In this document: positions 1-64,000 of the stretch, piece by piece
Layout: every line of letters begins with the position of its first letter
How positions within the stretch are numbered: position 1 is the first letter of the stretch
Assembly: GCF_019801605.1 (NCBI RefSeq)
Contig: NZ_JAHVIT010000001.1
Location: 868,001-932,000 of the forward strand
Origin: Maritimibacter alkaliphilus
Lineage (GTDB): Bacteria > Pseudomonadota > Alphaproteobacteria > Rhodobacterales > Rhodobacteraceae
Reading direction: 5' to 3'
DNA: 64,000 nt
Notes under the pieces: model-generated
Told to the model about the DNA's origin: nothing
What the model saw: the letters and a program-made list of their open reading frames with translations, nothing else
Database searches by the model: none
Position numbers and translations under genes: made by a program

Positions 1-719
1 TTTCCTCGGGGCGCATGGCCGAGGTGGTCGATCACCTGCGCCGCGCCATTGCGGAGGGGCGGCAGGCCTATTGGGTCTGTCCTCTGGTGGAGGAAAGCGA
101 AAGCGTCGACCTGACCGCGGCCGAGGATCGGTTCAAGCGGCTGCGGGCCGAGCTGGGCGAAGGGGTCGTCGGGCTGGTCCACGGCCAGATGCCGCCCGCC
201 GAGAAAGACGCCGCCATGGCGCGGTTCGTGGCGGGCGAAACGGCGGTGCTGGTCGCGACGACGGTGATCGAGGTGGGCGTGAACGTGCCCAATGCCTCGA
301 TCATGGTGATCGAGCGGGCCGAGATCTTTGGCCTTGCGCAGTTGCACCAGTTGCGGGGCCGGGTCGGGCGTGGCGAGGCGCAGGCGACCTGTCTGCTGAT
401 GTACCAGCCGCCGCTTGGCGAGACGGCGGAGAAACGGCTGACGCTTCTGCGCGAGACGGAGGATGGCTTCCGCATCGCCGAGGCCGACCTGCAGATCCGG
501 GGCGCAGGCGACATGATCGGGACCGCGCAATCAGGGCTGCCGCGGTTCCGGGTGGCCGATCTCGAGTCGCAGGCGGCCCTCATGGCGGTGGCGCAGAGCG
601 ACGCCCGCACCCTGCTGACCATGGATCCGGAGCTGACCTCGCGCCGCGGGCAGGCCGCCCGGGTGCTGCTCTGGCTCATGGGGCAGGATCAGGCGATCCG
701 TTTGATCTCAGTGGGTTAG
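1..719 (+). CDS. recG: ATP-dependent DNA helicase RecG, C-terminal part (5' end outside window)
   Basis: RecG remodels stalled replication forks and Holliday junctions. The reading frame is open from base 3 (SSGRMAEV...), so the gene starts upstream of the window and only the last ~239 residues are seen. These cover the second helicase lobe: the motif V region VLVATTVIEVGVNVPNAS and the motif VI region QLRGRVGRGEAQATCLL, typical of the RecG/Mfd/PriA-type SF2 group, followed by the short C-terminal domain ending RLISVG. The ATP-binding lobe and wedge domain are missing. The next small gene begins about 118 bases downstream behind an SOS box. Confidence 0.95.
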   Translation, partial: SSGRMAEVVDHLRRAIAEGRQAYWVCPLVEESESVDLTAAEDRFKRLRAELGEGVVGLVHGQMPPAEKDAAMARFVAGETAVLVATTVIEVGVNVPNASIMVIERAEIFGLAQLHQLRGRVGRGEAQATCLLMYQPPLGETAEKRLTLLRETEDGFRIAEADLQIRGAGDMIGTAQSGLPRFRVADLESQAALMAVAQSDARTLLTMDPELTSRRGQAARVLLWLMGQDQAIRLISVG

Positions 720-748
720 GGTGTGGGTTCGTCCCAACGACGCGTTTT

Positions 749-773
749 GTTCACAAATGTTCTCAAAAAGTTC
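749..773 (+). promoter_or_regulatory. LexA (SOS) box, alphaproteobacterial type
   Basis: GTTCTCAAAAAGTTC at 759-773 is an exact GTTC-N7-GTTC, the LexA operator known from alphaproteobacteria. A further GTTC at 749-752 extends the direct-repeat pattern. It lies 64 bases before the 40-aa ORF at 837 and after recG, so it should control the small gene. The promoter elements themselves are not clear. Confidence 0.75.
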
Positions 774-836
774 TTTACTCAGCGGAATGGATATGAGAAC
801 AAAGTGGCAACACAGCGTAACGCAGCGGAGGTCATC

Positions 837-959
837 ATGGTTCAGCAAGTCAAATCGGTCGTCACCCGGTCCGGCATGGAGCTGGTACAGGACCTCGTCG
901 GTGCGGTGGCGCTGATTGTCATCCTCGTCGGCAGCCTGCATCTGCCCGGCCTCGTCTGA
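837..959 (+). CDS. Small single-pass membrane peptide, probably SOS-induced (40 aa)
   Basis: The ATG at 837 follows GGAGG (about 826-832), and I prefer it to the longer frame starting at 723, which would run through the LexA box. The peptide has a short polar N-terminus (MVQQVKSVVTRSGMELVQ) and one hydrophobic segment (LVGAVALIVILVGSLHLPG), so an inner-membrane location is expected. The GTTC-N7-GTTC box upstream suggests induction after DNA damage. By analogy, Caulobacter SidA is a 29-aa SOS-induced membrane peptide that inhibits division through FtsW/FtsN. I see no sequence identity to SidA, so the shared role is inference. Confidence 0.6.
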   Translation: MVQQVKSVVTRSGMELVQDLVGAVALIVILVGSLHLPGLV

Positions 960-1135
960 GGGAGGCGCCGTTTCGACGTTCGATCCGTATTTCTGCCCGC
1001 ATTTCCGTTAAACCGAGGGCCTGCCCGTCACGTTCCCCACATGTGACCCGCGCCGGGATGCCTGTCTTGGTTGCGCCGGGGTTGCCTCATCCCCCGGTTC
1101 CGCTCTCATCTGTCCCCGACGGAAATGTTCACTTA

Positions 1136-1170
1136 CCGCCGCCTTCCGAAAGGGAGTGCGGCGGTTTTTT
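1136..1170 (+). terminator. Rho-independent terminator
   Basis: Arms CCGCCGC (1136-1142) and GCGGCGG (1158-1164) are followed by six T. It lies 177 bases after the small membrane peptide gene. The 960-1135 stretch holds no convincing ORF and is either a long 3' UTR or a small RNA ending here. Confidence 0.75.
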
Positions 1171-1215
1171 CTTTCGGGGCCGTCTGCCTTCCGTGCTGTT
1201 TTCCTTGGGCGCCGG

Positions 1216-1328
1216 CTTTCGTGGGCTCCGTCTTTCGTGGGCTCCGTCTTTCGCGGGCTCCATCTTTCGTGGGTCCCGTCTTCCTTTCCCGCCGTCTTCC
1301 CTGGGCCCCGTCTTTCCTGGCTGGCCGT
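1216..1328. repeat. Degenerate 16-bp tandem repeat, about 7 units
   Basis: The unit is CTTTCGTGGGCTCCGT. Copies at 1216, 1232, 1248 and 1264 are nearly identical. Those at 1280, 1296 and 1312 are progressively diverged. The array lies in the non-coding stretch 1171-1404 between the terminator and the chemoreceptor stop codon. A 16-bp period cannot keep one codon frame, and no gene is apparent. Confidence 0.8.
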
Positions 1329-1404
1329 TGTTCATGTGTGAGCGTCTTCAGGGCGGGGCGAGCCCCGGCCCGGACGCCACTGCCGTGGTCCCTCTCGACG
1401 GTGC

Positions 1405-2979
1405 TCAGAACCGATAGGCCAGACGGAGCCCGCCCCAGTGGCGCCCCTGCACGAAGATCGGGGCGGAGAGGTCCTTCATCGTGACGTACTCTCCGCCGCC
1501 CATGTCGCGGCGGTAGACCTGAAGCAGGAAGGGATCGGTATTGCGCCCGGCCTTCAACCCCACGCGGTCATCGAAGATGCGGCGGTTGCGGCAGTTGGCC
1601 GTGTTCCAGACCGGATCGGGACCCTGCATCTGCGAGAACGGACGGTTGTGCGTCGGCAGGTAGCCATTGCGATCAACGGCCGCGCAGAAGACCACCCGGC
1701 TGTCGAGCTTGAGGGCGGGTTCCTGTATCTCGGGCAGGAGGGCATCGGTCAGGGTGGTGTAGCGCGTGGTGAACTGCGGCGGATTGCTGCCGCGCACCTC
1801 GGCGTATGTCGTGTCGAACAGCTGGTCGGGCGTGATACGCCCGGCGTCGAGCGCGGCCTCGAAGGCGGCGGCGATCCGGGCGGCGCGGTCCTGCACGTCG
1901 GTGATGAAGAGCTGGTCGTCGGAGGTGCCGCCGATGGCGACGCTGTCCTGCACCAACTGCTCGGAGGTCTCGATCAGGTTCTCCACGTGGCGGTGCGCCT
2001 CGGCGACGCCGCGGGTGCCCTCGGCGATCGACTCGGTGATCCGGGCGATCCGCGGGGCGAAGCCCTGCAGCGCCTCGCCGGCGGTCGAGGAATCGCTGGT
2101 GATCAGCGTGGTGCGTTCGTTGACCGCGCCGGCGATCTCGAGGGTTTCGGTCAGTTTGATGCCGGTGTCCTGCCCGGCGCTGCGCATCTCCTCGGCCTTG
2201 CGGGCGAAGTCACCGGATTCCGCCTGCAGCCGTCCGATCCATCCGGTCAGCGTGCTGACATTGCCCGCGATATCCTTGGCGGCGTGGCCGGTGTGGCGCG
2301 ACAGTTCGTTGATCGCGTCGGCGACCACGGCAAAGCCCTTGCCGGCCTCGCCGGCGCGGGCGGCCTCGATCTTGGCGTTGATGGCGAGCATGTTGACCTG
2401 CGCCGCGATGGCGGCGATCTGCTCGTTGTCCTTCTCCACCGCGTCGAGGGTGACCTGTACCCCGCGCGCGCGGTCGTCGAGGGTGAGTACCCAGGTGATC
2501 ACCTCCTCCGTGGTGAGGGCGGTGGCCTGCATCTGTGCGCCGGTGGCGCGCAGCGTGTCGAGCATCTGGCTGATGGCACCGGAGACCTTGGTCAGGGTCT
2601 CCATCGCACTGGCGTTCGACTGGACCACGCGGCCGGCGCCGTCGCGCAGCTGCGCAAGGGCGGTGGCCTGCTGCTGCGACTGGTCCTCCAGCGCGTCGAG
2701 GTGGCCCGCAATCTCGACAATGGCGCGGCCCATCTTGGTCGCGGCGCGGGCGAGCCTGTCGAGATGGGCGCGATCGGTGCCATGCCCGGGCCCGGAAGCC
2801 GAAAGTGGAGGATCAGCCGGGGACTGCGCCTCACCCGGGCCCCTGCCGGCGCGGGTGCTGCTCGGACCGCCGTCCGGCGTGTCGGGTAGGCCCACCGGGC
2901 GGACAGTAGGGCCGATTGCTGGGTTAGGTGCGCTGCCCAGAAGAGGGTCGGTCGCGGGGATGTCGGGCTGTAGGGTCAT
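1405..2979 (-). CDS. Soluble methyl-accepting chemotaxis protein with C-terminal sensory domain
   Basis: A chemoreceptor that should signal to CheA/CheW. Residues 1-65 are rich in Pro and Gly and look disordered. Residues 70-330 form the signalling coiled coil, with the hairpin tip at about 185-230 ([20 protein letters not shown], then [14 protein letters not shown]). Residues 350-524 form a separate domain (...[17 protein letters not shown]..., ending GGLRLAYRF) that looks like a ligand-sensing module. No transmembrane segment is visible, so it is probably cytoplasmic with the sensor after the signalling part, the reverse of the usual order. No che genes are nearby. Confidence 0.85.
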
Positions 2980-3110
2980 GCGCGCCTTCGCTCCTGCGGA
3001 TGGGGCAGCCTAGCCCCGCAGGTACGAACAAGCGGTTAAGTGCGATCCGGAGGAAGGGACGTCAGCCGAGGCGCCCGACCCGACCTGCAGGCCCACACCT
3101 CAGCCGAACG

Positions 3111-3560
3111 TCAGGCGCAATCGCGCTGCGCGATCTTGTCCATGGCCTCGGCGGTGGCCTCCAGCGTCAGCAGGATCGAGGCGTGGCGGTTCTTGTAGTC
3201 GCGCGCGGGGCGCAGCACCTCGAGACCGTCGAAGGGGGCAGGCGGGGTCGGCCCGTCGTCCTTCAGCATTGCCTTCAGCGCATCGCGGGCGGCGTGGATC
3301 TGGTCCCGGTCGCAGCCGACCACATGGGCGCCCACCACCGCGGCGGCGGCCTGCCCGAGGGCACAGGCGCGCACCTCTTGGCCATAGTCGCTGATCCGGC
3401 CGTCGGTGACCTTCACGTCCACCGTCACGGTCGAGCCACAGAGCGGAGCGCGGCGTTTCACGGTCGCATCGGGGGCGTCCAGACGCTCCTGCCGGGGGAT
3501 GTCCGCGGCGAGACCCAGAATCCGCTGGGAATAGAGTTTGATCAGGTCGCTGTCGCTCAT
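3111..3560 (-). CDS. NifU/IscU-like iron-sulfur cluster scaffold protein
   Basis: This 149-aa protein has the IscU/SufU N-terminal fold: Cys in APLCGSTV and in VRACALGQA match the first two cluster ligands of the family. The third ligand region reads DYKNRHASILLTLEA, with Ala where IscU or SufU would carry Cys. Scaffold activity by the standard three-Cys site is therefore doubtful, and a Zn- or carrier-type role is possible. It is divergent from hisI with about 100 bases between the starts. The name is safe at family level, the exact role is not. Confidence 0.8.
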   Translation of the reverse strand: MSDSDLIKLYSQRILGLAADIPRQERLDAPDATVKRRAPLCGSTVTVDVKVTDGRISDYGQEVRACALGQAAAAVVGAHVVGCDRDQIHAARDALKAMLKDDGPTPPAPFDGLEVLRPARDYKNRHASILLTLEATAEAMDKIAQRDCA

Positions 3561-3661
3561 GGCTGTCCTTTCCCCGCGGGCCTCTGTCAGGCGATGGCTG
3601 GCGCCGGGCCGGTCCTTCCCCTAGATAGTCCTCTCACGCCCGGATGCAAAAGGTTTTGCCG

Positions 3662-4021
3662 ATGAACTTCGATCCCGACACGCTCAAATACGACGACAAG
3701 GGCCTGATCCCCGCCATCGCGCAGCAGGAGGGCACCGGCGAGGTGCTGATGATGGCCTGGATGAACGCCGCCTCGATCGCGCGCACGCTGGAGACCGGCC
3801 ACGTGACCTACTGGTCGCGCTCGCGCCAGAGCTTCTGGGCCAAGGGCGAAAGCTCGGGCCACATGCAGCGGCTGGTGGAGATGCGGATCGACTGCGACCG
3901 CGACTGCCTGCTGCTGGTGGTGGACCAGACCGGGCCCGCCTGCCACACCAACCGGCGTAGCTGCTTCTACACTGCCGTCACCGAGGAGGGTGAGGCGGAG
4001 CTTATGAAGCCCATGGTCTGA
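3662..4021 (+). CDS. hisI: Phosphoribosyl-AMP cyclohydrolase
   Basis: HisI opens the purine ring of PR-AMP in the third step of histidine synthesis. The 119-aa protein shows the family motifs TGEVLMMAWMN, YWSRSRQSFWAKGESSGH and the Zn/Mg-binding part with Cys in CDRDCLLL and GPACHTNRRSCFY. It is a single-domain form without the HisE pyrophosphohydrolase domain. The ATG at 3662 is preferred over 3644 because AAAAGG lies just upstream. The gene is convergent with gluQ, only 6 bases separating the stops. Confidence 0.95.
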   Translation: MNFDPDTLKYDDKGLIPAIAQQEGTGEVLMMAWMNAASIARTLETGHVTYWSRSRQSFWAKGESSGHMQRLVEMRIDCDRDCLLLVVDQTGPACHTNRRSCFYTAVTEEGEAELMKPMV

Positions 4022-4027
4022 CGCGCC

Positions 4028-4897
4028 TCAGAGGCCGACCTTGGCACGGACCTGCGTCGGGGTCAGCCCCTCGGCGCGGTAGAGCGCGATGGCCCGTGCG
4101 TCGTCGCGCTTGGCCAGCCGCTTGCCGGTCTCGTCGCGGATCAGGCGATGGTGGTGATAGGCGGGCCGGGGCAGGCCGAGGAGATGTTGCAGCACCACGT
4201 GGATCGGGGTCGCCTCGAAGAGGTCGGCCCCGCGGGTCACGAGGGTGACGCCCTGCGCGGCATCGTCCACCACCACCGAGAGGTGGTAGGAGGTGCCCAT
4301 GTCACGCCGGGCGAGAACGATGTCGCCCACGCCCTCGACAAGGTGCCTGCGGTCGATGGAGATGCGTCCGGTCTCCCCATCTGGTCCGGCGCCTCCTTCT
4401 TCGAAAAGAAGTTTGGAATCAATTTCTTGCAGGGCGAGGTGCATGTTCAGCCTGAGCGCCGTTCTCTCGGGCATCGGGCCCTCGGGCGGCTCAGTGGGAC
4501 GGCAGGTGCCGGGATAGACGATGCCGTCCGGGCCCATCAGCGGCGCGCCTTCCTGCGGGGCACTGGCGGCGGCGAGGATGTCACGCCGGTTGCAGTGGCA
4601 GGGATAGAGCAGCCCGCGGTCCCAGAGCACGCGGAGCGCCGCCTGGTAGGCGGTCCTCCGGTCGGACTGGCGCATCACCGGTTCGGGCCAGCTGAGGCCG
4701 AGCCAGTGCAGGTCGTCGTAGATCTGCGCCTCCCACTCCGGGCGGGCGCGGCTCTGGTCGATGTCCTCGATCCTCAGCAGGAAGGTCCCGCCTGCTGCCT
4801 CGGCCAGATGCTGCGCCAGAAGCGCCGCGTAAGCGTGGCCGAGGTGGAGCGGCCCCGTGGGCGACGGGGCAAAGCGCGTGACGGGACCGGAGGGCAT
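4028..4897 (-). CDS. gluQ: Glutamyl-Q tRNA(Asp) synthetase
   Basis: GluQ-RS attaches glutamate to queuosine-34 of tRNA-Asp. The 289-aa protein corresponds to the catalytic half of GluRS and has no anticodon-binding domain. It shows the HIGH-type motif HLGH (residues 18-21), a Zn-site remnant YPCHCNRRDI and a KMSKS-type motif KRLAKRDDAR near the C-terminus. The open frame runs further upstream to 5008, but the conserved N-terminus MPSGPVTRFAPSPTG starts at 4897, 10 bases after the trmFO stop. The two genes therefore form a tight pair of tRNA-modification genes. Confidence 0.93.
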   Translation of the reverse strand: MPSGPVTRFAPSPTGPLHLGHAYAALLAQHLAEAAGGTFLLRIEDIDQSRARPEWEAQIYDDLHWLGLSWPEPVMRQSDRRTAYQAALRVLWDRGLLYPCHCNRRDILAAASAPQEGAPLMGPDGIVYPGTCRPTEPPEGPMPERTALRLNMHLALQEIDSKLLFEEGGAGPDGETGRISIDRRHLVEGVGDIVLARRDMGTSYHLSVVVDDAAQGVTLVTRGADLFEATPIHVVLQHLLGLPRPAYHHHRLIRDETGKRLAKRDDARAIALYRAEGLTPTQVRAKVGL

Positions 4898-4907
4898 GGA
4901 GGCCCCC

Positions 4908-6260
4908 TCAGCCCTGCGCGGTCTGGCCTGCGAGCCAGCCGCTGAAGAGCTCCTTCGCCCGGTCGGTATAGCCCTTGTAGCGGTCCTTGCGGCCGCGCCG
5001 TCCACCACGCACGCCGTCGAGCGGCGGGAAGAGGCCGAAGTTCACGTTCATCGGCTGGAAGGTCTTGGCCTCCGCGCCGCCGGTGATGTGGGTGATCAGC
5101 GCGCCCATGGCGGTCTCGGCGGGCGGCGGGGGCAGGTCCCGCCCGAGGATCTCGGCCGCGGCCATACGGCCGGCAAGCAGCCCCATGGCGGCGCTTTCCA
5201 CGTAACCCTCGACCCCGGTGACCTGACCGGCAAAGCGGATGTTGGGCCGGGACTTCAACCGCATCCGGTCGTCGAGCAGCGTGGGCGAGTTGATGAACGT
5301 GTTCCGGTGGATGCCGCCAAGGCGCGCGAAGCTGGCGTTCTCAAGGCCGGGAATCATTTTGAAAACAGCGGTTTGTGCGCCGTACTTCATCTTCGTCTGG
5401 AAGCCGACGATATTGTAGAGCGTGCCGAGGGCATTGTCGCGGCGCAGCTGCACCACGGCATAGGCCTTCTCCTCGGGCTTGTGCGCGTTGGTCAGGCCCA
5501 CGGGTTTCATCGGGCCGTGGCGCAGGGTCTCGCGGCCCCGTTCGGCCATGACCTCGATCGGCAGGCAGCCGTCGAAGTAGCCCGCGGTTTCGCCCTCGTG
5601 GAACTCGGTCTTCTCGGCGGCCAGCAGCGCGTCGATGAAGGCCTCGTACTGGTCCTTGGTCATCGGGCAGTTGAGATAGGCCTTCTGCTCTTCCTCGGTC
5701 TCGCCCTTGTCATAGCGCGACTGCATCCAGGCCGTGTCCATGTCGATGCTCTCGGCATAGACGATGGGGGCGATGGCGTCGAAGAAGGCGAGCCGTTCGG
5801 CCCCGGTCTCGGCCTGGATCGCAGCCCCGAGCGCGGAGGAGGTCAGCGGGCCGGTGGCGATGATCCAGTGGCCCTCGGTGGGCAGCTCGGTGATTTCCTC
5901 GCCCGAGACGCTGACATTGGGCAGCGCGGTCAGTGCGGCGGTCACGCTTTCGGCGAAGGGATCGCGGTCCACGGCGAGCGCGCCGCCCGCGGGCAGCCGG
6001 TGCTTGTCTGCGGTCTGCATGATCAGCCCGTCCGCCGCGCGCATCTCCCAGTGCAGGAGGCCCACGGCGTTCTGCTCGCTGTCGTCCGAGCGGAAGGAGT
6101 TGGAACAGACCATCTCGGCGAGGTTGCCGGTCTGGTGGGCGAAGGTGCCGACCTTGGGTCGCATCTCGTGGATCACCACGTTGACGCCCTGCTTGGCGGC
6201 CTGCCAGGCCGCTTCCGAACCGGCCATGCCGCCGCCGACGATATGCAATGTCTGTGTCAT
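4908..6260 (-). CDS. trmFO: Folate/FAD-dependent tRNA m5U54 methyltransferase TrmFO
   Basis: TrmFO makes ribothymidine at position 54 of tRNA, taking the carbon from methylene-tetrahydrofolate and reducing it with FAD. The 450-aa protein begins with the dinucleotide-binding motif [10 protein letters not shown]. It carries the signature [12 protein letters not shown] with the catalytic Cys at residue 52, and a typical C-terminus with [18 protein letters not shown]. It is the first gene of the trmFO-gluQ pair. The long frames read antisense through it are shadows. Confidence 0.96.
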
Positions 6261-6299
6261 GCCCGCGCAGATAGGGGATCGGGGGCGATTTGGGAAGGG

Positions 6300-7472
6300 C
6301 TAGCGCAGGGGGCCAAGCGACAGGCCCGAGGGCAACTGGTCCGGCGCGCCGCCCGCCGGGGTGAGGGCCCCGGTGTCGGTCAGGGCGAAGAGGAAGGCGA
6401 GGAGGTCGTCGACCTCTGCCGTGGTGAGCGATACCGGGGCCAGTTCGATGGCCCCGGCGATCGGCAGCCGGGCGTCGCCGGTGCCCGGGGCGCTGTCGAG
6501 GCGGACCCTGTGCACCCCCGAGCCACTGTCGGGGCCACTGTAGGAGGTGAGCGCCGCCATCGGATCGAGGTGATGGGTGACCATGGCGCGCAGGGAGCCA
6601 TAGGCACCATTGTGGCCGTAGGGCCCGGTGAAGGCGACATTGCGCAGGCTCGGGGTCCGGAAGCGGTAGCGGTCTTCCTCGAGCCCGGTGACGCCGTAAC
6701 GGCCCGGATCGGCCTCCGCGCCGGGGCGCGGTGGCACGCCGATGGCATGGAAGCCCTGATCGGTCTGGAACGGGCCTGCGTGGCAAGTGCTACAGCCGGC
6801 GGGGCCGTAGAAAAGCTCCATGCCGCGGATCTGCTCCTCGGTCAGGGCAGCGCGGTCGCCACGCAGGTAGGCGTCGAAGGGGCTGTCGATGGCGCGGAAG
6901 CTCTCGGTCACGTAGGCGGCGAGGGCCATGGCGATATCGGCGGGCGCAAGCGGGCGGGGCCCGGTGACACTGGCAAACCCCTCGGCATAGGCGGGCAGGG
7001 CGGCGATGCGGGCCGTGGTTGCGGCGGCGCTGCCGGGGGCGGCGGGCCGTCCGGCATGGGCGTCGATGCCCCGGTCGAGCGCGCTGTAGGCCTGCGCCGC
7101 CAGCACCGAGGGCAGCGGCCGGTCGAGCACGGCTCCGCCGGGCAGGCGCAGGCCGAAGGGGGCATCCGGATCGGCGGTGAGGCGGCCATCGCGGTAGAGC
7201 ACCCCGCGATCATAGGCGCCGAGATTCACGAGGCTGGGCGTGTCGCGGGCCAGTGGTGGGACCGGTGCACCGCGGGCGGGCGCATGGCAGCTGGCACAGG
7301 CGAGGGTACCACCGGCGGAAAGTACGGGATCGTGGAACAGGTCGCGCCCGAGGCGGACGAGTTCTGCATCCTGGGGCGGGAAATCCGAGGGGGTCACCGC
7401 GCCGGGCACGTCCGTAGCCTGAGAGAGAGAGGCCTGAAGGGACAGGATTGCGGCGGTGACCCACACTCGCAT
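6300..7472 (-). CDS. Di-haem cytochrome c peroxidase / MauG-like protein, periplasmic
   Basis: The N-terminus MRVWVTAAILSLQASLSQA is a Sec signal peptide. Two c-type haem sites follow: CASCH (residues 59-63) and CSTCH (about residue 230). Their spacing and the length of 390 aa fit the bacterial cytochrome c peroxidase/MauG family. Members either reduce H2O2 with electrons from a small cytochrome or oxidise protein side chains. Nothing in the context separates these roles. The gene is 39 bases from trmFO in the same direction. An inverted repeat overlaps its leader. Confidence 0.88.
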   Translation of the reverse strand: MRVWVTAAILSLQASLSQATDVPGAVTPSDFPPQDAELVRLGRDLFHDPVLSAGGTLACASCHAPARGAPVPPLARDTPSLVNLGAYDRGVLYRDGRLTADPDAPFGLRLPGGAVLDRPLPSVLAAQAYSALDRGIDAHAGRPAAPGSAAATTARIAALPAYAEGFASVTGPRPLAPADIAMALAAYVTESFRAIDSPFDAYLRGDRAALTEEQIRGMELFYGPAGCSTCHAGPFQTDQGFHAIGVPPRPGAEADPGRYGVTGLEEDRYRFRTPSLRNVAFTGPYGHNGAYGSLRAMVTHHLDPMAALTSYSGPDSGSGVHRVRLDSAPGTGDARLPIAGAIELAPVSLTTAEVDDLLAFLFALTDTGALTPAGGAPDQLPSGLSLGPLR

Positions 7473-7478
7473 CGTTCA

Positions 7479-7499
7479 ACACCTGAGTTGTTGAGGTGT
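7479..7499 (-). promoter_or_regulatory. Inverted repeat over the leader of the di-haem peroxidase gene
   Basis: ACACCT (7479-7484) and AGGTGT (7494-7499) form a dyad only 7-27 bases before the ATG at 7472, covering the likely ribosome-binding region (AGGTG). It could be an operator or an RNA hairpin limiting translation. I do not recognise a specific regulator. Confidence 0.4.
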
Positions 7500-7677
7500 C
7501 CCTGAGGGATAGCAAATTGAATTGTGTTCAGAAAGTGGCGATCTGGAAAAAATGCGGCAGAAATGTGGAAACGCTGCCGGGGGCATGAGGGCGCGCTACG
7601 GGGTGCCTGTGACGTGGGCAGTGGGGCTGCCGCTGGAGGCGCGCGGTGAGGATGTGCGTGCCGTGTGCAGGGGGAGA

Positions 7678-7723
7678 CCAAGAATTTTCGAAAATTCTTG
7701 GCAAAATTCCTCGAAGAATTTTG
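7678..7723. repeat. Paired AT-rich palindromes (family A, copy 1)
   Basis: A perfect 24-bp palindrome at 7678-7701 (half CCAAGAATTTTC) is directly joined to a 22-bp near-perfect palindrome at 7702-7723 (half CAAAATTCCTC, one mismatch). The same two units occur in opposite order at 45098-45143. The rest of the gap 7500-7677 shows nothing recognisable. Confidence 0.85.
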
Positions 7724-7780
7724 GGCGTGGGGAGCGGGGCCGCTGCCGGAGCCGGGCTGTGTCCGGGGGCGGGCGTGGGA

Positions 7781-7850
7781 GGGGGCTGTCTGCCCCCTCT
7801 TGCGGGCGGGGCCCGCAATTCACCCCCGAGGATACTTCGGAACAGTGGAT
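7781..7850 (-). repeat. GC-rich dispersed hairpin element, copy A
   Basis: A hairpin GGGGGC..GCCCCC (7781-7797) is followed by a second GC-rich inverted repeat (GCGGGC/GCCCGC) and then CCCCCGAGGATACTTCGGAA. Read on the minus strand it starts 8 bases after the crotonase stop codon (7859-7861). One of seven copies in the window. It may act as a 3' processing or termination element. Confidence 0.75.
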
Positions 7851-7858
7851 GGACGCTG

Positions 7859-8644
7859 TTACTGGGTCCAGTCGGGCGGGCGTTTCTCGATGAAGGCCTG
7901 CATTCCTTCGGCGGTGTCCCTATTCAGCATGTTCTCGACCATGACGTCTGCCGTGTGGGCATAGGCGGCGTCGACGGGAAGCTCGAGCTGGTCGTAGAAG
8001 GCGCGTTTGCCGATGCGGACGGCGGAGCCGAGCTTGGCGGCGATGGTTTCGGCCAGGGCGAGGGTTTCGGTCTCCAGCGCCTCAAGAGGCACGGCGCGGT
8101 TGATCAGGCCGAGTGCCATGGCGCGGTCGGTGTCCAGGAAGGTGCCGGTGGTGAGCATCTCGAAGGCCTGCTTGCGCGGGATATTGCGGGAAAGCGCGAC
8201 CATGGGTGTGGAGCAGAAGAGGCCGATATTCACGCCATTGACGCCGAAGCGGGTGCCCTCGGCCGCCACGGCGAGATCGCAGGAGGCGACGAGCTGGCAG
8301 CCCGCCGCGGTGGCGATGCCGTGGGGGCGGGCGATGACCGGCTGGGGCAGGGTGCGGATTGCCGTCATCACCTCGGTGCAGCGGGCGAAGAGATCGGCGA
8401 AATAGGCCGCGCCCCCGTCCTCGGCCTGGCGGCCCGCCTGCATCTCCTTCAGGTCGTGGCCGGCGCAGAAGGCCTTGCCCGCGCCCGAGAGGATCACGAC
8501 GCGGATGCTGCGGTCTTCGGCAAGGCGGGCGAGCTCCGCCTTCAGGGCCGCCAACATCCCGTCGGAGAGTGCGTTCAGCGATCCGGGCGCGGTCATCTGC
8601 AGGTGGGCAATGGCGCCCGTGTCGTGACGTTCCAGCAGGGACAT
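7859..8644 (-). CDS. Enoyl-CoA hydratase/isomerase family protein (ECHDC3-like)
   Basis: A crotonase-fold protein of 261 aa. Oxyanion-hole segments are seen in CAGHDLKEMQ and GIATAAGCQLVASCDLAVA, and the stretch GVNIGLFCSTPMVALSR is typical of the ECHDC3-like subgroup. The substrate is unknown. The start at 8644 (MSLLERHD) has a strong AGGAGGAGGAAC ribosome site. The longer upstream frame overlaps the divergent thioesterase gene and is rejected. The divergent hotdog thioesterase suggests acyl-CoA metabolism. Confidence 0.88.
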   Translation of the reverse strand: MSLLERHDTGAIAHLQMTAPGSLNALSDGMLAALKAELARLAEDRSIRVVILSGAGKAFCAGHDLKEMQAGRQAEDGGAAYFADLFARCTEVMTAIRTLPQPVIARPHGIATAAGCQLVASCDLAVAAEGTRFGVNGVNIGLFCSTPMVALSRNIPRKQAFEMLTTGTFLDTDRAMALGLINRAVPLEALETETLALAETIAAKLGSAVRIGKRAFYDQLELPVDAAYAHTADVMVENMLNRDTAEGMQAFIEKRPPDWTQ

Positions 8645-8734
8645 CTTGTTCCTCCTCCTCTTTGGCGAAACTGTAGGGGCCGGAGAGGCCGATGGCCAGA
8701 GAGGTGGCCCGAGACGTGGCCAATGGGAGGATGA

Positions 8735-9157
8735 ATGGCACTGAAGATGGATGTGGCGGCGCTGAACCGCTTTCTGGAAACGGAATTCGCGCAGGTGGCG
8801 GGGGAGTTCACCGTTGAGGCGGTGGAGGAGATGGCCGTCACGGTACGCCTGAACGTCGGGGAGCGGCACCTGCGGCCGGGGGGCACGGTCTCGGGGCCCA
8901 CGATGTTCGCCCTGGCCGATGTCTCGGTCTACCTCGCGATCCTCGCCATGATCGGGCCCAAGGCGCTGGCCGTGACCACCGGCTGCTCCATGGACTTCAT
9001 GCGCAAGCCCGCGGCGGCCACGGACCTGATCGGGCAGTGCCGCCTGCTGAAGCTGGGCCGGGTGCTGGCGGTGGGCGATGTGCTGATCTATTCCGAGGGC
9101 CTGGCGCAGCCCGTGGCGCGGGCCTCGATGACCTATTCGATTCCGCCGGAGCGGTGA
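8735..9157 (+). CDS. PaaI-type hotdog-fold acyl-CoA thioesterase
   Basis: A 140-aa protein of the PaaI/hotdog thioesterase family. The central helix region GGTVSGPTMFALADVSVYLA and the strand VTTGCSMDFMRKP match the family, which hydrolyses acyl-CoA thioesters. Specificity cannot be read. It is divergent from the crotonase gene (90 bases between starts) and probably shares its promoter region. Confidence 0.85.
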   Translation: MALKMDVAALNRFLETEFAQVAGEFTVEAVEEMAVTVRLNVGERHLRPGGTVSGPTMFALADVSVYLAILAMIGPKALAVTTGCSMDFMRKPAAATDLIGQCRLLKLGRVLAVGDVLIYSEGLAQPVARASMTYSIPPER

Positions 9158-9271
9158 GCTGCAGGCGCGCGCGGGTCAAAACGGGTGCAAAACGGGCCGA
9201 GGCGGGTGGGGTAAAATAATACCGTTTTTATAAGATGTTGTTTTGCAATGGTTTTGTCTGGATGGTTGTTG

Positions 9272-9299
9272 TTGACTGGATGCGCGAAGTGTTTATAAC
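9272..9299 (+). promoter_or_regulatory. Sigma-70-type promoter for rplM-rpsI
   Basis: TTGACT (9272-9277), a 16-base spacer and TATAAC (9294-9299) make a good housekeeping promoter. The predicted start is near 9306, about 60 bases before the rplM ATG. The surrounding stretch is AT-rich compared with the rest. Confidence 0.7.
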
Positions 9300-9364
9300 C
9301 CGCCCATCGAATTGCCCCGGGGGAGACGCTCTGCCCGGGGAAGCCACCAACAAGGGCACCCGAG

Positions 9365-9826
9365 ATGAAAACCTTTTCTGCTACCCCGGCAGACATCGAG
9401 AAGAAATGGATCGTGATCGACGCCGAAGGCGTGGTCCTGGGCCGTCTCGCCTCGATCGTCGCCATGCGTCTGCGCGGCAAGCACAAGCCGTCCTTCACCC
9501 CCCACATGGACATGGGTGACAACGTCATCGTCATCAACGCCGACAAGGTGCAGATGACGGGCAAGAAGCGCGCCGAGAAAAAATACTACTGGCACACCGG
9601 CCACCCGGGCGGCATCAAGCACCGCACCGCGGAGCAGATCCTCGAGGGTGCACACCCCGAGCGCGTCGTGACCGCTGCCGTCAAGCGCATGCTGCCGGGC
9701 AACCGCCTGAGCCGCACGCAAATGACCAACCTGCGCGTCTACGCAGGCGCCGAGCATCCGCACGAGGCGCAGGCGCCGGAAGTGCTGGATGTCAAATCCA
9801 TGAACTCCAAGAACACGCGGAGCTGA
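9365..9826 (+). CDS. rplM: 50S ribosomal protein L13
   Basis: Full-length L13 of 153 aa with the family motifs [16 protein letters not shown] and [10 protein letters not shown], and [15 protein letters not shown] near the end. It is an early-assembly protein of the large subunit. It has its own promoter at 9272-9299 and is followed two bases later by rpsI, the universal L13-S9 operon. Confidence 0.98.
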
Positions 9827-9828
9827 AA

Positions 9829-10317
9829 ATGGCCGAACAGATCAACTCGCTCGATGAGCTGAAAGGCGCCGTGTCGGAATCCGCAGCGGCTGTCGAGCTC
9901 GACGCGCCCCGCGAACCCGTCCGTGACGAACTCGGCCGCTCCTATGCCACCGGCAAGCGGAAAGACGCTGTCGCACGCGTCTGGATCAAGCCCGGCTCCG
10001 GCAAGGTCTCGGTCAACGGCAAGGACATGGACGCCTACTTCGCGCGCCCCGTTCTGCAGATGATCCTGCGCCAGCCCTTCACCGTGGCCGGCGTGGAAAA
10101 CGAATTCGACGTCTATGCAACCGTCACCGGTGGCGGCCTCTCGGGCCAGGCCGGTGCGGTCAAGCACGGCATCTCGAAAGCGCTGCAACTCTACGATCCG
10201 TCGCTGCGTGGCGCTCTGAAAGCCGCTGGCTTCCTGACCCGCGACAGCCGCGTCGTCGAGCGGAAGAAATACGGTAAGGCCAAGGCCCGCCGCTCCTTCC
10301 AGTTCTCGAAGCGCTGA
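9829..10317 (+). CDS. rpsI: 30S ribosomal protein S9
   Basis: S9 of 162 aa with an alphaproteobacterial N-terminal extension of about 35 residues, then [20 protein letters not shown]. The conserved basic C-terminus [11 protein letters not shown] reaches the ribosomal P site. Second gene of the rplM-rpsI operon. A terminator follows at 10341. Confidence 0.98.
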
Positions 10318-10340
10318 TACGCTTTCGCATCGCACAGAGG

Positions 10341-10368
10341 AAAGGCCGCCCGAGTGGGGCGGCCTTTT
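10341..10368 (+). terminator. Terminator of the rplM-rpsI operon
   Basis: AAAGGCCGCC, loop, GGGGCGGCC and TTTT form a GC-rich hairpin with a short U tract 24 bases after the rpsI stop. Confidence 0.85.
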
Positions 10369-10489
10369 CGCTTGGGAGCAGGTCCCCGGGGCAGCCTGTT
10401 CCATGTTTGGATGGCCCTGACACGTTTCCCCTTCATGGGCCCTCGGCAATGGGCCGCCTGCGAGCGGCATGGCCGACTAACCTTCAGAC

Positions 10490-12586
10490 TTGGAACTTTG
10501 CTCCGTGATACTTTCCCCGCTTTCCCAGGCGCTTGAAGCGCGTGGTTATGAAACCCTTACCCCCGTTCAGGAGGCCGTCAGCGCGCCCGAACTCGCCGAG
10601 AAGGACCTTCTGGTCTCGGCGCAGACCGGCTCGGGCAAGACCGTCGGCTTCGGCATCGCCATCGCCCCCACGTTGCTGGGAGAGGCCGAGCACTTCGGCC
10701 CGGCCGAGGCGCCGCTGGCCCTCGTCATCGCGCCGACGCGCGAACTGGCCTTCCAGGTGATGCGCGAACTTCAGTGGCTCTATGCCCGCACCGGGGCGCA
10801 GGTCGCCTCCTGCGTGGGCGGCATGGACATGCGGCAGGAACGCCGCACGCTGGAACGCGGCGCCCATATCGTCGTGGGCACGCCCGGCCGTCTGCGCGAC
10901 CATATCGAACGCGGCTCGCTCGACATGTCGGGCCTGCGGGCCATCGTGCTGGACGAGGCCGACGAGATGCTCGACCTCGGCTTCCGCGAGGACCTCGAAT
11001 TCATGCTGGGGCAGGCGCCCGAGGACCGGCGCACGCTGCTCTTCTCGGCCACCGTGCCGCCGATGATCGCCAAGCTGGCGGGACAGTTCCAGCGCGACGC
11101 CGAGCGGATCTCGACCATCAGCAAGACCGACCAGCACGCCGACATCTCCTATCAGGTGCTGCGCGTGGCCCAGTCGGATGGCGACAACGCCGTCTTCAAC
11201 CTGCTGCGTTTCCACGAGGGCGAGAGCGCGATCGTCTTTGCCAACACCCGCGCCGCGGTGAACCACCTGACCGCGCGGCTGACCAACCGCGGCCTGCCGA
11301 CGGTGAGCCTGTCGGGCGAACTGAGCCAGACCGAACGGACCCATGCGCTGCAGGCGATGCGCGATGGCCGGGCCCGTGTCTGCGTGGCGACCGACGTGGC
11401 GGCCCGCGGCATCGACCTGCCGAACCTCTCGCTGGTGATCCATGCCGAGCTGCCGACCAACACCGAAAGCCTGCTGCACCGGTCGGGCCGCACGGGCCGC
11501 GCCGGGCGCAAGGGTGTCTCGGCGCTGATCGTCACGCCCAAGGTGGTGAAGAAGGCCGAGCGTCTGCTGAAATGGGCCAAGATCAGCGCGGAATGGACCC
11601 TGCCGCCCTCCGTCGAGGACGTGCTGGAGCGTGACGAGGCCCGGCTGCTGGCCGATCCCTCGTGGTCCGATCCGCTGAACGAGGACGAAGCGGCCTTTGC
11701 CGAGCGTCTTCTGGCGGCCCATTCGCCGCAGGAGATCGCGGGGGCCTTCCTGCGTCTGCATCGCCTGCGCCACGCGGCGCCCGAAGACCTGATGTCGCCG
11801 GACGAGCGGGGCCCCAAGCGCGAGCCGCGCGAGTTCGGGCCGAGCCGCTGGATCTCGCTCTCCGTCGGGCGCAATGACCGGGCGGAGGCGCGCTGGCTGC
11901 TGCCGCTGCTCTGCCGCGCGGGCGACATCGAGAAGACCGCCATCGGCGCGATCCGGGTGCAGGACAGCGAGACCTATGTCGAATTGGCCGAGCCCGCGAT
12001 CGACGGCTTCATGACGGCACTTGGCGACGGCACGCTGGAGCAGGGCATCACCGCGACGCTGATGGAGGGCGCACCCGTGCTGCCCGCCCGCAGCCCGCGT
12101 CCGCCCCGCGACGACCGCGGCCCCCGTGGCCCGCGTGAGGATCGTGGTCCGCGCGGCCCGCGCGAGGATCGCGGCCCCCGTGGTCCGCGTCCGCAGCGTG
12201 ACGATTTCGCGGCCCGTGGCCCGCGCCGGCCCTACGACGACGGCGATGCGCCCCGTGGCCCCAAGCCCGCGCCGCGTCCGCGCCGCGAGGACAGCGCCTA
12301 CCACCCCGATGGCCCGGCAGAGGCCTCGGACAGCCGCCCGGCGCCCAAACGCAAGGGCGTCTGGAAGACCGAGAAGCCGTCCCACGAAGGGGCCCACGGT
12401 CCGGCCAAGGCGCGCGGCAAGCCGAAGGACGACAAGCCCAAGGGTGGCAAGCCCGCCGGCAAGTTCGCCAAGCCCGGCGGCAAGCCTGCCGCGAAGGGCA
12501 AGGCGCCTGCCAAGGGCGGCAAGCCCGCGGGCAAGTTCGCCAAGCCGCGCCCCGGTGGCGGTGAGCCGCCCAAGCGCAAGAACTGA
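10490..12586 (+). CDS. DEAD-box RNA helicase with DbpA-type RNA-binding domain and repetitive basic tail
   Basis: All helicase motifs are present: AQTGSGKT (44-51), PTRELA, TPGR, DEAD, SAT and HRSGRTGRAGR. A DbpA-like RNA-binding domain follows (WISLSVGRNDRAEARWLLPL, about 445-515). A disordered tail to residue 698 has repeated RGPRGPREDRGPR blocks and then Lys/Gly/Pro blocks such as KGGKPAGKFAKP. It resembles CsdA/DeaD and probably acts in ribosome assembly or RNA turnover. The start is uncertain: the frame opens at TTG 10490, with GTG 10505 as an alternative, and neither has a strong ribosome site. Confidence 0.92.
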   Translation: MELCSVILSPLSQALEARGYETLTPVQEAVSAPELAEKDLLVSAQTGSGKTVGFGIAIAPTLLGEAEHFGPAEAPLALVIAPTRELAFQVMRELQWLYARTGAQVASCVGGMDMRQERRTLERGAHIVVGTPGRLRDHIERGSLDMSGLRAIVLDEADEMLDLGFREDLEFMLGQAPEDRRTLLFSATVPPMIAKLAGQFQRDAERISTISKTDQHADISYQVLRVAQSDGDNAVFNLLRFHEGESAIVFANTRAAVNHLTARLTNRGLPTVSLSGELSQTERTHALQAMRDGRARVCVATDVAARGIDLPNLSLVIHAELPTNTESLLHRSGRTGRAGRKGVSALIVTPKVVKKAERLLKWAKISAEWTLPPSVEDVLERDEARLLADPSWSDPLNEDEAAFAERLLAAHSPQEIAGAFLRLHRLRHAAPEDLMSPDERGPKREPREFGPSRWISLSVGRNDRAEARWLLPLLCRAGDIEKTAIGAIRVQDSETYVELAEPAIDGFMTALGDGTLEQGITATLMEGAPVLPARSPRPPRDDRGPRGPREDRGPRGPREDRGPRGPRPQRDDFAARGPRRPYDDGDAPRGPKPAPRPRREDSAYHPDGPAEASDSRPAPKRKGVWKTEKPSHEGAHGPAKARGKPKDDKPKGGKPAGKFAKPGGKPAAKGKAPAKGGKPAGKFAKPRPGGGEPPKRKN

Positions 12587-12600
12587 TCACTGCGATCTGC

Positions 12601-12632
12601 GGGCCGTCCCTCTTCGGGGCGGCCCGTTTCCG
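12601..12632 (+). terminator. Terminator after the DEAD-box helicase gene
   Basis: GGGCCGTCCC, a TCTTC loop and GGGGCGGCCC are followed by GTTTCC. It lies 15 bases after the helicase stop. Confidence 0.75.
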
Positions 12633-12975
12633 TTCGGGGGGCCGGGCCCCGATGCGATGCCACCTGCCGCGGCGCGGTGCGGCGATGACGGAAGTGCGTT
12701 GCGGGACCGGAGGGAGGGCTGGCCGCGGCGCGATGGGTGAAGGCGGGACGGGGTTGGCGAGGCAGGACGGGGCGGGCCGGCGTAGGGCGGACCGTGCGAG
12801 GGCTGGTCTCGAGCGACGCTGCGCATTGGCAGGGTGCGCCTGGACCGGGCCGGAGGGTCGCCGTGCTGTGCTGTGCTGTGGCGGGGCGGGTACGCGGACG
12901 GGCCCCGGCGCGGGCGGGCATGGTATTGCCGCGCCGGATCGGCTATGGCGCCGGGAGTTGGGCAGGGAGACACCG
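12633..12975. other. GC-rich intergenic stretch without a recognised gene
   Basis: Several frames are open here only because the sequence is very GC-rich. None has a ribosome site with family-like protein sequence. It presumably holds the promoter of the membrane protein gene at 12976. Confidence 0.5.
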
Positions 12976-13479
12976 ATGCAGGACCAGTCGATGCAGGATC
13001 AGACCATTCTGGCGCGGATCGCGCCCTCGATGCCGCGTCGGCTGTTCGGGACGGCGGTATTGCTGGGGCTGGGGGCGCTGCTGCTTTATCTCGCGCTGGC
13101 CACGCCGGTGCAGGGGGTGATCCTGAAACTGTTGCTGATCGCCCTTGCGCTTGGCGCGCTCTGGGTTGCGGGGCGGCTCTATGGCGCCACCCGGCACGAG
13201 TTGCAACTGACCGAGGCCGGGCTGCGTGACAGCACCGGCGTGATGATCGCGCCCATGGCGCTGATCGAGCGCGTGGATCGTGGCACCTTCGCCTTCAAAC
13301 CCTCCAACGGGTTCCTGCTGCGGCTGCGGCCGGGGGCGGGTGGCGTGCTCTGGCGGCCGGGTCTCTACTGGCGGTTCAGCGGGCGCGTTGGCGTCGGTGG
13401 GGTGGCCAAGGCGGCCGAGACCAAGCAGATGGCCGACATCATCGCGGTGAAACTGGCGGACCGCGCCGCCGAGAGCTGA
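12976..13479 (+). CDS. Two-helix membrane protein of unknown function
   Basis: 167 aa. The ATG at 12976 has AGGGAG upstream and is preferred to the long open frame from 12652. Two adjacent hydrophobic helices (LFGTAVLLGLGALLLYLALA, then VILKLLLIALALGALWVAG) lie at about residues 22-65. They are followed by a soluble C-terminal part of about 100 residues with a PH-like beta-rich look (HELQLTEAGLRDSTGVMIAP). The function is unknown. It is convergent with the Tad-like cluster. Confidence 0.7.
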   Translation: MQDQSMQDQTILARIAPSMPRRLFGTAVLLGLGALLLYLALATPVQGVILKLLLIALALGALWVAGRLYGATRHELQLTEAGLRDSTGVMIAPMALIERVDRGTFAFKPSNGFLLRLRPGAGGVLWRPGLYWRFSGRVGVGGVAKAAETKQMADIIAVKLADRAAES

Positions 13480-13521
13480 GGGCGCGGGCGCCGGTCGTCA
13501 GGCCGGGACGCGCCCCGCGCG

Positions 13522-14088
13522 TTACTCGAAGGTGACCTGCGGCGCAAAGCGGGGCCGGACGAAGACGAAGGTCCGGATCGCGAAATCATCCATCCCGATC
13601 CGGAACGGCAGTTCGTAGGTCGTCCAGGTCTCCACGAGGATGATGCGCTCGTCCTCGGGCATGATCGGCAGCCGGTTGTTCCAGTCGCGGATATCGTTGT
13701 CGGTCAGGGCACTGCGCGCGCCGCGGGCCTCGGACCAGTCGACAAGGAAATAGTCGGGATCTTCTGTCCAGCGAAGCTGGCTGATCCGCATCGCCGTGCC
13801 GTCGTTCACCCGCGCCAGGTATTCGAAGAGCGTCAGCGCCCCGTTGATATAGGTGTCGTCGATGGCCGTCGTCTCGCGCGAAAGCATGTCCGCGACGGTG
13901 AAGGCGGCCTTTTCGTTGATGTTGTACTGCCGGACCATGTCATAGAAGGTGAACATGCCCAGGTAGCCCCAGATCAGGATCGGGAACATCACCACCGCCT
14001 CGATGGCCACGGTGCCGCGGGTGTCGCGGGTGAACCGGGCGAAGGGGCGGGACAGCCGGGCGCAGAGGGTGCGGATCGGGGTCAGCAT
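13522..14088 (-). CDS. TadE/TadF-like pilus assembly protein
   Basis: 188 aa. The N-terminal pattern RDTRGTVAIEAVVMFPILIW matches TadE-like pseudopilins: a basic segment, then E within a single hydrophobic helix. The remainder is periplasmic. The start at 14088 is chosen because it gives this class-typical N-terminus, and the longer frame overlaps the preceding gene. Third gene of a three-gene Tad-type unit. Confidence 0.8.
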   Translation of the reverse strand: MLTPIRTLCARLSRPFARFTRDTRGTVAIEAVVMFPILIWGYLGMFTFYDMVRQYNINEKAAFTVADMLSRETTAIDDTYINGALTLFEYLARVNDGTAMRISQLRWTEDPDYFLVDWSEARGARSALTDNDIRDWNNRLPIMPEDERIILVETWTTYELPFRIGMDDFAIRTFVFVRPRFAPQVTFE

Positions 14089-14099
14089 GGCGGCACTCC

Positions 14100-14636
14100 T
14101 CACAGCGGTTCCTGCACGAAGGCAGAGAGGGCGACCATGGCCGCGTCGCCGTTGCCGTCGACGGCCATGCCCTTGCCGAGGCCGATGGTCGGGAACAGCG
14201 GTTTGAACTTCACGCAGGCGCGCAGCAGCATCATCTGGTTGCCATCGCCGGCAACGAAGGCGCGCACGGGGTTCACCTCCTCGGCGCGGTCGGCGCAGTC
14301 GACGGTCGTCGGCAGGGTCGAGAACGACCACATGCTGACGGGCTCCATCTCCAGTTTCAGGGAGCTGGAGCAATCCTCGATGATGCCGGCATAGGTGCAG
14401 ATCAGGTCCTTCAGCTCGTCATGGGTGGTGGCCTGCCCGGTGGCGAGCCGCAGGTCGCGCACCGCGAGGTCAAGCCCACGTTCCAGCATGGTCTGTCGCA
14501 GGGTCCAGATGCCCAGTTCCACGCCCGACAGCATGACCGTCAGGTAGAGCGGCAGCATCACGGCGAACTCCACGATGGCGTGGCCGGTCTCGTTGCGCCA
14601 GAAGCGCTGAAGGGGGGAAAGAAGGCGCTTCATCAT
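14100..14636 (-). CDS. TadE-like pilus assembly protein
   Basis: 178 aa. The N-terminus carries FWRNETGHAIVEFAVMLPLYL, the TadE-type helix with the conserved Glu. The periplasmic part contains several Cys (ICTYAGIIEDCSSS, TVDCADRAEE, LRACVKFKP), suggesting disulfides. The start overlaps the stop of the preceding gene (ATGA-type coupling at 14633-14636). The stop is 11 bases before the next TadE-like gene. Confidence 0.8.
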   Translation of the reverse strand: MMKRLLSPLQRFWRNETGHAIVEFAVMLPLYLTVMLSGVELGIWTLRQTMLERGLDLAVRDLRLATGQATTHDELKDLICTYAGIIEDCSSSLKLEMEPVSMWSFSTLPTTVDCADRAEEVNPVRAFVAGDGNQMMLLRACVKFKPLFPTIGLGKGMAVDGNGDAAMVALSAFVQEPL

Positions 14637-16012
14637 TGGGTCAACTTCAGGGTGACGAGTTGCGTGGCGATCGTCCGGAAGGCGGTCGAGATCTCGATCC
14701 CGTCGACCCGGAAGAAGTGGCTGTCGGAGGAGGCGCAGTTGCGCATGACCTGCGCGCCGTGGTTCTCGACCTCGAAGCCGATGGTCCAGACCACGATGCC
14801 CTTGGCCTTGGCCGCGTCGCACACGTTGTAGAGCAGGTTGTCGGCCTCGTTCGCGCTGTAGCGGGTGTAGTAGAACTGGCTCCGCAGGTTCGAATAGGCG
14901 TCATAGATCGTCTCGTAGAAGCTGCGGTAGCCCCAGTGGTAGACCATGTCCGGGGTGGCATAGACCTCGGGCCGCAGGCGGATCGTGTCCACGTTCTCAC
15001 CGTCGGTCATGAGAATGACGTTCTTGGCGCTTTCGCCGTAGTCCATGGGCCGGCCGAGGAAGAAGTCCTCCACGAGGCCGTCGTTGACCATGTCGGTGAT
15101 GGCCGGGCGCAGGGCCGGGTCTAGCAGGCCGACGCCCCATTTCATCCCGAGGTGGATCGCGGTGTTGGCCCGGTCGGTCAGCTGGTTGATGTTCGACTTC
15201 AGCTGCGTGGCATTGTGGCTGAAGGGCTGGATGCGTTCGTAGCTGCGCATCGGGCAGGCCGGGTTCTGGATGCCGTTGCGCGTCGAGGAGGTTTCCTCGA
15301 AGTGCTGGCCCTGGATGTATTGCTGCGTGGTCGAGATAGCGGTGGTCGAGAAGTCGGCGTTCGCGAACTCGATGCAGTGGGAGTACCCATGCACCTGCGT
15401 CACGTTCAGTCGCGACATCAGTTCGGGGCCGGCGTTCACGTTCGAGGTATAGGGCACGACCGAGAGCGAGATCTTGTTGTAGTCGTCGCTGCCCAGCACG
15501 GTATCCACGAATTCCGAGGCGGCCGAGCGCAGCTGGGACATCTTGCTGCCCTGCCGCATCGAGCCCGAGATATCGAGCACGAGAGAGATCTCCGCGTCGC
15601 CCACGGCCTCCTGCGCCTCGCCCGCGATCGGGATCGGCAGGGTGGGGAAGCCGAGGGGACGCAGGAACTGCGTCGGCATGTCCTGATGCGCCACCACGTG
15701 CACGGTCCGCGCGCCGGCTTCGCCGGTCACGGTGACCGTGTCCACGTAGGACAGCATGTCATACTTGCGGAAGTAGTCGTCGACCACGGCCTCGGGGTCG
15801 AGGGTCTGGTCCTTGTCCGCCGCCGCCAGCACGGCCCGGTCGAGCACCGACTGCATCCGCGAGCGCTGCAGTTCCTGCCGCATGAAGTCGACACCCATGC
15901 CGCCCACGGTGATCATGATCAGCAGGAAGCAGAGCGCGAGGACGATCATCACGCCGCTTTCGTCCCGTGCGAACCGGGACAGGTATTGCTGCAGACGCGC
16001 GCTGGGGCTCAT
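14633..16012 (-). CDS. TadG-like pilus assembly protein with von Willebrand factor A domain
   Basis: 459 aa from MSPSARLQQYLSRF (start 16012, with AGG upstream). An earlier start at 16078 is possible. One N-terminal helix (VMIVLALCFLLIMITVGGMG) anchors it. The vWA domain shows the MIDAS motif VLDISGSM and VILMTDGEN, and Cys pairs occur in the C-terminal half. Such proteins accompany Tad/Flp pili. First gene of the unit with two TadE-like genes. No secretion ATPase or Flp pilin lies in the window. Confidence 0.82.
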   Translation of the reverse strand: MSPSARLQQYLSRFARDESGVMIVLALCFLLIMITVGGMGVDFMRQELQRSRMQSVLDRAVLAAADKDQTLDPEAVVDDYFRKYDMLSYVDTVTVTGEAGARTVHVVAHQDMPTQFLRPLGFPTLPIPIAGEAQEAVGDAEISLVLDISGSMRQGSKMSQLRSAASEFVDTVLGSDDYNKISLSVVPYTSNVNAGPELMSRLNVTQVHGYSHCIEFANADFSTTAISTTQQYIQGQHFEETSSTRNGIQNPACPMRSYERIQPFSHNATQLKSNINQLTDRANTAIHLGMKWGVGLLDPALRPAITDMVNDGLVEDFFLGRPMDYGESAKNVILMTDGENVDTIRLRPEVYATPDMVYHWGYRSFYETIYDAYSNLRSQFYYTRYSANEADNLLYNVCDAAKAKGIVVWTIGFEVENHGAQVMRNCASSDSHFFRVDGIEISTAFRTIATQLVTLKLTQ

Positions 16013-16412
16013 CTTGCCTGATCCTTCACTGTGACTACCCGTGGCCGCCTTTGCAGCCGATGCCTTTCGGCTTTTCATTCCTGTGAAGAAATAGTCCCGG
16101 ATCGTGGCGAAAGTTGGACCTGACCCGGGGCCGCCCTTGGGAAAACCGGCGGCATTGTCGGGGCAGCGCGGACAATGCTGCCCTGCGGCGGAAAACACGC
16201 CTTCCGGGCAACAATGTGCTGTGCTCTAAAGGTAGGGGAACGCGGGATTTTCAGGGCCCGGACCGCGGGGAGGCGCGGAATTCACCGGAACTTCACATTC
16301 ATGCCCCGATCCTGCCGCGTTGCGAGTCGCCCTCTCCGGGGGCCGGCTCAGGCCCATCGACAGGCCATGCCCCGACGACCCTCAATTCCGCAACCGTGCA
16401 AAGGGGAGGACA
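16013..16412. other. Divergent promoter region between the Tad-like unit and the dehydrogenase
   Basis: About 400 bases with no supported gene. It should carry the promoters of both divergent units. AGGGGAGGA at 16402-16410 is the ribosome site of the dehydrogenase. I see no clear operator. Confidence 0.5.
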
Positions 16413-17843
16413 ATGCACATATTCCAGGAACCCTCATTCCGCGACTCCGTGGACCTGATGTTCAACCGCGCCGTGGCGCTGATGGACCTCGAACCTGGGC
16501 TCGAGGAGAAAATCCGCGTCTGCAATGCGACCTATACCGTGCGCTTCGGCGTCCGGCTGCGCGGGCAGATGCATACCTTCACCGGCTACCGCTCGGTCCA
16601 TTCCGAACATATGGAACCGGTCAAGGGCGGCATCCGCTATGCGCCCGAGGTGAACCAGAACGAGGTCGAGGCGCTGGCGGCGCTGATGACCTTCAAATGC
16701 GCCCTCGTGGAGGCCCCCTTTGGCGGCTCCAAGGGCGGGCTCTGCATCGATCCCCGCGACTGGGAGGAGCATGAGCTGGAGCGGATCACCCGCCGCTTCG
16801 CCTATGAGCTGATCAAGCGCGACATGATCAACCCGGCCCAGAACGTGCCCGCCCCCGACATGGGCACCGGCGAGCGCGAGATGGCCTGGATCGCGGACCA
16901 GTACGCGCGGATGAACACCACCGACATCAACTCCCGTGCCTGCGTCACCGGCAAGCCGCTGAACGCCGGCGGCATCGCCGGCCGGGTCGAGGCCACGGGG
17001 CGCGGCGTGCAATACGCGCTGCAGGAATTCTTCCGCCACCCCGAGGACGTGGCCAAGGCCGGTCTCTCCGGCACGCTCGACGGCAAGCGGGTGATCGTTC
17101 AGGGCCTCGGCAACGTGGGCTTCCACGCGGCCAAGTTCCTCTCGGAGGAGGACGGGGCAAAGATCATCGGCGTGATCGAACGGGACGGGGCGCTCTACAA
17201 CCCCGGCGGCATCGACGTGGCCGCCCTGCGCGACTGGCTGGTGCGCCACGGCGGCGTGGCGGGCTTCCCCGACGCCACCCACACCGCGGAAGGCGCCGCA
17301 GTGCTGGAGGAGGAGTGCGATATCCTGATCCCCGCCGCCCTCGAAGGCGTGATCACCATGGAGAACGCGCCCCGGATCAAGGCCCCGCTGATCATCGAGG
17401 CCGCCAACGGCCCGATCACCGCCGGGGCCGACGACATCCTGCGCAGCCGCGGCACGGTGATCATCCCCGATCTCTACGCCAACGCGGGCGGCGTCACGGT
17501 CTCCTACTTCGAGTGGGTCAAGAACCTCAGCCACATCCGCTTCGGCCGGATGCAGCGCCGCCAGGAGGAGGCCCGCCACCAGCTCCTCATCGACGAGTTG
17601 GAGCGCCTCTCGCGCGACAGCGGCATCGGCTGGACCCTGAGCCCGGGCTTCAAGGACAAGTACCTGCGCGGGGCAGGGGAACTGGAGTTGGTCCGCTCCG
17701 GCCTCGATGACACGATGCGCACGGCCTACCAGTCCATGCGCGAGGTCTGGCACGCCCGCGCCGACGTTCCCGACCTGCGCACCGCCGGCTACCTCGTCTC
17801 CATCGACCGGGTCTCCGCCAGCTACCGCGCCAAGGGGCTCTGA
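16413..17843 (+). CDS. gdhA: Glutamate dehydrogenase (Glu/Leu/Phe/Val dehydrogenase family)
   Basis: 476 aa. The substrate region PVKGGIRYAPEV..TFKCALVEAPFGGSKGG contains the conserved lysines of glutamate dehydrogenases. NVPAPDMGTGEREMAW and the Rossmann motif VQGLGNVGFHAA follow. It interconverts glutamate and 2-oxoglutarate with NAD(P). The cofactor is not decided from sequence. The ATG at 16413 has a strong AGGGGAGGA site and the upstream open frame is not needed. A hairpin element of the dispersed family begins 53 bases after the stop, and the integrated element follows. Confidence 0.88.
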   Translation: MHIFQEPSFRDSVDLMFNRAVALMDLEPGLEEKIRVCNATYTVRFGVRLRGQMHTFTGYRSVHSEHMEPVKGGIRYAPEVNQNEVEALAALMTFKCALVEAPFGGSKGGLCIDPRDWEEHELERITRRFAYELIKRDMINPAQNVPAPDMGTGEREMAWIADQYARMNTTDINSRACVTGKPLNAGGIAGRVEATGRGVQYALQEFFRHPEDVAKAGLSGTLDGKRVIVQGLGNVGFHAAKFLSEEDGAKIIGVIERDGALYNPGGIDVAALRDWLVRHGGVAGFPDATHTAEGAAVLEEECDILIPAALEGVITMENAPRIKAPLIIEAANGPITAGADDILRSRGTVIIPDLYANAGGVTVSYFEWVKNLSHIRFGRMQRRQEEARHQLLIDELERLSRDSGIGWTLSPGFKDKYLRGAGELELVRSGLDDTMRTAYQSMREVWHARADVPDLRTAGYLVSIDRVSASYRAKGL

Positions 17844-17896
17844 CGCACCCGACACCCCAATGAGGGCGGACCGCCGCACCGCGCACCGTCCGCCCT

Positions 17897-17966
17897 CATC
17901 CACTGTTCCGAAATATCCTCGGGGGTGAATTGCGCGCCCGCGCGCAAGAGGGGGCAGACAGCCCCC
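17897..17966 (+). repeat. GC-rich dispersed hairpin element, copy B
   Basis: In the sense direction of gdhA: ATCC..TTCCGAAATATCCTCGGGGG, a GCGCGC hairpin, then GGGGGCAGACAGCCCCC (17950-17966). It lies downstream of the gdhA stop in the same relative orientation as copies A, E and G to their genes. The attachment site of the integrated element begins 13-17 bases further on. Confidence 0.75.
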
Positions 17967-17978
17967 GCGCGCCATCGC

Positions 17979-18026
17979 CGGATTGCAAATCCGTGTACAC
18001 CGGTTCGATTCCGGTACTCGCCTCCA
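17979..18026 (+). other. 3' half of a tRNA-Cys (left attachment site)
   Basis: The sequence from CGGATTGCAAATCCG to the terminal CCA at 18024-18026 is the anticodon arm (anticodon GCA), variable loop, T arm (CCGGTTCGATTCCGG) and 3' acceptor strand ACTCGCC-T-CCA of tRNA-Cys. The matching 5' strand GGCGAGT and D arm are absent upstream, so this is not a functional tRNA. The integrase gene ends 60 bases away. Such a 3' fragment is what tRNA-targeting elements carry as their attachment site. Confidence 0.85.
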
Positions 18027-18086
18027 ACGTTTTCAAAGGCTTAACGCGAAGTGCGCCAAAGCCCCTGAAAAAGTCTAAGCAAAAGT

Positions 18087-19100
18087 CTAAACATTCTGTT
18101 TTTGTTCTGTTCTCATCCGCTGCGCTTGGATAGCCCTCAGACGCTGCCGAACCTTCTTGGTGTAGTGCAGCACCATGGCCGGGCTCTGGCCCGTCACGGC
18201 GGCGATCAAATCATCCTCGCAACCCGCTTCCAGAAGCTCGCAGGCTGCGTTGTACCGCCACGAGTGAATGTCATAGTCGAGCGCCCCGATCTTCTTGCGA
18301 ACTTCACGCACGGCGTGTGACGCACCGCGATAGGACCAAGAGTTGGTCCCCCGCTCATTGGTCACGATGAAGACCGAATTGCGCTTGGCGACGTCGAGCG
18401 CCGCTTGCAGCTCCGGCAGGATCGGAACCCAGAGAACTTTCTTGGTCTTGTTCTGCTGAAGAACGATGGCGCCCTCCTGAATGTCGGACCAGCGCATTTC
18501 GAGAACGTCCCCGATCCGCTGGCCAGTGCAGACGCAGAGCTCCATCACAAGCCGTTCCCGCGTCCCGAGCGGGCACGTCTCGCGGAAGGCGTCGAGCAGT
18601 TCGCGTGGCCAAGGCTCTCGCTGTTTCACCGCCTCCGACTTGAGCTCTGCCACACCCCGTGCCGGGTTGGTCTCCCGCCAGCCCAGATCGACGCAGTGCT
18701 CCATGAGGACCCGGAGCACACGCAGCGAGTAGTTGGCGAAGTAGACCTTGTGGGCGTTGCTGTCGCGCATCCGGATCACGTCCTTGCGCTTCATCGCCGC
18801 CGGGTTGGCGTCGCCCATGATCGAGACGAAGAACTCCAGGTACTTGTCATAGTCCAGCGCCGTGCGCGTCTTGAGCCGCGCGTACTTGGGGGACTTGTGG
18901 TAGATCTTCACCAGAGCCCGGAAATTGCGGGACGTGACCCGCTGTGGCTTTTCCTTACCACCGAGAATATCGGCGTATTCCTTCCAGAACTCAGGAGAGC
19001 CGAATTCGTTTTTGAATTTCTGAGAGGCCCAGCCCCGGCGTTGAAAATAGATGCCGTTGCGCTGGCGATAGACGTACTTGGGAAGCTCACGTTTTGCCAT
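18087..19100 (-). CDS. Tyrosine-type site-specific integrase
   Basis: 337 aa. Residues 50-150 form the SAM-like core-binding domain. The catalytic domain shows Arg195 in CTGQRIGDVLEMRW, a Lys near 220, His279-x-x-Arg282 in DIHSWRYNAA and the nucleophile Tyr313 in LHYTKK, so all key residues are present. It should integrate and excise the element at the tRNA-Cys-derived repeats. The stop is next to the left attachment site. The start overlaps the stop of a small upstream gene by 14 bases. Confidence 0.93.
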   Translation of the reverse strand: MAKRELPKYVYRQRNGIYFQRRGWASQKFKNEFGSPEFWKEYADILGGKEKPQRVTSRNFRALVKIYHKSPKYARLKTRTALDYDKYLEFFVSIMGDANPAAMKRKDVIRMRDSNAHKVYFANYSLRVLRVLMEHCVDLGWRETNPARGVAELKSEAVKQREPWPRELLDAFRETCPLGTRERLVMELCVCTGQRIGDVLEMRWSDIQEGAIVLQQNKTKKVLWVPILPELQAALDVAKRNSVFIVTNERGTNSWSYRGASHAVREVRKKIGALDYDIHSWRYNAACELLEAGCEDDLIAAVTGQSPAMVLHYTKKVRQRLRAIQAQRMRTEQKQNV

Positions 19101-19260
19101 GGGTCATATCGATCCTATCAAATTCGTCGTCCTGTTGCTGCCCGAGCAGCACGAGCGAAATCTTGCGACCATCAATGGTCACGGCCCTTACCGCCCGACC
19201 CGAACGCTCAAAGGCTTCGAGAAGGCCGAGGGCCTTTTGCTCAATGCTTGTCGCTGCCAT
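19087..19260 (-). CDS. Small protein preceding the integrase
   Basis: 57 aa from ATG 19260 (GGTGAGAAG upstream); a GTG at 19305 would give 72 aa. The sequence MAATSIEQKALGLLEAFERS..VRAVTIDGRKISLVLLG resembles small proteins often found coupled to integrases in Rhodobacterales elements. A directionality role is only a guess. Its stop overlaps the integrase start, so the two are translationally coupled. Confidence 0.6.
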   Translation of the reverse strand: MAATSIEQKALGLLEAFERSGRAVRAVTIDGRKISLVLLGQQQDDEFDRIDMTHGKT

Positions 19261-20309
19261 CTTCTCACCAACTAGAACGTCGTCATCTACGCCGGGTTTG
19301 CGCACCTTTCTGGGTGAATGAGCACTGGGCGCTCATGCAAACTTAGCTTGTAGGATCGAAGGTAGCCTTTGGCGGAATCTCGGACAAGAATCTGGACGAA
19401 ACTTAGCGTCTAGGCTCCACAAGGTGTCACTAAACGCATAGGTAAAATCGCGTAAGTGTAGCAACAGTATACGAAATTCGCCCACAATCGGCAACAAATA
19501 ACTTGCCAATCGGACAGATCTCCGACAACCCTCACGCTCAGGAGCGATCCGTATTCGTATCGCTCAAAAGTGACACCGACGGCTGCTCGCCCGGTCAAAA
19601 CCCAAAGTTCGAACAGCGTCTTGGTGTCACTAAATGCATATTGGAATAAATGCATATTGGAACAAGGGGTACGTATGCTGCCCGCCTCCCGCCCCCTCCG
19701 ATGTGTATGTCTTCGGGGGCGAGAGGCTAGCGTTGCGCGTATTCGCGGACGCTGGGTCGTGTTGCGAGGGCTCGCTAACGCGCCCCAGCGCGGCCTCTCT
19801 GGGTCAATCGGCTCGCTTATCGGAGCCTCGCTGCGTGTTCGTCATCTTGCGCCCTTTGGCGGGCGCTGTGCTGAAGCTAAGCAAGACCGGCGGTTGCGTA
19901 CATGCGAACGACACCTGCTGAAACAAGAGGCAAGGCCCGAGCTCTTGAGAAACCTTGCCTGGTCAAACGGCGGGAATGCGAACTCCTCTGCTTAGCCCCG
20001 CCCCTAGCTTGCAAGAGGCATTCGGCTCTATGCCGACCTTCACGCTAGGCGCCGCGTACGACCTATCCCCAGCCAGAGCTAGACGTCAGATAGTCCGTTG
20101 AATGGCCAAGAGCGCTTGCGCATCGGGGGGAGGACGCTGACCTTAGTCGCAATCCAAATCGCGATGTGAGGAGACGTCACCCAAATGATTGATACAACTT
20201 GTGCTTCAACTGTAGACTAGTGCAAATGGCGGTCACCGAAATCCTGCGTCCGTGGCGCGTATCGCGCAAGGGTATTTTACGACCATAAACTAAATTCATG
20301 TGAGGCAAT
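19261..20309. other. Long non-coding stretch of the element, with repeats
   Basis: About 1 kb with no convincing gene. It contains two copies of GGTGTCACTAAAYGCATA exactly 200 bases apart (19423-19440, 19623-19640) and a perfect 16-bp tandem duplication (19631-19662). AAACTTAGC..TAGG-like words also occur near 19338 and 19400. It may hold the element's regulatory region or integrase arm sites, or be decayed. Confidence 0.45.
19631..19662. repeat. Perfect 16-bp tandem duplication
   Basis: TAAATGCATATTGGAA occurs twice head to tail. The first copy overlaps the right-hand member of the 200-bp-spaced GGTGTCACTAAAYGCATA repeat. Confidence 0.85.
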
Positions 20310-22106
20310 GTGCTGTATCGGTCTATTGAACACTGGGACAATCCAGAAGAACGTGAGCTCCTGATCTTCTTTGCTCAACGAATGGACGAACTTGCGTTTG
20401 AATACACGCTGGACAGCCACAGACCTCCGACCACCACTCCGCCAACGTTGGTAGGTGAATGCCTCGATGCATTGCAATACTCTATGAACAATGAAAAGGC
20501 ACTTCCCGGAGCATTGCACTTGATAGATGAACTCGAGGCCAGGATGCGCGGAAACATAGTCATTCAAGACCTGGTAAGCATAGATCAAGATAGATTTTTC
20601 AAGGTAGACAAAAAATCTCCAGTCGAGATGAAAAAGGTCCTGGCGGTCCTTTCGGGCGAGCTCAAACAGTATCCATATGCAGTAAAGTGCTTTCACCTTA
20701 TTCAGGAGATTCTACAGAATCCTGGGGGCAGTAGGAAAAATGATCTCGACTTCCTTTGTCGAGAATTGATGGCGTCCCTTATCAACCTGGGATTGAGCTC
20801 TCAATGGATTCATCGCTCTATTCTAAAGTTCTTTTTCGAAAACCCTGTCCCCGGGGAAGTCGATATGAGGGAGTTCTGGGAGGGTATCTTCCCTCATACT
20901 CACTCATTTCGTGTTGTAACGCCGGTATCCTCCAAGGCGCACCTAATCGAAGAAGGGTATCTTGGCGCCTTTGGCGCAAAGATACTAGATAAGGACAGCA
21001 TTGATGATCACGAAGAAGAGATCAATGAATTATGTGCGGACAACTTTCAGCGAGTGATAATTTCTGAAAACGTTCAGGCGAAGGATCCATTCGCGGCAGT
21101 GGAAGAGGCTAATCACAAGATATCCAGGCTTCATCATGTGTACGGCCTGTTCAATCATAAGAACGAGTTAAGTATAGGCGAAAAGTCATTTGTTATTCAA
21201 AAATGCTGCGCCGAGAACTCGGGAGCTTATTCGAACTCTGTTAATAGAATGCAGTTCGTGCGTGACAAGTTACCGAACCGTGCTGCAAGGGCGATGGAAA
21301 CCATGATGAAGCAGGTGAGGTTTCCTGCTGGTCCTGACAGGAAGAAGTTTTTTAACGCAGTCAGCTTTCATGGCATGAGCAACAATGCCACGTCTGTTGA
21401 AAATCAACTTGTTAATATCTGGACAGCCTTAGAGACCATTGCCCCCGAGGCTTATTCCGGCAGTACAATTTCAAACGTAACCCAAGGCGTATTGCCATTT
21501 ATTGGCCTGAATTACATGAGCAGGCTTACTCGCTGCCTGCTTGGAGATGTATTGAGGTGGAATCGCAAGGCAGGATATCAGATAATTAAAGCTGCAGAAT
21601 GTGGCGCTGGAGACAATCTCCTTCAACAGTTCTATTGCCTTCTGGCACTCAAGGGCAACGAGCCTCTACTTCAGGAGCTGTTTAATAGGATGGAAAATTT
21701 TCACCTTTTGCGATATAGAGCCTTCTCGCATCGCGAAGTAATAAAATCGCGCCGGAAGACGCTTAAGGCAATACTGGATCATGAGCAAAGAGTGGCGTGG
21801 CAGATTCATCGAATTTACCGTACGCGAAATCTAATTGTCCACCGTGGTCAGCTCCCGACTTTCGCCAAGACACTCGTCGTGAATGCCCATGACTATTTCG
21901 ATCAGGTTTTTGAATTGACGTGCGCGCTGGGTGGTGGCGATCAATATTACGACACGTACGAAGATTGCTTCAACTATATGGAGATGCGCTACAAGAAGTA
22001 TAAAGACGACCTATCGAAGGGTGGTGAAATCTCCGCCGAAGATGCCCGCTTAGCTCTCTGGTTCCCACCGGAGGATATTGATCACAGGACACTTTTGCCA
22101 CATTGA
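20310..22106 (+). CDS. Large protein with C-terminal HEPN RNase motif, putative phage-defence effector
   Basis: 598 aa, starting at GTG 20310 with GAGG four bases upstream. Residues 1-350 match nothing I recognise. The C-terminal part reads like an ApeA-type HEPN domain: IWTALETIAPEAYSG early in the domain and RNLIVHRG at residues 506-513. That gives the R-x4-H catalytic motif (Arg506, His511). HEPN proteins of this type cleave RNA in abortive infection. No membrane segments are seen. Base composition is much lower in GC than the flanking chromosome, indicating transfer. HEPN call good, defence role inferred. Confidence 0.72.
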   Translation: MLYRSIEHWDNPEERELLIFFAQRMDELAFEYTLDSHRPPTTTPPTLVGECLDALQYSMNNEKALPGALHLIDELEARMRGNIVIQDLVSIDQDRFFKVDKKSPVEMKKVLAVLSGELKQYPYAVKCFHLIQEILQNPGGSRKNDLDFLCRELMASLINLGLSSQWIHRSILKFFFENPVPGEVDMREFWEGIFPHTHSFRVVTPVSSKAHLIEEGYLGAFGAKILDKDSIDDHEEEINELCADNFQRVIISENVQAKDPFAAVEEANHKISRLHHVYGLFNHKNELSIGEKSFVIQKCCAENSGAYSNSVNRMQFVRDKLPNRAARAMETMMKQVRFPAGPDRKKFFNAVSFHGMSNNATSVENQLVNIWTALETIAPEAYSGSTISNVTQGVLPFIGLNYMSRLTRCLLGDVLRWNRKAGYQIIKAAECGAGDNLLQQFYCLLALKGNEPLLQELFNRMENFHLLRYRAFSHREVIKSRRKTLKAILDHEQRVAWQIHRIYRTRNLIVHRGQLPTFAKTLVVNAHDYFDQVFELTCALGGGDQYYDTYEDCFNYMEMRYKKYKDDLSKGGEISAEDARLALWFPPEDIDHRTLLPH

Positions 22107-22566
22107 CCATTTATTAATTTGAATTGCGGATTTTTTATCTCCATTCTCAACATTGGGCGCTCGCATGTTCATTGGGACGGCGAACCTTTGTAGGTGCGGT
22201 CGTTAGAGTTCCCGACGGCGCAGGTCGGCTCCGGGCTGCTCGCCTTCTCACACCACGGTTTGCGTCCATCGACTTTCTAAAGGCAGCTTCCTGCGCACCG
22301 CTGCCGTTTGTCTCGGACGCAGCTAAAGACGGCTCTCCGCCCATTGAAGCTTGGCCAGACGTATATCATCCGCGCAGAGGCATGAACGTCAGCCAGGAGG
22401 GGGCGAGAGCGCTTCTTGACTTGGCTCATCTTATTGGGCCGAGCAAAGCGTCTAGGTATGACCGTCATGATGCCATCCCAGTAGACCTTTGCAACCTGAC
22501 ACACCTGAACCGCACGCTGTCGTTTCGAATGAGGAACCAGCAAAGGGAAGGTCGTAAAGGCTCAAG
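22107..22566. other. Gap between the HEPN gene and the convergent nuclease gene
   Basis: About 460 bases. A plus-strand frame of 152 codons is open at 22124, but it starts 18 bases after the HEPN stop without a good ribosome site, has no family-like pattern and runs into the nuclease gene. I treat it as chance or remnant sequence. Confidence 0.45.
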
Positions 22567-23256
22567 TCAACTTCCATTGTAGGCGATCAATTTCTCGGGG
22601 TAAGAAAAAAAATAGACCACATCGAAACCCTTCAATGAGAGTGGATAGCTACTTTCAAGCTTCAGCTTACCGCTATTGGAAGTACGATTGGAGACAACCA
22701 AAAGACGAACATCCCTGAAAGACTCGCGGTAAGTTGCGAGCTTCTCGGATTTCTTGTCTACTACTTTCTGAAGTAGGGAGCCGTCTCGAGAGACCCAACC
22801 GACACAATCTTTGACGAATACCCATTGATGATTTATCGCTCTCCCAACGAAAACCTTTGCGCTACTCAGATGAATTTCAATCTTGGGATCGGTTACTTCC
22901 AGCGTCTCGAGTGGAGCGTTCAGAAGGGCTGCAACGAGTTCGTTCATGGATTTAACGGTCGCGTCCCCGAGGTAGTCCAAGCGAAGAATTAGACCCGTTT
23001 CACTTTCATAATCGCGCCTCGCACGGTCCAATAATTTTCGGTTGTGAATTTCAGTTGCGCGCCATGATGAACCTTTTCTACCTAGAATGCCGATATGGCA
23101 CTCAGTAACCTCCAATCCGAATTCCAAACCGTTACACAAAACCGAAAAGTCAGGCCGCTCGAAGCGCTTGAGCTTCCAATCAACATTTAGTTCGCGAGCA
23201 GCAAGACGTGCCCAGTTTTCCTCCTGCCTCTTTTGCAACTCTAACCTGTCCGTCAC
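22567..23256 (-). CDS. PD-(D/E)XK-like nuclease of the integrated element
   Basis: 229 aa, starting at GTG 23256 with a strong AAGGAGG site. Residues 34-52 read RPDFSVLCNGLEFGLEVTE, the Asp then Glu-x-Thr/Glu arrangement (Asp36, Glu49) of a PD-(D/E)XK core in which Lys is replaced. Later segments (KIEIHLSSAKVFVG, FVKDCVGWVSRDGSLLQKV) fit a small restriction-like fold. It is convergent with the HEPN gene inside the same element. It could be a second defence nuclease or part of one system. No methyltransferase accompanies it. Confidence 0.58.
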   Translation of the reverse strand: MTDRLELQKRQEENWARLAARELNVDWKLKRFERPDFSVLCNGLEFGLEVTECHIGILGRKGSSWRATEIHNRKLLDRARRDYESETGLILRLDYLGDATVKSMNELVAALLNAPLETLEVTDPKIEIHLSSAKVFVGRAINHQWVFVKDCVGWVSRDGSLLQKVVDKKSEKLATYRESFRDVRLLVVSNRTSNSGKLKLESSYPLSLKGFDVVYFFSYPEKLIAYNGS

Positions 23257-23718
23257 TGCACCCTCCTTGGAGTTGGCTGCTAGCCTCAGTTCTTATTCGT
23301 AAAGAATCAGAGTGAAGCTAAGCCTCTAGGTTGAAAAATCCAAACAAACGGCGACTTGAGCAGAGATTCGGTCGGTCGACACTTCCCAGTCAGGAAACTT
23401 GATCGCAAGTTGCACTTTCTGCGCACTCCTGCCGTTGGTCTAGAGTGCAGCGAACGCCCGCTTCGCGCCCATCGTGTTGGCGCGCAACGTCATGCTGTGA
23501 CTTCATAGAGTGGCCGCAAAGCTACGGGTGCACTCGTTCACCAATTTCATGCTCTGGCCTATGGAGAAGTGGCAAACTGCATTCTGGAGTGTGCGGGTGG
23601 CAGGGCCAGATTGTAAGAAACATCACCGGAAAGCGGTCTAGGCATTCTCGGTTTGTCCCGCCTCATCTGTGGCCACATCTAAGATATTTACCAATTAATA
23701 ACATTAACTTACAAAGTT
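23257..23718. other. Right end of the element, non-coding
   Basis: About 460 bases before the right attachment repeat. No supported gene. It contains GAAGCTAAGCCTCTAGG near 23312, similar to AAACTTAGCGTCTAGG near 19400. An AT-rich tract lies just before the attachment repeat. Confidence 0.45.
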
Positions 23719-23736
23719 TTGCAAATCCGCGTACAC
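23719..23736. other. Right attachment repeat
   Basis: TTGCAAATCCGCGTACAC matches 17983-18000 in 17 of 18 bases. Unlike the left copy it is not followed by the T arm and acceptor strand of a tRNA, so it represents the original chromosomal target sequence. Confidence 0.75.
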
Positions 23737-23750
23737 ACGCCCGCCACCCC

Positions 23751-24368
23751 TCACCGGTCCGGCGGCACCAGTCCCAGCCCGCGCAGGTAAATCCCGATCC
23801 CTGTCTCCAGCAGATCCTCCGGCGAGAAGGGGGAGCGGCCGCCGGCGTTGCGGGCGTAGAGCTCGACGACGCCGTGGCTCATGGCCCAGACATGGGCCGA
23901 GAACATCGAGGCCGGTGGCCTGCGATCGGGGGGAATGAACTCGGAGAGGTCGGCGGCCGCCTGTTCCAGAACGCCGCGTGCCCGGGCAGAGACCGCCGCC
24001 AGTTCGGGCGTGCGGTTCATGGAGATGCCGCTCTCGAACATGGCGATATAATGCCCGGGATACTTGCGGGCGAAAGCGAGGTAGGCGCGACCCGTGGCCT
24101 CGAAGGCCGAGAGCGCGGAGGGCTGGCCGCTGTCATAGGCGTACTGGATGACGTCTGCGAAGATCTCGTAGCCCTGGCGGGCGGCCTCGGCGATCAGGTC
24201 CTCGCGGCCCTCGAAGTGGCGGTAGACCGCGGCAGGGGTGACCCCGGCGAGCTTGGCCGCCTCCGAGAGGGTGAAACCGGTGGGGCCCTTTTCCTCGATC
24301 AGCTCCAGCGCCGCCTCCACCAGCGCCTGCCGCAGGTTGCCGTGGTGATAGCCGCGTTTCTTATGCAT
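23751..24368 (-). CDS. TetR-family transcriptional regulator
   Basis: 205 aa. The N-terminal helix-turn-helix region ([40 protein letters not shown]) is typical. The C-terminal half is the ligand/dimer domain with [12 protein letters not shown], seen in a broad TetR subgroup. It is translationally coupled to ppk2, its ATG overlapping the ppk2 TAA by 8 bases, so the two are co-transcribed. The ligand is unknown. Confidence 0.9.
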
Positions 24369-25230
24369 CCCAGATGTCCGGGCCGCCGCAGATCTGCGGA
24401 TCGGGCGTGCCGACGGCCTTCTTGTCCTTGTCGGCGTAGTCGATCCCGGCCAGCACGGTGCGGATCGCGGCGAGGCGGGCGCGCTTCTTGTCGTCGGAGC
24501 GGATCACCGTCCAGGGCGCGTGGGGCTGGTGGCTGCGTTCCAGCGTCTCGCGGATCGCGTCCGTGTAGGCATCCCACTTCTTCAGCCCGTCCACGTCGAT
24601 GGAGGAGAGCTTCCACTGCTTCAGCGGGTCACGCTCGCGGTCGATGAAGCGGCGCAGCTGCTCGGCCTGGCCGACGTTGAGCCAGAACTTGAAGAAATGG
24701 ATCCCCTCGTCATAGATCATCCGCTCGAAGGCCGGGACCTGGCGGAAGAAATGCTCGCGCTGTTCCGGGGTGCAGAAGCCGAAGACATGCTCCACCACGC
24801 CACGGTTGTACCAGGAGCGGTCGAAGAAGGTGATCTCGCCGCCGGAGGGGAGCTGTTCCACGTAGCGCTGGAAGTACCACTGGGTCGCCTCGACCTCGGT
24901 CGGCTTGGGCAGGGCCACGACGCGGGCGCCGCGCGGGTTCAGGTTCTCGCGGAAGCGCTTGATCGTGCCGCCCTTGCCGGCGGCGTCGCGGCCCTCGAAG
25001 AGCACCATGACCCGGGCGCCGGTGTCCTGGACCCAGGCCTGCAGCTTGCACAGCTCGATCTGGAGCGCGGCCAGCTCGGCCTCGTAGGTCTTCTTCTTCA
25101 TCTCCTCGGAGTAGGGATAGCTCGCAGTGATGATGTCATCTTTGTCCGCCCGCCTGATCGCGTTGCGCACGGCCTTCGGGGCCTCTTCCTCGTGGAACCT
25201 TGTGATCGCACCGTCATAGGGCAGGGCCAT
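24361..25230 (-). CDS. ppk2: Polyphosphate kinase 2 (first of two paralogues)
   Basis: 289 aa. PPK2 enzymes transfer phosphate between polyphosphate and nucleotides. Walker A is [16 protein letters not shown] (about 79-94). The lid and Walker B regions show [13 protein letters not shown] and [18 protein letters not shown]. The C-terminus contains [15 protein letters not shown] and [17 protein letters not shown]. Single-domain length fits class I PPK2. It is followed by the coupled tetR. A second PPK2 lies at 55253-56170. Confidence 0.94.
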
Positions 25231-25290
25231 GATCTCAATCCTTTTTACATCAATATGCTGTCGAAACCGGATGCGTTCAATGCGGGTGTT

Positions 25291-26253
25291 TCACTGTGGC
25301 GCGGTCAGGCCCGCGCGGGCGGCGGCGCGGTGGATCGCGGCGACGGTCTCGTCTTGCGCGACGTGGTGCGGCATGTGGCCGATGCCCTCCAGCGGGGTCA
25401 GCCGGGCGCTCTCCACCTCGCGGGCGAGGGCGACGGAGTGAAGCTCGAAATAGACCGTGTCGTCGGCGGTGCCGTGCAGGACCTCGATCGGCATCGTGAG
25501 CGAGCCGTAGTGGCGCGCCATCTCGGTGACTTCCTCCTTGATGTCCCGGCGGTGCAGCGCATTGGCCAGCAGCGAGGCGCGGCGCAGGGTCAGCCCGGCG
25601 CCGACCGCTTCGGCATAGCCTTCCGGCGGGGTCTGGGGCGCGAAGATGCTGCCGATCTCCTGCCGGACATAGCTTTCGGGCACCCAGGCGGTCAGGAGGG
25701 GCGCCAGCAGCGGGCCGAAGACCGGGTGCGAGAGGGTGCGGTAGTAGGGGCTGAGGCCGCCGGGCCAGCGATGCGCGGGGGCAGCCAGCAGCACGAGGGC
25801 CGAAAGCGCCTGCGGCTGGTAGACGCCCCAGGCGAGCGCCACGGCCCCGCCGAGGGACTGGCCGACCACCACGGGCCGGGTTGCGCCCAGCTCTGCCGCC
25901 GCACGGGCGAGGAGGGCGGCCTGGTCGCGGATCGGGGAGCCTGCGGCATCGGGTTCTTCGGTATAGCCGAGGCCCGGACGGTCGAAGGTGATCACCCGGA
26001 AGTCCCGCGCCAGCCGCTTGGAGAGCGAGAAGGTCATGTCACGGGTGTTGCCCGAGGCGCCGTGGATCAGCACCACGTCCGGGCCCGACCCCTCGACGAC
26101 GGCATGGACGGTCACGCCCTCCACCTCGATCAGCCGTCCCTCGGGCGGGAAACGGGCCTCTGCGGCAGCCTCGTTCCGGGCCGCCCGCCAAAGCGTGACA
26201 ACCCAGAAGACCGCCAGAACGGCGAGAAGGCCCGCGAGGATCTTAAGTGCCAA
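25291..26253 (-). CDS. Membrane-anchored alpha/beta hydrolase
   Basis: About 320 aa. An N-terminal hydrophobic helix ([20 protein letters not shown]) is followed by an alpha/beta hydrolase domain with the oxyanion motif HGASGN, the nucleophile elbow GQSLGG, and Asp and His of the triad near HGTADD and GHMPHH. The substrate is unknown. A TTG at 26253, overlapping the metA stop by 11 bases, is the most likely start. The frame is also open back to 26322 inside metA. Confidence 0.78.
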
Positions 26254-27166
26254 TATCTTCAAGCCTGTAGGGCGTGGATTGATAGAGCTCGTTGATCCAG
26301 TTGCCGTAGAGCAGGTGGGCATGGCTGCGCCAGCGGTTCAGCGGCGGGCGGGAGGGATCGTTGTCCGGGTAGTAGTTCATCGGCACGTTGATCTCCGTTC
26401 CGGCGGCGACATCGCGGTCGTACTCCTGCTTCAGCGTGTCACTGTCGTATTCGAAGTGGTTGAAGCAGTAGAGCGTCCGATGGGCCGGATCAGCCACGAG
26501 GCAGGGCCCGGTCTGGTCCGATCCCAGCAGCGTGCGTAGGTCGGAATTGGCAAGGACGTCGGACTGGCGGATTTCCGTCCAGCGCGACACCGGCACCACG
26601 CAGAGGTCCGAGAAGCCCCGCAGGTAGGGCGAGGTCGGATCGAGGTTGGTGTGCGGGAAGCAGCCGAAGGCCTTGGCCTCCAGCAGGTGCTTGGGCACGC
26701 CGTGGAAGTAGTTGATCATCGCCATGCCGCCCCAGCAGACGGCCATGGTGGAATGCACATGGGTCTGGGTCCAGTCGAAGATGCGGCGCAGCTCCTCCCA
26801 GTAGGTGACCTGATCGAAGTCCAGCTGCTCCACCGGGGCGCCGGTGATGATCAGCCCGTCGAACTTCTGGCCCGAGGCCTCGACCTCATCGAAGGGCTGG
26901 TAGAAGCTCTCCATGTGTTCGGCGGCGGTATTCTTGGTCTGGTGCTCGCTCATGCGGATCAGCGTCAGCTCGATCTGCAGCGGCGTGGCCCCGATCAGCC
27001 GCGAGAACTGGGTCTCGGTCTGGATCTTCTTGGGCATCAGGTTCAGCAGCGCGATCTTCAGCGGGCGGATGTCCTGCCGCGCCGCCACGTCTTCCGACAT
27101 GACCATGACCCCTTCGCGCACGAGAACGTCGAAGGCGGGCAGGTCGGACGGAAGCTTGATAGGCAT
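26243..27166 (-). CDS. metAA: Homoserine O-acetyltransferase/succinyltransferase (MetA type)
   Basis: 307 aa. It activates homoserine for methionine synthesis. The nucleophile Cys144 lies in [10 protein letters not shown], and the catalytic His and Glu in FNHFEYD. The acyl-CoA-selecting position reads ITGAPVE with Glu113. In the family Glu here goes with acetyl-CoA use (B. cereus MetA) and Gly with succinyl-CoA (E. coli), so O-acetyltransferase is inferred. I see no SAM riboswitch in the 60-base leader. It is coupled to the hydrolase gene. Confidence 0.94.
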
Positions 27167-27227
27167 GGTGAACCCTTATGGCTGTTGCGGAGCGTCTAGA
27201 TAGGCAATGGCCGGGAAAAGGGAAGCG

Positions 27228-28085
27228 CTACCTCCGGTCAAGAGCCCGTGCGACAAGCGTCTCGAAGTCCGCGGCTGTGCGGATCTGCGAGACCTCCTCG
27301 GCCGTCACGGTGACCCCGCGCTCGGCCATGGCGGCATAACGCGGCTGGCGGTGGGCTAGGGCCCGGCCATAGGACCACCGGACGAATGCGTCTGGGTCGA
27401 TCTCCTCCGGACCCAGACCCGTCTCCTCCTGGTAGGCTGCCCAACCCTCGGTCAGGAACCGGGTCTGGTAGTACATCGGTTTCGGGGCGCGGTCAAAGCG
27501 GCGGATCAGTTCTTCGGTATGGGCCTCGCTGCCCTTGAGCCAGATCAGCAGGGCATCGGTTTCCAGCGCCTTGAGCACCGGGTCCTCGGGATCGGCCGGG
27601 TCCACCACCTCGCAGATCGAACCGCCGCTGTCGCAGACGAAATGCGGATAGCCGTAGAGCCGCTGTGCCCGTTCGCTGAAATGCGCGGTGTCCAGCAGCG
27701 CGGCCACTTCGGCCTCCATGTGCTGCTCCTGCCGGCGCATGTATTCCGCGAAGGTCAGGCCGCCCTTCTCCGGATTGCCCGGCTTGCCGAGGTAGGTGGA
27801 GAGCGGCGTGAGGTTGTTGAAGGTGATGTTGGAGCCGATGTAGATCGAATCCGTCATCAGCAGGTGCCGCAGGAAGGGAACCTGCATGGCGTGTTTCTTG
27901 GCGTTGTCGGCGATGTGCTCGCCCATGTAGCGGGTGCCGATCCGGTAATCGACGGAATAGTGGAACCAGTCGCCGTCGCCGCGCAGCAGGTTCGAGACAT
28001 GGGTCTTGCCCAGTCCGGACATGCCGAAGAGAACCACCTTCCTGCGTTCGGCCTTCAGCCAGTCCTGCCCGTCGCCGTAGATCAT
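27228..28085 (-). CDS. P-loop ATPase/kinase-like protein of unknown function
   Basis: 285 aa from ATG 28085 (MIYGDGQDWL). The Walker A motif GMSGLGKT lies at residues 21-28. The middle carries DYRIGTRYMGEHIADNAKKH and CDSGGSICEVVDP. The overall pattern looks like a nucleoside-kinase-like P-loop fold. I do not recognise the function. The open frame upstream of 28085 is low-complexity and rejected. Confidence 0.7.
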   Translation of the reverse strand: MIYGDGQDWLKAERRKVVLFGMSGLGKTHVSNLLRGDGDWFHYSVDYRIGTRYMGEHIADNAKKHAMQVPFLRHLLMTDSIYIGSNITFNNLTPLSTYLGKPGNPEKGGLTFAEYMRRQEQHMEAEVAALLDTAHFSERAQRLYGYPHFVCDSGGSICEVVDPADPEDPVLKALETDALLIWLKGSEAHTEELIRRFDRAPKPMYYQTRFLTEGWAAYQEETGLGPEEIDPDAFVRWSYGRALAHRQPRYAAMAERGVTVTAEEVSQIRTAADFETLVARALDRR

Positions 28086-28400
28086 GTCCGTACCCCTGTT
28101 TCTCTCCCGGGTGTTAGGGGCTTGCGCGGGGATGGTCAAATTCAATCCCCGGCAGGGCCCCCGAGATGACGCGCTGCCGCTGCGGGCGGTGGCGCGGGGT
28201 GCCCCGGACTGGACAGAGGGGGCAGAGAGGGCAGGCGGCCCGGGTCGGGCCTTGGCCGGCCTTCTGTCGGTCTTGCGCCGGGGATGGGGCGGCATCGGAC
28301 AAAACACGACGATTGAAACACCACGGGCGGGGCCCGTCGGCCCCGCCCGCTGACGGGCATCGTCATGCCCGCCCCCTCGCGTCCGTGAGTGTGTTTCGGA
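28086..28400. other. Intergenic stretch with a strong hairpin
   Basis: About 315 bases without a supported gene. Near its right end CGGGCGGGGCC (28324-28334) and GGCCCCGCCCG (28339-28349) form an inverted repeat downstream of the FadL-type gene. On the minus strand it is followed by TGGTGTTTC, so it may terminate that gene. Confidence 0.5.
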
Positions 28401-29492
28401 TCAGAAGGTGTAGGCCACCTTGAGCCCGAAGGCCGTGGCGGTGTTGTCTGTGAAGTCCCCGCGCGCGGTGCCGCCGGTCTGGGGCATCGCATCGCCGAAC
28501 CAGATGTGGCTGACGCCGCCCGAGATCTCGACCTGATCGGAGACCTTGTAGCTGCCCCCCAGCGTGATCGCGGTCAGGCCGGTGCGCGGCGACAGCGGGC
28601 TGACCAGTTCCTTGCCCGGCGCCTCGTAGGCGACCGAGACGGAGGCCGCGAACTTCGGCGTGAAGCGCCGCCCGACCCCCAGCGTGTAGGTCGTCGTATC
28701 CTCCAGCGAGACGAGGTCGCGGCCAAAGGCGGTGGGCTTGATCCGGAAGGCCGAATGTTCGGCCCAGCGGACCGAGGCCATCAGAAGCGTGTCCTCGGCG
28801 ATGCCGGTCTGGAACTCGAGGTTCACGCTCTGCGGGGTCTTCACCTTCGTGGTCGAGGTTACGCCCGGCGCGATGTTCTCCTGCGTGTCGAAGTCATGTT
28901 CGATCTCGGAGTTGTAGGTCAGCGCGAGCCGGAAGGCGATCTCCGGGATCTCGTAGGCCGCACCCACCACGTAGCCGGTGGCCCAGTTCTCCTCCAGCTT
29001 CACGTTGTAGCCGCTGGCGGGGCCGTAGGCCGCGCCCGACAGGGTGATCTCCCCCTCGGCCTTCTGGAAGCGCAGGCCCCCGAAGACGCTGACGTTCTCG
29101 TTGATCTGGAACTTGGCGAGCGCGGTCAGCGCCGAGGTCTCGGCCTCGGCGATCGTGCCACCCAGCACGATGTTCGACGGATCATACAGGATGTCCGCGC
29201 CGAAGGGCTTGTCATAGATCAGGGCAACCGCAACGCGGTCGCTCACGTCCATCTTGAGCCCGATGCTCGGCAGATTGAAGCTGTCGGCGACATTCGGCAC
29301 CCGCGCGGTATCCACCGTGGTGCCAGTCAGGTCCGGGTTGACGTGGCCGTAGCTCAGCTCGGCACGGTTGCCTTCTGCGAACAGAAGCATTGCCGATTGC
29401 GTGGTGCGTTCGATGCCGCCTGCATGGGCTGCGGTCGACGCTGCTACGGCCATTGCGGCGCCAGCCGCGATGGTCCCCACCCTCATCATCAT
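28401..29492 (-). CDS. Outer-membrane transport protein of the FadL/OmpP1 family
   Basis: 363 aa. A signal peptide (MMMRVGTIAAGAAMAVAASTAAHA) is followed by GGIERTTQSAMLLFAEGNRA, like the N-terminal hatch of FadL proteins. Alternating beta strands and a terminal Phe (KVAYTF) mark an outer-membrane barrel. FadL proteins take up hydrophobic compounds such as long-chain fatty acids. The actual substrate is unknown. Confidence 0.87.
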   Translation of the reverse strand: MMMRVGTIAAGAAMAVAASTAAHAGGIERTTQSAMLLFAEGNRAELSYGHVNPDLTGTTVDTARVPNVADSFNLPSIGLKMDVSDRVAVALIYDKPFGADILYDPSNIVLGGTIAEAETSALTALAKFQINENVSVFGGLRFQKAEGEITLSGAAYGPASGYNVKLEENWATGYVVGAAYEIPEIAFRLALTYNSEIEHDFDTQENIAPGVTSTTKVKTPQSVNLEFQTGIAEDTLLMASVRWAEHSAFRIKPTAFGRDLVSLEDTTTYTLGVGRRFTPKFAASVSVAYEAPGKELVSPLSPRTGLTAITLGGSYKVSDQVEISGGVSHIWFGDAMPQTGGTARGDFTDNTATAFGLKVAYTF

Positions 29493-29624
29493 CCTCTCCT
29501 CCCGTTGGATGTGACAGATATGTGATGCGATGGTGGGGGAAGTCGATGCGCCTCGTCAATCTGGGGGGGCGGTGTGACGTGGCGGAAGTTTACGTAACCT
29601 GCCGCCACGTCAACTTGCGCCTTT

Positions 29625-30548
29625 TCAGGCCGGAGGCGCGACCGGGGGAGCGGCCCGCCGGGCGCGGGTTTCCGTCCATATGTTCAGGTAGTTGCCGCCA
29701 AAGATCACCAGCGCCCCCAGCAGGACGAAGGGATCCAGCGTCTCGCCATAAAGGATCGCCGCGACCACCGCGACCCCGGGCAGCCGTGCGAAGTCGATCG
29801 GCACGACGATGGTGGCAGGGGCGAAGGACAGCGCCGAGGTCAGGCAGAAATGGCCCATCAGGCCGCAGCAGCCGATGACCGCCAGCAGCAGCCATTCCTG
29901 CCCGGCGGGCAGGGCCATGGCGCCGTCGGCAAAGGCACAGGCAAAGCCCATGACCGCCTGCATCACGGTCAGCCAGAACAGGATCGAGGGCGTGCTCTCG
30001 GTGCGGGTCAGCAGTTTGGTGGTGGTGATGGAGCCGGCAAAGCCGATGGCGGCGAGGGCGGCGAAGATCACCCCGGTGCTGATCGGCACCGCGCCGGGAC
30101 GGGCCACCAGCAGCACCCCGGCAAATCCGATCACGGCCGAGAGCGCGCGCATCTTCGTCAGCCGCTCGCCGAGGATCAGCGGGGAGAGCACCAGCACCCA
30201 GAGCGGCGAGGTGAACTCCAGCGCGAAGACCTGCGCCAGCGGGATCGAGGTGAGGGCGTAGAACCACAGGTTCTGGCCGGTGAAATGGCTGAGGTTGCGC
30301 ACCGCGTGCAGCCCCATGCGGCGCGCCTTGACCCGGGGCCAGAGCCCGAAGGTCGTCAGCACCGCCACCATGATCAGCACCCCGAAGAGCGAACGGAAGG
30401 CCATGATCTCGAAGGTGTCGAGCCGCAGTCCCGCTTGCCGCCCGGCCACGGCCATGACGATGAAGGAGACGACGGAGCCGGACATCCAGATGACGGCCCG
30501 CAGGACATCGGAACGCGGCTTGGATGCGGTCGTGCGTGATGCCCCCAT
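29625..30548 (-). CDS. EamA/DMT-family transporter
   Basis: 307 aa with about ten transmembrane helices in two EamA repeats (first repeat ends around VLLVARPGAVPIS, second ends GNYLNIWTETRARR). Members export metabolites or drugs. The substrate is unknown. The ATG at 30548 follows GGAGGGCCCGCC. The earlier open frame is rejected as GC-rich read-through. Confidence 0.85.
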   Translation of the reverse strand: MGASRTTASKPRSDVLRAVIWMSGSVVSFIVMAVAGRQAGLRLDTFEIMAFRSLFGVLIMVAVLTTFGLWPRVKARRMGLHAVRNLSHFTGQNLWFYALTSIPLAQVFALEFTSPLWVLVLSPLILGERLTKMRALSAVIGFAGVLLVARPGAVPISTGVIFAALAAIGFAGSITTTKLLTRTESTPSILFWLTVMQAVMGFACAFADGAMALPAGQEWLLLAVIGCCGLMGHFCLTSALSFAPATIVVPIDFARLPGVAVVAAILYGETLDPFVLLGALVIFGGNYLNIWTETRARRAAPPVAPPA

Positions 30549-30702
30549 GGCGGGCCCTCCCTCTTGCCGCTTTCTCTTGGCAGGGGGCGGGCCGGTGCGC
30601 AACCCCGCCAGATGGGCCCGCCGGATGGGCGGCTCTCGAAAGCGGGCGCAGGGCCGCCTGTGCGGCGCTGCGGGCCCGTCTGCCTTACCGGGGATGCGAT
30701 CC

Positions 30703-31404
30703 TCAAGCGTTGCGGATGACGTCAAGCCAGATCGGCAGGTGGTCCGAGGCCACCCGCGCCGGGCTGGCCACATGGGCGACGGGCGGATCGGCGCGCAGCC
30801 CGGGGCCGACCGCGAACCGGTCAAGCGCCGCCACGGGCCGGGGCGCGGGGTAGTTCGGACCGGCAGGGACAAGGCGGAGGTCGCGCAACTGTGCCTGCAG
30901 CGGCGCGTCGTCGCCCCATTCGTTGAAATCCCCGGCCATGATCACCGGCGCATCGGGCAGAAGCTCCAGCGCGCGGCGGATCGCGGCCAGTTGCAGGATC
31001 CGGTAGCGCCGCACGAGGCCGAGGTGCGTGCCCACGACGCGCACGACCCCGATCGGGGTACGGGCGAGCACCCAGACCGCGCCGCGCGGCTCCAGCCCGG
31101 GCAGGTCGATGTGACCAGTCTCCACCACCTCGATACCGTCGCGCAGCAGGATCGCATTGCCATGCCAGCCAAGCGAGCCGCCGGGCTCTCCCAGGTCTGC
31201 AACCTGCCAGCCCTCGGCCTCGGCCATGGCGTGGGGCAGCGCGGCAGGCCGCGGCGGCAGCCGCTTGTCGGCCTCCTGCAGGACCGCGATCTGGGCCCCG
31301 GTGGCGCCTAGTACGGCAAGCGAGCGGTCCGGACGCCGGCGCAGGTCCAGTCCGACGCATTTCTGCAGGTTGTAGGTTGCGATACGCAGTCTATCTCGTG
31401 ACAT
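30703..31404 (-). CDS. Endonuclease/exonuclease/phosphatase family protein
   Basis: 233 aa with the EEP fold motifs ATYNLQKCVG, QEAD, GTHLGL, AGDFNEWGDD and SDHLPIWLDV, which supply the metal-binding Asn, Glu, Asp and His residues. The substrate may be DNA, RNA or a phospholipid head group. It is divergent from a membrane protein gene with 38 bases between the starts. Confidence 0.85.
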   Translation of the reverse strand: MSRDRLRIATYNLQKCVGLDLRRRPDRSLAVLGATGAQIAVLQEADKRLPPRPAALPHAMAEAEGWQVADLGEPGGSLGWHGNAILLRDGIEVVETGHIDLPGLEPRGAVWVLARTPIGVVRVVGTHLGLVRRYRILQLAAIRRALELLPDAPVIMAGDFNEWGDDAPLQAQLRDLRLVPAGPNYPAPRPVAALDRFAVGPGLRADPPVAHVASPARVASDHLPIWLDVIRNA

Positions 31405-31442
31405 GATCCACTAATGTGCACGGTCCGGCGGGGAAGTCATCC

Positions 31443-32195
31443 ATGTTGCGCGAACAAAATCTGGTGACGCGGGCGATCTGGGCCCTGCTTCTGATCGACG
31501 CAACGTTTTCGATCATCGAGGGGCGCTATTCCCTCGCCTTCATCGCGCTGGTGACGCTGGCGCTCTCAATGGCGCCCAGCTACGTCGCCCGCTGGGCCGG
31601 GGTCCATGTGCCGCCGGGCTTCATGGCGGCGGTGGTGGCCTTCGTTGCCGGGACGCTCTTCCTTGGCGAGGTCTTCGATTTCTACAACCGTTTCTGGTGG
31701 TGGGACATCGTCATGCACGGGGGCTCGGCCATCGGCTTCTCGCTGCTGGGGTTCATCCTCGTCTTCATGATGTTCCAGGGCGATCTCTACGCGGCGCCCC
31801 ATTGGGCCATTGCCTTCTTCGGCTTCTGCTTTGCCGTGACGATCGGCGCGGCATGGGAGGTGTTCGAATTCACCATGGACCAGACCTTCGGCATGAACAT
31901 GCAGAAGTCCGGCCTCGTGGACACCATGGGGGATCTGATCGTCGACATGGTGGGGGCCTTCATCGGTGCGCTGGTGGGCTTTGCCTATCTCAAGGGGCGA
32001 TCCTTCGGGGGGATGGGGCATGTGATCGCCGAGTTCATCCGCCGCAATCCGCGCTACTTCGCCCGCACAGGGAACAGGGGGCACGAGATCGCCAACCGTC
32101 TTTCGGGGCGCAAGGTGCCCGGAGGCAATGCCGGCCCGTTGGATTTCGCCCTGCGCGCCGCGGAGGGCGACACTTCCGACAGGCCGGAGACCTGA
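31443..32195 (+). CDS. Multi-pass membrane protein of unknown function (DUF2238/YjdF-like)
   Basis: 250 aa from ATG 31443. Five to six helices occur in the first 190 residues, with charged and aromatic residues in FYNRFWWWDIVMHGGSAIGF and WEVFEFTMDQTFG, a pattern like the DUF2238/YjdF family. The C-terminal 60 residues are polar and cytoplasmic. The function is unknown. Confidence 0.72.
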   Translation: MLREQNLVTRAIWALLLIDATFSIIEGRYSLAFIALVTLALSMAPSYVARWAGVHVPPGFMAAVVAFVAGTLFLGEVFDFYNRFWWWDIVMHGGSAIGFSLLGFILVFMMFQGDLYAAPHWAIAFFGFCFAVTIGAAWEVFEFTMDQTFGMNMQKSGLVDTMGDLIVDMVGAFIGALVGFAYLKGRSFGGMGHVIAEFIRRNPRYFARTGNRGHEIANRLSGRKVPGGNAGPLDFALRAAEGDTSDRPET

Positions 32196-32277
32196 GGGCG
32201 GTTCCCCGGGGGGGGGAGAGCAAGCCACCTGTTTCCCGAGGGGACCGTGTGCCTGGCCACAGGGGGGCGGTTTGTCC

Positions 32278-33462
32278 TCAGCCGGTGACCATCAGCCGAT
32301 CCAGCCCGTGGAAGTGATAGAGGTTCGCATAGTGCGGGGCCTCGGCCAACGCGAGGCGGGGGTGCGTCTCGAACAGGATCGGCAAAGCGGTCTGCAACTC
32401 GAGCCTTGCAAGGGGCGCACCGACGCAGAAGTGCAGCCCGCCACCAAAGGCCGTGGTGGTCTTCACCGGGCGGGCGGGATCGAAGACCTCCGGCTGCGTC
32501 CAGACGGCGGGATCGTGACAGGCCGCCCCGAGGACAAGGGCCACCTGATCGCCCCGGGCAAAGCGATGGCCGAAGACCTCGATGTCCTCGTAGGCGTAGC
32601 GGGTGAAGATATGCAGCGGGGGATCGCGGCGCAGGATCTCCTCGACAGTGCCGGCCACGCGGTCGGGGGTCAGAACCTCCGCACCCATGCCGTTCTCCAG
32701 CAGCAGTTTCACACCGTTGCCGATGGTATGGACCGTCGCTTCATGGCCCGCGTTCAGCAGCAGGATGCAGGTGGTGATCAGCTCGTCCGGGGTCAGCTTC
32801 TCGCCGTCCTCCTCTGCCGCGATCAGGTGGGTGATCAGGTCATCGGCGGGACGGGCGCGCCGCTCTTCCACGTAGCCCCGCAGGAAGTCAGAGAACTCCG
32901 TCGCAGCGACAGAGGCCGCGTCCTCCGTCTCGCGGGTGCGGCTGGCCTGGTAGACGGCGACCATCGCATTGGACCAGCTGAGCAACTGCGGCACCAGGCT
33001 CTCGGGCACGCCCAGCAGACGGGCAATGACGATGGCGGGCAGGGGCGCTGCAAAGGCGGGGAGAAGGTCATAGGCCCCCTCCCGGGGCAAGCCCTCCGCC
33101 AGGTCCCGCGCCAGCTGCGCAATCTCGGGCCCAAGCGCCTTGATCCGCCGGGAGGTGAAGGCCCGCAGCACGAGGCCCCGCAGACGGGTATGACGGGGCG
33201 GCTCCAGCTCGAGCATGGAATGGGCCTCGACCTTGTAGAAGGGCTCCAGATGCGGGGGGATGACAGGGGCCTGCTCGGGCGGCACCTCGCGCCCGAAGCG
33301 GCGATCCTTCAGCAGCGTGTTGACCACATCATGGGAGAAGGCGGCCACCATGCCATACTCCTCCCACCGCACGAGGGGCCCGAGGGACCGCGCATGGGCA
33401 TAGAAGCCATAGGGGGACTGGACGAACTCTGGATCGGTCGGGGATTGGGTCACACTCTGCAT
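32278..33462 (-). CDS. Cytochrome P450
   Basis: 394 aa, a soluble bacterial P450. Seen are the C-helix region LELEPPRHTRLRG, the I-helix oxygen-activation motif NAGHEATVHT, the K-helix ExxR in EEILRRDPP and the haem-binding loop FGGGLHFCVGAPLARLE with the ligand Cys. No ferredoxin or reductase gene is adjacent. The long frame extending to 35427 is antisense read-through of dctB, and the real start is MQSVTQSPTD at 33462. It is divergent from dctB with 51 bases between. Confidence 0.93.
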   Translation of the reverse strand: MQSVTQSPTDPEFVQSPYGFYAHARSLGPLVRWEEYGMVAAFSHDVVNTLLKDRRFGREVPPEQAPVIPPHLEPFYKVEAHSMLELEPPRHTRLRGLVLRAFTSRRIKALGPEIAQLARDLAEGLPREGAYDLLPAFAAPLPAIVIARLLGVPESLVPQLLSWSNAMVAVYQASRTRETEDAASVAATEFSDFLRGYVEERRARPADDLITHLIAAEEDGEKLTPDELITTCILLLNAGHEATVHTIGNGVKLLLENGMGAEVLTPDRVAGTVEEILRRDPPLHIFTRYAYEDIEVFGHRFARGDQVALVLGAACHDPAVWTQPEVFDPARPVKTTTAFGGGLHFCVGAPLARLELQTALPILFETHPRLALAEAPHYANLYHFHGLDRLMVTG

Positions 33463-33513
33463 GGGATCAGATTGCGTGCCCGGCTGGTCAAGGCAAGAGG
33501 GGGCGTCTAGATT

Positions 33514-35313
33514 GTGGCCATGACTTCGGGTCTTCTGAGACGTGCACCGGTTCCGGTGCTGGGGCTGCTGGTGGTGGCCGCGCTCGCCTATGGCGCGTGG
33601 AAGGTCAGCTATGCACGGGCCCTCGATGGGCTGGCACAGCGTGGCTGGTCCGATCTGGCGCTGACCACGGACAGGCTCACCGGGCAGCTGCAGCGCTACC
33701 AGGACCTCGCCGTGATGATGGTGACCCATCCCGCGCTGGTGGGGCGGCTCGATGGCTCCGTCCCGCAAGAGGAGGCCGATGCCCTGCTGCTGCGCGCCGC
33801 CGACCGGACGGGGGTGATGAACATGGCCTACGTGGATGCCGAAGGCCATGTCCTCGCCGCCGCGCGGCCCGTGCCCGACAGTGCCCTGCCACGCTCGCCC
33901 GCGATGCCGGCCTACGTGCGCGCCATGACCGGCGCGCTGGGCACCGCGCATGGCATCGACCCCTTCCTCGACCGCCGCGCCTATTACTTCGCCGCGCCCA
34001 GCTTCGCCGTGGGCGGGGGCGTCACCGGGGCGCTGCTTGTGGCGGTGAACATCGACGCGCTGGAACAGGAATGGCGCGGCGAGCGCCCGGCGGTCTTCTT
34101 CACCGACACGACGGGCGAGGTCTTCGTCACCAACCGCTCCGAGATCCTCTTCTGGCGCCGCCCCGAAGGCTCGCCGGGCCTCGTGCCCGCCATCGGTCCC
34201 GCGCCGCCCTTCCGGGCCGAGATCACCGGGCGCGGCGAGGAGCTCTGGCATACAGACTGGGGCGTCTACCTGCCGCGCACCGGCCTGCATCTTGCCCGCG
34301 ACCTGCCCAAGATCGGCCTCACCGGCGAGGCGCTGATCGAAACCGCCCCCGTGCGGCGGATCGCGGCGCTTCAGGCCGCGCTGGTGGGGCTTGCAGGCCT
34401 TGCCGCGCTGGGCGCCTTCCTCTGGGCCTCGCAGCGCCGCCGGGTGCTGGCGCGGGCCAATGCTCTGCTGGAAACCCGGGTCGCGGCGCGCACGGCGGAG
34501 CTCTCGGGCACCAACCTGCAGCTGCGCCGCGAGGTGGCCGAACGGCAGGAGGCGGAGGCCGCGCTGAAGAAGGCGCAGGCCGACCTCGTGCAGGCGGGCA
34601 AGCTCTCGGCCCTCGGCCAGATGTCCGCGGGCATCAGCCACGAGCTGAACCAGCCCCTGATGGCGATCCGCCAGTTCGCCGAGAACGGCACCCTCCTGAT
34701 GGAGCGCGGCCGGACCGAGGCCGCCGCGCAGAACCTCTCGCGCATCTCCGAACTGGCCGAGCGCATGGGCCGGATCATCCGCAACCTGCGGGCCTTCGCC
34801 AAGCAGGAGAGCAGCCCGGTGCGCCCGATCGACCTGACCCGCGCGGTGGAGACCGCTCTGGAGATGACCGAGGCCCGCCGCGCCCGCGAGGGCGTGACGC
34901 TGGACTGGACCGCGCCCGCCGGGCCCGTCATGGCGCTCGGCGGCGAGGTGCGGCTGGGGCAGGTGCTCCTCAACCTGATCACCAATGCGCTCGACGCCAT
35001 GCAGGGCCGCGAGACGCGCCACCTGACCGTGGCAATCGACCGGGGCATCGGCGGGCGGCACCGGATCCGCGTGGCCGATACCGGGCCGGGCATCGCCGCG
35101 CCGGAACGCATCTTCGATCCCTTCTACACCACCAAGGAGGTCGCCGCCCCCGAGGCCGACGGCACCGGCGAGGAGGGCATGGGCCTCGGCCTCTCGATCT
35201 CCTATGGCCTCGTGCAGAGCTTCGGTGGCCGCATCCGGGGCCGCAACCGGCCCCAGGGCGGGGCCGAGTTCACCGTCGAACTGGACCGCGCCCCGCAGGA
35301 GGCCGCCGCATGA
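33514..35313 (+). CDS. dctB: C4-dicarboxylate sensor histidine kinase DctB
   Basis: 599 aa. A first helix (VPVLGLLVVAALAYGAW) and a second one near residue 290 (AALVGLAGLAALGAFLWA) enclose a periplasmic double-PAS/Cache-like sensor. A coiled coil is followed by the H-box SAGISHELNQPLMAIRQFAE (His about 374) and the HATPase motifs NLITNALDAM, DTGPGI and GMGLGLSI. It phosphorylates DctD. GTG 33514 (RBS GAGGGGG) or ATG 33520 is the start. The operator and TRAP genes lie downstream. Confidence 0.92.
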   Translation: MAMTSGLLRRAPVPVLGLLVVAALAYGAWKVSYARALDGLAQRGWSDLALTTDRLTGQLQRYQDLAVMMVTHPALVGRLDGSVPQEEADALLLRAADRTGVMNMAYVDAEGHVLAAARPVPDSALPRSPAMPAYVRAMTGALGTAHGIDPFLDRRAYYFAAPSFAVGGGVTGALLVAVNIDALEQEWRGERPAVFFTDTTGEVFVTNRSEILFWRRPEGSPGLVPAIGPAPPFRAEITGRGEELWHTDWGVYLPRTGLHLARDLPKIGLTGEALIETAPVRRIAALQAALVGLAGLAALGAFLWASQRRRVLARANALLETRVAARTAELSGTNLQLRREVAERQEAEAALKKAQADLVQAGKLSALGQMSAGISHELNQPLMAIRQFAENGTLLMERGRTEAAAQNLSRISELAERMGRIIRNLRAFAKQESSPVRPIDLTRAVETALEMTEARRAREGVTLDWTAPAGPVMALGGEVRLGQVLLNLITNALDAMQGRETRHLTVAIDRGIGGRHRIRVADTGPGIAAPERIFDPFYTTKEVAAPEADGTGEEGMGLGLSISYGLVQSFGGRIRGRNRPQGGAEFTVELDRAPQEAAA

Positions 35314-35463
35314 CCAGCCGCCCTCCGGAACCGGTCCTGCACTGCCGGGGACCCCGCGCCGTCGCACGTAGCGCCACCCGCGTCCGGGCCTCTTCACAGG
35401 GGGCCACCCGTCCCCATCAGGGGGCACAGCACGCAGGCCGCCTTCCAGCCACGACCCCTATCC

Positions 35464-35532
35464 TGCTTTCCGTTTCCCAAGTATCCTCGGGGGGAATTGG
35501 CCCGTCAGGGCCAAGGGGGGCAGACTGCCCCC
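35464..35532 (+). repeat. GC-rich dispersed hairpin element, copy C
   Basis: TATCCTCGGGGGG, the hairpin TTGGCCC/GGGCCAA and GGGGGGCAGACTGCCCCC, in the sense orientation of dctB about 150 bases after its stop. The remainder of the gap 35314-35463 has no gene. Confidence 0.75.
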
Positions 35533-35587
35533 AATTCCGCCCCCAATTCCGCCCCCAATTCCGGCCCCAGTTCCGCCCCCGAACCCG
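35528..35587. repeat. 12-bp tandem repeat between dctB and dctD, five units
   Basis: The unit CCCCCAATTCCG occurs at 35528, 35540 and 35552 exactly, then twice with changes (35564, 35576). It extends the last arm of hairpin element C and ends 48 bases before the dctD start. A 12-bp period places the units on nearly one face of the helix, and length changes could tune spacing. Confidence 0.85.
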
Positions 35588-35635
35588 CCCGCCGCAGGCG
35601 CTTCCCCAGCTTCTCCCAACCCCGGACCTCCTCCC

Positions 35636-36868
35636 ATGACCACCCGCCGTGTCCTCGTCGTGGACGATGACATCGCCGTGCGCGATGCCCTTGCCCAGAC
35701 CCTTGACCTTGCCGACCTGCTGCCCACCAAGGCGGGGTCCTTCATCGAGGCCAAGGACCATATCTCGCGCGACTTCGAAGGCGTCATCCTCTCGGACATC
35801 CGGATGCCCGGGCGTGACGGCTTCCACCTGCTGGCCCACACCCAGGGGCTCGACGCGGAGCTGCCGGTGATCCTGCTGACCGGGGAGGGCGATATTCCCA
35901 TGGCGGTCTCGGCCATGGACAGGGGCGCCTTCGGCTTTCTCGAGAAACCCTGCGGCCCGGGGGAGCTGCTGCCGGTGATCGAACGGGCGCTCAAGACCCG
36001 CGAGCTGGTGCTGGAAAACCGCCGCCTCAAGGCCCAGCTGGAGGCCGGCGATCCCGCGGCGCGGCTGATCTTCGGCTCCTCGGCGCTCTCGGAGGCGCTG
36101 CGCGATCAGGCCCGCCTCGCGGCACAGGCCCGGACCGAGGTGCTGATCGACGGCGCGCCGGGCTCCGGCATCTCGAAGGTGGCCGAGGTGATCCACATGA
36201 TGTCGCCTGCCGCCAAGCGCCCGTTCCTGAAACGCGCCGCCGCCGGGCTGACCCGCGAGGGCTTCGACACGGCCTGCGAGGAGGCGGCCTCGGGCACGCT
36301 CTTCCTGAACGAGATCGGCGCGCTCTCCACCGACATGCAGTTCGCCCTGACCGAGCGGCTGGAGCAGGGGCTGCCGGCGCGGCTCTTCGGAGGCACCTCG
36401 GAGGACCTCGCCGCGCATGTCGCGGAGGGGCGTTTCAGCCCCGATCTCTATTACCGGCTCGACGTGATGCGGGTGCGCATCCCCGCGCTCTCGGAGCGGC
36501 CCGAGGACATCCCGGTGATGTTCCGCCAGTATGTCGCCCAGGCGGCGGAGCAGGCGGGCCTTCAGCCGCCGGAGGTGGGCGCGGAGGTGCTGGCCGGGCT
36601 GATGGCGCGGGACTGGCCCGGCAATGCGCGGGCGCTGATGTCGGCGGCGATGCGCTTCGTGCTGGGAATGCCGGACGAGATGCAGGCGGACCGCTCCGAC
36701 CTCGGCCTCGCGGAGCAGATGGCGCAGGTGGAGCGCTCGCTTCTGGCGGCGGCGCTGAAACGGCACGAGGGCCATGCCTCCGCCGCGGCGCAGGCGCTGA
36801 AGCTTCCGCGCAAGACCTTCTACGACAAGCTGGCCCGCTACGGGCTGAAGCCCGAGGATTTCCGGTAG
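35636..36868 (+). CDS. dctD: C4-dicarboxylate response regulator DctD, degenerate NtrC-type
   Basis: 410 aa. The receiver domain has acidic residues near 10-12, phospho-acceptor Asp54 (ILSDIRMPG) and Lys in FLEKPC. The AAA+ domain is altered: Walker A reads DGAPGSGISK, and the segment that should carry ELFGHEKGAFTGA is missing, so contact with sigma-54 is unlikely. The Walker B region is GTLFLNEIGAL. A Fis-type helix-turn-helix ends the protein (AAQALKLPRKTFYDKLARYG). It should act with another sigma factor, as Rhodobacter NtrC does. Pairs with dctB. Confidence 0.9.
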   Translation: MTTRRVLVVDDDIAVRDALAQTLDLADLLPTKAGSFIEAKDHISRDFEGVILSDIRMPGRDGFHLLAHTQGLDAELPVILLTGEGDIPMAVSAMDRGAFGFLEKPCGPGELLPVIERALKTRELVLENRRLKAQLEAGDPAARLIFGSSALSEALRDQARLAAQARTEVLIDGAPGSGISKVAEVIHMMSPAAKRPFLKRAAAGLTREGFDTACEEAASGTLFLNEIGALSTDMQFALTERLEQGLPARLFGGTSEDLAAHVAEGRFSPDLYYRLDVMRVRIPALSERPEDIPVMFRQYVAQAAEQAGLQPPEVGAEVLAGLMARDWPGNARALMSAAMRFVLGMPDEMQADRSDLGLAEQMAQVERSLLAAALKRHEGHASAAAQALKLPRKTFYDKLARYGLKPEDFR

Positions 36869-36960
36869 TCGGCGCAGTGGGGGGCCCGATCCTTCCATGG
36901 TCCGGCGATCAGGTGGTCGGGCCGGGAGGGCGCGCGCTTGAGGGGCGGTGTCCCCGCGAC

Positions 36961-37000
36961 GAGCGGGTCGCGCCTGCGACAGGCGGGTCGCGCCTGCGGC
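36961..37000. repeat. 20-bp direct repeat, two units
   Basis: Two adjacent copies sharing GCGGGTCGCGCCTGCG (36964-36979 and 36984-36999), just before hairpin element D in the dctD-dctP gap. No function is apparent. Confidence 0.6.
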
Positions 37001-37009
37001 GGGCGGGGA

Positions 37010-37080
37010 GGGGGCTGTCTGCCCCCCTTGGCCCCGTGCCGGGGCCAATTCCCCCCGAGAGTATTTTCGGAAAGATGAAG
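37010..37080 (-). repeat. GC-rich dispersed hairpin element, copy D
   Basis: GGGGGCTGTCTGCCCCC (37010-37026), a TTGGCCCC/GGGGCCAA hairpin, CCCCCCGAGAGTATTTTCGG and AAAGATGAAG. It is oriented as if it followed a minus-strand gene, but none lies to its right, so here it is not attached to a gene end. Confidence 0.75.
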
Positions 37081-37164
37081 GCTGGATCAACGGCTTGCGG
37101 ATGGACCTGCGCAAGAATCGGGACGATTCGGAGCGGGAGGCGCTACGAATCAATCTCGCAGATG

Positions 37165-37215
37165 TGTGCGAAAATCCGCACATTTTGAGGGTCAGTCTGT
37201 GTGGGATTTCGCACA
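37165..37215 (+). promoter_or_regulatory. Paired palindromic operators upstream of dctP
   Basis: TGTGCGAAAATCCGCACA (37165-37182) and TGTGGGATTTCGCACA (37200-37215) are versions of one dyad in opposite orientation. Their centres are about 34 bases apart and 190-240 bases before dctP. They are natural candidates for DctD binding, as tandem upstream sites are known for rhizobial DctD. I find no sigma-54 -24/-12 promoter between them and dctP. Confidence 0.6.
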
Positions 37216-37404
37216 TTGCTGCCATGCAGCATGCGCAACGCGGATCCGCGATAAATGCAAGCCATTGAATCGCAATGGATAAAGTGAATTTCTCACGGCA
37301 GGCGCACAACCGCTTGAGCGGACCCGGCGCAGGTCGGAATTTGCCGACACCGGGGCCACGGCCCCACGGCACACTCACTTGATCTTCATCCGGGAGGAGA
37401 CCCC

Positions 37405-38409
37405 ATGAAATTCCTGACCACTGCCGCCACGGCTCTGGCCCTGTCCGTGACCGCCGCCTACGCCGATACCGCGGGTTGCGACTCCGGCGAGATCGTCATC
37501 AAGTTCAGCCACGTCACCAACACCGACAAGCACCCCAAGGGCATCGCGGCAGAGCTGCTGAAGACCCGCGTCAACGAAGAGATGGACGGCAAGGCGTGCA
37601 TGGAAGTGTACCCGAACTCCACCCTCTACGATGACGACAAGCTGCTGGAAGCCATGCTGCAGGGCGATGTCCAGCTGGGCGCCCCCTCGCTGTCGAAATT
37701 CGAGACCTTCACCAAGGTCTTCCGCATCTTCGACCTGCCGTTCATGTTCAAGAACATGGAAGCCGTGGACGCGTTCCAGAATTCGGACAACGGTCAGGAC
37801 ATGATGTCCTCGATGGAGCGTCGCGGCCTCGCGGGCCTCGCCTTCTGGCACAACGGCCTCAAGCAGTTCTCGGCCAACAAGCCGCTGATCATGCCGGAAG
37901 ACGCCAAGGGCCTGAAGTTCCGTGTGCAGCCTTCCGACGTGCTGGTCGCCCAGATGGAAGCCATCGGCGCCTCGCCCCAGAAGATGGCCTTCTCGGAAGT
38001 TTACGGCGCGCTGCAGCAGGGCGTTGTGGATGGTCAGGAAAACACCTGGTCGAACGTTCTGGGCCAGAAGTACTACGAGGTGCAGGACGGCATCACCGAG
38101 ACCAACCACGGCGTGCTGGACTACATGGTCGTGGCTTCGGTCGACTGGCTCGACAGCCTCGAGGAAGGCACCCGCGACCAGTTCCTGACGATCCTCGACG
38201 AGGTCACCAAGGAGCGCAACGCGGCCATCGCCGAGGTTGACGCCGCCGCCCGTCAGGGCGTGCTGGACGCCGGCGGCACCATCCGCGAACTGACGCCCGA
38301 GCAGCGCGCTGCATGGGTCGAGGCGATGAAGCCGGTCTGGACGCAGTTCACCGGCGACGTGGGCCAGGAGAACATCGACGCGGCCCAGTCGATCAACGCC
38401 AACTTCTGA
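37405..38409 (+). CDS. dctP: TRAP transporter C4-dicarboxylate-binding protein DctP
   Basis: 334 aa with signal peptide MKFLTTAATALALSVTAAYA. It binds substrate in the periplasm. The ligand-contact region GLKFRVQPSDVLVAQMEAIG and the motif ALQQGVVDGQENTWSN are typical for DctP-type proteins. Malate, succinate or fumarate are the expected ligands, supported by the adjacent dctBD. First gene of dctPQM. A hairpin between dctP and dctQ should raise dctP expression over the membrane genes. Confidence 0.94.
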   Translation: MKFLTTAATALALSVTAAYADTAGCDSGEIVIKFSHVTNTDKHPKGIAAELLKTRVNEEMDGKACMEVYPNSTLYDDDKLLEAMLQGDVQLGAPSLSKFETFTKVFRIFDLPFMFKNMEAVDAFQNSDNGQDMMSSMERRGLAGLAFWHNGLKQFSANKPLIMPEDAKGLKFRVQPSDVLVAQMEAIGASPQKMAFSEVYGALQQGVVDGQENTWSNVLGQKYYEVQDGITETNHGVLDYMVVASVDWLDSLEEGTRDQFLTILDEVTKERNAAIAEVDAAARQGVLDAGGTIRELTPEQRAAWVEAMKPVWTQFTGDVGQENIDAAQSINANF

Positions 38410-38429
38410 TCCGGTCCCTCGGACCGGGG

Positions 38430-38457
38430 AAGGGCGCGGCGCACCCGCCGCGCCCTT
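38430..38457 (+). terminator. Attenuating hairpin between dctP and dctQ
   Basis: AAGGGCGCGGC (38430-38440) pairs with GCCGCGCCCTT (38447-38457), 20 bases after the dctP stop. It has no long U tract, so it more likely stabilises the dctP mRNA or partly terminates than stops transcription. Confidence 0.65.
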
Positions 38458-38497
38458 CGTTCATCCCACCAACATCAAGACCAGAGGGGGAAGGGCC

Positions 38498-39166
38498 ATG
38501 CATCCCGCACCGGGGGAATCCTTCATCGACCGCATCGAGGAGACGCTGATCGCGCTCATCCTCGGGCTCATGACGCTGATCACGTTCGCCAACGTGGTGG
38601 CGCGCTACGTCTTCAACTCGAACATCCTCTGGGGGCTGGAAGCGACCGTCTTCCTCTTCGGCTGGCTGGTCCTTCTGGGGGCCTCCTACGCGGTGAAGAA
38701 GAACGCGCACCTCGGCGTCGACGCCATCGTCGACATGTGCCCGCCGCACGTGCGCCGCGTGCTCTCGCTCATCGCCGTGGCGGTCTGCATCGTCTTCTCG
38801 CTGCTGCTGCTCAAGGGCGCCTGGGACTACTGGGCCAACTTCGCCAACCTGCCGCAGACCGAGGGCCGCTGGTTCCCGCTCGGCTTCGAGGACAAGTTCC
38901 GCGCCAAGAGCTGGTACGAGGTCAACGATATCCCGAACCCCGCCTTCCTGAAGTTCCTCGAGGACGCGATGAACGAGGGCGAGGCCTACGAGAAGCTGCC
39001 GCGCTTCATTCCCTACGCGGTGCTGCCCGTCTCCATGGCGCTGCTGCTGTTCCGCTTCATCCAGGTCGCCGTGAAGATCTGGACCGGCAAGATCGACCGC
39101 ATCGTGGCCAGCCACGAGGTCGAAGACGAAATCGCGGAAGTCCGCGAAAGAAAAGGGGATCTCTGA
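38498..39166 (+). CDS. dctQ: TRAP transporter small membrane subunit DctQ
   Basis: 222 aa with four helices (first ETLIALILGLMTLITFANVV; LWGLEATVFLFGWLVLLGAS is typical for DctQ). It is longer than usual because of a loop of about 70 residues between helices 3 and 4 (residues about 115-170, containing TEGRWFPLGFEDKFRAKSW). It is the small partner of DctM. It lies 3 bases before dctM. Confidence 0.92.
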   Translation: MHPAPGESFIDRIEETLIALILGLMTLITFANVVARYVFNSNILWGLEATVFLFGWLVLLGASYAVKKNAHLGVDAIVDMCPPHVRRVLSLIAVAVCIVFSLLLLKGAWDYWANFANLPQTEGRWFPLGFEDKFRAKSWYEVNDIPNPAFLKFLEDAMNEGEAYEKLPRFIPYAVLPVSMALLLFRFIQVAVKIWTGKIDRIVASHEVEDEIAEVRERKGDL

Positions 39167-39169
39167 CCC

Positions 39170-40564
39170 ATGTCCGTCGCGCTTCTCTTCGCACTCGTCG
39201 TCGGGTTCATGCTGATCGGCGTGCCGATCGCGGTCTCGCTCGGCATGTCCTCGGTGCTCTTCCTGCTCTGGTACAGCGACACCTCGCTGGCCTCGGTGGC
39301 GCAGACCCTGATGCAGGCCTTCGTCGGTCACTTCACCCTACTGGCGATCCCCTTCTTCATCCTCGCGTCCTCCTTCATGTCCACCGGTGGCGTGGCCAAG
39401 CGGATCATCCGCTTCTCCATCGCCTGCGTCGGCCACATGCGGGGCGGCCTTGCCATCGCGGGCGTCTTCGCCTGCATGATCTTCGCCGCGCTTTCGGGCT
39501 CGTCCCCGGCCACCGTGGTCGCCATCGGCTCCATCGTGATCGGCGCCATGACCCAGGCGGGCTATTCCAAGGACTTCGCCGCAGGTGTCATCTGTAACGC
39601 GGGCACCCTCGGCATCCTGATCCCGCCGTCCATCGTGATGGTCGTCTATGCCACCGCCGTCGACGTCTCCGTCGGCCGCATGTTCCTCGCCGGGGTCTTC
39701 CCGGGCCTGCTGGCCGGTCTGATGCTGATGGTCACCATCTACATCATGGCGCGTATCAAGGGCATGCCCAAGGGCGTCTGGCTGGGCTGGGGCGAGGTTG
39801 CGGACAGCTTCCGTGACGCCTTCTGGGGCCTCATGCTGATCGTCATCATCATGGTGGGCATCTACGGTATCCCCGGCATCACCGGCGCGATCTTCACGCC
39901 GACCGAAGCCGCCGCCGTGGCCTCGATCTATGCCTTCATCGCGGCGAACTTCATCTACCGCGACATGGGCCCGCTGTCGGAGAAGTCGGGCGGCAAGCGC
40001 CGTGCCCTGTGGCAGAAGCCGATCGCCCTGGTGACCGCATGGTTCCACCGCGACACGCAGCGGACCCTCTTCGAGGCCGGCAAGCTGACCATCACCCTGA
40101 TGTTCGTCATCGCCAATGCGCTGATCCTGAAACACGTCCTCACCGACGAGCAGGTGCCCCAGCACGTGGCAGAGGCGATGCTGTCCGCAGGTTTCGGCCC
40201 GGTGATGTTCCTCGTGATCGTCAACGTGATCCTGCTGATCGGCGGCCAGTTCATGGAGCCCTCGGGCCTGCTGGTGATCGTCGCGCCGCTGGTGTTCCCG
40301 ATCGCCATCGAACTGGGGATCGACCCGATCCACCTCGGCATCATCATGGTCGTGAACATGGAGATCGGCATGATCACCCCGCCCGTGGGCCTCAACCTCT
40401 TCGTCACCTCCGGTGTCGCGGGGATGCCCATGATGCGGGTCGTGAAGGCGGCGCTGCCCTTCCTCGCGGTGCTCTTCGTCTTCCTGATCATCGTCACCTA
40501 CGTGCCGATCATCTCGACATGGCTTCCGACCCAGCTGATGGGGCCCGAAACGATCACGAACTGA
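39170..40564 (+). CDS. dctM: TRAP transporter large membrane subunit DctM
   Basis: 464 aa with about 12 helices. It catalyses Na+-coupled import of the substrate delivered by DctP. Signature stretches are LLAIPFFILASSFMSTGGVA, GFSKDFAAG-like GYSKDFAAGVICNAGTLGIL and IPPSIVMVVYA. A polar insert (SEKSGGKRRALWQKPIALVT) near residue 270 matches a C4-dicarboxylate subgroup. Last gene of dctPQM, followed by a terminator. Confidence 0.94.
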   Translation: MSVALLFALVVGFMLIGVPIAVSLGMSSVLFLLWYSDTSLASVAQTLMQAFVGHFTLLAIPFFILASSFMSTGGVAKRIIRFSIACVGHMRGGLAIAGVFACMIFAALSGSSPATVVAIGSIVIGAMTQAGYSKDFAAGVICNAGTLGILIPPSIVMVVYATAVDVSVGRMFLAGVFPGLLAGLMLMVTIYIMARIKGMPKGVWLGWGEVADSFRDAFWGLMLIVIIMVGIYGIPGITGAIFTPTEAAAVASIYAFIAANFIYRDMGPLSEKSGGKRRALWQKPIALVTAWFHRDTQRTLFEAGKLTITLMFVIANALILKHVLTDEQVPQHVAEAMLSAGFGPVMFLVIVNVILLIGGQFMEPSGLLVIVAPLVFPIAIELGIDPIHLGIIMVVNMEIGMITPPVGLNLFVTSGVAGMPMMRVVKAALPFLAVLFVFLIIVTYVPIISTWLPTQLMGPETITN

Positions 40565-40589
40565 TCGGATCGGATCGCTGGGAAGGGGA

Positions 40590-40623
40590 AACCGGGGCGT
40601 GGGGGCGCCCCGGTTTTTCTTTT
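40590..40623 (+). terminator. Terminator of dctPQM
   Basis: AACCGGGGCG and CGCCCCGGTT form the stem, followed by TTTTCTTTT, 25 bases after the dctM stop. Confidence 0.88.
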
Positions 40624-40679
40624 GCCTTGTCATGAGGTTGGGCGGCTCCTACGCCGGGATCACCTGACGAGGACAGATC

Positions 40680-41147
40680 ATGAGCTTTTCCAATACCGAG
40701 CCCCGCCTGCTGCCCTGCTGGGAAGCGGAGGTGCTGATCTCCAAGACCCGCGTGAACGGGCCCGGCCCGCTTGGCGTGCGCAACGTGGTGCCGATCACCG
40801 GGGGCACCTTCAGGGGCGTGCTGGCGCCCGAGAGCGCCGATCCGCGCCCCTTCCAGGGGGTGGTACTGCCCGGCGGCTTCGACCTGCAACGCGAACGCCG
40901 CGACGGGGTGAAGGAGTTGGAGGCGATCTATCACATGCAGACCGACGACGGCGTGACGATCGAGATCCGCAACCACGCCATGGTGGTGAAGGACGAGACC
41001 GGCCAGCCGACCTACCGCCGCTCGCACATCCGGGTCGAAGCGCCGGAAGGGCCCTATGCCTGGCTCAACACGCGCTTCTTCCTGGGCACGGTGGAAAGCG
41101 CGCGACCCGGCGAGATGGTGATCATCCGGTCCTTCGTCGCGGTCTGA
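40680..41147 (+). CDS. DUF3237 domain protein
   Basis: 155 aa. The pattern PGPLGVRNVVPITGGTFRG and GVVLPGGFDLQRERRDG belongs to DUF3237, a small beta-barrel family of unknown activity. A GAGGA site precedes the ATG. It stands alone between two terminators and is convergent with the AtoE-type permease gene. Confidence 0.82.
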   Translation: MSFSNTEPRLLPCWEAEVLISKTRVNGPGPLGVRNVVPITGGTFRGVLAPESADPRPFQGVVLPGGFDLQRERRDGVKELEAIYHMQTDDGVTIEIRNHAMVVKDETGQPTYRRSHIRVEAPEGPYAWLNTRFFLGTVESARPGEMVIIRSFVAV

Positions 41148-41165
41148 TCCGGGCGGCCAGACATG

Positions 41166-41197
41166 AAAAAGCCCGGGTCCATCGGCCCGGGCTTTTC
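41166..41197. terminator. Bidirectional terminator
   Basis: AAAAAGCCCGGG and CCCGGGCTTTT have A/T tails on both sides, between the stops of the DUF3237 gene and the convergent permease gene. Confidence 0.88.
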
Positions 41198-41217
41198 CGT
41201 TGTCAGGGAGGGCTGGC

Positions 41218-42534
41218 TCAGGCGCCGAAGAGCGCGAAGAGCACGAAGGTGCCGCCGATCGCCACGCCGGAGATGCCCAGCCAGATGATCAGGTAGCCCA
41301 TGATGTCCCGGGCCGAGAGGCCGGCCACGCCCAGCAGGGGCAGGGCCCAGAACGGCTGGATCTGGTTGGTCCAGCCATCGCCCCAGGTGAAGGCCATGAT
41401 GGTCCGCGCCGGGTCCGCGCCGATCTCGTAGGCTGCCTGCATCACGATGGGGCCCTGGATCGCCCACTGGCCGCCGCCCGAAGGGATGAAGAAGTTCACG
41501 ATCCCCGCCGAGAGGAAGGTCACCACCGGGAAGGTGGCGGGCGTGGAGATCGAGATCATCATGTTCGAGAACTCGGTCACGAGGCCGGAATTGGTCATCA
41601 TCCCGGCGATCCCGGCATAGAGCGGGAACTGGATGATGATGCCCCGTGCAGCCCCCACGGCCTTTTCGGCGGCGTGGAGATAGGCGGCAGAGCTCTTGTG
41701 CATCAGCAGGCCCAGCGACAGGAAGATCAGGATGATCGTGTTCAGGTTCACGCTGAAGGTGCCTGCCACGATCTTGCCGATGATGAAGGCCGCCGCCAGC
41801 AGGCCGAGGAAGAGCGTCGGCAGGCGGCTGTGTTCCAGCCGGTCGGAGGGCGACATGTCGGCGCGGTCCATCTCGGGCGCCTTGTCGTCGTCGTCGGTAT
41901 CGGTCAGGACCTCGATCTTCGCAGGCTGTTTCTGTAACATGAAGAAGATCACCAGCAGCGCCAGCAGGGCCAGCGTCAGCAGGATGTTCCACCACGAGTA
42001 GAGCGTCTGGGTCACCGGCACGATGCCGATCTGCGCCTCGAGGAAGTGGCCCGGGGTCGCGATGACCAGCGGGATCGAGGAGGAGGGGCCACGCACCAGC
42101 TCACCGCCGTAGGCCGCGGCCACGATCAGCGGGAAGTGGATGTGCACCCGGCGGCCCATTTCGCGGGCCAGGATGGCGCCGGCGACCATGCCGAAGCCCC
42201 AGTTCAGGTAGTAGCAGACGAAACTGGTGACGATGGTGATCGCCATGGCCTGTTTCGGCGTCGAGGCGAGCCCGGTCAGACCGGTCAGCATCGACTGGAC
42301 GAAGGGCGTCATGGCCAGAACGTAGCCGGTCAGCAGGACCAGCGTCATCTGCATGCCGAAGTTGAACAGCTTGGCGAACCCGTCGCCCCAGAACCCGGCC
42401 ATCGCCATGGGGCCTTCGCCGCCCACGACCATGCCCAGGACGAAAACGATCACGGTCAGCAGCAGCGCCAGGACGAAGGCGCTCGGCAGCCAGCGCTGTA
42501 CGACGCGGACCGAGAAGTTGGTGATTGCTTCCAT
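41218..42534 (-). CDS. atoE: Short-chain fatty acid permease, AtoE family
   Basis: 438 aa with about 12 helices. SFVCYYLNWGFGMVAGAILA and FFIPSGGGQWAIQGPIVMQA are typical of the AtoE/SCFA transporter family, which imports acids such as acetoacetate or butyrate. The start MEAITNF at 42534 follows GAGGAG; the frame upstream covers the operator region and is rejected. Two palindromes upstream suggest local repression. No atoDAB genes are adjacent. Confidence 0.88.
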   Translation of the reverse strand: MEAITNFSVRVVQRWLPSAFVLALLLTVIVFVLGMVVGGEGPMAMAGFWGDGFAKLFNFGMQMTLVLLTGYVLAMTPFVQSMLTGLTGLASTPKQAMAITIVTSFVCYYLNWGFGMVAGAILAREMGRRVHIHFPLIVAAAYGGELVRGPSSSIPLVIATPGHFLEAQIGIVPVTQTLYSWWNILLTLALLALLVIFFMLQKQPAKIEVLTDTDDDDKAPEMDRADMSPSDRLEHSRLPTLFLGLLAAAFIIGKIVAGTFSVNLNTIILIFLSLGLLMHKSSAAYLHAAEKAVGAARGIIIQFPLYAGIAGMMTNSGLVTEFSNMMISISTPATFPVVTFLSAGIVNFFIPSGGGQWAIQGPIVMQAAYEIGADPARTIMAFTWGDGWTNQIQPFWALPLLGVAGLSARDIMGYLIIWLGISGVAIGGTFVLFALFGA

Positions 42535-42549
42535 GCGTATCTCCTCAAT

Positions 42550-42606
42550 AATTGTCAGTGACAATTTCCTGCGGAGCGCTTTGAGCGCGAATTGTACGGA
42601 GTACAA
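42550..42606 (-). promoter_or_regulatory. Two palindromic operators before the AtoE-type gene
   Basis: AATTGTCAGTGACAATT (42550-42566) and TTGTACGGAGTACAA (42592-42606) are perfect dyads 16-72 bases before the ATG. On the minus strand TTAACC-N17-TATACC just upstream could be the promoter, which would place both dyads at and after the transcription start, a repressor position. They resemble GntR-type sites, but the regulator is not in the neighbourhood. Confidence 0.6.
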
Positions 42607-42867
42607 GGGTATACCGCGCCGGGAACGGGCGGTTAACGGTAACTTTCTCGCAATTTCCACTGTGACGTAGCGTCGTTTGCGCGCGGACGGCCAGTTTTCG
42701 CGGGAGGTCTGGCGTCCGGCCCTTGGTTTCAAGGCCTGATGCCCATGAGGGGCGCGGCTTTGCCGCAGGCTTGGGCACTTCGGCCTTGGGCCGGCCGGGC
42801 CGGGGCGTCGAGGCTTCCCTCGCGGTCCTGCGCTCGCTAGCACCGGGGCAGACAACAGGAGTACCCC

Positions 42868-43257
42868 ATGGACCCGATCACCTATTTCCCTCCGCCCGAA
42901 GGCCTGCCCGGTGTGCCACCGCTGGTCTATGCCACGGCGCATCGCGGCATCCTATATGTCTCGGGCCTGCCGGGGCACGACGACAAGGGCGGCTACCCGG
43001 AGGATTTCGCGGGGCAGATACGAAATGTTTTCAAGAACCTGCGCGCCGTTCTTGATCGTGCGGGATCGACCATGGCGGATATCATCGAAGTCTCTGTCCT
43101 GCTGACCGACATCGACGACGTGGGCGAGATGAACACGATCTACCGCGAAGAATTCGGCGACGGGCCCTATCCGGCGCGGATCACCTCTGCCGTGGTGGCG
43201 CTGCCCGACCCGCGGATGAAGATCGAGATCCGCTGCACCGCGCGCTGTCCCGAGTGA
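42868..43257 (+). CDS. RidA-family protein
   Basis: 129 aa, full length for the RidA/YjgF family of enamine/imine deaminases. It shows ILYVSGLPGHDDKGGYPEDF, the central NVFKNLRAVLDRAGSTMADI, and the C-terminal PARITSAVVALPDPRMKIEI with the Arg usually contacting the carboxylate. AGGAGTACCCC precedes the ATG. The stretch 42607-42867 upstream holds both divergent promoters and no other gene. Confidence 0.88.
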   Translation: MDPITYFPPPEGLPGVPPLVYATAHRGILYVSGLPGHDDKGGYPEDFAGQIRNVFKNLRAVLDRAGSTMADIIEVSVLLTDIDDVGEMNTIYREEFGDGPYPARITSAVVALPDPRMKIEIRCTARCPE

Positions 43258-43320
43258 GGCCTGCGGGCCGGGGCCTCGCAGTTCCGACCCCGCGCGCTTC
43301 GTTTGCGCCCAGACATGCAA

Positions 43321-43346
43321 AAAGGCCCCGTGAACCACGGGGCCTT
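43321..43346. terminator. Terminator between ridA-like and creatininase-like genes
   Basis: AAGGCCCCGTG and CACGGGGCCTT, with TTTTT on the minus-strand side. It serves the convergent creatininase-like gene best and the RidA gene partly. Confidence 0.85.
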
Positions 43347-43376
43347 GCTTGGTCCGGCCGGTGATCCGGCGCGCGC

Positions 43377-44138
43377 TCAGTAGCGCCAGTTCGCGGGATC
43401 GGACAGTTTCGCGCCGACGACCTTGCCGGCGGTCTCGATCATCTTGGCGCCCTTGTCGGCGGAGGCGAGATCGGGCCGGCCATAGGCACCGGACTCCGTC
43501 ATCGCGCTGAACGGCCGCCAGAGGTGCAGCCCCTGCGGCGGCACCGTCGCGGGGACGTCGGCGTCGGCAAGCTTCTCCATCGCCACGGTCTCGGGCTTCA
43601 GGTGCAGGATCATCGAGGTCTCGGCCTCGCAGGCATGGTGCAGCATCTTCTGCCCTTCGAGGAGCGGGGTCAGTTCCGCCATGGCGGTCTCCCAGTAGGT
43701 CGAATAGGCCACGTTCATGGTCAGGTCACGGGTCAGCTTGTCGGCGATGACGGGCAGGGCGTTGCGGTTGCCGCCGTGGCTGTTGAGCAGCAGCAGGCGT
43801 TTCACCTTCTGCCGGTCGAGGGCCTTGGCAATGCCGGTAATCAGCGCGTCCAGCGTCGCCATGTCCAGGGTCAGCGTGCCGGGCCGGTCCATGTGGTGTT
43901 CGGCCAGCGAGATCCAGACCGGGGGCAGCACCCGCACGGGGATCGTCGCCTGCGCCGCCGCCTCCAGCGCCACTGCTTCGGCGAGGTGGATATCGGTGCC
44001 CACGGGCATGTGGCGGCCGTGCTGCTCGGTCGAGCCGACGGGCAGGATCACCACCATGTCCTCGGGCGGGGCGAGGTCGGGCGAGCGGTAGTCGATCCAG
44101 CGGTAGGAAGGGGCGGTCATGTGAGGGGTCCGTTTCAT
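43377..44138 (-). CDS. Creatininase-family amidohydrolase
   Basis: About 253 aa; MTAPSYRW at 44120 is an alternative start. Metal-binding motifs of the family are visible: LPVGSTEQHGRHMPVGTD, LLLNSHGGNRNALP and HACEAETSMIL. The family includes creatininase and formamide hydrolases of cofactor synthesis. The substrate here is unknown. Confidence 0.86.
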   Translation of the reverse strand: MKRTPHMTAPSYRWIDYRSPDLAPPEDMVVILPVGSTEQHGRHMPVGTDIHLAEAVALEAAAQATIPVRVLPPVWISLAEHHMDRPGTLTLDMATLDALITGIAKALDRQKVKRLLLLNSHGGNRNALPVIADKLTRDLTMNVAYSTYWETAMAELTPLLEGQKMLHHACEAETSMILHLKPETVAMEKLADADVPATVPPQGLHLWRPFSAMTESGAYGRPDLASADKGAKMIETAGKVVGAKLSDPANWRY

Positions 44139-44354
44139 CTGATCTGTCTGGCCGCAGGCTCGGCCCGGGGGGCCGCGAGGGCAAGGGGCGGGGTGTGAAA
44201 TTTACGGCGTAGAGGGGGTGGGCAGGGGGTGTGCCGGGGCAACTGCCTGTCGCTTTGGCAAGGCGCACGCGGGCGGGCCCTTTGCGGGCGTGGCGCGTGC
44301 TGCTAGCACGGGTTGACCGAGGTGACTGCGGAAGAAACTGCGAGAGAGACCGAC

Positions 44355-44972
44355 ATGCCCAAGCTCAGCGCCGACACCCCCTACCTGCATCCCGAGACCG
44401 AGATCGAGGACAGCCAGCTTGGCGCCTGGACCGAGGTCGGCCGGGGCACGCGGTTCAACAATGTCCAGCTCGGGGATTATTCCTACTGCGACCGCTTCTG
44501 CGACTTTGCAAACACCCGCGTGGGGAAGTTTGCAAATATCGCCAGCTTCGTGCGGGTGGGCGCCACGGATCACCCGCTGGAGGGCGCCTCGCTGCACCAT
44601 TTCCTCTATCGGTCCGCGGATTACTGGGAGGGCACCCCGCGCGACGAAGCCTTCTTTGCCCGCCGCCGCGCCCGGATCACCGAGATCGGCCATGACACAT
44701 GGCTGGGCCACAACGCGCAGGTGAAACCCGGCATCCGGGTCGGCCATGGCGCGGTCGTGGCCTCCGGCGCGATCGTCACCAAGGACGTGGGCGACTACGA
44801 GATCGTGGCCGGCACGCCCGCGAAACCCATCCGCCTGCGCCAGCCGCGCGAGATCGCGGACCGGCTCATCGCGCTTGGCTGGTGGGACTGGGACCATGCG
44901 CGCCTGGGGGCGGCGCTGGAGGACTTCCGCGCCCTGAAGGCCGAGGCGTTCCTGGAGAAATACGGCGGCTGA
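44355..44972 (+). CDS. Hexapeptide-repeat transferase, phosphonate-associated type
   Basis: 205 aa of left-handed beta-helix repeats (IEDSQLGAWTEVGRGTRFNN, later GHDTWLGHNAQVKPGIRVGH). The N-terminus LSADTPYLHPETEIEDS and the C-terminus WWDWDHARLGAALEDFRALK fit the transferase family often found beside phosphonate (phn) genes. No phn genes are seen here. The ATG at 44355 is preferred over a TTG at 44313. Confidence 0.82.
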   Translation: MPKLSADTPYLHPETEIEDSQLGAWTEVGRGTRFNNVQLGDYSYCDRFCDFANTRVGKFANIASFVRVGATDHPLEGASLHHFLYRSADYWEGTPRDEAFFARRRARITEIGHDTWLGHNAQVKPGIRVGHGAVVASGAIVTKDVGDYEIVAGTPAKPIRLRQPREIADRLIALGWWDWDHARLGAALEDFRALKAEAFLEKYGG

Positions 44973-44982
44973 GGCGATCTGC

Positions 44983-45025
44983 GTTTTCTTCGAAGAAAAC
45001 GGTCCGGAAAATGCGCATTTTCCGG
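44983..45025. repeat. Paired palindromes (family B, copy 1)
   Basis: GTTTTCTTCGAAGAAAAC (44983-45000) is perfect. Three bases later a perfect 22-bp palindrome (45004-45025) has the half CCGGAAAATGC. The same design is found at 53811-53853. Confidence 0.85.
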
Positions 45026-45097
45026 GTGGGATCGAGGGGCACGGCCCGTGGGGGGCACTGCATTTGCCGGAGGGTGGGGTGCGCCGGAGAGTGGGGC

Positions 45098-45143
45098 CAA
45101 AATTCTTCGAAGAATTTTGCCAAGAGTTTTCGAAAATTCTTGG
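45098..45143. repeat. Paired AT-rich palindromes (family A, copy 2)
   Basis: A perfect 22-bp palindrome (45098-45119, half CAAAATTCTTC) directly joins a 24-bp one (45120-45143, half CCAAGAGTTTTC, one mismatch). Same units as 7678-7723 but in reverse-complement order. It lies 72 bases from the family B copy. Confidence 0.85.
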
Positions 45144-45182
45144 GCGCTTCGAGGTGAGGGGCGCGTGATCCTCGAGGGGAGA

Positions 45183-45245
45183 GGGGGGCTGTCTGCCCCC
45201 CGCCGCTGGCGCGGCCCCCCCGAGGATATTTTTGAGCGAAAGATG
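45183..45245 (-). repeat. GC-rich dispersed hairpin element, copy E
   Basis: GGGGGGCTGTCTGCCCCCC, a CGCCGCTGGCG hairpin, CCCCCCCGAGGATATTTTTG and AGCGAAAGATG. On the minus strand it begins one base after the stop codon of the PuuB-like gene (45247-45249). Confidence 0.78.
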
Positions 45246-45246
45246 T

Positions 45247-46551
45247 TCAGATGCCGAGGCGGTCGCGGAGGGAGAACCATGTCATCGCGAGGATGAGGAG
45301 CGGGTGGCGCATCGCGGGGCCGCCGGGGAAGCGGGGCGTGGGCAGGCGGGACATGGCGTCGAAGCCTTCGGCCTCGCCCTGGATCGCCTTCGCGGCGAGG
45401 AGGCCGGAGTGGACCGCCGTGCCCACGCCGTGGCCGGAGTAGCCGGAGGCGGTGAGCATGTTGGGCGCGAGGCGGGCGAGGTGGGGCAGCCGCTTCATGG
45501 TGATCGCCAGCGTACCGCCCCAGGCGTGGGTGATCTTCACGTCCCGGAGGTGCGGGAAGATCTCCAGCATGGGTTTGCGGACCTTGGCGGCGATGTCCGT
45601 GGGGAAGCGGTAGCCGTAGCTTTCGCCGCCGCCGAAGAGCAGACGGCCGTCCTCGCTGAGGCGGAAGTAGTTCACCACGAATTTCGTATCCGCCACGGCG
45701 ACATCGCGGGTGAGGACCTCTGCGGTGCGGGGGCCGAGCGGTTCTGTCGCCGCGACGAAGTTGTTGATGGGCATGACACGGGTCGCCACCCGGGGCTCCA
45801 GCCCGCCCAGGTAGCCGTTGCAGGCGAGGATCACGTGCTCCGCCGTGACCTTGGCCTGCGCGGTCTGCACCGTGGCGGGGCGGCCCTCGGTCAGGCCGGT
45901 GACGCGGGTCTCCTCGTGGATCGTGACGCCTGCGGCTGTGGCGGCCCGGGCAAGGCCGAGGGCGAGTCGGAGCGGATGCAGGTGGCCCGCGCCCATGTCG
46001 AGGATGCCGCCCTTGTAGGCGGGCGAGGGGCAGAGCGCATGGCAGGCTGCGGCGTCGAGTGTCTCGACCTCGGTGTAGCCATAGCGGTCTTCGAGGAACT
46101 CCGCGTAGTGGTGCAGATGCGCCGTCTCGCTGTCGGAGAAGCCGGTCCAGGCCACGCCGGGGCGATAGGCGGCGTCGATGTTATGGCGCGTCATGAGGGA
46201 GCGGACGAGGTCCTTGGCCTCTTCGCCGAGCCGCCAGTAGAGCGCGGCATCGTCGCGCCCGAGCATCTTTTCCAGCACCTCCTGATCCTGCCGCTGGCCG
46301 GAGCCGAGCTGCCCGCCATTGCGCCCCGAGGCCCCGAAGCCCACGCGCTGCGCCTCCAGCAGGACGACCTTCAGCCCGGCCTCCGCCAGGTGCAGCGCGG
46401 CGGAGAGCCCGGTGAAGCCCGCGCCGATGATGCAGACATCCGCCGTCACCTCGCCCCGCAGGGGAGGCAGGGGCGGCAGCGGGTCCACCGTGGCGGCGTA
46501 CCAGCTGCCGGGATAGGCGCCGGGACGGTCGTTGGCGTCGAGCAGGTTCAT
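45247..46551 (-). CDS. puuB: FAD-dependent gamma-glutamylputrescine oxidase-like protein
   Basis: 434 aa of the DAO/GlcD-type FAD family. The FAD-binding motif is VCIIGAGFTGLSAALHLAEA, followed by GFGASGRNGGQLGSGQRQDQ, characteristic of PuuB/OrdL proteins, and SGYSGHGVGTAVHSG at the C-terminal FAD contact. Its start overlaps the preceding GS-like stop (TGATG). In the Puu pathway PuuB oxidises gamma-glutamylputrescine to the aldehyde. The exact amine here is inferred. Last gene of the cluster. Confidence 0.87.
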   Translation of the reverse strand: MNLLDANDRPGAYPGSWYAATVDPLPPLPPLRGEVTADVCIIGAGFTGLSAALHLAEAGLKVVLLEAQRVGFGASGRNGGQLGSGQRQDQEVLEKMLGRDDAALYWRLGEEAKDLVRSLMTRHNIDAAYRPGVAWTGFSDSETAHLHHYAEFLEDRYGYTEVETLDAAACHALCPSPAYKGGILDMGAGHLHPLRLALGLARAATAAGVTIHEETRVTGLTEGRPATVQTAQAKVTAEHVILACNGYLGGLEPRVATRVMPINNFVAATEPLGPRTAEVLTRDVAVADTKFVVNYFRLSEDGRLLFGGGESYGYRFPTDIAAKVRKPMLEIFPHLRDVKITHAWGGTLAITMKRLPHLARLAPNMLTASGYSGHGVGTAVHSGLLAAKAIQGEAEGFDAMSRLPTPRFPGGPAMRHPLLILAMTWFSLRDRLGI

Positions 46552-47984
46552 CAGACGTTCATCAGCAGGTGTTCGCGTTCCCACGGGCTGATCACGCCGA
46601 GGAATTCCTCGTATTCGGTGCGTTTCACGACGGAATAGACGCGGCAGAACTCCTCCCCCAGCACCTTGGCGAGGGCGTTGTTCTCGTCGAAGACGTCGAG
46701 CGCCTCGCCAAGGGTGCGGGGGAAGTCGCCCTCGCCCTCGTATGCATCGCCGCGGAATTGCTTCTCGGCCCGTTCCTCGTTCATCAGCCCGAGGTAGCCC
46801 GCGGCGAGCGAGGCCGCGATGCCGAGGTAGGGGTTGCAGTCCATGCCAGCCACCCGGTTCTCGACCCGGCGCGCGGCGGGATCGGAGATCGGAACGCGGA
46901 TGCCCGTGGTGCGGTTGTCGCGGCCCCATTCGAGGTTGATCGGGGCGGCGTGGTCCTTCACGTAGCGGCGATAGGAGTTCACGTAGGGCGCCAGCAGCGG
47001 GATCGCCGCGGGCAGGTGTTCCTGAAGCCCGCCGATGAAGTAGTAGAAGGCATCGGTCTCGCCGCCCTGCGGACCGGTGAAGATGTTCTTGCCGGTCTCG
47101 ATGTCCATCACCGAGTGGTGGATGTGCATGGCCGAGCCGGGCTCGTCCTTGATCGGCTTGGCCATGAAGGTGGCGAAGCAATCGTGGCGCAGCGCGGCCT
47201 CGCGGATCAGGCGCTTGAAGTAGAAGACCTCGTCCGCCAGCTTGACCGGGTTGCCGTGGCGCAGGTTGATCTCCAGCTGGCCGGCGCCGCCTTCCTGGGT
47301 GATGCCGTCGATCTCGAAGCCCTGGGCCTCGGCGAAGTCGTAGATGTCGTCGATCACCGGGCCGAATTCATCGACGGCGGTCATGGAGTAGGCCTGCCGC
47401 GCGGCGGCGGGACGGCCCGAGCGGCCCATCATCGGCTCGATCGGCTTGGCCGGGTCGAGGTTGCGGGCCACGAGGTAGAATTCCATCTCGGGCGCGACGA
47501 CCGGTTTCCAGCCCTGGTCCTCGTAGAGCTTGCAGACCCGTTTCAGCACGTTGCGCGGCGCATAGGGGATCGGGTTGCCCTTGCGGTCGAAGGCGTCGTG
47601 GATCACCTGTAGCGTCCAGTCGCCGGTCCAGGGCGCGGCGGTGGCGGTCGACATGTCGGGCTTGAGGGTCATGTCGGGTTCGACGAAGCCCTCTTCGCCC
47701 GCCGCATCGGACCAGTCGCCGGTGATCGTCTGGAAGAAGATCGAATTGGGCAGGTGGAAGTACTTCTGCCGGGCGAATTTCGAGGCGGGCACGGCCTTGC
47801 CGCGGGCGATGCCGGGCAGGTCGGAGATGATGCACTCCACCTCGTCGAGGCGGCGCCCCACGAGGTAGTCGCGCGCGGGGGCGGGCAGGTCCGCCGTCCA
47901 GTCCGCCTGTTCGACGGGGGGCGCCACGGGGGTGCTGCGTTCGGCCTCGGCGATCTTCTGGGCCTTGGGGGTGGGGGTCTTCAT
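46551..47984 (-). CDS. puuA: Glutamine synthetase-family gamma-glutamylpolyamine synthetase
   Basis: 477 aa. The GS catalytic core shows APEMEFYL, GGAGQLEINL, HIHHSVMD and EWGRDNRTTGIR, the metal and ATP sites. It belongs to the PuuA/GlnA3-like branch that ligates glutamate to amines rather than ammonia. The Pro/Ala-rich first 35 residues are extra. It overlaps the amidotransferase gene upstream by 4 bases and the oxidase downstream by 1. Confidence 0.87.
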   Translation of the reverse strand: MKTPTPKAQKIAEAERSTPVAPPVEQADWTADLPAPARDYLVGRRLDEVECIISDLPGIARGKAVPASKFARQKYFHLPNSIFFQTITGDWSDAAGEEGFVEPDMTLKPDMSTATAAPWTGDWTLQVIHDAFDRKGNPIPYAPRNVLKRVCKLYEDQGWKPVVAPEMEFYLVARNLDPAKPIEPMMGRSGRPAAARQAYSMTAVDEFGPVIDDIYDFAEAQGFEIDGITQEGGAGQLEINLRHGNPVKLADEVFYFKRLIREAALRHDCFATFMAKPIKDEPGSAMHIHHSVMDIETGKNIFTGPQGGETDAFYYFIGGLQEHLPAAIPLLAPYVNSYRRYVKDHAAPINLEWGRDNRTTGIRVPISDPAARRVENRVAGMDCNPYLGIAASLAAGYLGLMNEERAEKQFRGDAYEGEGDFPRTLGEALDVFDENNALAKVLGEEFCRVYSVVKRTEYEEFLGVISPWEREHLLMNV

Positions 47985-48661
47985 GCCTTTTCTCCCTTCA
48001 GGACGCCGGCCATGCGGTCGGCCATCTTGGTGCGCGCCAGCGGCGCGTCGAGCTGTGCCACGGCGGCATCGAGCAGCGGATCGGGGACATTGCCCCGGCC
48101 CCGGGTACGGATCAGCCCGTCGATGACATCGGCGCCGAACTCGGGGTGCGGCTGCACGGTGTAGATGTGATCGCCATAGGCCAGGGCCGCGTATTTGCAG
48201 AAATCAGTGGAGCCGATGACGCGGGCGTCGGCTGGCAGTTCTGTCACTTGGTCCTGGTGCCAGGCGTTGAGCGGGAACTCCTCGCCCTCGATGGTATAGA
48301 CCTGACGGCCCACGGACCAGCCGCCGGGGAATTTCTCGACCTTGCCGCCAAGGGCCTGGGCGATGATCTGGTGGCCGAAGCAGATGCCGACGAGGGGGCG
48401 GCCCTCGGCGTGGATCGCGCGGATCATCTCTTCCAGCGGCGGGATCCAGGCGTGGTCCTCGTAGGCGCCGTGACGCGAGCCGGTGATGAGCCAGCCGTCG
48501 CAGGCCCCCGGGGGCGGCACATCGGCGCCGTCGACGATGGGGAAGACCTCGAATTCGAAGCCCTTGTCGCCGAGGAGGGTCAGGAACAGCTGGTCATAAT
48601 CTTCCAGCTCACCCCGAAGTGCATCGGGGATGTGGCCGCATTGCAGAATGCCGATTTTCAT
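47981..48661 (-). CDS. Class I glutamine amidotransferase-like protein
   Basis: 226 aa. The nucleophile Cys94 lies in VGICFGHQIIAQALGG and the His-Glu pair in VQPHPEFGAD. Alone, without a synthetase domain, such proteins can hydrolyse gamma-glutamyl amides. In this operon a role in cleaving gamma-glutamyl-GABA-type products, like PuuD, is plausible, although PuuD itself is a differently arranged member. ATGA overlap with the GS-like gene. Confidence 0.82.
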   Translation of the reverse strand: MKIGILQCGHIPDALRGELEDYDQLFLTLLGDKGFEFEVFPIVDGADVPPPGACDGWLITGSRHGAYEDHAWIPPLEEMIRAIHAEGRPLVGICFGHQIIAQALGGKVEKFPGGWSVGRQVYTIEGEEFPLNAWHQDQVTELPADARVIGSTDFCKYAALAYGDHIYTVQPHPEFGADVIDGLIRTRGRGNVPDPLLDAAVAQLDAPLARTKMADRMAGVLKGEKA

Positions 48662-48768
48662 GGGTCACCAATTGGGTTGATGGGGGCAGACTACGAGAGG
48701 GCCGGGTCTGCCACAAGGGGGCGCCGGGGCGGTGCGGGGCTGCAAAGAGGCAGACCCGCGCCTGCGCC

Positions 48769-50088
48769 TCAGACGGTTTCGAGATAGACCTGCCACCAGT
48801 CTTCATGGGGCATCTCTGCGAGGCGTCGCTGCTCCTGCCGCTTGGTCATGACGAGGTTGCGGATCAGCATTTCGGGGAAGATGCGCGCGATCAGGGGATC
48901 GGTCTCGAAGGCGTCGATGGCCGAGGCCCAGTCCGGCGCGAGGCCCGGCAGTTCGAGGTCATAGGCGCTGCCCGAGATCGGCGGCGGCGGGTTTTCCCCG
49001 TCCTCGATCCCCGCCAGTGCCGCGCCGAGGATCACGGCCAGCATCAGGTAGGGGTTGATGTCGCCGCAGGGCACGCGGTGTTCGATCCGGCGCGCCTTGG
49101 TGGGGCCGCCCGGAATGCGGATCGCGGCGGTGCGGTTCTCGTAGGCCCAGCAGGCCCCGGTGGGGGCATGGGCGCCGGGTTCGAACCGGTCATAGGAGGA
49201 CCCGTGCGGTGCGAAGATCAGGGTCGAGGGATGCATCCCCTTCAGGCACCCCTGCACCGCGTGCCGCAGCAGGTCGGTGCCCTCGGGGCCGCCGTTGTCG
49301 AATATGTTGTTGCCCGCCTTGTCCAGCACCGAGAAATGCACGTGCATCCCGTTGCCCGCGTCGCCTTCGAAGGGTTTCGCCATGAAGGTCGCGGCCATGC
49401 CGTGCTTGCGCGCCATGCCCCGTACCAGCGTCTTGAAGAGCCAGGCGTCATCGGCGGCGGCGAGCGCCGAGCGGTGTGTCAGGTTGATCTCGAACTGGCC
49501 AAGGCCGGATTCCGAGATCGCGGATTCCGCGGGAATGTCCATCGCCTCGCAGGCCTCGTAGAGGTCCGTCAGGTAGGCGTCGAAGGCATCCAACTGCCGG
49601 ATCGAGAGGATGGCATTGCCCCAGAGCGGCCGGCCCGTCAGCGGGTTGGTCGGCGGCAGCAGGCTGTCCTGCGTGTCGTTGACGAGGTAGAATTCCATCT
49701 CGACGGCGGCCTGCACCTCCCAGCCGCGGGCGGCGTAGCGCTCCAGCACGCGGGCGAGGGCATGGCGCGGGTCACCCTCGAAGGGCTCTCCGCTCTCGTG
49801 AAACATCCACATCGGCACGAGGGCCGAGGGCGAGTTCAGCCAAGGCATCGGCACCGGGCCGTGGTCGGTGGGATAGAGGATGCCGTCGGCATCGCCGCTT
49901 TCGAAGACCAGCGGGCTGTCCTCGATATCCGCGCCCCAGACATCGACGTTGAGCACGGAAAGCGGCATCCGCACGGTGCCGTCCTTCAGCTTGTCATATT
50001 GTCCGTGGGGCACGCGCTTGCCGCGCATCTGGCCGTTCAGGTCGGCGGCGGCCACGCGAAACGTTCTGAATCCTTCGAAGTCGATCAT
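48769..50088 (-). CDS. Second glutamine synthetase-family protein
   Basis: 439 aa from MIDFEGFRTF (50088). The GS core motifs AAVEMEFYLV, SGLGQFEINL, GMHVHFSVLD and CGDINPYLMLAVILG are present. The N-terminal beta-grasp part is like PuuA-type enzymes. It differs clearly from the GS at 46551, so two gamma-glutamyl ligases of different substrate range are likely in the cluster. It lies 107 bases upstream of the amidotransferase gene. Confidence 0.85.
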   Translation of the reverse strand: MIDFEGFRTFRVAAADLNGQMRGKRVPHGQYDKLKDGTVRMPLSVLNVDVWGADIEDSPLVFESGDADGILYPTDHGPVPMPWLNSPSALVPMWMFHESGEPFEGDPRHALARVLERYAARGWEVQAAVEMEFYLVNDTQDSLLPPTNPLTGRPLWGNAILSIRQLDAFDAYLTDLYEACEAMDIPAESAISESGLGQFEINLTHRSALAAADDAWLFKTLVRGMARKHGMAATFMAKPFEGDAGNGMHVHFSVLDKAGNNIFDNGGPEGTDLLRHAVQGCLKGMHPSTLIFAPHGSSYDRFEPGAHAPTGACWAYENRTAAIRIPGGPTKARRIEHRVPCGDINPYLMLAVILGAALAGIEDGENPPPPISGSAYDLELPGLAPDWASAIDAFETDPLIARIFPEMLIRNLVMTKRQEQRRLAEMPHEDWWQVYLETV

Positions 50089-50188
50089 GGTTTTCTCATC
50101 TGGCAATCGGGCCGAAGCCCTGCTTTCAGGCACAAGGGGTCACTGCCCGTCCGGCCCGCCTGTGAGAGAACATGCGATCGGAAGGGCT

Positions 50189-50296
50189 TCAGAAGCCCTG
50201 GCCGCCGGCCCCCGGGGTCCGGCCCTGCCATTGGCCCATGCGGCGGCGCCACCAGACGCAGCCGACCGCGGCCATTACCTTGGGATCGAAACGCAT
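50189..50296 (-). CDS. Possible 35-aa small protein between permease and GS-like genes
   Basis: An ATG at 50296 lies 4 bases after the permease stop, with AAGGTGA as ribosome site overlapping that stop. The peptide begins MRFDPKVMAAVGCVWWRRR and ends GAGGQGF. Nearly all third codon positions are G or C, as in the real genes around it. It contains one Cys, three Trp and an Arg cluster. It matches nothing I recognise. Coding is plausible from position and codon use, but unproven. Confidence 0.42.
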   Translation of the reverse strand: MRFDPKVMAAVGCVWWRRRMGQWQGRTPGAGGQGF

Positions 50297-50300
50297 GGGG

Positions 50301-51140
50301 TCACCTTACCAGCATCATCCGCGGGCGTAACCCCTTGCGGGAGGATTGCGGCAGATGCCGGTTGAGCCGCCTGTTGATCAGGCCGAAGCCCGCGATGATC
50401 GCCAGCGTCAGCATCATGAAATAGAAGGCGAGGATCGGGTAGGGGATGAAGGGGTTGAAGGTCTTGTCCGCGAAATAGCTCGCGTAGTAGAGCGCATCGC
50501 CCTTCTGCTGCCACGCCGGGAAGGAGCTGAAGTAGACCAGCGTCGTGGCGTGGAAGAGGAAGATCGCCTCGTTCGTGTAGGCGGGCCAGGCGAGGCGCAG
50601 CATGGTGGGCCAGGTGATCTTGCGGAACTTCTTCCACCCCGAGAAGCCGTAGGCATCCGCTGCCTCCAGATCGCCCTTGGGGACCGAGCGCAGCGCGCCA
50701 TAGAAGATCTCGCCGCCATAGGCGGAGGTGTTCAGGAACAGCACGATCAGCGCGCCCGCCCAGGCCCGGGTCAGCCAGCGGGTCGCCATGTTGATCTCGA
50801 CAAAGATCAGGTTCAGCTCGATCCCCGCCTTGGGCAGTAGGGTCAGCGCCTCGTAGAAGAGGAAGAACTGGATGAAGAGCGGGCTGCCGCGGAACACGAA
50901 GACGAACCACTCTGCCGGCTTGCGCAGGAAGGGCGAGGGCGCGGTGCGGGCAAGCGCCACCCCGGTCGACAGGAAGAAGCCGAGCGCGAGGGCGAAGACC
51001 GCGAAATAGATGTTCCAGATCAGGCCGGAGCCGATCAGCGTGAACTGCTGGCACAGGGTGAAATCCGAACGCGGCAGCAGGCGCTCGCCGATCCCGATGG
51101 AGCGCAGGGCATAATCCTGAAGGGTCTGGACGCAGCTCAT
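50301..51140 (-). CDS. Polar amino acid-type ABC transporter permease (HisM-like)
   Basis: 279 aa with about five helices. The cytoplasmic EAA loop reads EAADAYGFSGWKKFRKITWP, contacting the ATPase. The early segment FVFVFRGSPLFIQFFLFYEA is typical of HisM/ArtM-type permeases. It overlaps the companion permease by 4 bases. Confidence 0.9.
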   Translation of the reverse strand: MSCVQTLQDYALRSIGIGERLLPRSDFTLCQQFTLIGSGLIWNIYFAVFALALGFFLSTGVALARTAPSPFLRKPAEWFVFVFRGSPLFIQFFLFYEALTLLPKAGIELNLIFVEINMATRWLTRAWAGALIVLFLNTSAYGGEIFYGALRSVPKGDLEAADAYGFSGWKKFRKITWPTMLRLAWPAYTNEAIFLFHATTLVYFSSFPAWQQKGDALYYASYFADKTFNPFIPYPILAFYFMMLTLAIIAGFGLINRRLNRHLPQSSRKGLRPRMMLVR

Positions 51141-52018
51141 GCGGTGGCCTTCCTCTGTTCTTCACCGGCCATGGTGGCCTGTCCGCGCGACAGGCGGCGG
51201 TTGAGCCGCGACAGCCCGATCTCCGAGACCTTGGTCAGCCCGAGGTAGAAGACCAGCAGCGCGAGGAAGTAGTAGAGACGCCAGTCGGGGTGGGGGTAGG
51301 CATAGGCGCTGGTCTTCGACCCGCCCAACTCCCGCGCCCAGTAGACGATGTCCTGAACCCCCAGCAGGAACAGCAGCGGCGTCGCCTTGATCAGTACCAT
51401 CCAGAGGTTCGACAGGCCGGGCAGCGCATAGACCCACATCTGCGGGATCAGGATGCGCCGGGTGATCTGGCCGCGGCTCATGCCATAGGCCTCGGCGGTT
51501 TCCAGCTGTGCCTTGGGCACCGCGTTCATCGCGCCCGACAGGACATGGGCCGCGAAGGCCCCGAAAACGAAGGCGAAGGCCGCCACGGCGAGGATGATGC
51601 CATAGGTCTCATGCTGCCATTGCGGGGCCGAGCCGAGCGGCAGCTTGGCCTGCGCGCAGACCACGAAATCGTTGCCCTGCCGGATCGGCTGATCCCAGTC
51701 GGGGCATTTCACCTTGTGCCGCATCCATTCCAGCCCCTGATCAAGGGCGAGCGGCACGAAGAGGAAGAAGGCGATGTCCGGCACGCCGCGCACCATCGCG
51801 GCATAGCCCTTGCCGATCCAGCGCAGCGGCGCCACGTGCGAGCGCGCGGCAAGCGCGCCGCCAAAGCCGAAGGCCATGGCGCAGGGCACGGTGATCAGCA
51901 TCAGCCCGATGACCACGAGGAAGCTCTCGTAGAACATCATGTGCTTGGCCGTGGTCAGGTAGCAGCTGACCCAGCGGACCCCTTCAAGCGTGTCGGGATT
52001 GGCGCAGTATTCGAACAT
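51137..52018 (-). CDS. Polar amino acid-type ABC transporter permease (HisQ-like)
   Basis: 293 aa. The segments AAMVRGVPDIAFFLFVPLAL and ETAEAYGMSRGQITRRILIP (EAA loop) identify it. A periplasmic insert of about 60 residues (LEWMRHKVKCPDWDQPIRQG and on) is longer than usual and contains two Cys. The two permeases form the heterodimeric channel. Confidence 0.9.
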   Translation of the reverse strand: MFEYCANPDTLEGVRWVSCYLTTAKHMMFYESFLVVIGLMLITVPCAMAFGFGGALAARSHVAPLRWIGKGYAAMVRGVPDIAFFLFVPLALDQGLEWMRHKVKCPDWDQPIRQGNDFVVCAQAKLPLGSAPQWQHETYGIILAVAAFAFVFGAFAAHVLSGAMNAVPKAQLETAEAYGMSRGQITRRILIPQMWVYALPGLSNLWMVLIKATPLLFLLGVQDIVYWARELGGSKTSAYAYPHPDWRLYYFLALLVFYLGLTKVSEIGLSRLNRRLSRGQATMAGEEQRKATA

Positions 52019-52104
52019 CGGTGTGAAATCCGGGTTGGGTCCGGAGGGAGCGGCCGCGCACGGGCGCGGCCACCCCGATCAGGAAAGCGGAAGAACCGCC
52101 GGGA

Positions 52105-52830
52105 TCACTCGTAGGTCAGGGCGTCTTCGCCGAACCACTTGGTGATCATCGCGTTGAGCGTGCCGTCTTCCTTCATGGAGCCGATGGCCGCGTCGAGCTT
52201 CTCTTTCAGCTCGGTGTCGCTTTCGCGCAGGCCCGCGCCGACGCCACCGCCGAGCGGCACGTCATCACCCACGAAGCTCAGCTCGCCGCCGGATTCCGCC
52301 ACGATCGGCACGAGGAAGTCCTTGTCGGCCAGCACCGCGTCGGCCTCGCCGTTGCGCACGGCGGCGACGGTTTCGTCGGGGGTCGCGAATTCCAGCAGGG
52401 TCGCGCCGGTCTCGGCCACGTGGGCGGCCTGGATGGTGGCGGTCTGGGCTGCGATCACGCCGCCGGTGATGTCCACGTCATCGGACAGGCCGACGTAGGA
52501 GGAGGAGGAGGGCGGGGTGTAGTTCTGGGTAAAGTCGATGACCTCGTCCCGCTCGGGCGTGATCGACATGCCGGCCATGATCACGTCGTAGTTGCCCGAC
52601 ACGAGGTTCGGAATGATCGAATCCCAGTCGTTGGTCACCCACTCGCAGGTCAGCTCGGCGCGCTTGCACAGCTCGTCGCCCAGTTCCCGCTCGAAGCCGT
52701 CGACCTCGCCCGCGTCGTTGATCAGGTTATACGGAGGGTAGGCGCCCTCGGTCCCCAGACGCACGGTCTGAGCCATGCCCATGCCGGCGGTCAGCGCCAG
52801 AATGGCCGTGGCTTGGATCAGCGTTTTCAT
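52105..52830 (-). CDS. Amino acid/amine ABC transporter substrate-binding protein
   Basis: 241 aa from MKTLIQATAILALTAGMGMA, a signal peptide. YPPYNLINDAGEVDGFERE and AGMSITPERDEVIDFTQNY are signatures of the Lys/Arg/Orn-binding (HisJ/ArgT) family, and the Arg after SITPE normally binds the ligand carboxylate. Ligand choice is unknown. The context of GS/PuuB-like enzymes suggests an amino acid or amine fed into gamma-glutamylation. The longer frame to 53019 is rejected. Confidence 0.9.
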   Translation of the reverse strand: MKTLIQATAILALTAGMGMAQTVRLGTEGAYPPYNLINDAGEVDGFERELGDELCKRAELTCEWVTNDWDSIIPNLVSGNYDVIMAGMSITPERDEVIDFTQNYTPPSSSSYVGLSDDVDITGGVIAAQTATIQAAHVAETGATLLEFATPDETVAAVRNGEADAVLADKDFLVPIVAESGGELSFVGDDVPLGGGVGAGLRESDTELKEKLDAAIGSMKEDGTLNAMITKWFGEDALTYE

Positions 52831-52870
52831 GAAAGTTCTCCCGTTTGTGTTGGACTTGGGTCCGATTGCC

Positions 52871-53647
52871 TCAGGCGCTCTGCGTCGCACTGAGGAATTG
52901 CTGCAGGCGGGCCGTCTTGGGCGCGCCGAAGAGGGCGGAGGGCGGGCCCTCCTCCTCGATGCGGCCCTGGTGCAGGAAGACGACGTGGTCCGAGACGTCC
53001 GCTGCCAGCCGCATGTCATGGGTGACGAGGATCATCGTCCGGCCCTCGTTGGCCAGATCCTTGATGACCTTCACCACCTCCTGTTCCAGTTCCGGGTCCA
53101 GCGCCGAGGTCGGCTCGTCGAAGAGCAGCGCCTCGGGCTCCATGCAGAGCGCGCGGGCAATCGCCGCCCGCTGCTGCTGACCGCCGGAAAGCTGCGCCGG
53201 CCAGGCGTCGGCCTTGTCGCCGATGCCCACCTTGGCGAGGTAATGGCGTGCCTTCTCCTCCACCTCGGCCCGGTCGCGGCCCTGCACGGTGACGGGGGCC
53301 TCCATGACGTTCTGGAGGATCGTCATGTGGGACCAGAGGTTGAATTGCTGGAACACCATGGAAAGGTTTGTCCGGATCCGCAGCACCTGTTTGGCGTCGC
53401 CCGGACGGCGGTGCGATCCGGTACCTTTCCAGTGCACGGCCTCGCCCTTGAAGAGGATTTCGCCCTGCTGGCTGTCCTCCAGCAGGTTGGCACAGCGCAG
53501 AAGGGTCGACTTGCCGGAACCGGAGGAGCCGATCATGGACACGACATCACCGCGATGCGCGGTGATCGTGACACCCTTGAGCACTTCGAGATCCGCATAG
53601 GCTTTGTGCAGATCCCGGATTTCGATCACGGGGGGCTGGTGGCTCAC
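52871..53647 (-). CDS. Polar amino acid-type ABC transporter ATP-binding protein
   Basis: 258 aa, HisP/GlnQ-like. Walker A GSSGSGKST, Q-loop VFQQFNLW, signature LSGGQQQR, Walker B ALLFDEPTSALD and the switch His in VTHDM are all intact. First gene of the transporter-enzyme cluster that runs on the minus strand to 45247. The promoter is presumably in 53648-53800. Confidence 0.93.
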   Translation of the reverse strand: MSHQPPVIEIRDLHKAYADLEVLKGVTITAHRGDVVSMIGSSGSGKSTLLRCANLLEDSQQGEILFKGEAVHWKGTGSHRRPGDAKQVLRIRTNLSMVFQQFNLWSHMTILQNVMEAPVTVQGRDRAEVEEKARHYLAKVGIGDKADAWPAQLSGGQQQRAAIARALCMEPEALLFDEPTSALDPELEQEVVKVIKDLANEGRTMILVTHDMRLAADVSDHVVFLHQGRIEEEGPPSALFGAPKTARLQQFLSATQSA

Positions 53648-53810
53648 GGGGCCTCTTCTGGTGTCATTGATCCGTTACGCGGCCAGTAGGGCGCGATTCC
53701 GGGGTATAATCAACGATGATGTGCCCCATGACGTAGGGAAATGCCCTGAATCCGGGCAGATGACGCCGCGCAAGGCAGCGTCAACCGTGCCCTCGTCAGC
53801 GGCACTGTCC

Positions 53811-53853
53811 GTTTTCTTCGAAGAAAACGGGCCGGAATTTTCAAAAATTCCGG
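53811..53853. repeat. Paired palindromes (family B, copy 2)
   Basis: GTTTTCTTCGAAGAAAAC (53811-53828) is identical to 44983-45000. Three bases later a 22-bp palindrome (53832-53853, half CCGGAATTTTC) has only its centre mismatched. It lies between the ABC cluster and the TerB gene. Confidence 0.85.
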
Positions 53854-53875
53854 ATAATACCAAAAGACCTGCGGA

Positions 53876-54313
53876 TCAGCGCGGCGTCACGCGCAGACGC
53901 GCGGCGTTGCTGTCCTGATCCGTGATGCCGAGCAGCGAGGCCACGAGGCGCATGAGCGCGTTCTCTTCCTCGTCCCGCTTGCCGTCGGCCATGACGATCT
54001 CCCACATCGCCTCGATCACGCCGATGCGCTCGTCCAGCGGCACGGCGTCCTTGATCGCGCGGGTGAAGCGGACGGTGTCGGGGGCTTCGCCCTCCAGCGT
54101 CTCGGCCTCCTCCAGCAGCTGCGCGGCGGCGGCGCTGTCGAGGCCATAGCGGCTCTGGGTGATGCGGAAGATGCGATCCCGCTCGGCCCCGGAATACTCG
54201 TTGTCGCTGCGGGCGACGCGGACCAGCAGGGCAATCAGCGCAAGACGGGCCTCCGCCTGCGGCAGGCGGGGCGGCTCGGGCTGGATCAGGCGGGCAAGGA
54301 AATCTCCGAACAT
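53876..54313 (-). CDS. TerB-family protein
   Basis: 145 aa, all helical. ALIALLVRVARSDNEYSGAE and IEAMWEIVMADGKRDEEENA carry the two acidic metal-binding repeats typical of the TerB/DjlA-N fold. Members are linked to tellurite or envelope stress. A single short gene like this gives no firm role. Stand-alone, no other ter genes. Confidence 0.82.
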   Translation of the reverse strand: MFGDFLARLIQPEPPRLPQAEARLALIALLVRVARSDNEYSGAERDRIFRITQSRYGLDSAAAAQLLEEAETLEGEAPDTVRFTRAIKDAVPLDERIGVIEAMWEIVMADGKRDEEENALMRLVASLLGITDQDSNAARLRVTPR

Positions 54314-54542
54314 GACACCGATATAAGCGGGGAGCGGGAGGTCGCCAACACAGAAAGCCCTCGGTGCGCGCGATTACAAGCACTTGTGAGAAACGGCAGT
54401 GGGCGAACCCCCTTCATTTCATGACCAGATGGTCAAAACATGACCTTTCCCGTAATTGCCACATTTTTTCCGAATTATTTCCCAAGTGCCCTGAAAGAAG
54501 GACAGCATCTGAGACGTAATTGGTGCAACGGAGTACTGTGAA

Positions 54543-55079
54543 ATGCTCGCGACGATGTCGCTGGTGCAGGACCTCAACGAAGAGGTTGAAGACGCATCCC
54601 GGCCGCAGCTTGTGGCCAACCCTGTGAATGAGATGTGCCGGCGCGCCCGGCAACTGCCCTGGACCGAGGACAACCTGCCCGAGCTGCGCGATATCCTTGC
54701 GCATCAAGGGGTGGATCTGGGCACGGCCCTGACCGTGTTCATGAACGGCAACCCATTGAAATATAACGCGACCGCGCGCGAAGGCGTGCCTCAGAAGGAC
54801 CGCGCCGCCTGCGCGCTTCTGGATGCGATCTGCCAGCGGGTGAACTGTGGCTTCTACCTGCCGGACACCTCGCGCCAGATGCGCGACTGCCGTGGCTTCT
54901 GCCAGTGGGTCTCGGGACAGCAGGCCGATGCCCGCAACGGCCGCCGGGGCCGCTGGTGCTTCAACCCGGTCCTCGTGGCACCGATGATCGCGGAATACCG
55001 CGCTTCGGGCAAACGCCGCTGCATCGTGCGCGACTCGGGGCTCTTCCGGAAACACGTGCTGCCGCTCTTCGGGGGCTGA
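54543..55079 (+). CDS. Conserved-looking protein of unknown function with several cysteines
   Basis: 178 aa from ATG 54543 (GGAG upstream); ATG 54555 is an alternative. The N-terminal third is acidic and helical, with ELRDILAHQGVDLGTALTVF, faintly like DUF4274. The C-terminal half has paired Cys (DAICQRVNCGFY, MRDCRGFCQWVSG, GRWCFNP, RRCIVRD). Codon use matches the chromosome. A GC-rich hairpin terminator follows at 55178. No function proposed. Confidence 0.65.
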   Translation: MLATMSLVQDLNEEVEDASRPQLVANPVNEMCRRARQLPWTEDNLPELRDILAHQGVDLGTALTVFMNGNPLKYNATAREGVPQKDRAACALLDAICQRVNCGFYLPDTSRQMRDCRGFCQWVSGQQADARNGRRGRWCFNPVLVAPMIAEYRASGKRRCIVRDSGLFRKHVLPLFGG

Positions 55080-55177
55080 CCGCCGGGGCCGATCGTCGGG
55101 GCCGATGGTCGGTCGGGGCTGACCGCTCCGGTCGATCCGCCCGGCTGGCCCCCCCCATGCGAGATCCCTTTGCAAAA

Positions 55178-55201
55178 AGGCCCGGCATCTGCCGGGCCCT
55201 T
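55178..55201. terminator. Terminator between the unknown gene and ppk2
   Basis: AAGGCCCGGCA and TGCCGGGCC form the stem with TTTTT on the minus-strand side, so it serves ppk2. On the plus strand it can end the unknown gene. Confidence 0.82.
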
Positions 55202-55252
55202 CGCCGTTTCACGGTGCGACGCAGCACGCAGAGGCGCAGCCGCCAACCGGTC

Positions 55253-56170
55253 TCAGTACTTCGACGGCACGTAGAGATCGGGCGGCAGCACGTCGCGCTC
55301 GTAGGCCGGGTTGAAGACCCGCTCCGGCAGGGCGATCTCCTCGTGGTCGACCTCGGCGTAGGGGATCAGCGACAGCAGATGGTCGATGCAGTTCAGCCGG
55401 GCGCGCTTCTTGTCGTTGCCGGGCACGATGTACCACGGCGCCTCGGGGATGTTGGTGCGGGCCAGCATCTCTTCCTTCGCCTTGGTGTACTGCTCCCACT
55501 TCACGCGGCTTTGCAGGTCCATGGGCGAGAGCTTCCACTGCTTCAGCGGGTCATGGATGCGCATGAGGAAGCGCATCTGCTGCTCCTCGTCGGTGATCGA
55601 GAACCAGTACTTGATCAGCCGGATGCCGGAGCGTTTCAGCATCCGCTCGAATTCCGGCACGTCGTCGAAGAACTGCGAGACCTGCGTTTCATCGGCAAAG
55701 CCCATGACGCGCTCGACCCCGGCGCGGTTGTACCACGAACGGTCGAAGAGCACGATCTCGCCGCCGGCGGGCAGATGCGGCACGTAGCGCTGGAAGTACC
55801 ACTGCGATTTCTCGCGCTCGGTCGGGGCGGGCAGGGCGACGGTGCGCACCACGCGCGGGTTCAGACGCTGGGTGATCCGCTTGATCACGCCACCCTTGCC
55901 GGCACTGTCGCGGCCCTCGAAGATCACCACGACCTTCTCGTTGTTGGCGATGACCCAGTCCTGCAGCTTGATCAGCTCGGCCTGAAGGTGGAGCAGGGCG
56001 CGGAAATATTCCGGTCTCGGGATCGTGGGGCCATGGGCCTTGCGATAGATCTCGCGGATTTTCATCGAGAGGACGGCATCCTCCAGCTCGATCTCGTAAT
56101 CCTCGTCCAGCTCGTCCTGCAGTTCGGCTTCCAGCCAGTCCTGGGCGGCATCGAGATCATCAGGGGACAT
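55253..56170 (-). CDS. ppk2: Polyphosphate kinase 2 (second paralogue)
   Basis: 305 aa from MSPDDLDAAQDWLEAE. Walker A is FEGRDSAGKGGVIKRI, the lid region [15 protein letters not shown], and Walker [33 protein letters not shown] and PGNDKKRARLNCI complete the family pattern. An acidic N-terminal extension of about 40 residues distinguishes it from the copy at 24361. The two proteins probably differ in nucleotide preference or regulation. Confidence 0.94.
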   Translation of the reverse strand: MSPDDLDAAQDWLEAELQDELDEDYEIELEDAVLSMKIREIYRKAHGPTIPRPEYFRALLHLQAELIKLQDWVIANNEKVVVIFEGRDSAGKGGVIKRITQRLNPRVVRTVALPAPTEREKSQWYFQRYVPHLPAGGEIVLFDRSWYNRAGVERVMGFADETQVSQFFDDVPEFERMLKRSGIRLIKYWFSITDEEQQMRFLMRIHDPLKQWKLSPMDLQSRVKWEQYTKAKEEMLARTNIPEAPWYIVPGNDKKRARLNCIDHLLSLIPYAEVDHEEIALPERVFNPAYERDVLPPDLYVPSKY

Positions 56171-56542
56171 CGGCGGCTCCTTCGCGCAACTATACAGGCC
56201 CCACGCCGGAGCGGGGGCCTTCGGAGAGCTTAGACCATGGATTTGTGACAGGGCGATGATGCTGCGGACCGATCCCGCCCGGGCCCGGGCGGGTGCGGGC
56301 AAGCTGCTGACTTTGCGTCATTCTGCCCCTCTTTCCCGTTGCCTGTCGCGGAGCCCGATGATGACTGGCCGGCGCTGCTGGACATGGTCGGACAGGGGGG
56401 CGAAATTGTTTACCAAAGAGCCACAGGCCCCAAATTCGACACATACTGTTCCTAATGTCACCACGTGTCCTCGCTATGGACAGGTTAACGAATGTTACGA
56501 GTGCATCTTTTCGTCTGTAAATAACGAATCTCCCGAGGCGTG
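56171..56542. other. Divergent region between ppk2 and the peroxiredoxin-like gene
   Basis: About 370 bases with no gene. It holds the perfect 20-bp all-GC palindrome CCCGCCCGGGCCCGGGCGGG at 56274-56293 and an AT-richer part (56400-56540) that probably contains the peroxiredoxin promoter. Confidence 0.5.
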
Positions 56543-57142
56543 ATGCTGAGAAATCCGAAAAAAGACCCGCCCAAGATCCCTGCCACCTGGGTCGAGGTCC
56601 CGACCGACTATACCAATTCGCCGCGCTGGACGCCGAGAATCGGTGAGAATTTCCCCAACTTCTCAGCCGACTCGACGATCGGGAAGGTCACCTTCCACCC
56701 CTATACCACGGGCAACTGGACGATCTTCTTCTCGATCGCCGATGCCTTCTCGGAAACCTGCACGCGTGAGCTGATCTCGCTCGCAGCGCTGCAGGACGAC
56801 CTGTGGCGCGCGGGCGTGAAGGTCTTGGGCATCGCGCGCAACAGCGTGGCGGAACTGAACGACTGGTGTGCGCAGGCCTCGGCCCGCGGCGGCCAGCGGA
56901 TCAGGCTGCCGATCATGTCCGATCCGGACGGGCTGCTGACCAGCACCTTCGGGATGATCCTGCCGCACGAGGAAGTCGAGACGACGATCCGCAAGACGAT
57001 CATCATCAACCCGCAGCTGAAGGTCAGCATGTTGTTCGAATATCCGCTCTATATCTCGCGGTCGACGGACGAGATGCTGCGCGCCCTCGATGCGGCGCAG
57101 GAGCATTACGACGAACTGGCCGCGCAGCGGATTCGGTTCTGA
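56543..57142 (+). CDS. Peroxiredoxin (Prx6-like)
   Basis: 199 aa from ATG 56543 (a GTG lies 3 bases earlier). The peroxidatic Cys is in FSIADAFSETCTRELISLAA, the equivalent of the PxxxTxxC site with changes before it. RLPIMSDPDGLLTSTFGMIL and TIIINPQLKVSMLFEYPLYI follow the 1-Cys Prx6 layout. It reduces peroxides in the cytoplasm. A second conserved Cys (NDWCAQAS) may resolve. It is convergent with pyrG. Confidence 0.85.
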   Translation: MLRNPKKDPPKIPATWVEVPTDYTNSPRWTPRIGENFPNFSADSTIGKVTFHPYTTGNWTIFFSIADAFSETCTRELISLAALQDDLWRAGVKVLGIARNSVAELNDWCAQASARGGQRIRLPIMSDPDGLLTSTFGMILPHEEVETTIRKTIIINPQLKVSMLFEYPLYISRSTDEMLRALDAAQEHYDELAAQRIRF

Positions 57143-57176
57143 ACCGCCACGCAGGCAGGACTGTCGGGGGAATGCA

Positions 57177-57202
57177 AAAGGGGAGCCGCGAGGCTCCCCT
57201 TT
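57177..57202. terminator. Bidirectional terminator
   Basis: AAAGGGGAGCC and GGCTCCCCTTT with A/T tails, between the stops of the peroxiredoxin gene and pyrG. Confidence 0.9.
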
Positions 57203-57235
57203 GTCATGTCTGGTCCGGGTCCGGTCCGGGCGGGA

Positions 57236-58879
57236 TCACACCAGCCGCGAAACCTCCTTGGCCGCGCGCACGAAGTCGCGGAACAGCGGATGCGGGTCGA
57301 AGGGTTTCGACTTCAGCTCCGGGTGGAACTGGACGCCGATGAACCACGGGTGATCCTTCACCTCGACGATCTCGGGCAGGCGGCCGTCGGGGGACATGCC
57401 CGAGAACTGAAGCCCGCAGGCTTCCAGCTTCTCGCGGTACTTGATGTCCACCTCGTAGCGGTGACGATGGCGTTCCTCGATCTGCGTGGAGCCATAGACC
57501 TCGGCCACCTTGGAGCCTTCGGTCAGCGCCGCGGTGTAGGCGCCAAGACGCATGGTGCCGCCCTTGTCGTCGTCGACCTTGCGCTGCACGGCGTGGTTGC
57601 CCTGAACCCATTCCTTGAGGTGATAGACCACCGGCTCGAACCGCTTCTTGCCGGCCTCGTGGTCGAATTCTTCCGAACCGGCCGTGGTCAGCCCGGCAAG
57701 GTTCCGCGCCGCCTCGATCACGGCCATCTGCATCCCGAGGCAGATCCCGAGGTAGGGGATCTTGCGCTCGCGGGCGAATTGCGCCGCCTTGATCTTGCCC
57801 TCGGTGCCGCGCTCGCCGAAGCCGCCGGGCACGAGGATCGCGTGGTAGCCCTCGAGGTGGGGGGCTGCGTCTTCGTGATCGAAGACCTCGGCATCCACCC
57901 ATTCCACGTTGACCTTGATCCGGTTGGCCATGCCGCCGTGGGTCAGGGCCTCCTTGATCGACTTGTAGGCGTCTTCCAGCTGCGTGTACTTGCCGACGAT
58001 GGCGATGTTCACCTCGCCGTCGGTGTGCACGAGACGGTCCGACACGTCTTCCCAGACGCTGAGGTCCGGGCGCGGGGCGGGCGAGATCTGGAAGGCGTCG
58101 AGGACGGCCTGGTCCAGCCCCTCGCGGTGGTAGGCCAGCGGCGCCTCGTAGATCGACTTGAGGTCATAGGCCGCGATCACGGCGTCCGAACGCACGTTGC
58201 AGAAGAGGCCGATCTTCTCGCGCTCCTTGTCGGGGATCGGGTGCTCCGAGCGGCAGACGAGGATATCCGGCTGCAGGCCGATGGAGCGCAGCTCCTTCAC
58301 CGAGTGCTGGGTCGGCTTGGTCTTGAGCTCTCCGCTTGCCGCCAGCCAGGGCAGCAGCGTCAGGTGCATGAAGATGCACTGGCCGCGGGGCCGGTCCTGG
58401 CTGAACTGGCGGATCGCCTCGAAGAAGGGCAGGCCCTCGATGTCGCCGACGGTGCCGCCGATCTCGCAGAGCATGAAGTCGACCTCGTCCTCGCCCACGG
58501 CGAGGAAATCCTTGATCTCGTTCGTGACGTGGGGAATCACCTGGATCGTCTTGCCCAGGTAATCGCCGCGGCGCTCCTTCTCGAGCACGTTGGAATAGAT
58601 CCGGCCCGAGGAGACGCTGTCGGTCCTGCGGGCGGCCACGCCGGTGAAGCGTTCGTAGTGGCCGAGGTCGAGGTCGGTCTCGGCACCGTCGTCGGTCACG
58701 AAGACCTCGCCGTGCTCGAAGGGCGACATCGTGCCCGGGTCCACGTTCAGGTAGGGATCCAGCTTGCGCAGGCGGACCGAGAAGCCGCGCGCCTGCAGAA
58801 GCGCCCCAAGGGCCGCCGAGGCCAGACCTTTGCCAAGGGACGACACGACGCCGCCCGTGATGAAGATGTATCTGGCCAT
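57236..58879 (-). CDS. pyrG: CTP synthase
   Basis: 547 aa. It makes CTP from UTP, ATP and glutamine. The N-terminal synthetase starts [20 protein letters not shown], with [20 protein letters not shown]. The glutamine amidotransferase half has the Cys nucleophile in LGICLGMQ and the His-Glu pair in GVQFHPE. The ATG at 58879 gives the family-typical N-terminus. It is preceded by secG in the same direction. Confidence 0.98.
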
Positions 58880-59171
58880 ATGCTCGGATAACCCCCGTGA
58901 AGTCTCGTTCAAAGCGTTGGAAACGCCAATTCATGCCCAAAACGGCCCCTTGGGGCCGCAGCATCACGGGATTTGACCGCTATCAGATTCGGAGGCCCTT
59001 GGCAATCCAAACGCAAGATGCTGTTGAGGATTATGGGCGATCCTCAACTTGTTGTATGTCGTCAGGGGTGCTGTCCCCGATGCCCGCGCCGATGGGTCTG
59101 GGGCGGGCTGCGGCGGTTTGGCCGCGTGGCGGGCGGGCAGGGCGAACCTGCCCCCGCGGCGGGGCCCCGGC

Positions 59172-59537
59172 TCAGTTGGCCGAGGGCACCAGGGTATTGT
59201 CGTCAGCCGCCGGCGGCGGGACGAGGCTGCCGCCGGTGTCCGGCGAAACAGGGGCGCTCTGGCTTTCTTCGGCGGCCGGTGCGGCCACGCCGAGACGGTC
59301 GAGGATCGAGGAGCCTGCGGATTTCTCGGCCGCGACGATGGTCAGCACCAGCGAGGTGATGATGAAACCGATCGCGAGGAACCAGGTGATCTTGCTGAGC
59401 GCCGTGGCGGCCTGCCGCCCGGTCATCGCGCCGCCGCCACCCATGCCGAGACCGCCCCCTTCGGAGCGTTGCAGCAGCACCACGCCAATCAGCGAGAGCG
59501 CCAGCAGCAGGTGGATGATGAGGACGACGTTTTCCAT
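59172..59537 (-). CDS. secG: Protein translocase subunit SecG
   Basis: 121 aa with two helices (MENVVLIIHLLLALSLIGVV, and a second one TWFLAIGFIITSLVLTIVAA) around the conserved QRSEGGGLGMGGGGAM loop. The C-terminal Pro/Ala-rich tail is common in alphaproteobacteria. It helps SecYE translocation. It lies upstream of pyrG with a 292-base gap (58880-59171) that has no recognised gene and should carry the pyrG promoter. Confidence 0.95.
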   Translation of the reverse strand: MENVVLIIHLLLALSLIGVVLLQRSEGGGLGMGGGGAMTGRQAATALSKITWFLAIGFIITSLVLTIVAAEKSAGSSILDRLGVAAPAAEESQSAPVSPDTGGSLVPPPAADDNTLVPSAN

Positions 59538-59698
59538 GCCCGGGCCTTCCTTTTCGTATCAGCCGGCTATCTAGGCCAGCACGCCGCTTGGCACAACCCC
59601 ATTTAGCGAGGCAAAGGGGGGGCAAGACGGATCGCCGCGGGTCCCGAGGTGCGTCCTGCGGCGGGGAATGCGGGCCTCACGCCGCGGAAGGCGCGGGC

Positions 59699-60094
59699 TC
59701 ACTCGTCCACGTCGTCCACGTCGGCCTGCCCGGCAAGGCGGCGGCGCACATGGGACCAGCTGAGCCCGATGCCGAGCACGAAGGACAGCGCAACGATGGC
59801 CAGCCAGGTGTTCATCCCGGGATTGTCGAGCGAGAGCAGGCCGTAATCCACCAGCACCCAGATCAGCGCCGCCACGATGGCCAGCACCAGCATCATGCCG
59901 AGCGCCCCGATGGAGCGCAGCGTGGCCCGCAGGTAGACGATGTAGCCCACCAGCAGGAGCAGACCCAGGAGAAGGATCAGAGGCAGCTGCGCCCCGCCGT
60001 CGGTCCGTGCCCATGTGACGTAGTTCCAGGGCGTCGGGTTGAAGGTCAGGGCCAGCAGCAGGAAGGCCATGACCCAGCGGGCGAGGAACAGCAT
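59699..60094 (-). CDS. Four-helix membrane protein (DUF6524-like)
   Basis: 131 aa with four helices (MLFLARWVMAFLLLALTF; LPLILLLGLLLLVGYIVYL; MMLVLAIVAALIWVLVDYG; TWLAIVALSFVLGIGLSWSH), and WNYVTWARTD between the first two. The C-terminus is acidic. The function is unknown. It lies upstream of secG, same direction, with 161 bases between. Confidence 0.75.
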   Translation of the reverse strand: MLFLARWVMAFLLLALTFNPTPWNYVTWARTDGGAQLPLILLLGLLLLVGYIVYLRATLRSIGALGMMLVLAIVAALIWVLVDYGLLSLDNPGMNTWLAIVALSFVLGIGLSWSHVRRRLAGQADVDDVDE

Positions 60095-60558
60095 CGGCGT
60101 CTCCGTATCTGGTGCATCATCTGGTGCGTGCGTGGCGCGCGGCGTGCGGCGCGACCCGGCGCGTTCCTTTTATGTGGGCGCGGGGGGCGAGCTGTCCAGC
60201 AGTCTCCGCCCGGGCGGGGCGGAGGCGCGAAGCTGTGCAGGGGCCATCCGGCCCCTGCGGGTGCGGGGGCGCTGCCCCCCTCGCACGGCTGCGCCGTGCA
60301 ATTCCCCCCGGAGGACTTGGGGAAAGATGAAGGGGGGCTTTCCGCCGTGGAGACTGATGGGCCGCGGGAGGACGGCGGGCGGGACGTGCCGGCGGCGGGC
60401 CGCAGGACAGGGGACGGAGGTGGGCCTGAGGCGCGTTTGCGGCCCTTTGCGGGGGGCCGGGTTGCGCCGGGCGCAGGCACGCGGCGAAGAAACCGGTTTC
60501 GGAGCGGGGCGGGCTTCGCTATAGAGTGCCGGGTTTCATAACTGCCAAGAGGTCCGTC
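60095..60558. other. Divergent gap before purA, containing hairpin element F
   Basis: About 464 bases without a supported gene, very GC-rich. It should hold the promoters of purA and of the membrane protein gene. Apart from element F I see no clear signal. Confidence 0.45.
60265..60332 (-). repeat. GC-rich dispersed hairpin element, copy F
   Basis: GGGGGCGCTGCCCCC (60265-60279), the GCACGG/CCGTGC hairpin, CCCCCCGGAGGACTTGGGG and AAAGATGAAG. It is oriented as if following a minus-strand gene on its right, but none is there. It lies within the divergent gap before purA. Confidence 0.72.
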
Positions 60559-61854
60559 ATGGCAAACGTTGTCGTCGTGGGCGCCCAGTGGGGCGATGAA
60601 GGAAAGGGCAAGATCGTCGATTGGCTCTCGGAGCGGGCCGATGTCATCGCCCGATTCCAGGGCGGGCACAACGCGGGCCATACGCTCGTGATCGACGGGA
60701 AGGTCTACAAGCTGAACGCGCTGCCCTCGGGCGTGGTGCGTGGCGGCAAGCTGTCGGTGATCGGCAACGGGGTCGTGCTCGACCCCTGGCACCTGGTCAA
60801 GGAAATCGCCTCGATCCGCGAACAGGGCGTGGAGATCACCCCCGAGACGCTGATGGTCGCGGAGAATACGCCGCTGATCCTGCCGATCCACGGCGAGCTC
60901 GACCGGGCGCGCGAGGAAGCGGCCTCCAAGGGGACCAAGATCGGCACCACCGGTCGCGGCATCGGCCCGGCCTACGAGGACAAGGTGGGCCGTCGGTCCG
61001 TCCGGGTGGCCGACCTTGCCGACGAGGCGACGCTGATCACCCGTGTCGACCGCGCGCTGCAGCACCACGATCCGCTGCGCAAGGGCCTGGGCATCGCGCC
61101 CGTGGACCGCGAGGCGCTGATCGCCGCACTGAAGGAGATCGCCGCCGAGATCCTGCCCTATGCCGCACCGGTGTGGAAAGTGCTCAACGAGAAGCGCAAG
61201 GCCGGCAAGCGCATCCTCTTCGAAGGGGCGCAGGGCGCGTTGCTGGACATCGATTTCGGCACCTACCCCTTCGTGACCTCCTCCAACGTGATCGCCGGGC
61301 AGGCGGCCACGGGCGTGGGCATCGGGCCGGGCTCGATCGACTACGTGCTGGGGATCGTGAAGGCCTATACCACCCGCGTGGGCGAAGGGCCGTTCCCGAC
61401 CGAACTGGAAGACGAGGATGGCAACCGCCTCGGCACCCGGGGGCGCGAGTTCGGCACCGTCACCGGCCGCAAGCGCCGCTGTGGCTGGTTCGACGCGGCG
61501 CTGGTGCGCCAGACCTGTGCCACCTCGGGTGTCAACGGCATCGCGCTGACCAAGCTCGACGTGCTGGACGGCTTCGAGACCCTGAAGATCTGCGTGGGCT
61601 ACGACTGTGACGGTGAGCGGCTGGACTACCTGCCGATGGCCGCCGAGCAGCAGGCGCGCTGCGTGCCGGTCTACGAGGAGATGGAAGGCTGGAGCGAGTC
61701 GACCGAGGGCGCCCGGAGCTGGGCCGACCTGCCGGCGGCGGCGATCAAGTACGTCCGTCGTGTCGAGGAACTGATCGACTGCCCGGTGGCGCTGCTCTCC
61801 ACCTCGCCCGAGCGGGACGACACGATCCTCGTCACCGATCCCTTTGAGGACTGA
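60559..61854 (+). CDS. purA: Adenylosuccinate synthetase
   Basis: 431 aa. It joins IMP and aspartate with GTP in AMP synthesis. [20 protein letters not shown] is the canonical N-terminus with the P-loop-like [33 protein letters not shown] and [20 protein letters not shown] confirm it. The ATG at 60559 is preferred over the open frame from 60526. DUF2842 follows 4 bases after the stop. Confidence 0.98.
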
Positions 61855-61858
61855 GGCC

Positions 61859-62086
61859 ATGGCGCTCGGCTACAAGGCAAGGCGGCGCTGGTCGCTGGTG
61901 ATCCTGCTGGTCGGGCTGCCGCTCTACATCGTGGCGGCCGTCACGATCATGACCTGGCTCGAACGCCCGCCGATCTGGCTGGAATTCCTCGTATATGTCC
62001 TGCTGGGGATCGTCTGGGCGTTGCCCTTCAAGATGGTCTTCCGCGGCGTGGGCCGGGGCGACCCGGAGGCCGACCGCGAGGAGTGA
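61859..62086 (+). CDS. DUF2842 small membrane protein
   Basis: 75 aa with two helices (LVILLVGLPLYIVAAVTIMT and FLVYVLLGIVWALPFKMVFR). The pattern YKARRRWSLVILLVGLPLYI fits DUF2842, a family that commonly follows purA in alphaproteobacteria. The function is unknown. Probably co-transcribed with purA. Confidence 0.85.
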   Translation: MALGYKARRRWSLVILLVGLPLYIVAAVTIMTWLERPPIWLEFLVYVLLGIVWALPFKMVFRGVGRGDPEADREE

Positions 62087-62188
62087 TCCCGAGGCTTCGT
62101 TTGGGGCTTCGGGTCCGTGGCTCGCGTCCTATGCCCCGTATAGGGCAGGCGGTGCGGAGCAGAGGTCAAATCGCAGGCGAATGACACG

Positions 62189-62216
62189 GCGCCGCGGACT
62201 TTCGGGTCCGCGGCGC
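62189..62216 (+). terminator. Strong hairpin after the purA-DUF2842 pair
   Basis: GCGCCGCGGAC (62189-62199) and GTCCGCGGCGC (62206-62216) form an 11-bp stem around TTTCGG. No U tract follows, so it may be a terminator or a leader structure of the cupin gene. Confidence 0.6.
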
Positions 62217-62276
62217 TGGTGCTTTCGAGGAGGCTGGCGCAGGGTCCGCGCCAAGACCGACTCGAAAGGAACCAAG

Positions 62277-62609
62277 ATGCAACTCCCCGACATGCCCTTC
62301 ACCTTCGTAGACTGGAGGGAGATCACCCCCACCGAACACCCGGGCGAGACCGGCTCGACCAGCTGGCGCACCTTCAAGGCGGGCGACCTGCGGGTGCGGG
62401 TGGTGGAACACGCGCCGGGCTACCTGGCGGATCACTGGTGCGACAAGGGGCACGTGCTCTATGTCATCGAGGGCGAGATCGAGACCGAGCTGAAGGATGG
62501 CCGGACCTTCACCATGAAGGCGGGTACGGGTTACCACGTTTCGGACTTCGGCGATGCGGCGCATCGGTCCTCGACCAAGACGGGCGCGAAGATCTTCATC
62601 GTCGACTGA
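62277..62609 (+). CDS. Cupin-fold protein with DHWC motif
   Basis: 110 aa from ATG 62277 with GAAAGGAACCAAG as ribosome site. The cupin strand pattern LADHWCDKGHVLYVIEGEIE and GTGYHVSDFGDAAHRSSTKT places it in the DHCW-motif cupin group. His and Cys residues may bind a metal. The substrate is unknown. It is the last plus-strand gene before valS. Confidence 0.82.
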   Translation: MQLPDMPFTFVDWREITPTEHPGETGSTSWRTFKAGDLRVRVVEHAPGYLADHWCDKGHVLYVIEGEIETELKDGRTFTMKAGTGYHVSDFGDAAHRSSTKTGAKIFIVD

Positions 62610-62678
62610 TCCGGGGCGCGGTGCGTGGGGGCCGCTTGTCCCGGCGCGGCGCCCGCAGGGACCCGCATGGAACAGAGA

Positions 62679-62708
62679 AACGGCCGGGCACTTGGGTGTC
62701 CGGCCGTT
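62679..62708 (+). terminator. Terminator after the cupin gene
   Basis: AACGGCCGGGCAC and GTGTCCGGCCGTT form a long stem about 70 bases after the cupin stop, with GGCGTTTC following. The rest of the gap to 62946 is GC-rich with partial hairpin-element fragments (GGCGGGGGTGGGAGGGGG twice) and no gene. Confidence 0.7.
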
Positions 62709-62946
62709 GGCGTTTCTGGCGGGGGTGGGAGGGGGCCCAGACCCATTGTGAGTTGCAGTACCCCGCCAGCGCGACGTTGGGGTCCGGGCTGCGACCGGCG
62801 TTGACCACCTGACGTGTGTGCACATGGCGGGGGTGGGAGGGGGCGCTGCTTTGCCGTTGTTTGCAGTGCCCCCCTTGGCGCTGCGGGGCGGCCTGGTGAG
62901 TCCTTGCCTCCAGTCACCTAGGAAAGTGCAAATTTCGGCGGTGGAA

Positions 62947-63001
62947 GGGGGCGCTGCCCCCGTCGCCTTGCGACTCCCCCGGGATATTTTTGAAACGAAA
63001 A
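62947..63001 (-). repeat. GC-rich dispersed hairpin element, copy G
   Basis: GGGGGCGCTGCCCCC, the short GTCGCCTTGCGAC hairpin, TCCCCCGGGATATTTTTGAA and ACGAAAAG. On the minus strand it begins 4 bases after the valS stop codon, as copies A and E do for their genes. Confidence 0.75.
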
Positions 63002-63005
63002 GGGA

Positions 63006-64000
63006 TCAGCCGAGTTCGGCGAGGCGGGCGAGGGCCTCGTTGAGCTTGGCCTGTTCCTCCTCGCGGGCGGCGAGGTTCTCGCGGGTTTCCTCCACCACCT
63101 CTGCCGGGGCGCTTTCGGCGAACTTGGGGTTCTTCAGGCGCCCGGCGAGGCCACCGATCTCCTTGGCGAGCTTCTGGAGCGTCTTTTCGAGCCGGGCCTT
63201 CTCTTCGGCGATGTCGATGACGTCGGCGAGCGGCAGGCCGAAGGTGGCGCCCTCCACGGGGATCGCGATGGTGCCCTTGGGCATGGCTGCGACCTCGGTC
63301 AGGCTGTCGATCCGGGCAAGGCGCTTGATGAGCGTCTCGTTCCGGCTCCACGCGGCCATGGAGGCGGCATCCATCTGGGTGGTGACCATCGGGATCTGAA
63401 GCCCGGCGGGCACGTGCATTTGCGCACGGGCAGAGCGGACGTTCTCGATCAGCGAGATGACCCAGGTGGTTTCGCGGTCGGCGTCTGCATCGGCGAGCCC
63501 GGCGGCGGAGTAGGTCGGCCAGTCGGTGTGGACGAGGGGCGTTTCGCGGCTGCGCAGGTTGTCCCAGAGCTCTTCGGTGATGAAGGGCATGATCGGGTGC
63601 AGCAGGATCAGGCACTGGTCCAACACCCAGCCCATGACGGCCTGGGTCTCGGCCCGCTCCGGGGCGTCATCCATCAGCAGGGGCTTGGAGAATTCCACGT
63701 ACCAGTCGCAGACCTTGCCCCAGACGAAGGCATAGAGCGCATTGGCCGCATCGTTGAAGCGGAAGGCGGCAAGCGCCGCGTCGACCTCTTCGCGCACGCG
63801 GGCGGTTTCGCCGAGGATCCACTTGTTGACCGTCGCGGTGGCCACGGGCACGCCTGCGGGGGCGGGCTGCTCGTAGACGCCGTTCATCTCGGCGAAGCGG
63901 GCGGCGTTCCAGATCTTGGTGCCGAAGTTGCGGTAGCCCGCGATCCGCTGGGTCGAGAGTTTCAGGTCGCGGCCCATGGCGGCCATGGCCGTCAGGGTGA
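63006..64000 (-). CDS. valS: Valyl-tRNA synthetase, C-terminal part (5' end outside window)
   Basis: About 330 C-terminal residues; the frame stays open to the window edge. The tRNA-binding helical domain begins around [20 protein letters not shown], continues through [12 protein letters not shown], and ends with the ValS-specific coiled coil rich in Lys, Glu and Ala ([40 protein letters not shown]) that embraces the tRNA. The catalytic domain lies upstream of the window. Confidence 0.95.

Follow-up and report, generated by a model that had tools for sequence, protein, structure and literature searches.

The window analysed here is the whole stretch of 64,000 nt from Maritimibacter alkaliphilus (GCF_019801605.1, NZ_JAHVIT010000001.1), to which all positions refer. 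The integrated element of about 5.7 kb described in the original prediction is real, with an integrase, an att repeat and AT-rich cargo, and measures 5735 bp. The AT-richness was also confirmed, the GC content of 500-bp intervals being 0.45-0.63 inside (18000-23499) versus 0.63-0.74 outside, with 0.60 in the interval spanning the right end. The 18-bp direct repeat said to bound the element is present at both ends but is not perfect: the integrase-side copy of the att core (17984-18001, plus strand) and the cargo-side copy (23719-23736, plus strand) are 17/18 identical, with 1 mismatch. The former lies within the 3' half of a tRNA-Cys gene (17979-18026), whose 5' half is missing at this locus, a secondary site. 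Another element of the same genome, whose integrase is 99% identical, sits at an intact tRNA-Cys gene, and a perfect 44/45-bp copy of the window's left att/tRNA-Cys sequence flanks it. The position of the left copy in a tRNA-Cys 3' half, together with this second element, thus indicates that the repeat is not a chance match. The repeats AAAAGTCTAAGC and AAAAGTCTAAACATTC (18069-18096, plus strand), whose like recurs close to the termini of other elements, are putative integrase arm sites, and an arm-like repeat, GTCTAGGCATTC, occurs at the cargo-side end (23636-23647, plus strand). The genes on either side of the element, named by eye as a dehydrogenase and a TetR-like gene, lie far apart or on separate contigs in relatives; in the nearest relative both window junctions are present, each on a different contig, and no empty site for this locus was obtained among the relatives compared.

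On the minus strand, a tyrosine integrase of 337 aa (18087-19100) was identified by PF00589 (E 1.4e-15), a PHROG integrase profile (2.5e-37) and the family alignment. A 72-aa ORF (19087-19305, minus strand) overlaps its start. A relative of this ORF adjoins the integrase in 46 of 48 integrase loci; it is possibly an excision or control factor. The cargo consists of two convergent genes, coding for a protein of 598 aa (20310-22106, plus strand) and a putative nuclease of 229 aa (22567-23256, minus strand). HEPN proteins are recognised by a motif of the R-x4-H type. The 598-aa protein, correctly predicted to carry a HEPN motif, could be identified as a full-length homologue of ApeA: it matches Ec2ApeA of E. 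coli (PDB 9hxi) with an E-value of 1.9e-59 over aa 1-575 of 598, shares the RTRNLIVH motif with it, and matches the PADLOC ApeA profile at 2.1e-9. Judged by these similarities it is ApeA, a described defence family with solved structures, although it is distant from Ec2ApeA in sequence and carried on a putative satellite. With ApeA as the query, no relative was found in the genome-contig collection or in phages, and 81 plasmid records matched (best E 2e-4), none of which aligned with 80% of the query at a single location.

A family of elements with exchangeable defence cargo

The integrase alone, used as a query, retrieved 44 genome loci, mostly from the Roseobacter group, and 4 loci in viral contigs; no integrase of more than 60% identity was found in the phage and plasmid collections. 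We catalogued 33 elements, of which 32 have two identified ends (2 of them in the window's genome) and were used for size statistics; the remaining one was left out because its integrase side is a contig end. The elements share the integrase, the 72-aa ORF and a non-coding block, and the variable part is the cargo. In relatives the integrase occurs with paired att copies at tRNA-Cys, i.e., integration into the chromosome is site-specific. Four integrase relatives of 65-66% identity (L125-L127 and L131) lacked both the origin and a second att over the sequence covered. The origin model described below matches two other loci, L104 and L115, where the nearest further att-like copy is 38 and 18 kb off. 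An attP-type scan of viral contigs for excised, circular or virion-borne copies gave one contig, an already-known element.

The idea of a compact phage-defence carrier was borne out more strongly than originally claimed, as relatives carry about 18 known or candidate defence systems. Cargo matched PADLOC at E<=1e-6 in 22 of the 33 elements, with types including CBASS, PARIS, retron, Septu, Dsr1, DRTs and RM. The cargo slot usually holds one known or candidate defence system, and the insert is a member of a family of marine-bacterial mobile elements with interchangeable anti-phage systems.

A cis block shared with roseobacter microviruses

The element was predicted to have no structural, replication or transfer genes; it indeed has no replication genes, but it does have an origin-like cis block (19620-19745). 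The motif TATGCRTTTAGTGACACC, as found upstream of microvirus rep genes, occurs here at 19623-19640 (minus strand), and a second copy lacking the nick-like CTTG lies at 19423-19440 (minus strand); in the elements this motif is often present twice. The CTTG, within CCCCTTGTTCC (19659-19669, minus strand), has a position common with microvirus origins and would be the nick site; in the window it is parted from the motif by a 16-bp tandem duplication (about 19641-19656). A hairpin, GCCTCTCGCCCCC...GGGGGCGGGAGGC (19684-19727, minus strand), covaries among 27 aligned element sequences, with compensatory changes in 11 of 15 pairs. Because of the secondary, non-tRNA site and this short duplication in the origin, the window copy may be stranded.

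The element 18-mer matches 55 IMG/VR viral contigs versus 1 for the reversed pattern, and 52 of the 55 encode a Rep and/or capsid protein related to those of CRPss-151, a roseobacter microvirus. In phages of this type the motif lies directly upstream of rep, a position from which the cis block is probably a replication origin. Two other origin variants, searched as patterns, retrieved 0 phages from the viral contigs, and a looser pattern for a third found 10 viral contigs, which encode neither CRPss-type proteins nor an integrase. Among 295 family genomes, the exact motif has 3 sites, all within elements (backward control, 0), and a host-derived motif was therefore rejected.

A covariance model built from phages (R1) matched 50 times at E<=1 across 51 loci (best 5e-16), and 48 of these matches precede the integrase and share its strand; the phages of the model were chosen by carrying the element 18-mer, so that its motif part is not independent. 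R1 matches 31 of the 33 elements, including two with weak origins (L110, E 0.013; L116, E 0.11), and detected no origin in L098 and L103; on the window it gave E 4.8e-6, with the hairpin skipped by the alignment. Since R1 contains the very 18-mer used to pick its phages, we built a second model without it (R2) from phages chosen in the same way; the two most divergent phages of alignment A2 (L158 and L179) were excluded from A4. R2 gave matches in only 16 of 49 loci (800 kb) at E<=2, all 16 at the place found by R1, with ten at E<=0.034 and the best at 4.9e-11. Its best match in the 64-kb window is at the origin block and is weak (E 1.4), and in a filter-free scan of 5.9 kb the window origin ranks first with 11.4 bits, the next scoring 7.4. 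The cis block of the elements shares its architecture with the stretch that precedes microvirus rep genes. When five CRPss-151 proteins were compared with the 33 elements by tblastn, one match was obtained at E<=1 (41 aa, E 0.20), and the elements contain no homologue of these five proteins.

A unit length close to that of microvirus genomes

Thirty of the 32 two-ended elements measure 4927-6049 bp (mean 5551, SD 288), and the median of all 32 is 5638 bp. The two oversized exceptions are 6856 and 7953 bp long, the former containing an IS-like ORF. The unit length of the elements is close to microvirus genome size: CRPss phage genomes have 5409-5632 bp, and in nine complete contigs of the helper type, which carry terminal repeats, the unit is 5398-5669 bp long. 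The longer the cargo, the shorter the remainder of the element (r = -0.84, 30 elements). After random re-pairing of the two parts the SD rises from 288 to 696, with 0 of 20000 re-pairings as low as observed; with all 32 elements, 22 of 20000 were as low. The combination of a microvirus-like origin and microvirus-sized DNA is not recognisable from the window alone. Gene transfer agents, at about 4-4.5 kb, are too small, and were dropped after the origin match.

A probable integrating satellite of Microviridae

Our assessment, with a probability of roughly 0.8, is that the segment is one copy of an integrating satellite family of roseobacter Microviridae, its members probably being packaged by these phages. 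Upon infection by a helper, the integrase, perhaps with the 72-aa ORF, would excise a circle of 5-6 kb, the helper Rep would nick it at the CTTG beside the hairpin, and rolling-circle synthesis would follow. The resulting ssDNA circle would be packaged in the helper capsid, which would set the length of the element, and in a new cell it would be made double-stranded and integrate at tRNA-Cys. The cargo would block other phages and so pay its way; for ApeA in the window, shutdown of infected cells by RNA cleavage is expected. Helper Rep may be sensed through the second Rep-site-like motif, which precedes the integrase operon. A minimal element would then consist of an integrase, one small ORF and a copied origin, with one defence system at a time. 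We found no report of microvirus satellites in the literature, and we consider it quite likely that these elements are the first recognised ones: minimal, ssDNA-packaged elements forming a capsid-sized defence exchange network among roseobacters, with a second Rep-site-like motif possibly sensing helper Rep.

The elements could instead be anti-microvirus decoys that shield the host by sequestering helper Rep on their origin copies, while movement takes another route. The motif held in common with microviruses, often in two copies, and the largely defensive cargo fit such a role, but it leaves the microvirus-like total length, the compensation between cargo and remainder, and the retention of hairpin and CTTG alongside the motif unexplained, and we regard it as unlikely. 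We give even less credence to an ordinary integrase-driven defence island with a fossil origin from microvirus recombination and a coincidental size: an integrase and a tRNA site are typical of islands, and transfer of the elements is an inferred step, but the hairpin is retained with compensatory changes across the 27 aligned sequences and the size range is narrow across many unrelated cargoes.

The 229-aa protein bears on the original proposal of a new, unnamed two-gene system. Its assignment as a PD-(D/E)XK nuclease was not confirmed by Pfam, PADLOC or NCBIfam, which gave nothing convincing; a single-sequence structure model was uninformative (mean pLDDT 32). The one pointer to such a nuclease is a PDF...FGLEVTE-type motif common to 4 aligned homologues. 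PHROGs gave a weak match of unknown function (0.0029; ApeA, 0.17), relatives of 32-40% identity occur in 3 of 384 other genomes of the class and on Zymomonas plasmids, and no match was found in viral contigs. That ApeA and this protein form a two-gene system is highly improbable: they adjoin on one small element, but the genes are convergent and hence no operon, ApeA is already described with solved entries listed as single proteins, in another genome a 70%-identical ApeA has unrelated genes for neighbours and lacks the nuclease, and relatives of each protein occur in 4 of 385 class genomes, overlapping in the window's own genome only.

Comparison with known satellites

For the satellite reading, the closest comparison is with CRPss-151 to CRPss-155, the proposed helper type, which share the origin hairpin, the CTTG and the TATGCATTTAGTGACACC motif with the elements and have a similar unit length of 5.4-5.6 kb. 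Among the genes of these phages are those for Rep, capsid and metallopeptidase, with no integrase annotated; the five phage proteins compared are missing from the elements. Satellites of the P4/PICI type carry an integrase and defence cargo. A PHROGs scan of 5 window ORFs found no satellite packaging or capsid-remodelling genes, the integrase being the only clear match. P4, PICI, cfPICI, PLE and PICMI are outlined as chromosomal, helper-dependent satellites of tailed phages (PMC11389934), whereas the helper proposed for the window element is an icosahedral ssDNA phage. RS1 and pDolos are helper-reliant satellites of ssDNA phages, as proposed here, but their helpers are filamentous inoviruses and pDolos is a plasmid; the passages on them in that source mention no combination of a length set by the capsid and an exchangeable slot for defence genes (PMC11389934). 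The Charybdis elements are likewise small, circular, marine and uniform in size, some lying beside tRNA genes, but they are presented as about 4.6 kb long, with an archaeal host and their own putative structural genes, and that account describes no microvirus origin (PMC12324425).

Implications

The family offers a concrete route by which single defence systems would move between bacteria, with capsid volume as a physical reason for the carrier's size. It also provides a means of finding defence systems, in that anything lying past the 72-aa ORF and before the distal att becomes a candidate in an element of 5-6 kb; beside this it should be noted that for 7 of the 33 elements PADLOC matched none of the scanned ORFs at E<=1e-3. 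If the satellite reading is true, the list of parasitised phages would gain a helper family, the Microviridae.

Structure and site of the window element

As originally predicted, the window element (about 5.7 kb, 17984-23736) carries an integrase and two further ORFs, of 598 aa and, convergently, 229 aa, in AT-richer DNA; a 72-aa ORF overlaps the integrase start. The predicted 18-bp direct repeat is present at both ends as the att core (17984-18001 and 23719-23736), with one mismatch in the 18 positions. A 152-aa ORF between the two cargo genes (22124-22582) has no relatives among the loci compared and is probably not a gene.

The left att copy lies inside the 3' half of a tRNA-Cys whose 5' half is absent there. 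A second element of the host genome (L018:4947-10827) has an integrase 99% identical to that of the window and encodes a 947-aa NACHT protein (PF05729, E 3.5e-10) in place of the window cargo. Because this second element occupies an intact tRNA-Cys and has a perfect far repeat (a 44/45-bp copy), whereas the window copy lacks the tRNA 5' half, we place the latter at a secondary, non-tRNA site. Other loci gave 38 integrase-side junctions to compare: 4 of these (L085, L086, L101 and L128) likewise have no 5' half, and one (L094) is truncated by a contig end. In G680, the genome of the nearest relative (94% over the left flank), both element junctions are present on two contigs. The same site there carries different cargo, with genes for an HSDR_N-domain protein and for a RiboL-PSP HEPN protein on the cargo side.

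The intergenic sequence immediately left of att (17900-17967) is a repeat, with about 40 places listed for the genome and many across the genus. The genes neighboring each other across the insert (16320-17843 and 23751-24368) are separated by about 180 kb and 218 kb in two genus members that have both on a single contig, and fall on different contigs in other members, so that a rearrangement is likely.

Census and size of the element family

Integrase relatives (E<=1e-80) were found in 15 of 295 family genomes, host genome included. A scan of genome contigs with eight aligned integrases yielded 44 loci, whose record titles mostly bear names that we take to belong to the Roseobacter group, and a scan of viral contigs added four (48 in total). 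A relative of the 72-aa ORF is present in 46 of the 48. Both att copies are present in 30, and L106 retains the far copy, its integrase side being a contig end. The remaining 17 either run into a contig end or lack a second att within the sequence examined. For five of these with long flanks, a genome pattern search located the next copy at a distance of 18, 38, 45 and 164 kb for four, while the fifth had one only on a different contig; some of these copies are probably unrelated. In two loci (L044 and L053) the integrase relatives have non-tRNA junctions and neighboring genes that look phage-like by eye, an arrangement like that of an insertion beside a prophage. Including the two elements of the host genome, the two-ended set comprises 32 elements and the catalogued set 33, L106 belonging to the latter only.

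The 32 two-ended elements measure 4927-7953 bp (median 5638), and 30 of them fall within 4927-6049 bp (mean 5551, SD 288). Where contigs were long enough, the search would have revealed a second att up to roughly 9 kb upstream, counted from the integrase, and the upper size limit is therefore not due to the search alone. Among the 30, cargo coding, measured roughly as ORFs of at least 150 aa, is anticorrelated with the remaining length (r = -0.84); random re-pairing of cargo and rest gave an SD of 696, with 0 of 20000 shuffles as tight, compared with 22 of 20000 for all 32 elements. One SIR2-HerA element (L128, 6856 bp) contains an IS110-like transposase ORF, recognized by eye, in the integrase region (7792-8835), and would be near 5.5 kb without such an insert.

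A putative replication origin resembling those of roseobacter microviruses

Besides att, arms, the 72-aa ORF and the integrase, the elements have in common a non-coding block located upstream of the integrase at a distance of 0.3-0.9 kb. It combines a hairpin and CTTG with the motif TATGCRTTTAGTGACACC, or a variant of it, and frequently includes a second copy of the motif. In the 295 family genomes the exact motif was found at three sites, each of them within an element. When the window block was compared with phages by distant blastn, six weak matches resulted (E 0.8): Roseobacter ssDNA phages of 5.4-5.6 kb accounted for four and a single Gordonia phage for the other two. Among viral contigs, 55 matched the 18-mer motif and one its reversed pattern. 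Rep (the replication protein) and/or capsid of the CRPss-151 type, a group of roseobacter Microviridae, are encoded by 52 of the 55; the other three are an element contig (L176) and two contigs without Rep and capsid (L151 and L169). In CRPss-151 the motif lies about 20 nt upstream of rep, and hairpin, CTTG and motif follow in the same order as in the elements. CTTG is presumably the nick site, judging from its position and its likeness to the phiX174 origin. For nine phage contigs, terminal repeats delimit a unit length of 5398-5669 bp.

Blastn at E<=1e-3 links 23 of the 33 elements to a phage origin, most strongly L128 (E 8e-17, with 80% identity across 94 nt); in the window it aligns 21 identical nt. 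A covariance model, R1, was built from 24 of the phage origins and contains the 18-mer used to pick its phages. It matches the window at 19617-19673 (E 4.8e-6, the alignment skipping the hairpin) and again at 19417-19463 (E 0.015). In 51 further loci (822 kb) it gave 50 matches at E<=1, 48 of them upstream of the integrase on the same strand and the other two in L151 and L169, both preselected by the 18-mer. Counted by element, R1 matches all of the 33 but L098 and L103 at E<=1 (31), and 29 of them at E<=0.01. Across 24 control loci of our own choosing (243 kb) there were 11 R1 matches at E<=5: nine came from contigs that had been picked for a partial motif, and two from L053, which has an integrase relative. 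Since R1 includes the phage-selecting motif, a second model, R2, leaves that motif out and was built from 22 phages. Searched against 800 kb of sequence (49 loci), R2 matched at E<=2 in 16 cases, every one of them coinciding with the R1 place; ten reached E<=0.034, the lowest E being 4.9e-11. Its sole window match at E<=10 is at the expected place (19657-19745) and weak (E 1.4), the window copy being one of the weaker origin matches. The element hairpin has 15 predicted pairs, and 11 of them carry compensatory changes across 27 sequences, drawn from the window and the R1 matches.

Defense cargo

The 598-aa protein aligns with Ec2ApeA over aa 1-575 (E 1.9e-59), retains RTRNLIVH and matches ApeA in PADLOC (E 2.1e-9). 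No family could be assigned to the 229-aa protein, in PADLOC or otherwise, and its predicted structure was uninformative; among the 384 other class genomes 3 have a relative, as do 7 Zymomonas plasmid records. On one such plasmid (pZM36, L204), which has phage portal and terminase genes, the relative adjoins an Abi-family gene. The two genes were not found traveling together among the class genomes searched. The original prediction of a phage-defense carrier is borne out, with an already known system as main cargo, and that of an unnamed defense pair is not.

The scans used the integrase as query, and the elements were therefore not selected by cargo. One to four cargo ORFs per element, as a rule the largest, were submitted to PADLOC for all 33, five of them via twin loci of the same contigs. 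The best match reached E<=1e-10 in 19: SIR2-HerA (three), HEC-06/Orf5, Olokun, DRT UG5, HEC-01 type, PARIS split, PARIS fused, type II RM, Dazbog, MmeI-like RM, type II CBASS, retron I-C, PDC-S73, Septu, PDC-S06, DRT UG9 and Dsr1, the PDC and HEC labels denoting candidate systems. Three lay between 1e-10 and 1e-6 (ApeA in the window and L102, PDC-M66A in L105) and four between 1e-6 and 1e-3 (L094, L118, L124 and the NACHT element of the host genome). The ORFs scanned from seven (L096, L103, L109, L110, L112, L114 and L119) had no PADLOC match at E<=1e-3; Pfam found TPR-PIN, STAND/AAA, SNase, acyltransferase or phosphoesterase domains in PADLOC-negative elements, and nothing for the tested ORF of L114. 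SNase-like (thermonuclease) ORFs recur alongside other cargo (L102, L103, L106, L109, L110, L111, L116, L119 and L124), backed by Pfam in L045/L106, L048/L110 and L103 and called by eye from ORF starts in the others.

Elements as putative microvirus satellites

No homologue of five CRPss-151 proteins was found in the 33 elements. A microvirus-like origin and a microvirus length together with the lack of microvirus genes are what a satellite would be expected to look like. That the window copy is among the weaker origin matches does not alter how likely we consider this reading. Such an element would be excised, replicated by the helper Rep and packaged. A satellite review (PMC11389934) names RS1 as a satellite of a filamentous phage and assigns pDolos to single-stranded DNA phages; Charybdis elements, as described (PMC12324425), differ from the present family. 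Among the papers listed, the open-access literature searched contained no description of microvirus satellites or of tRNA-Cys or single-system defense islands like these elements, nor did that on CRPss phages describe such elements. The vehicle of the window cargo appears to be a satellite, with helpers from a family for which our searches turned up no described satellites. While the phage satellite is already known as a kind, what would be new here is the helper type, a size fixed by the capsid, and a cargo slot for one system.
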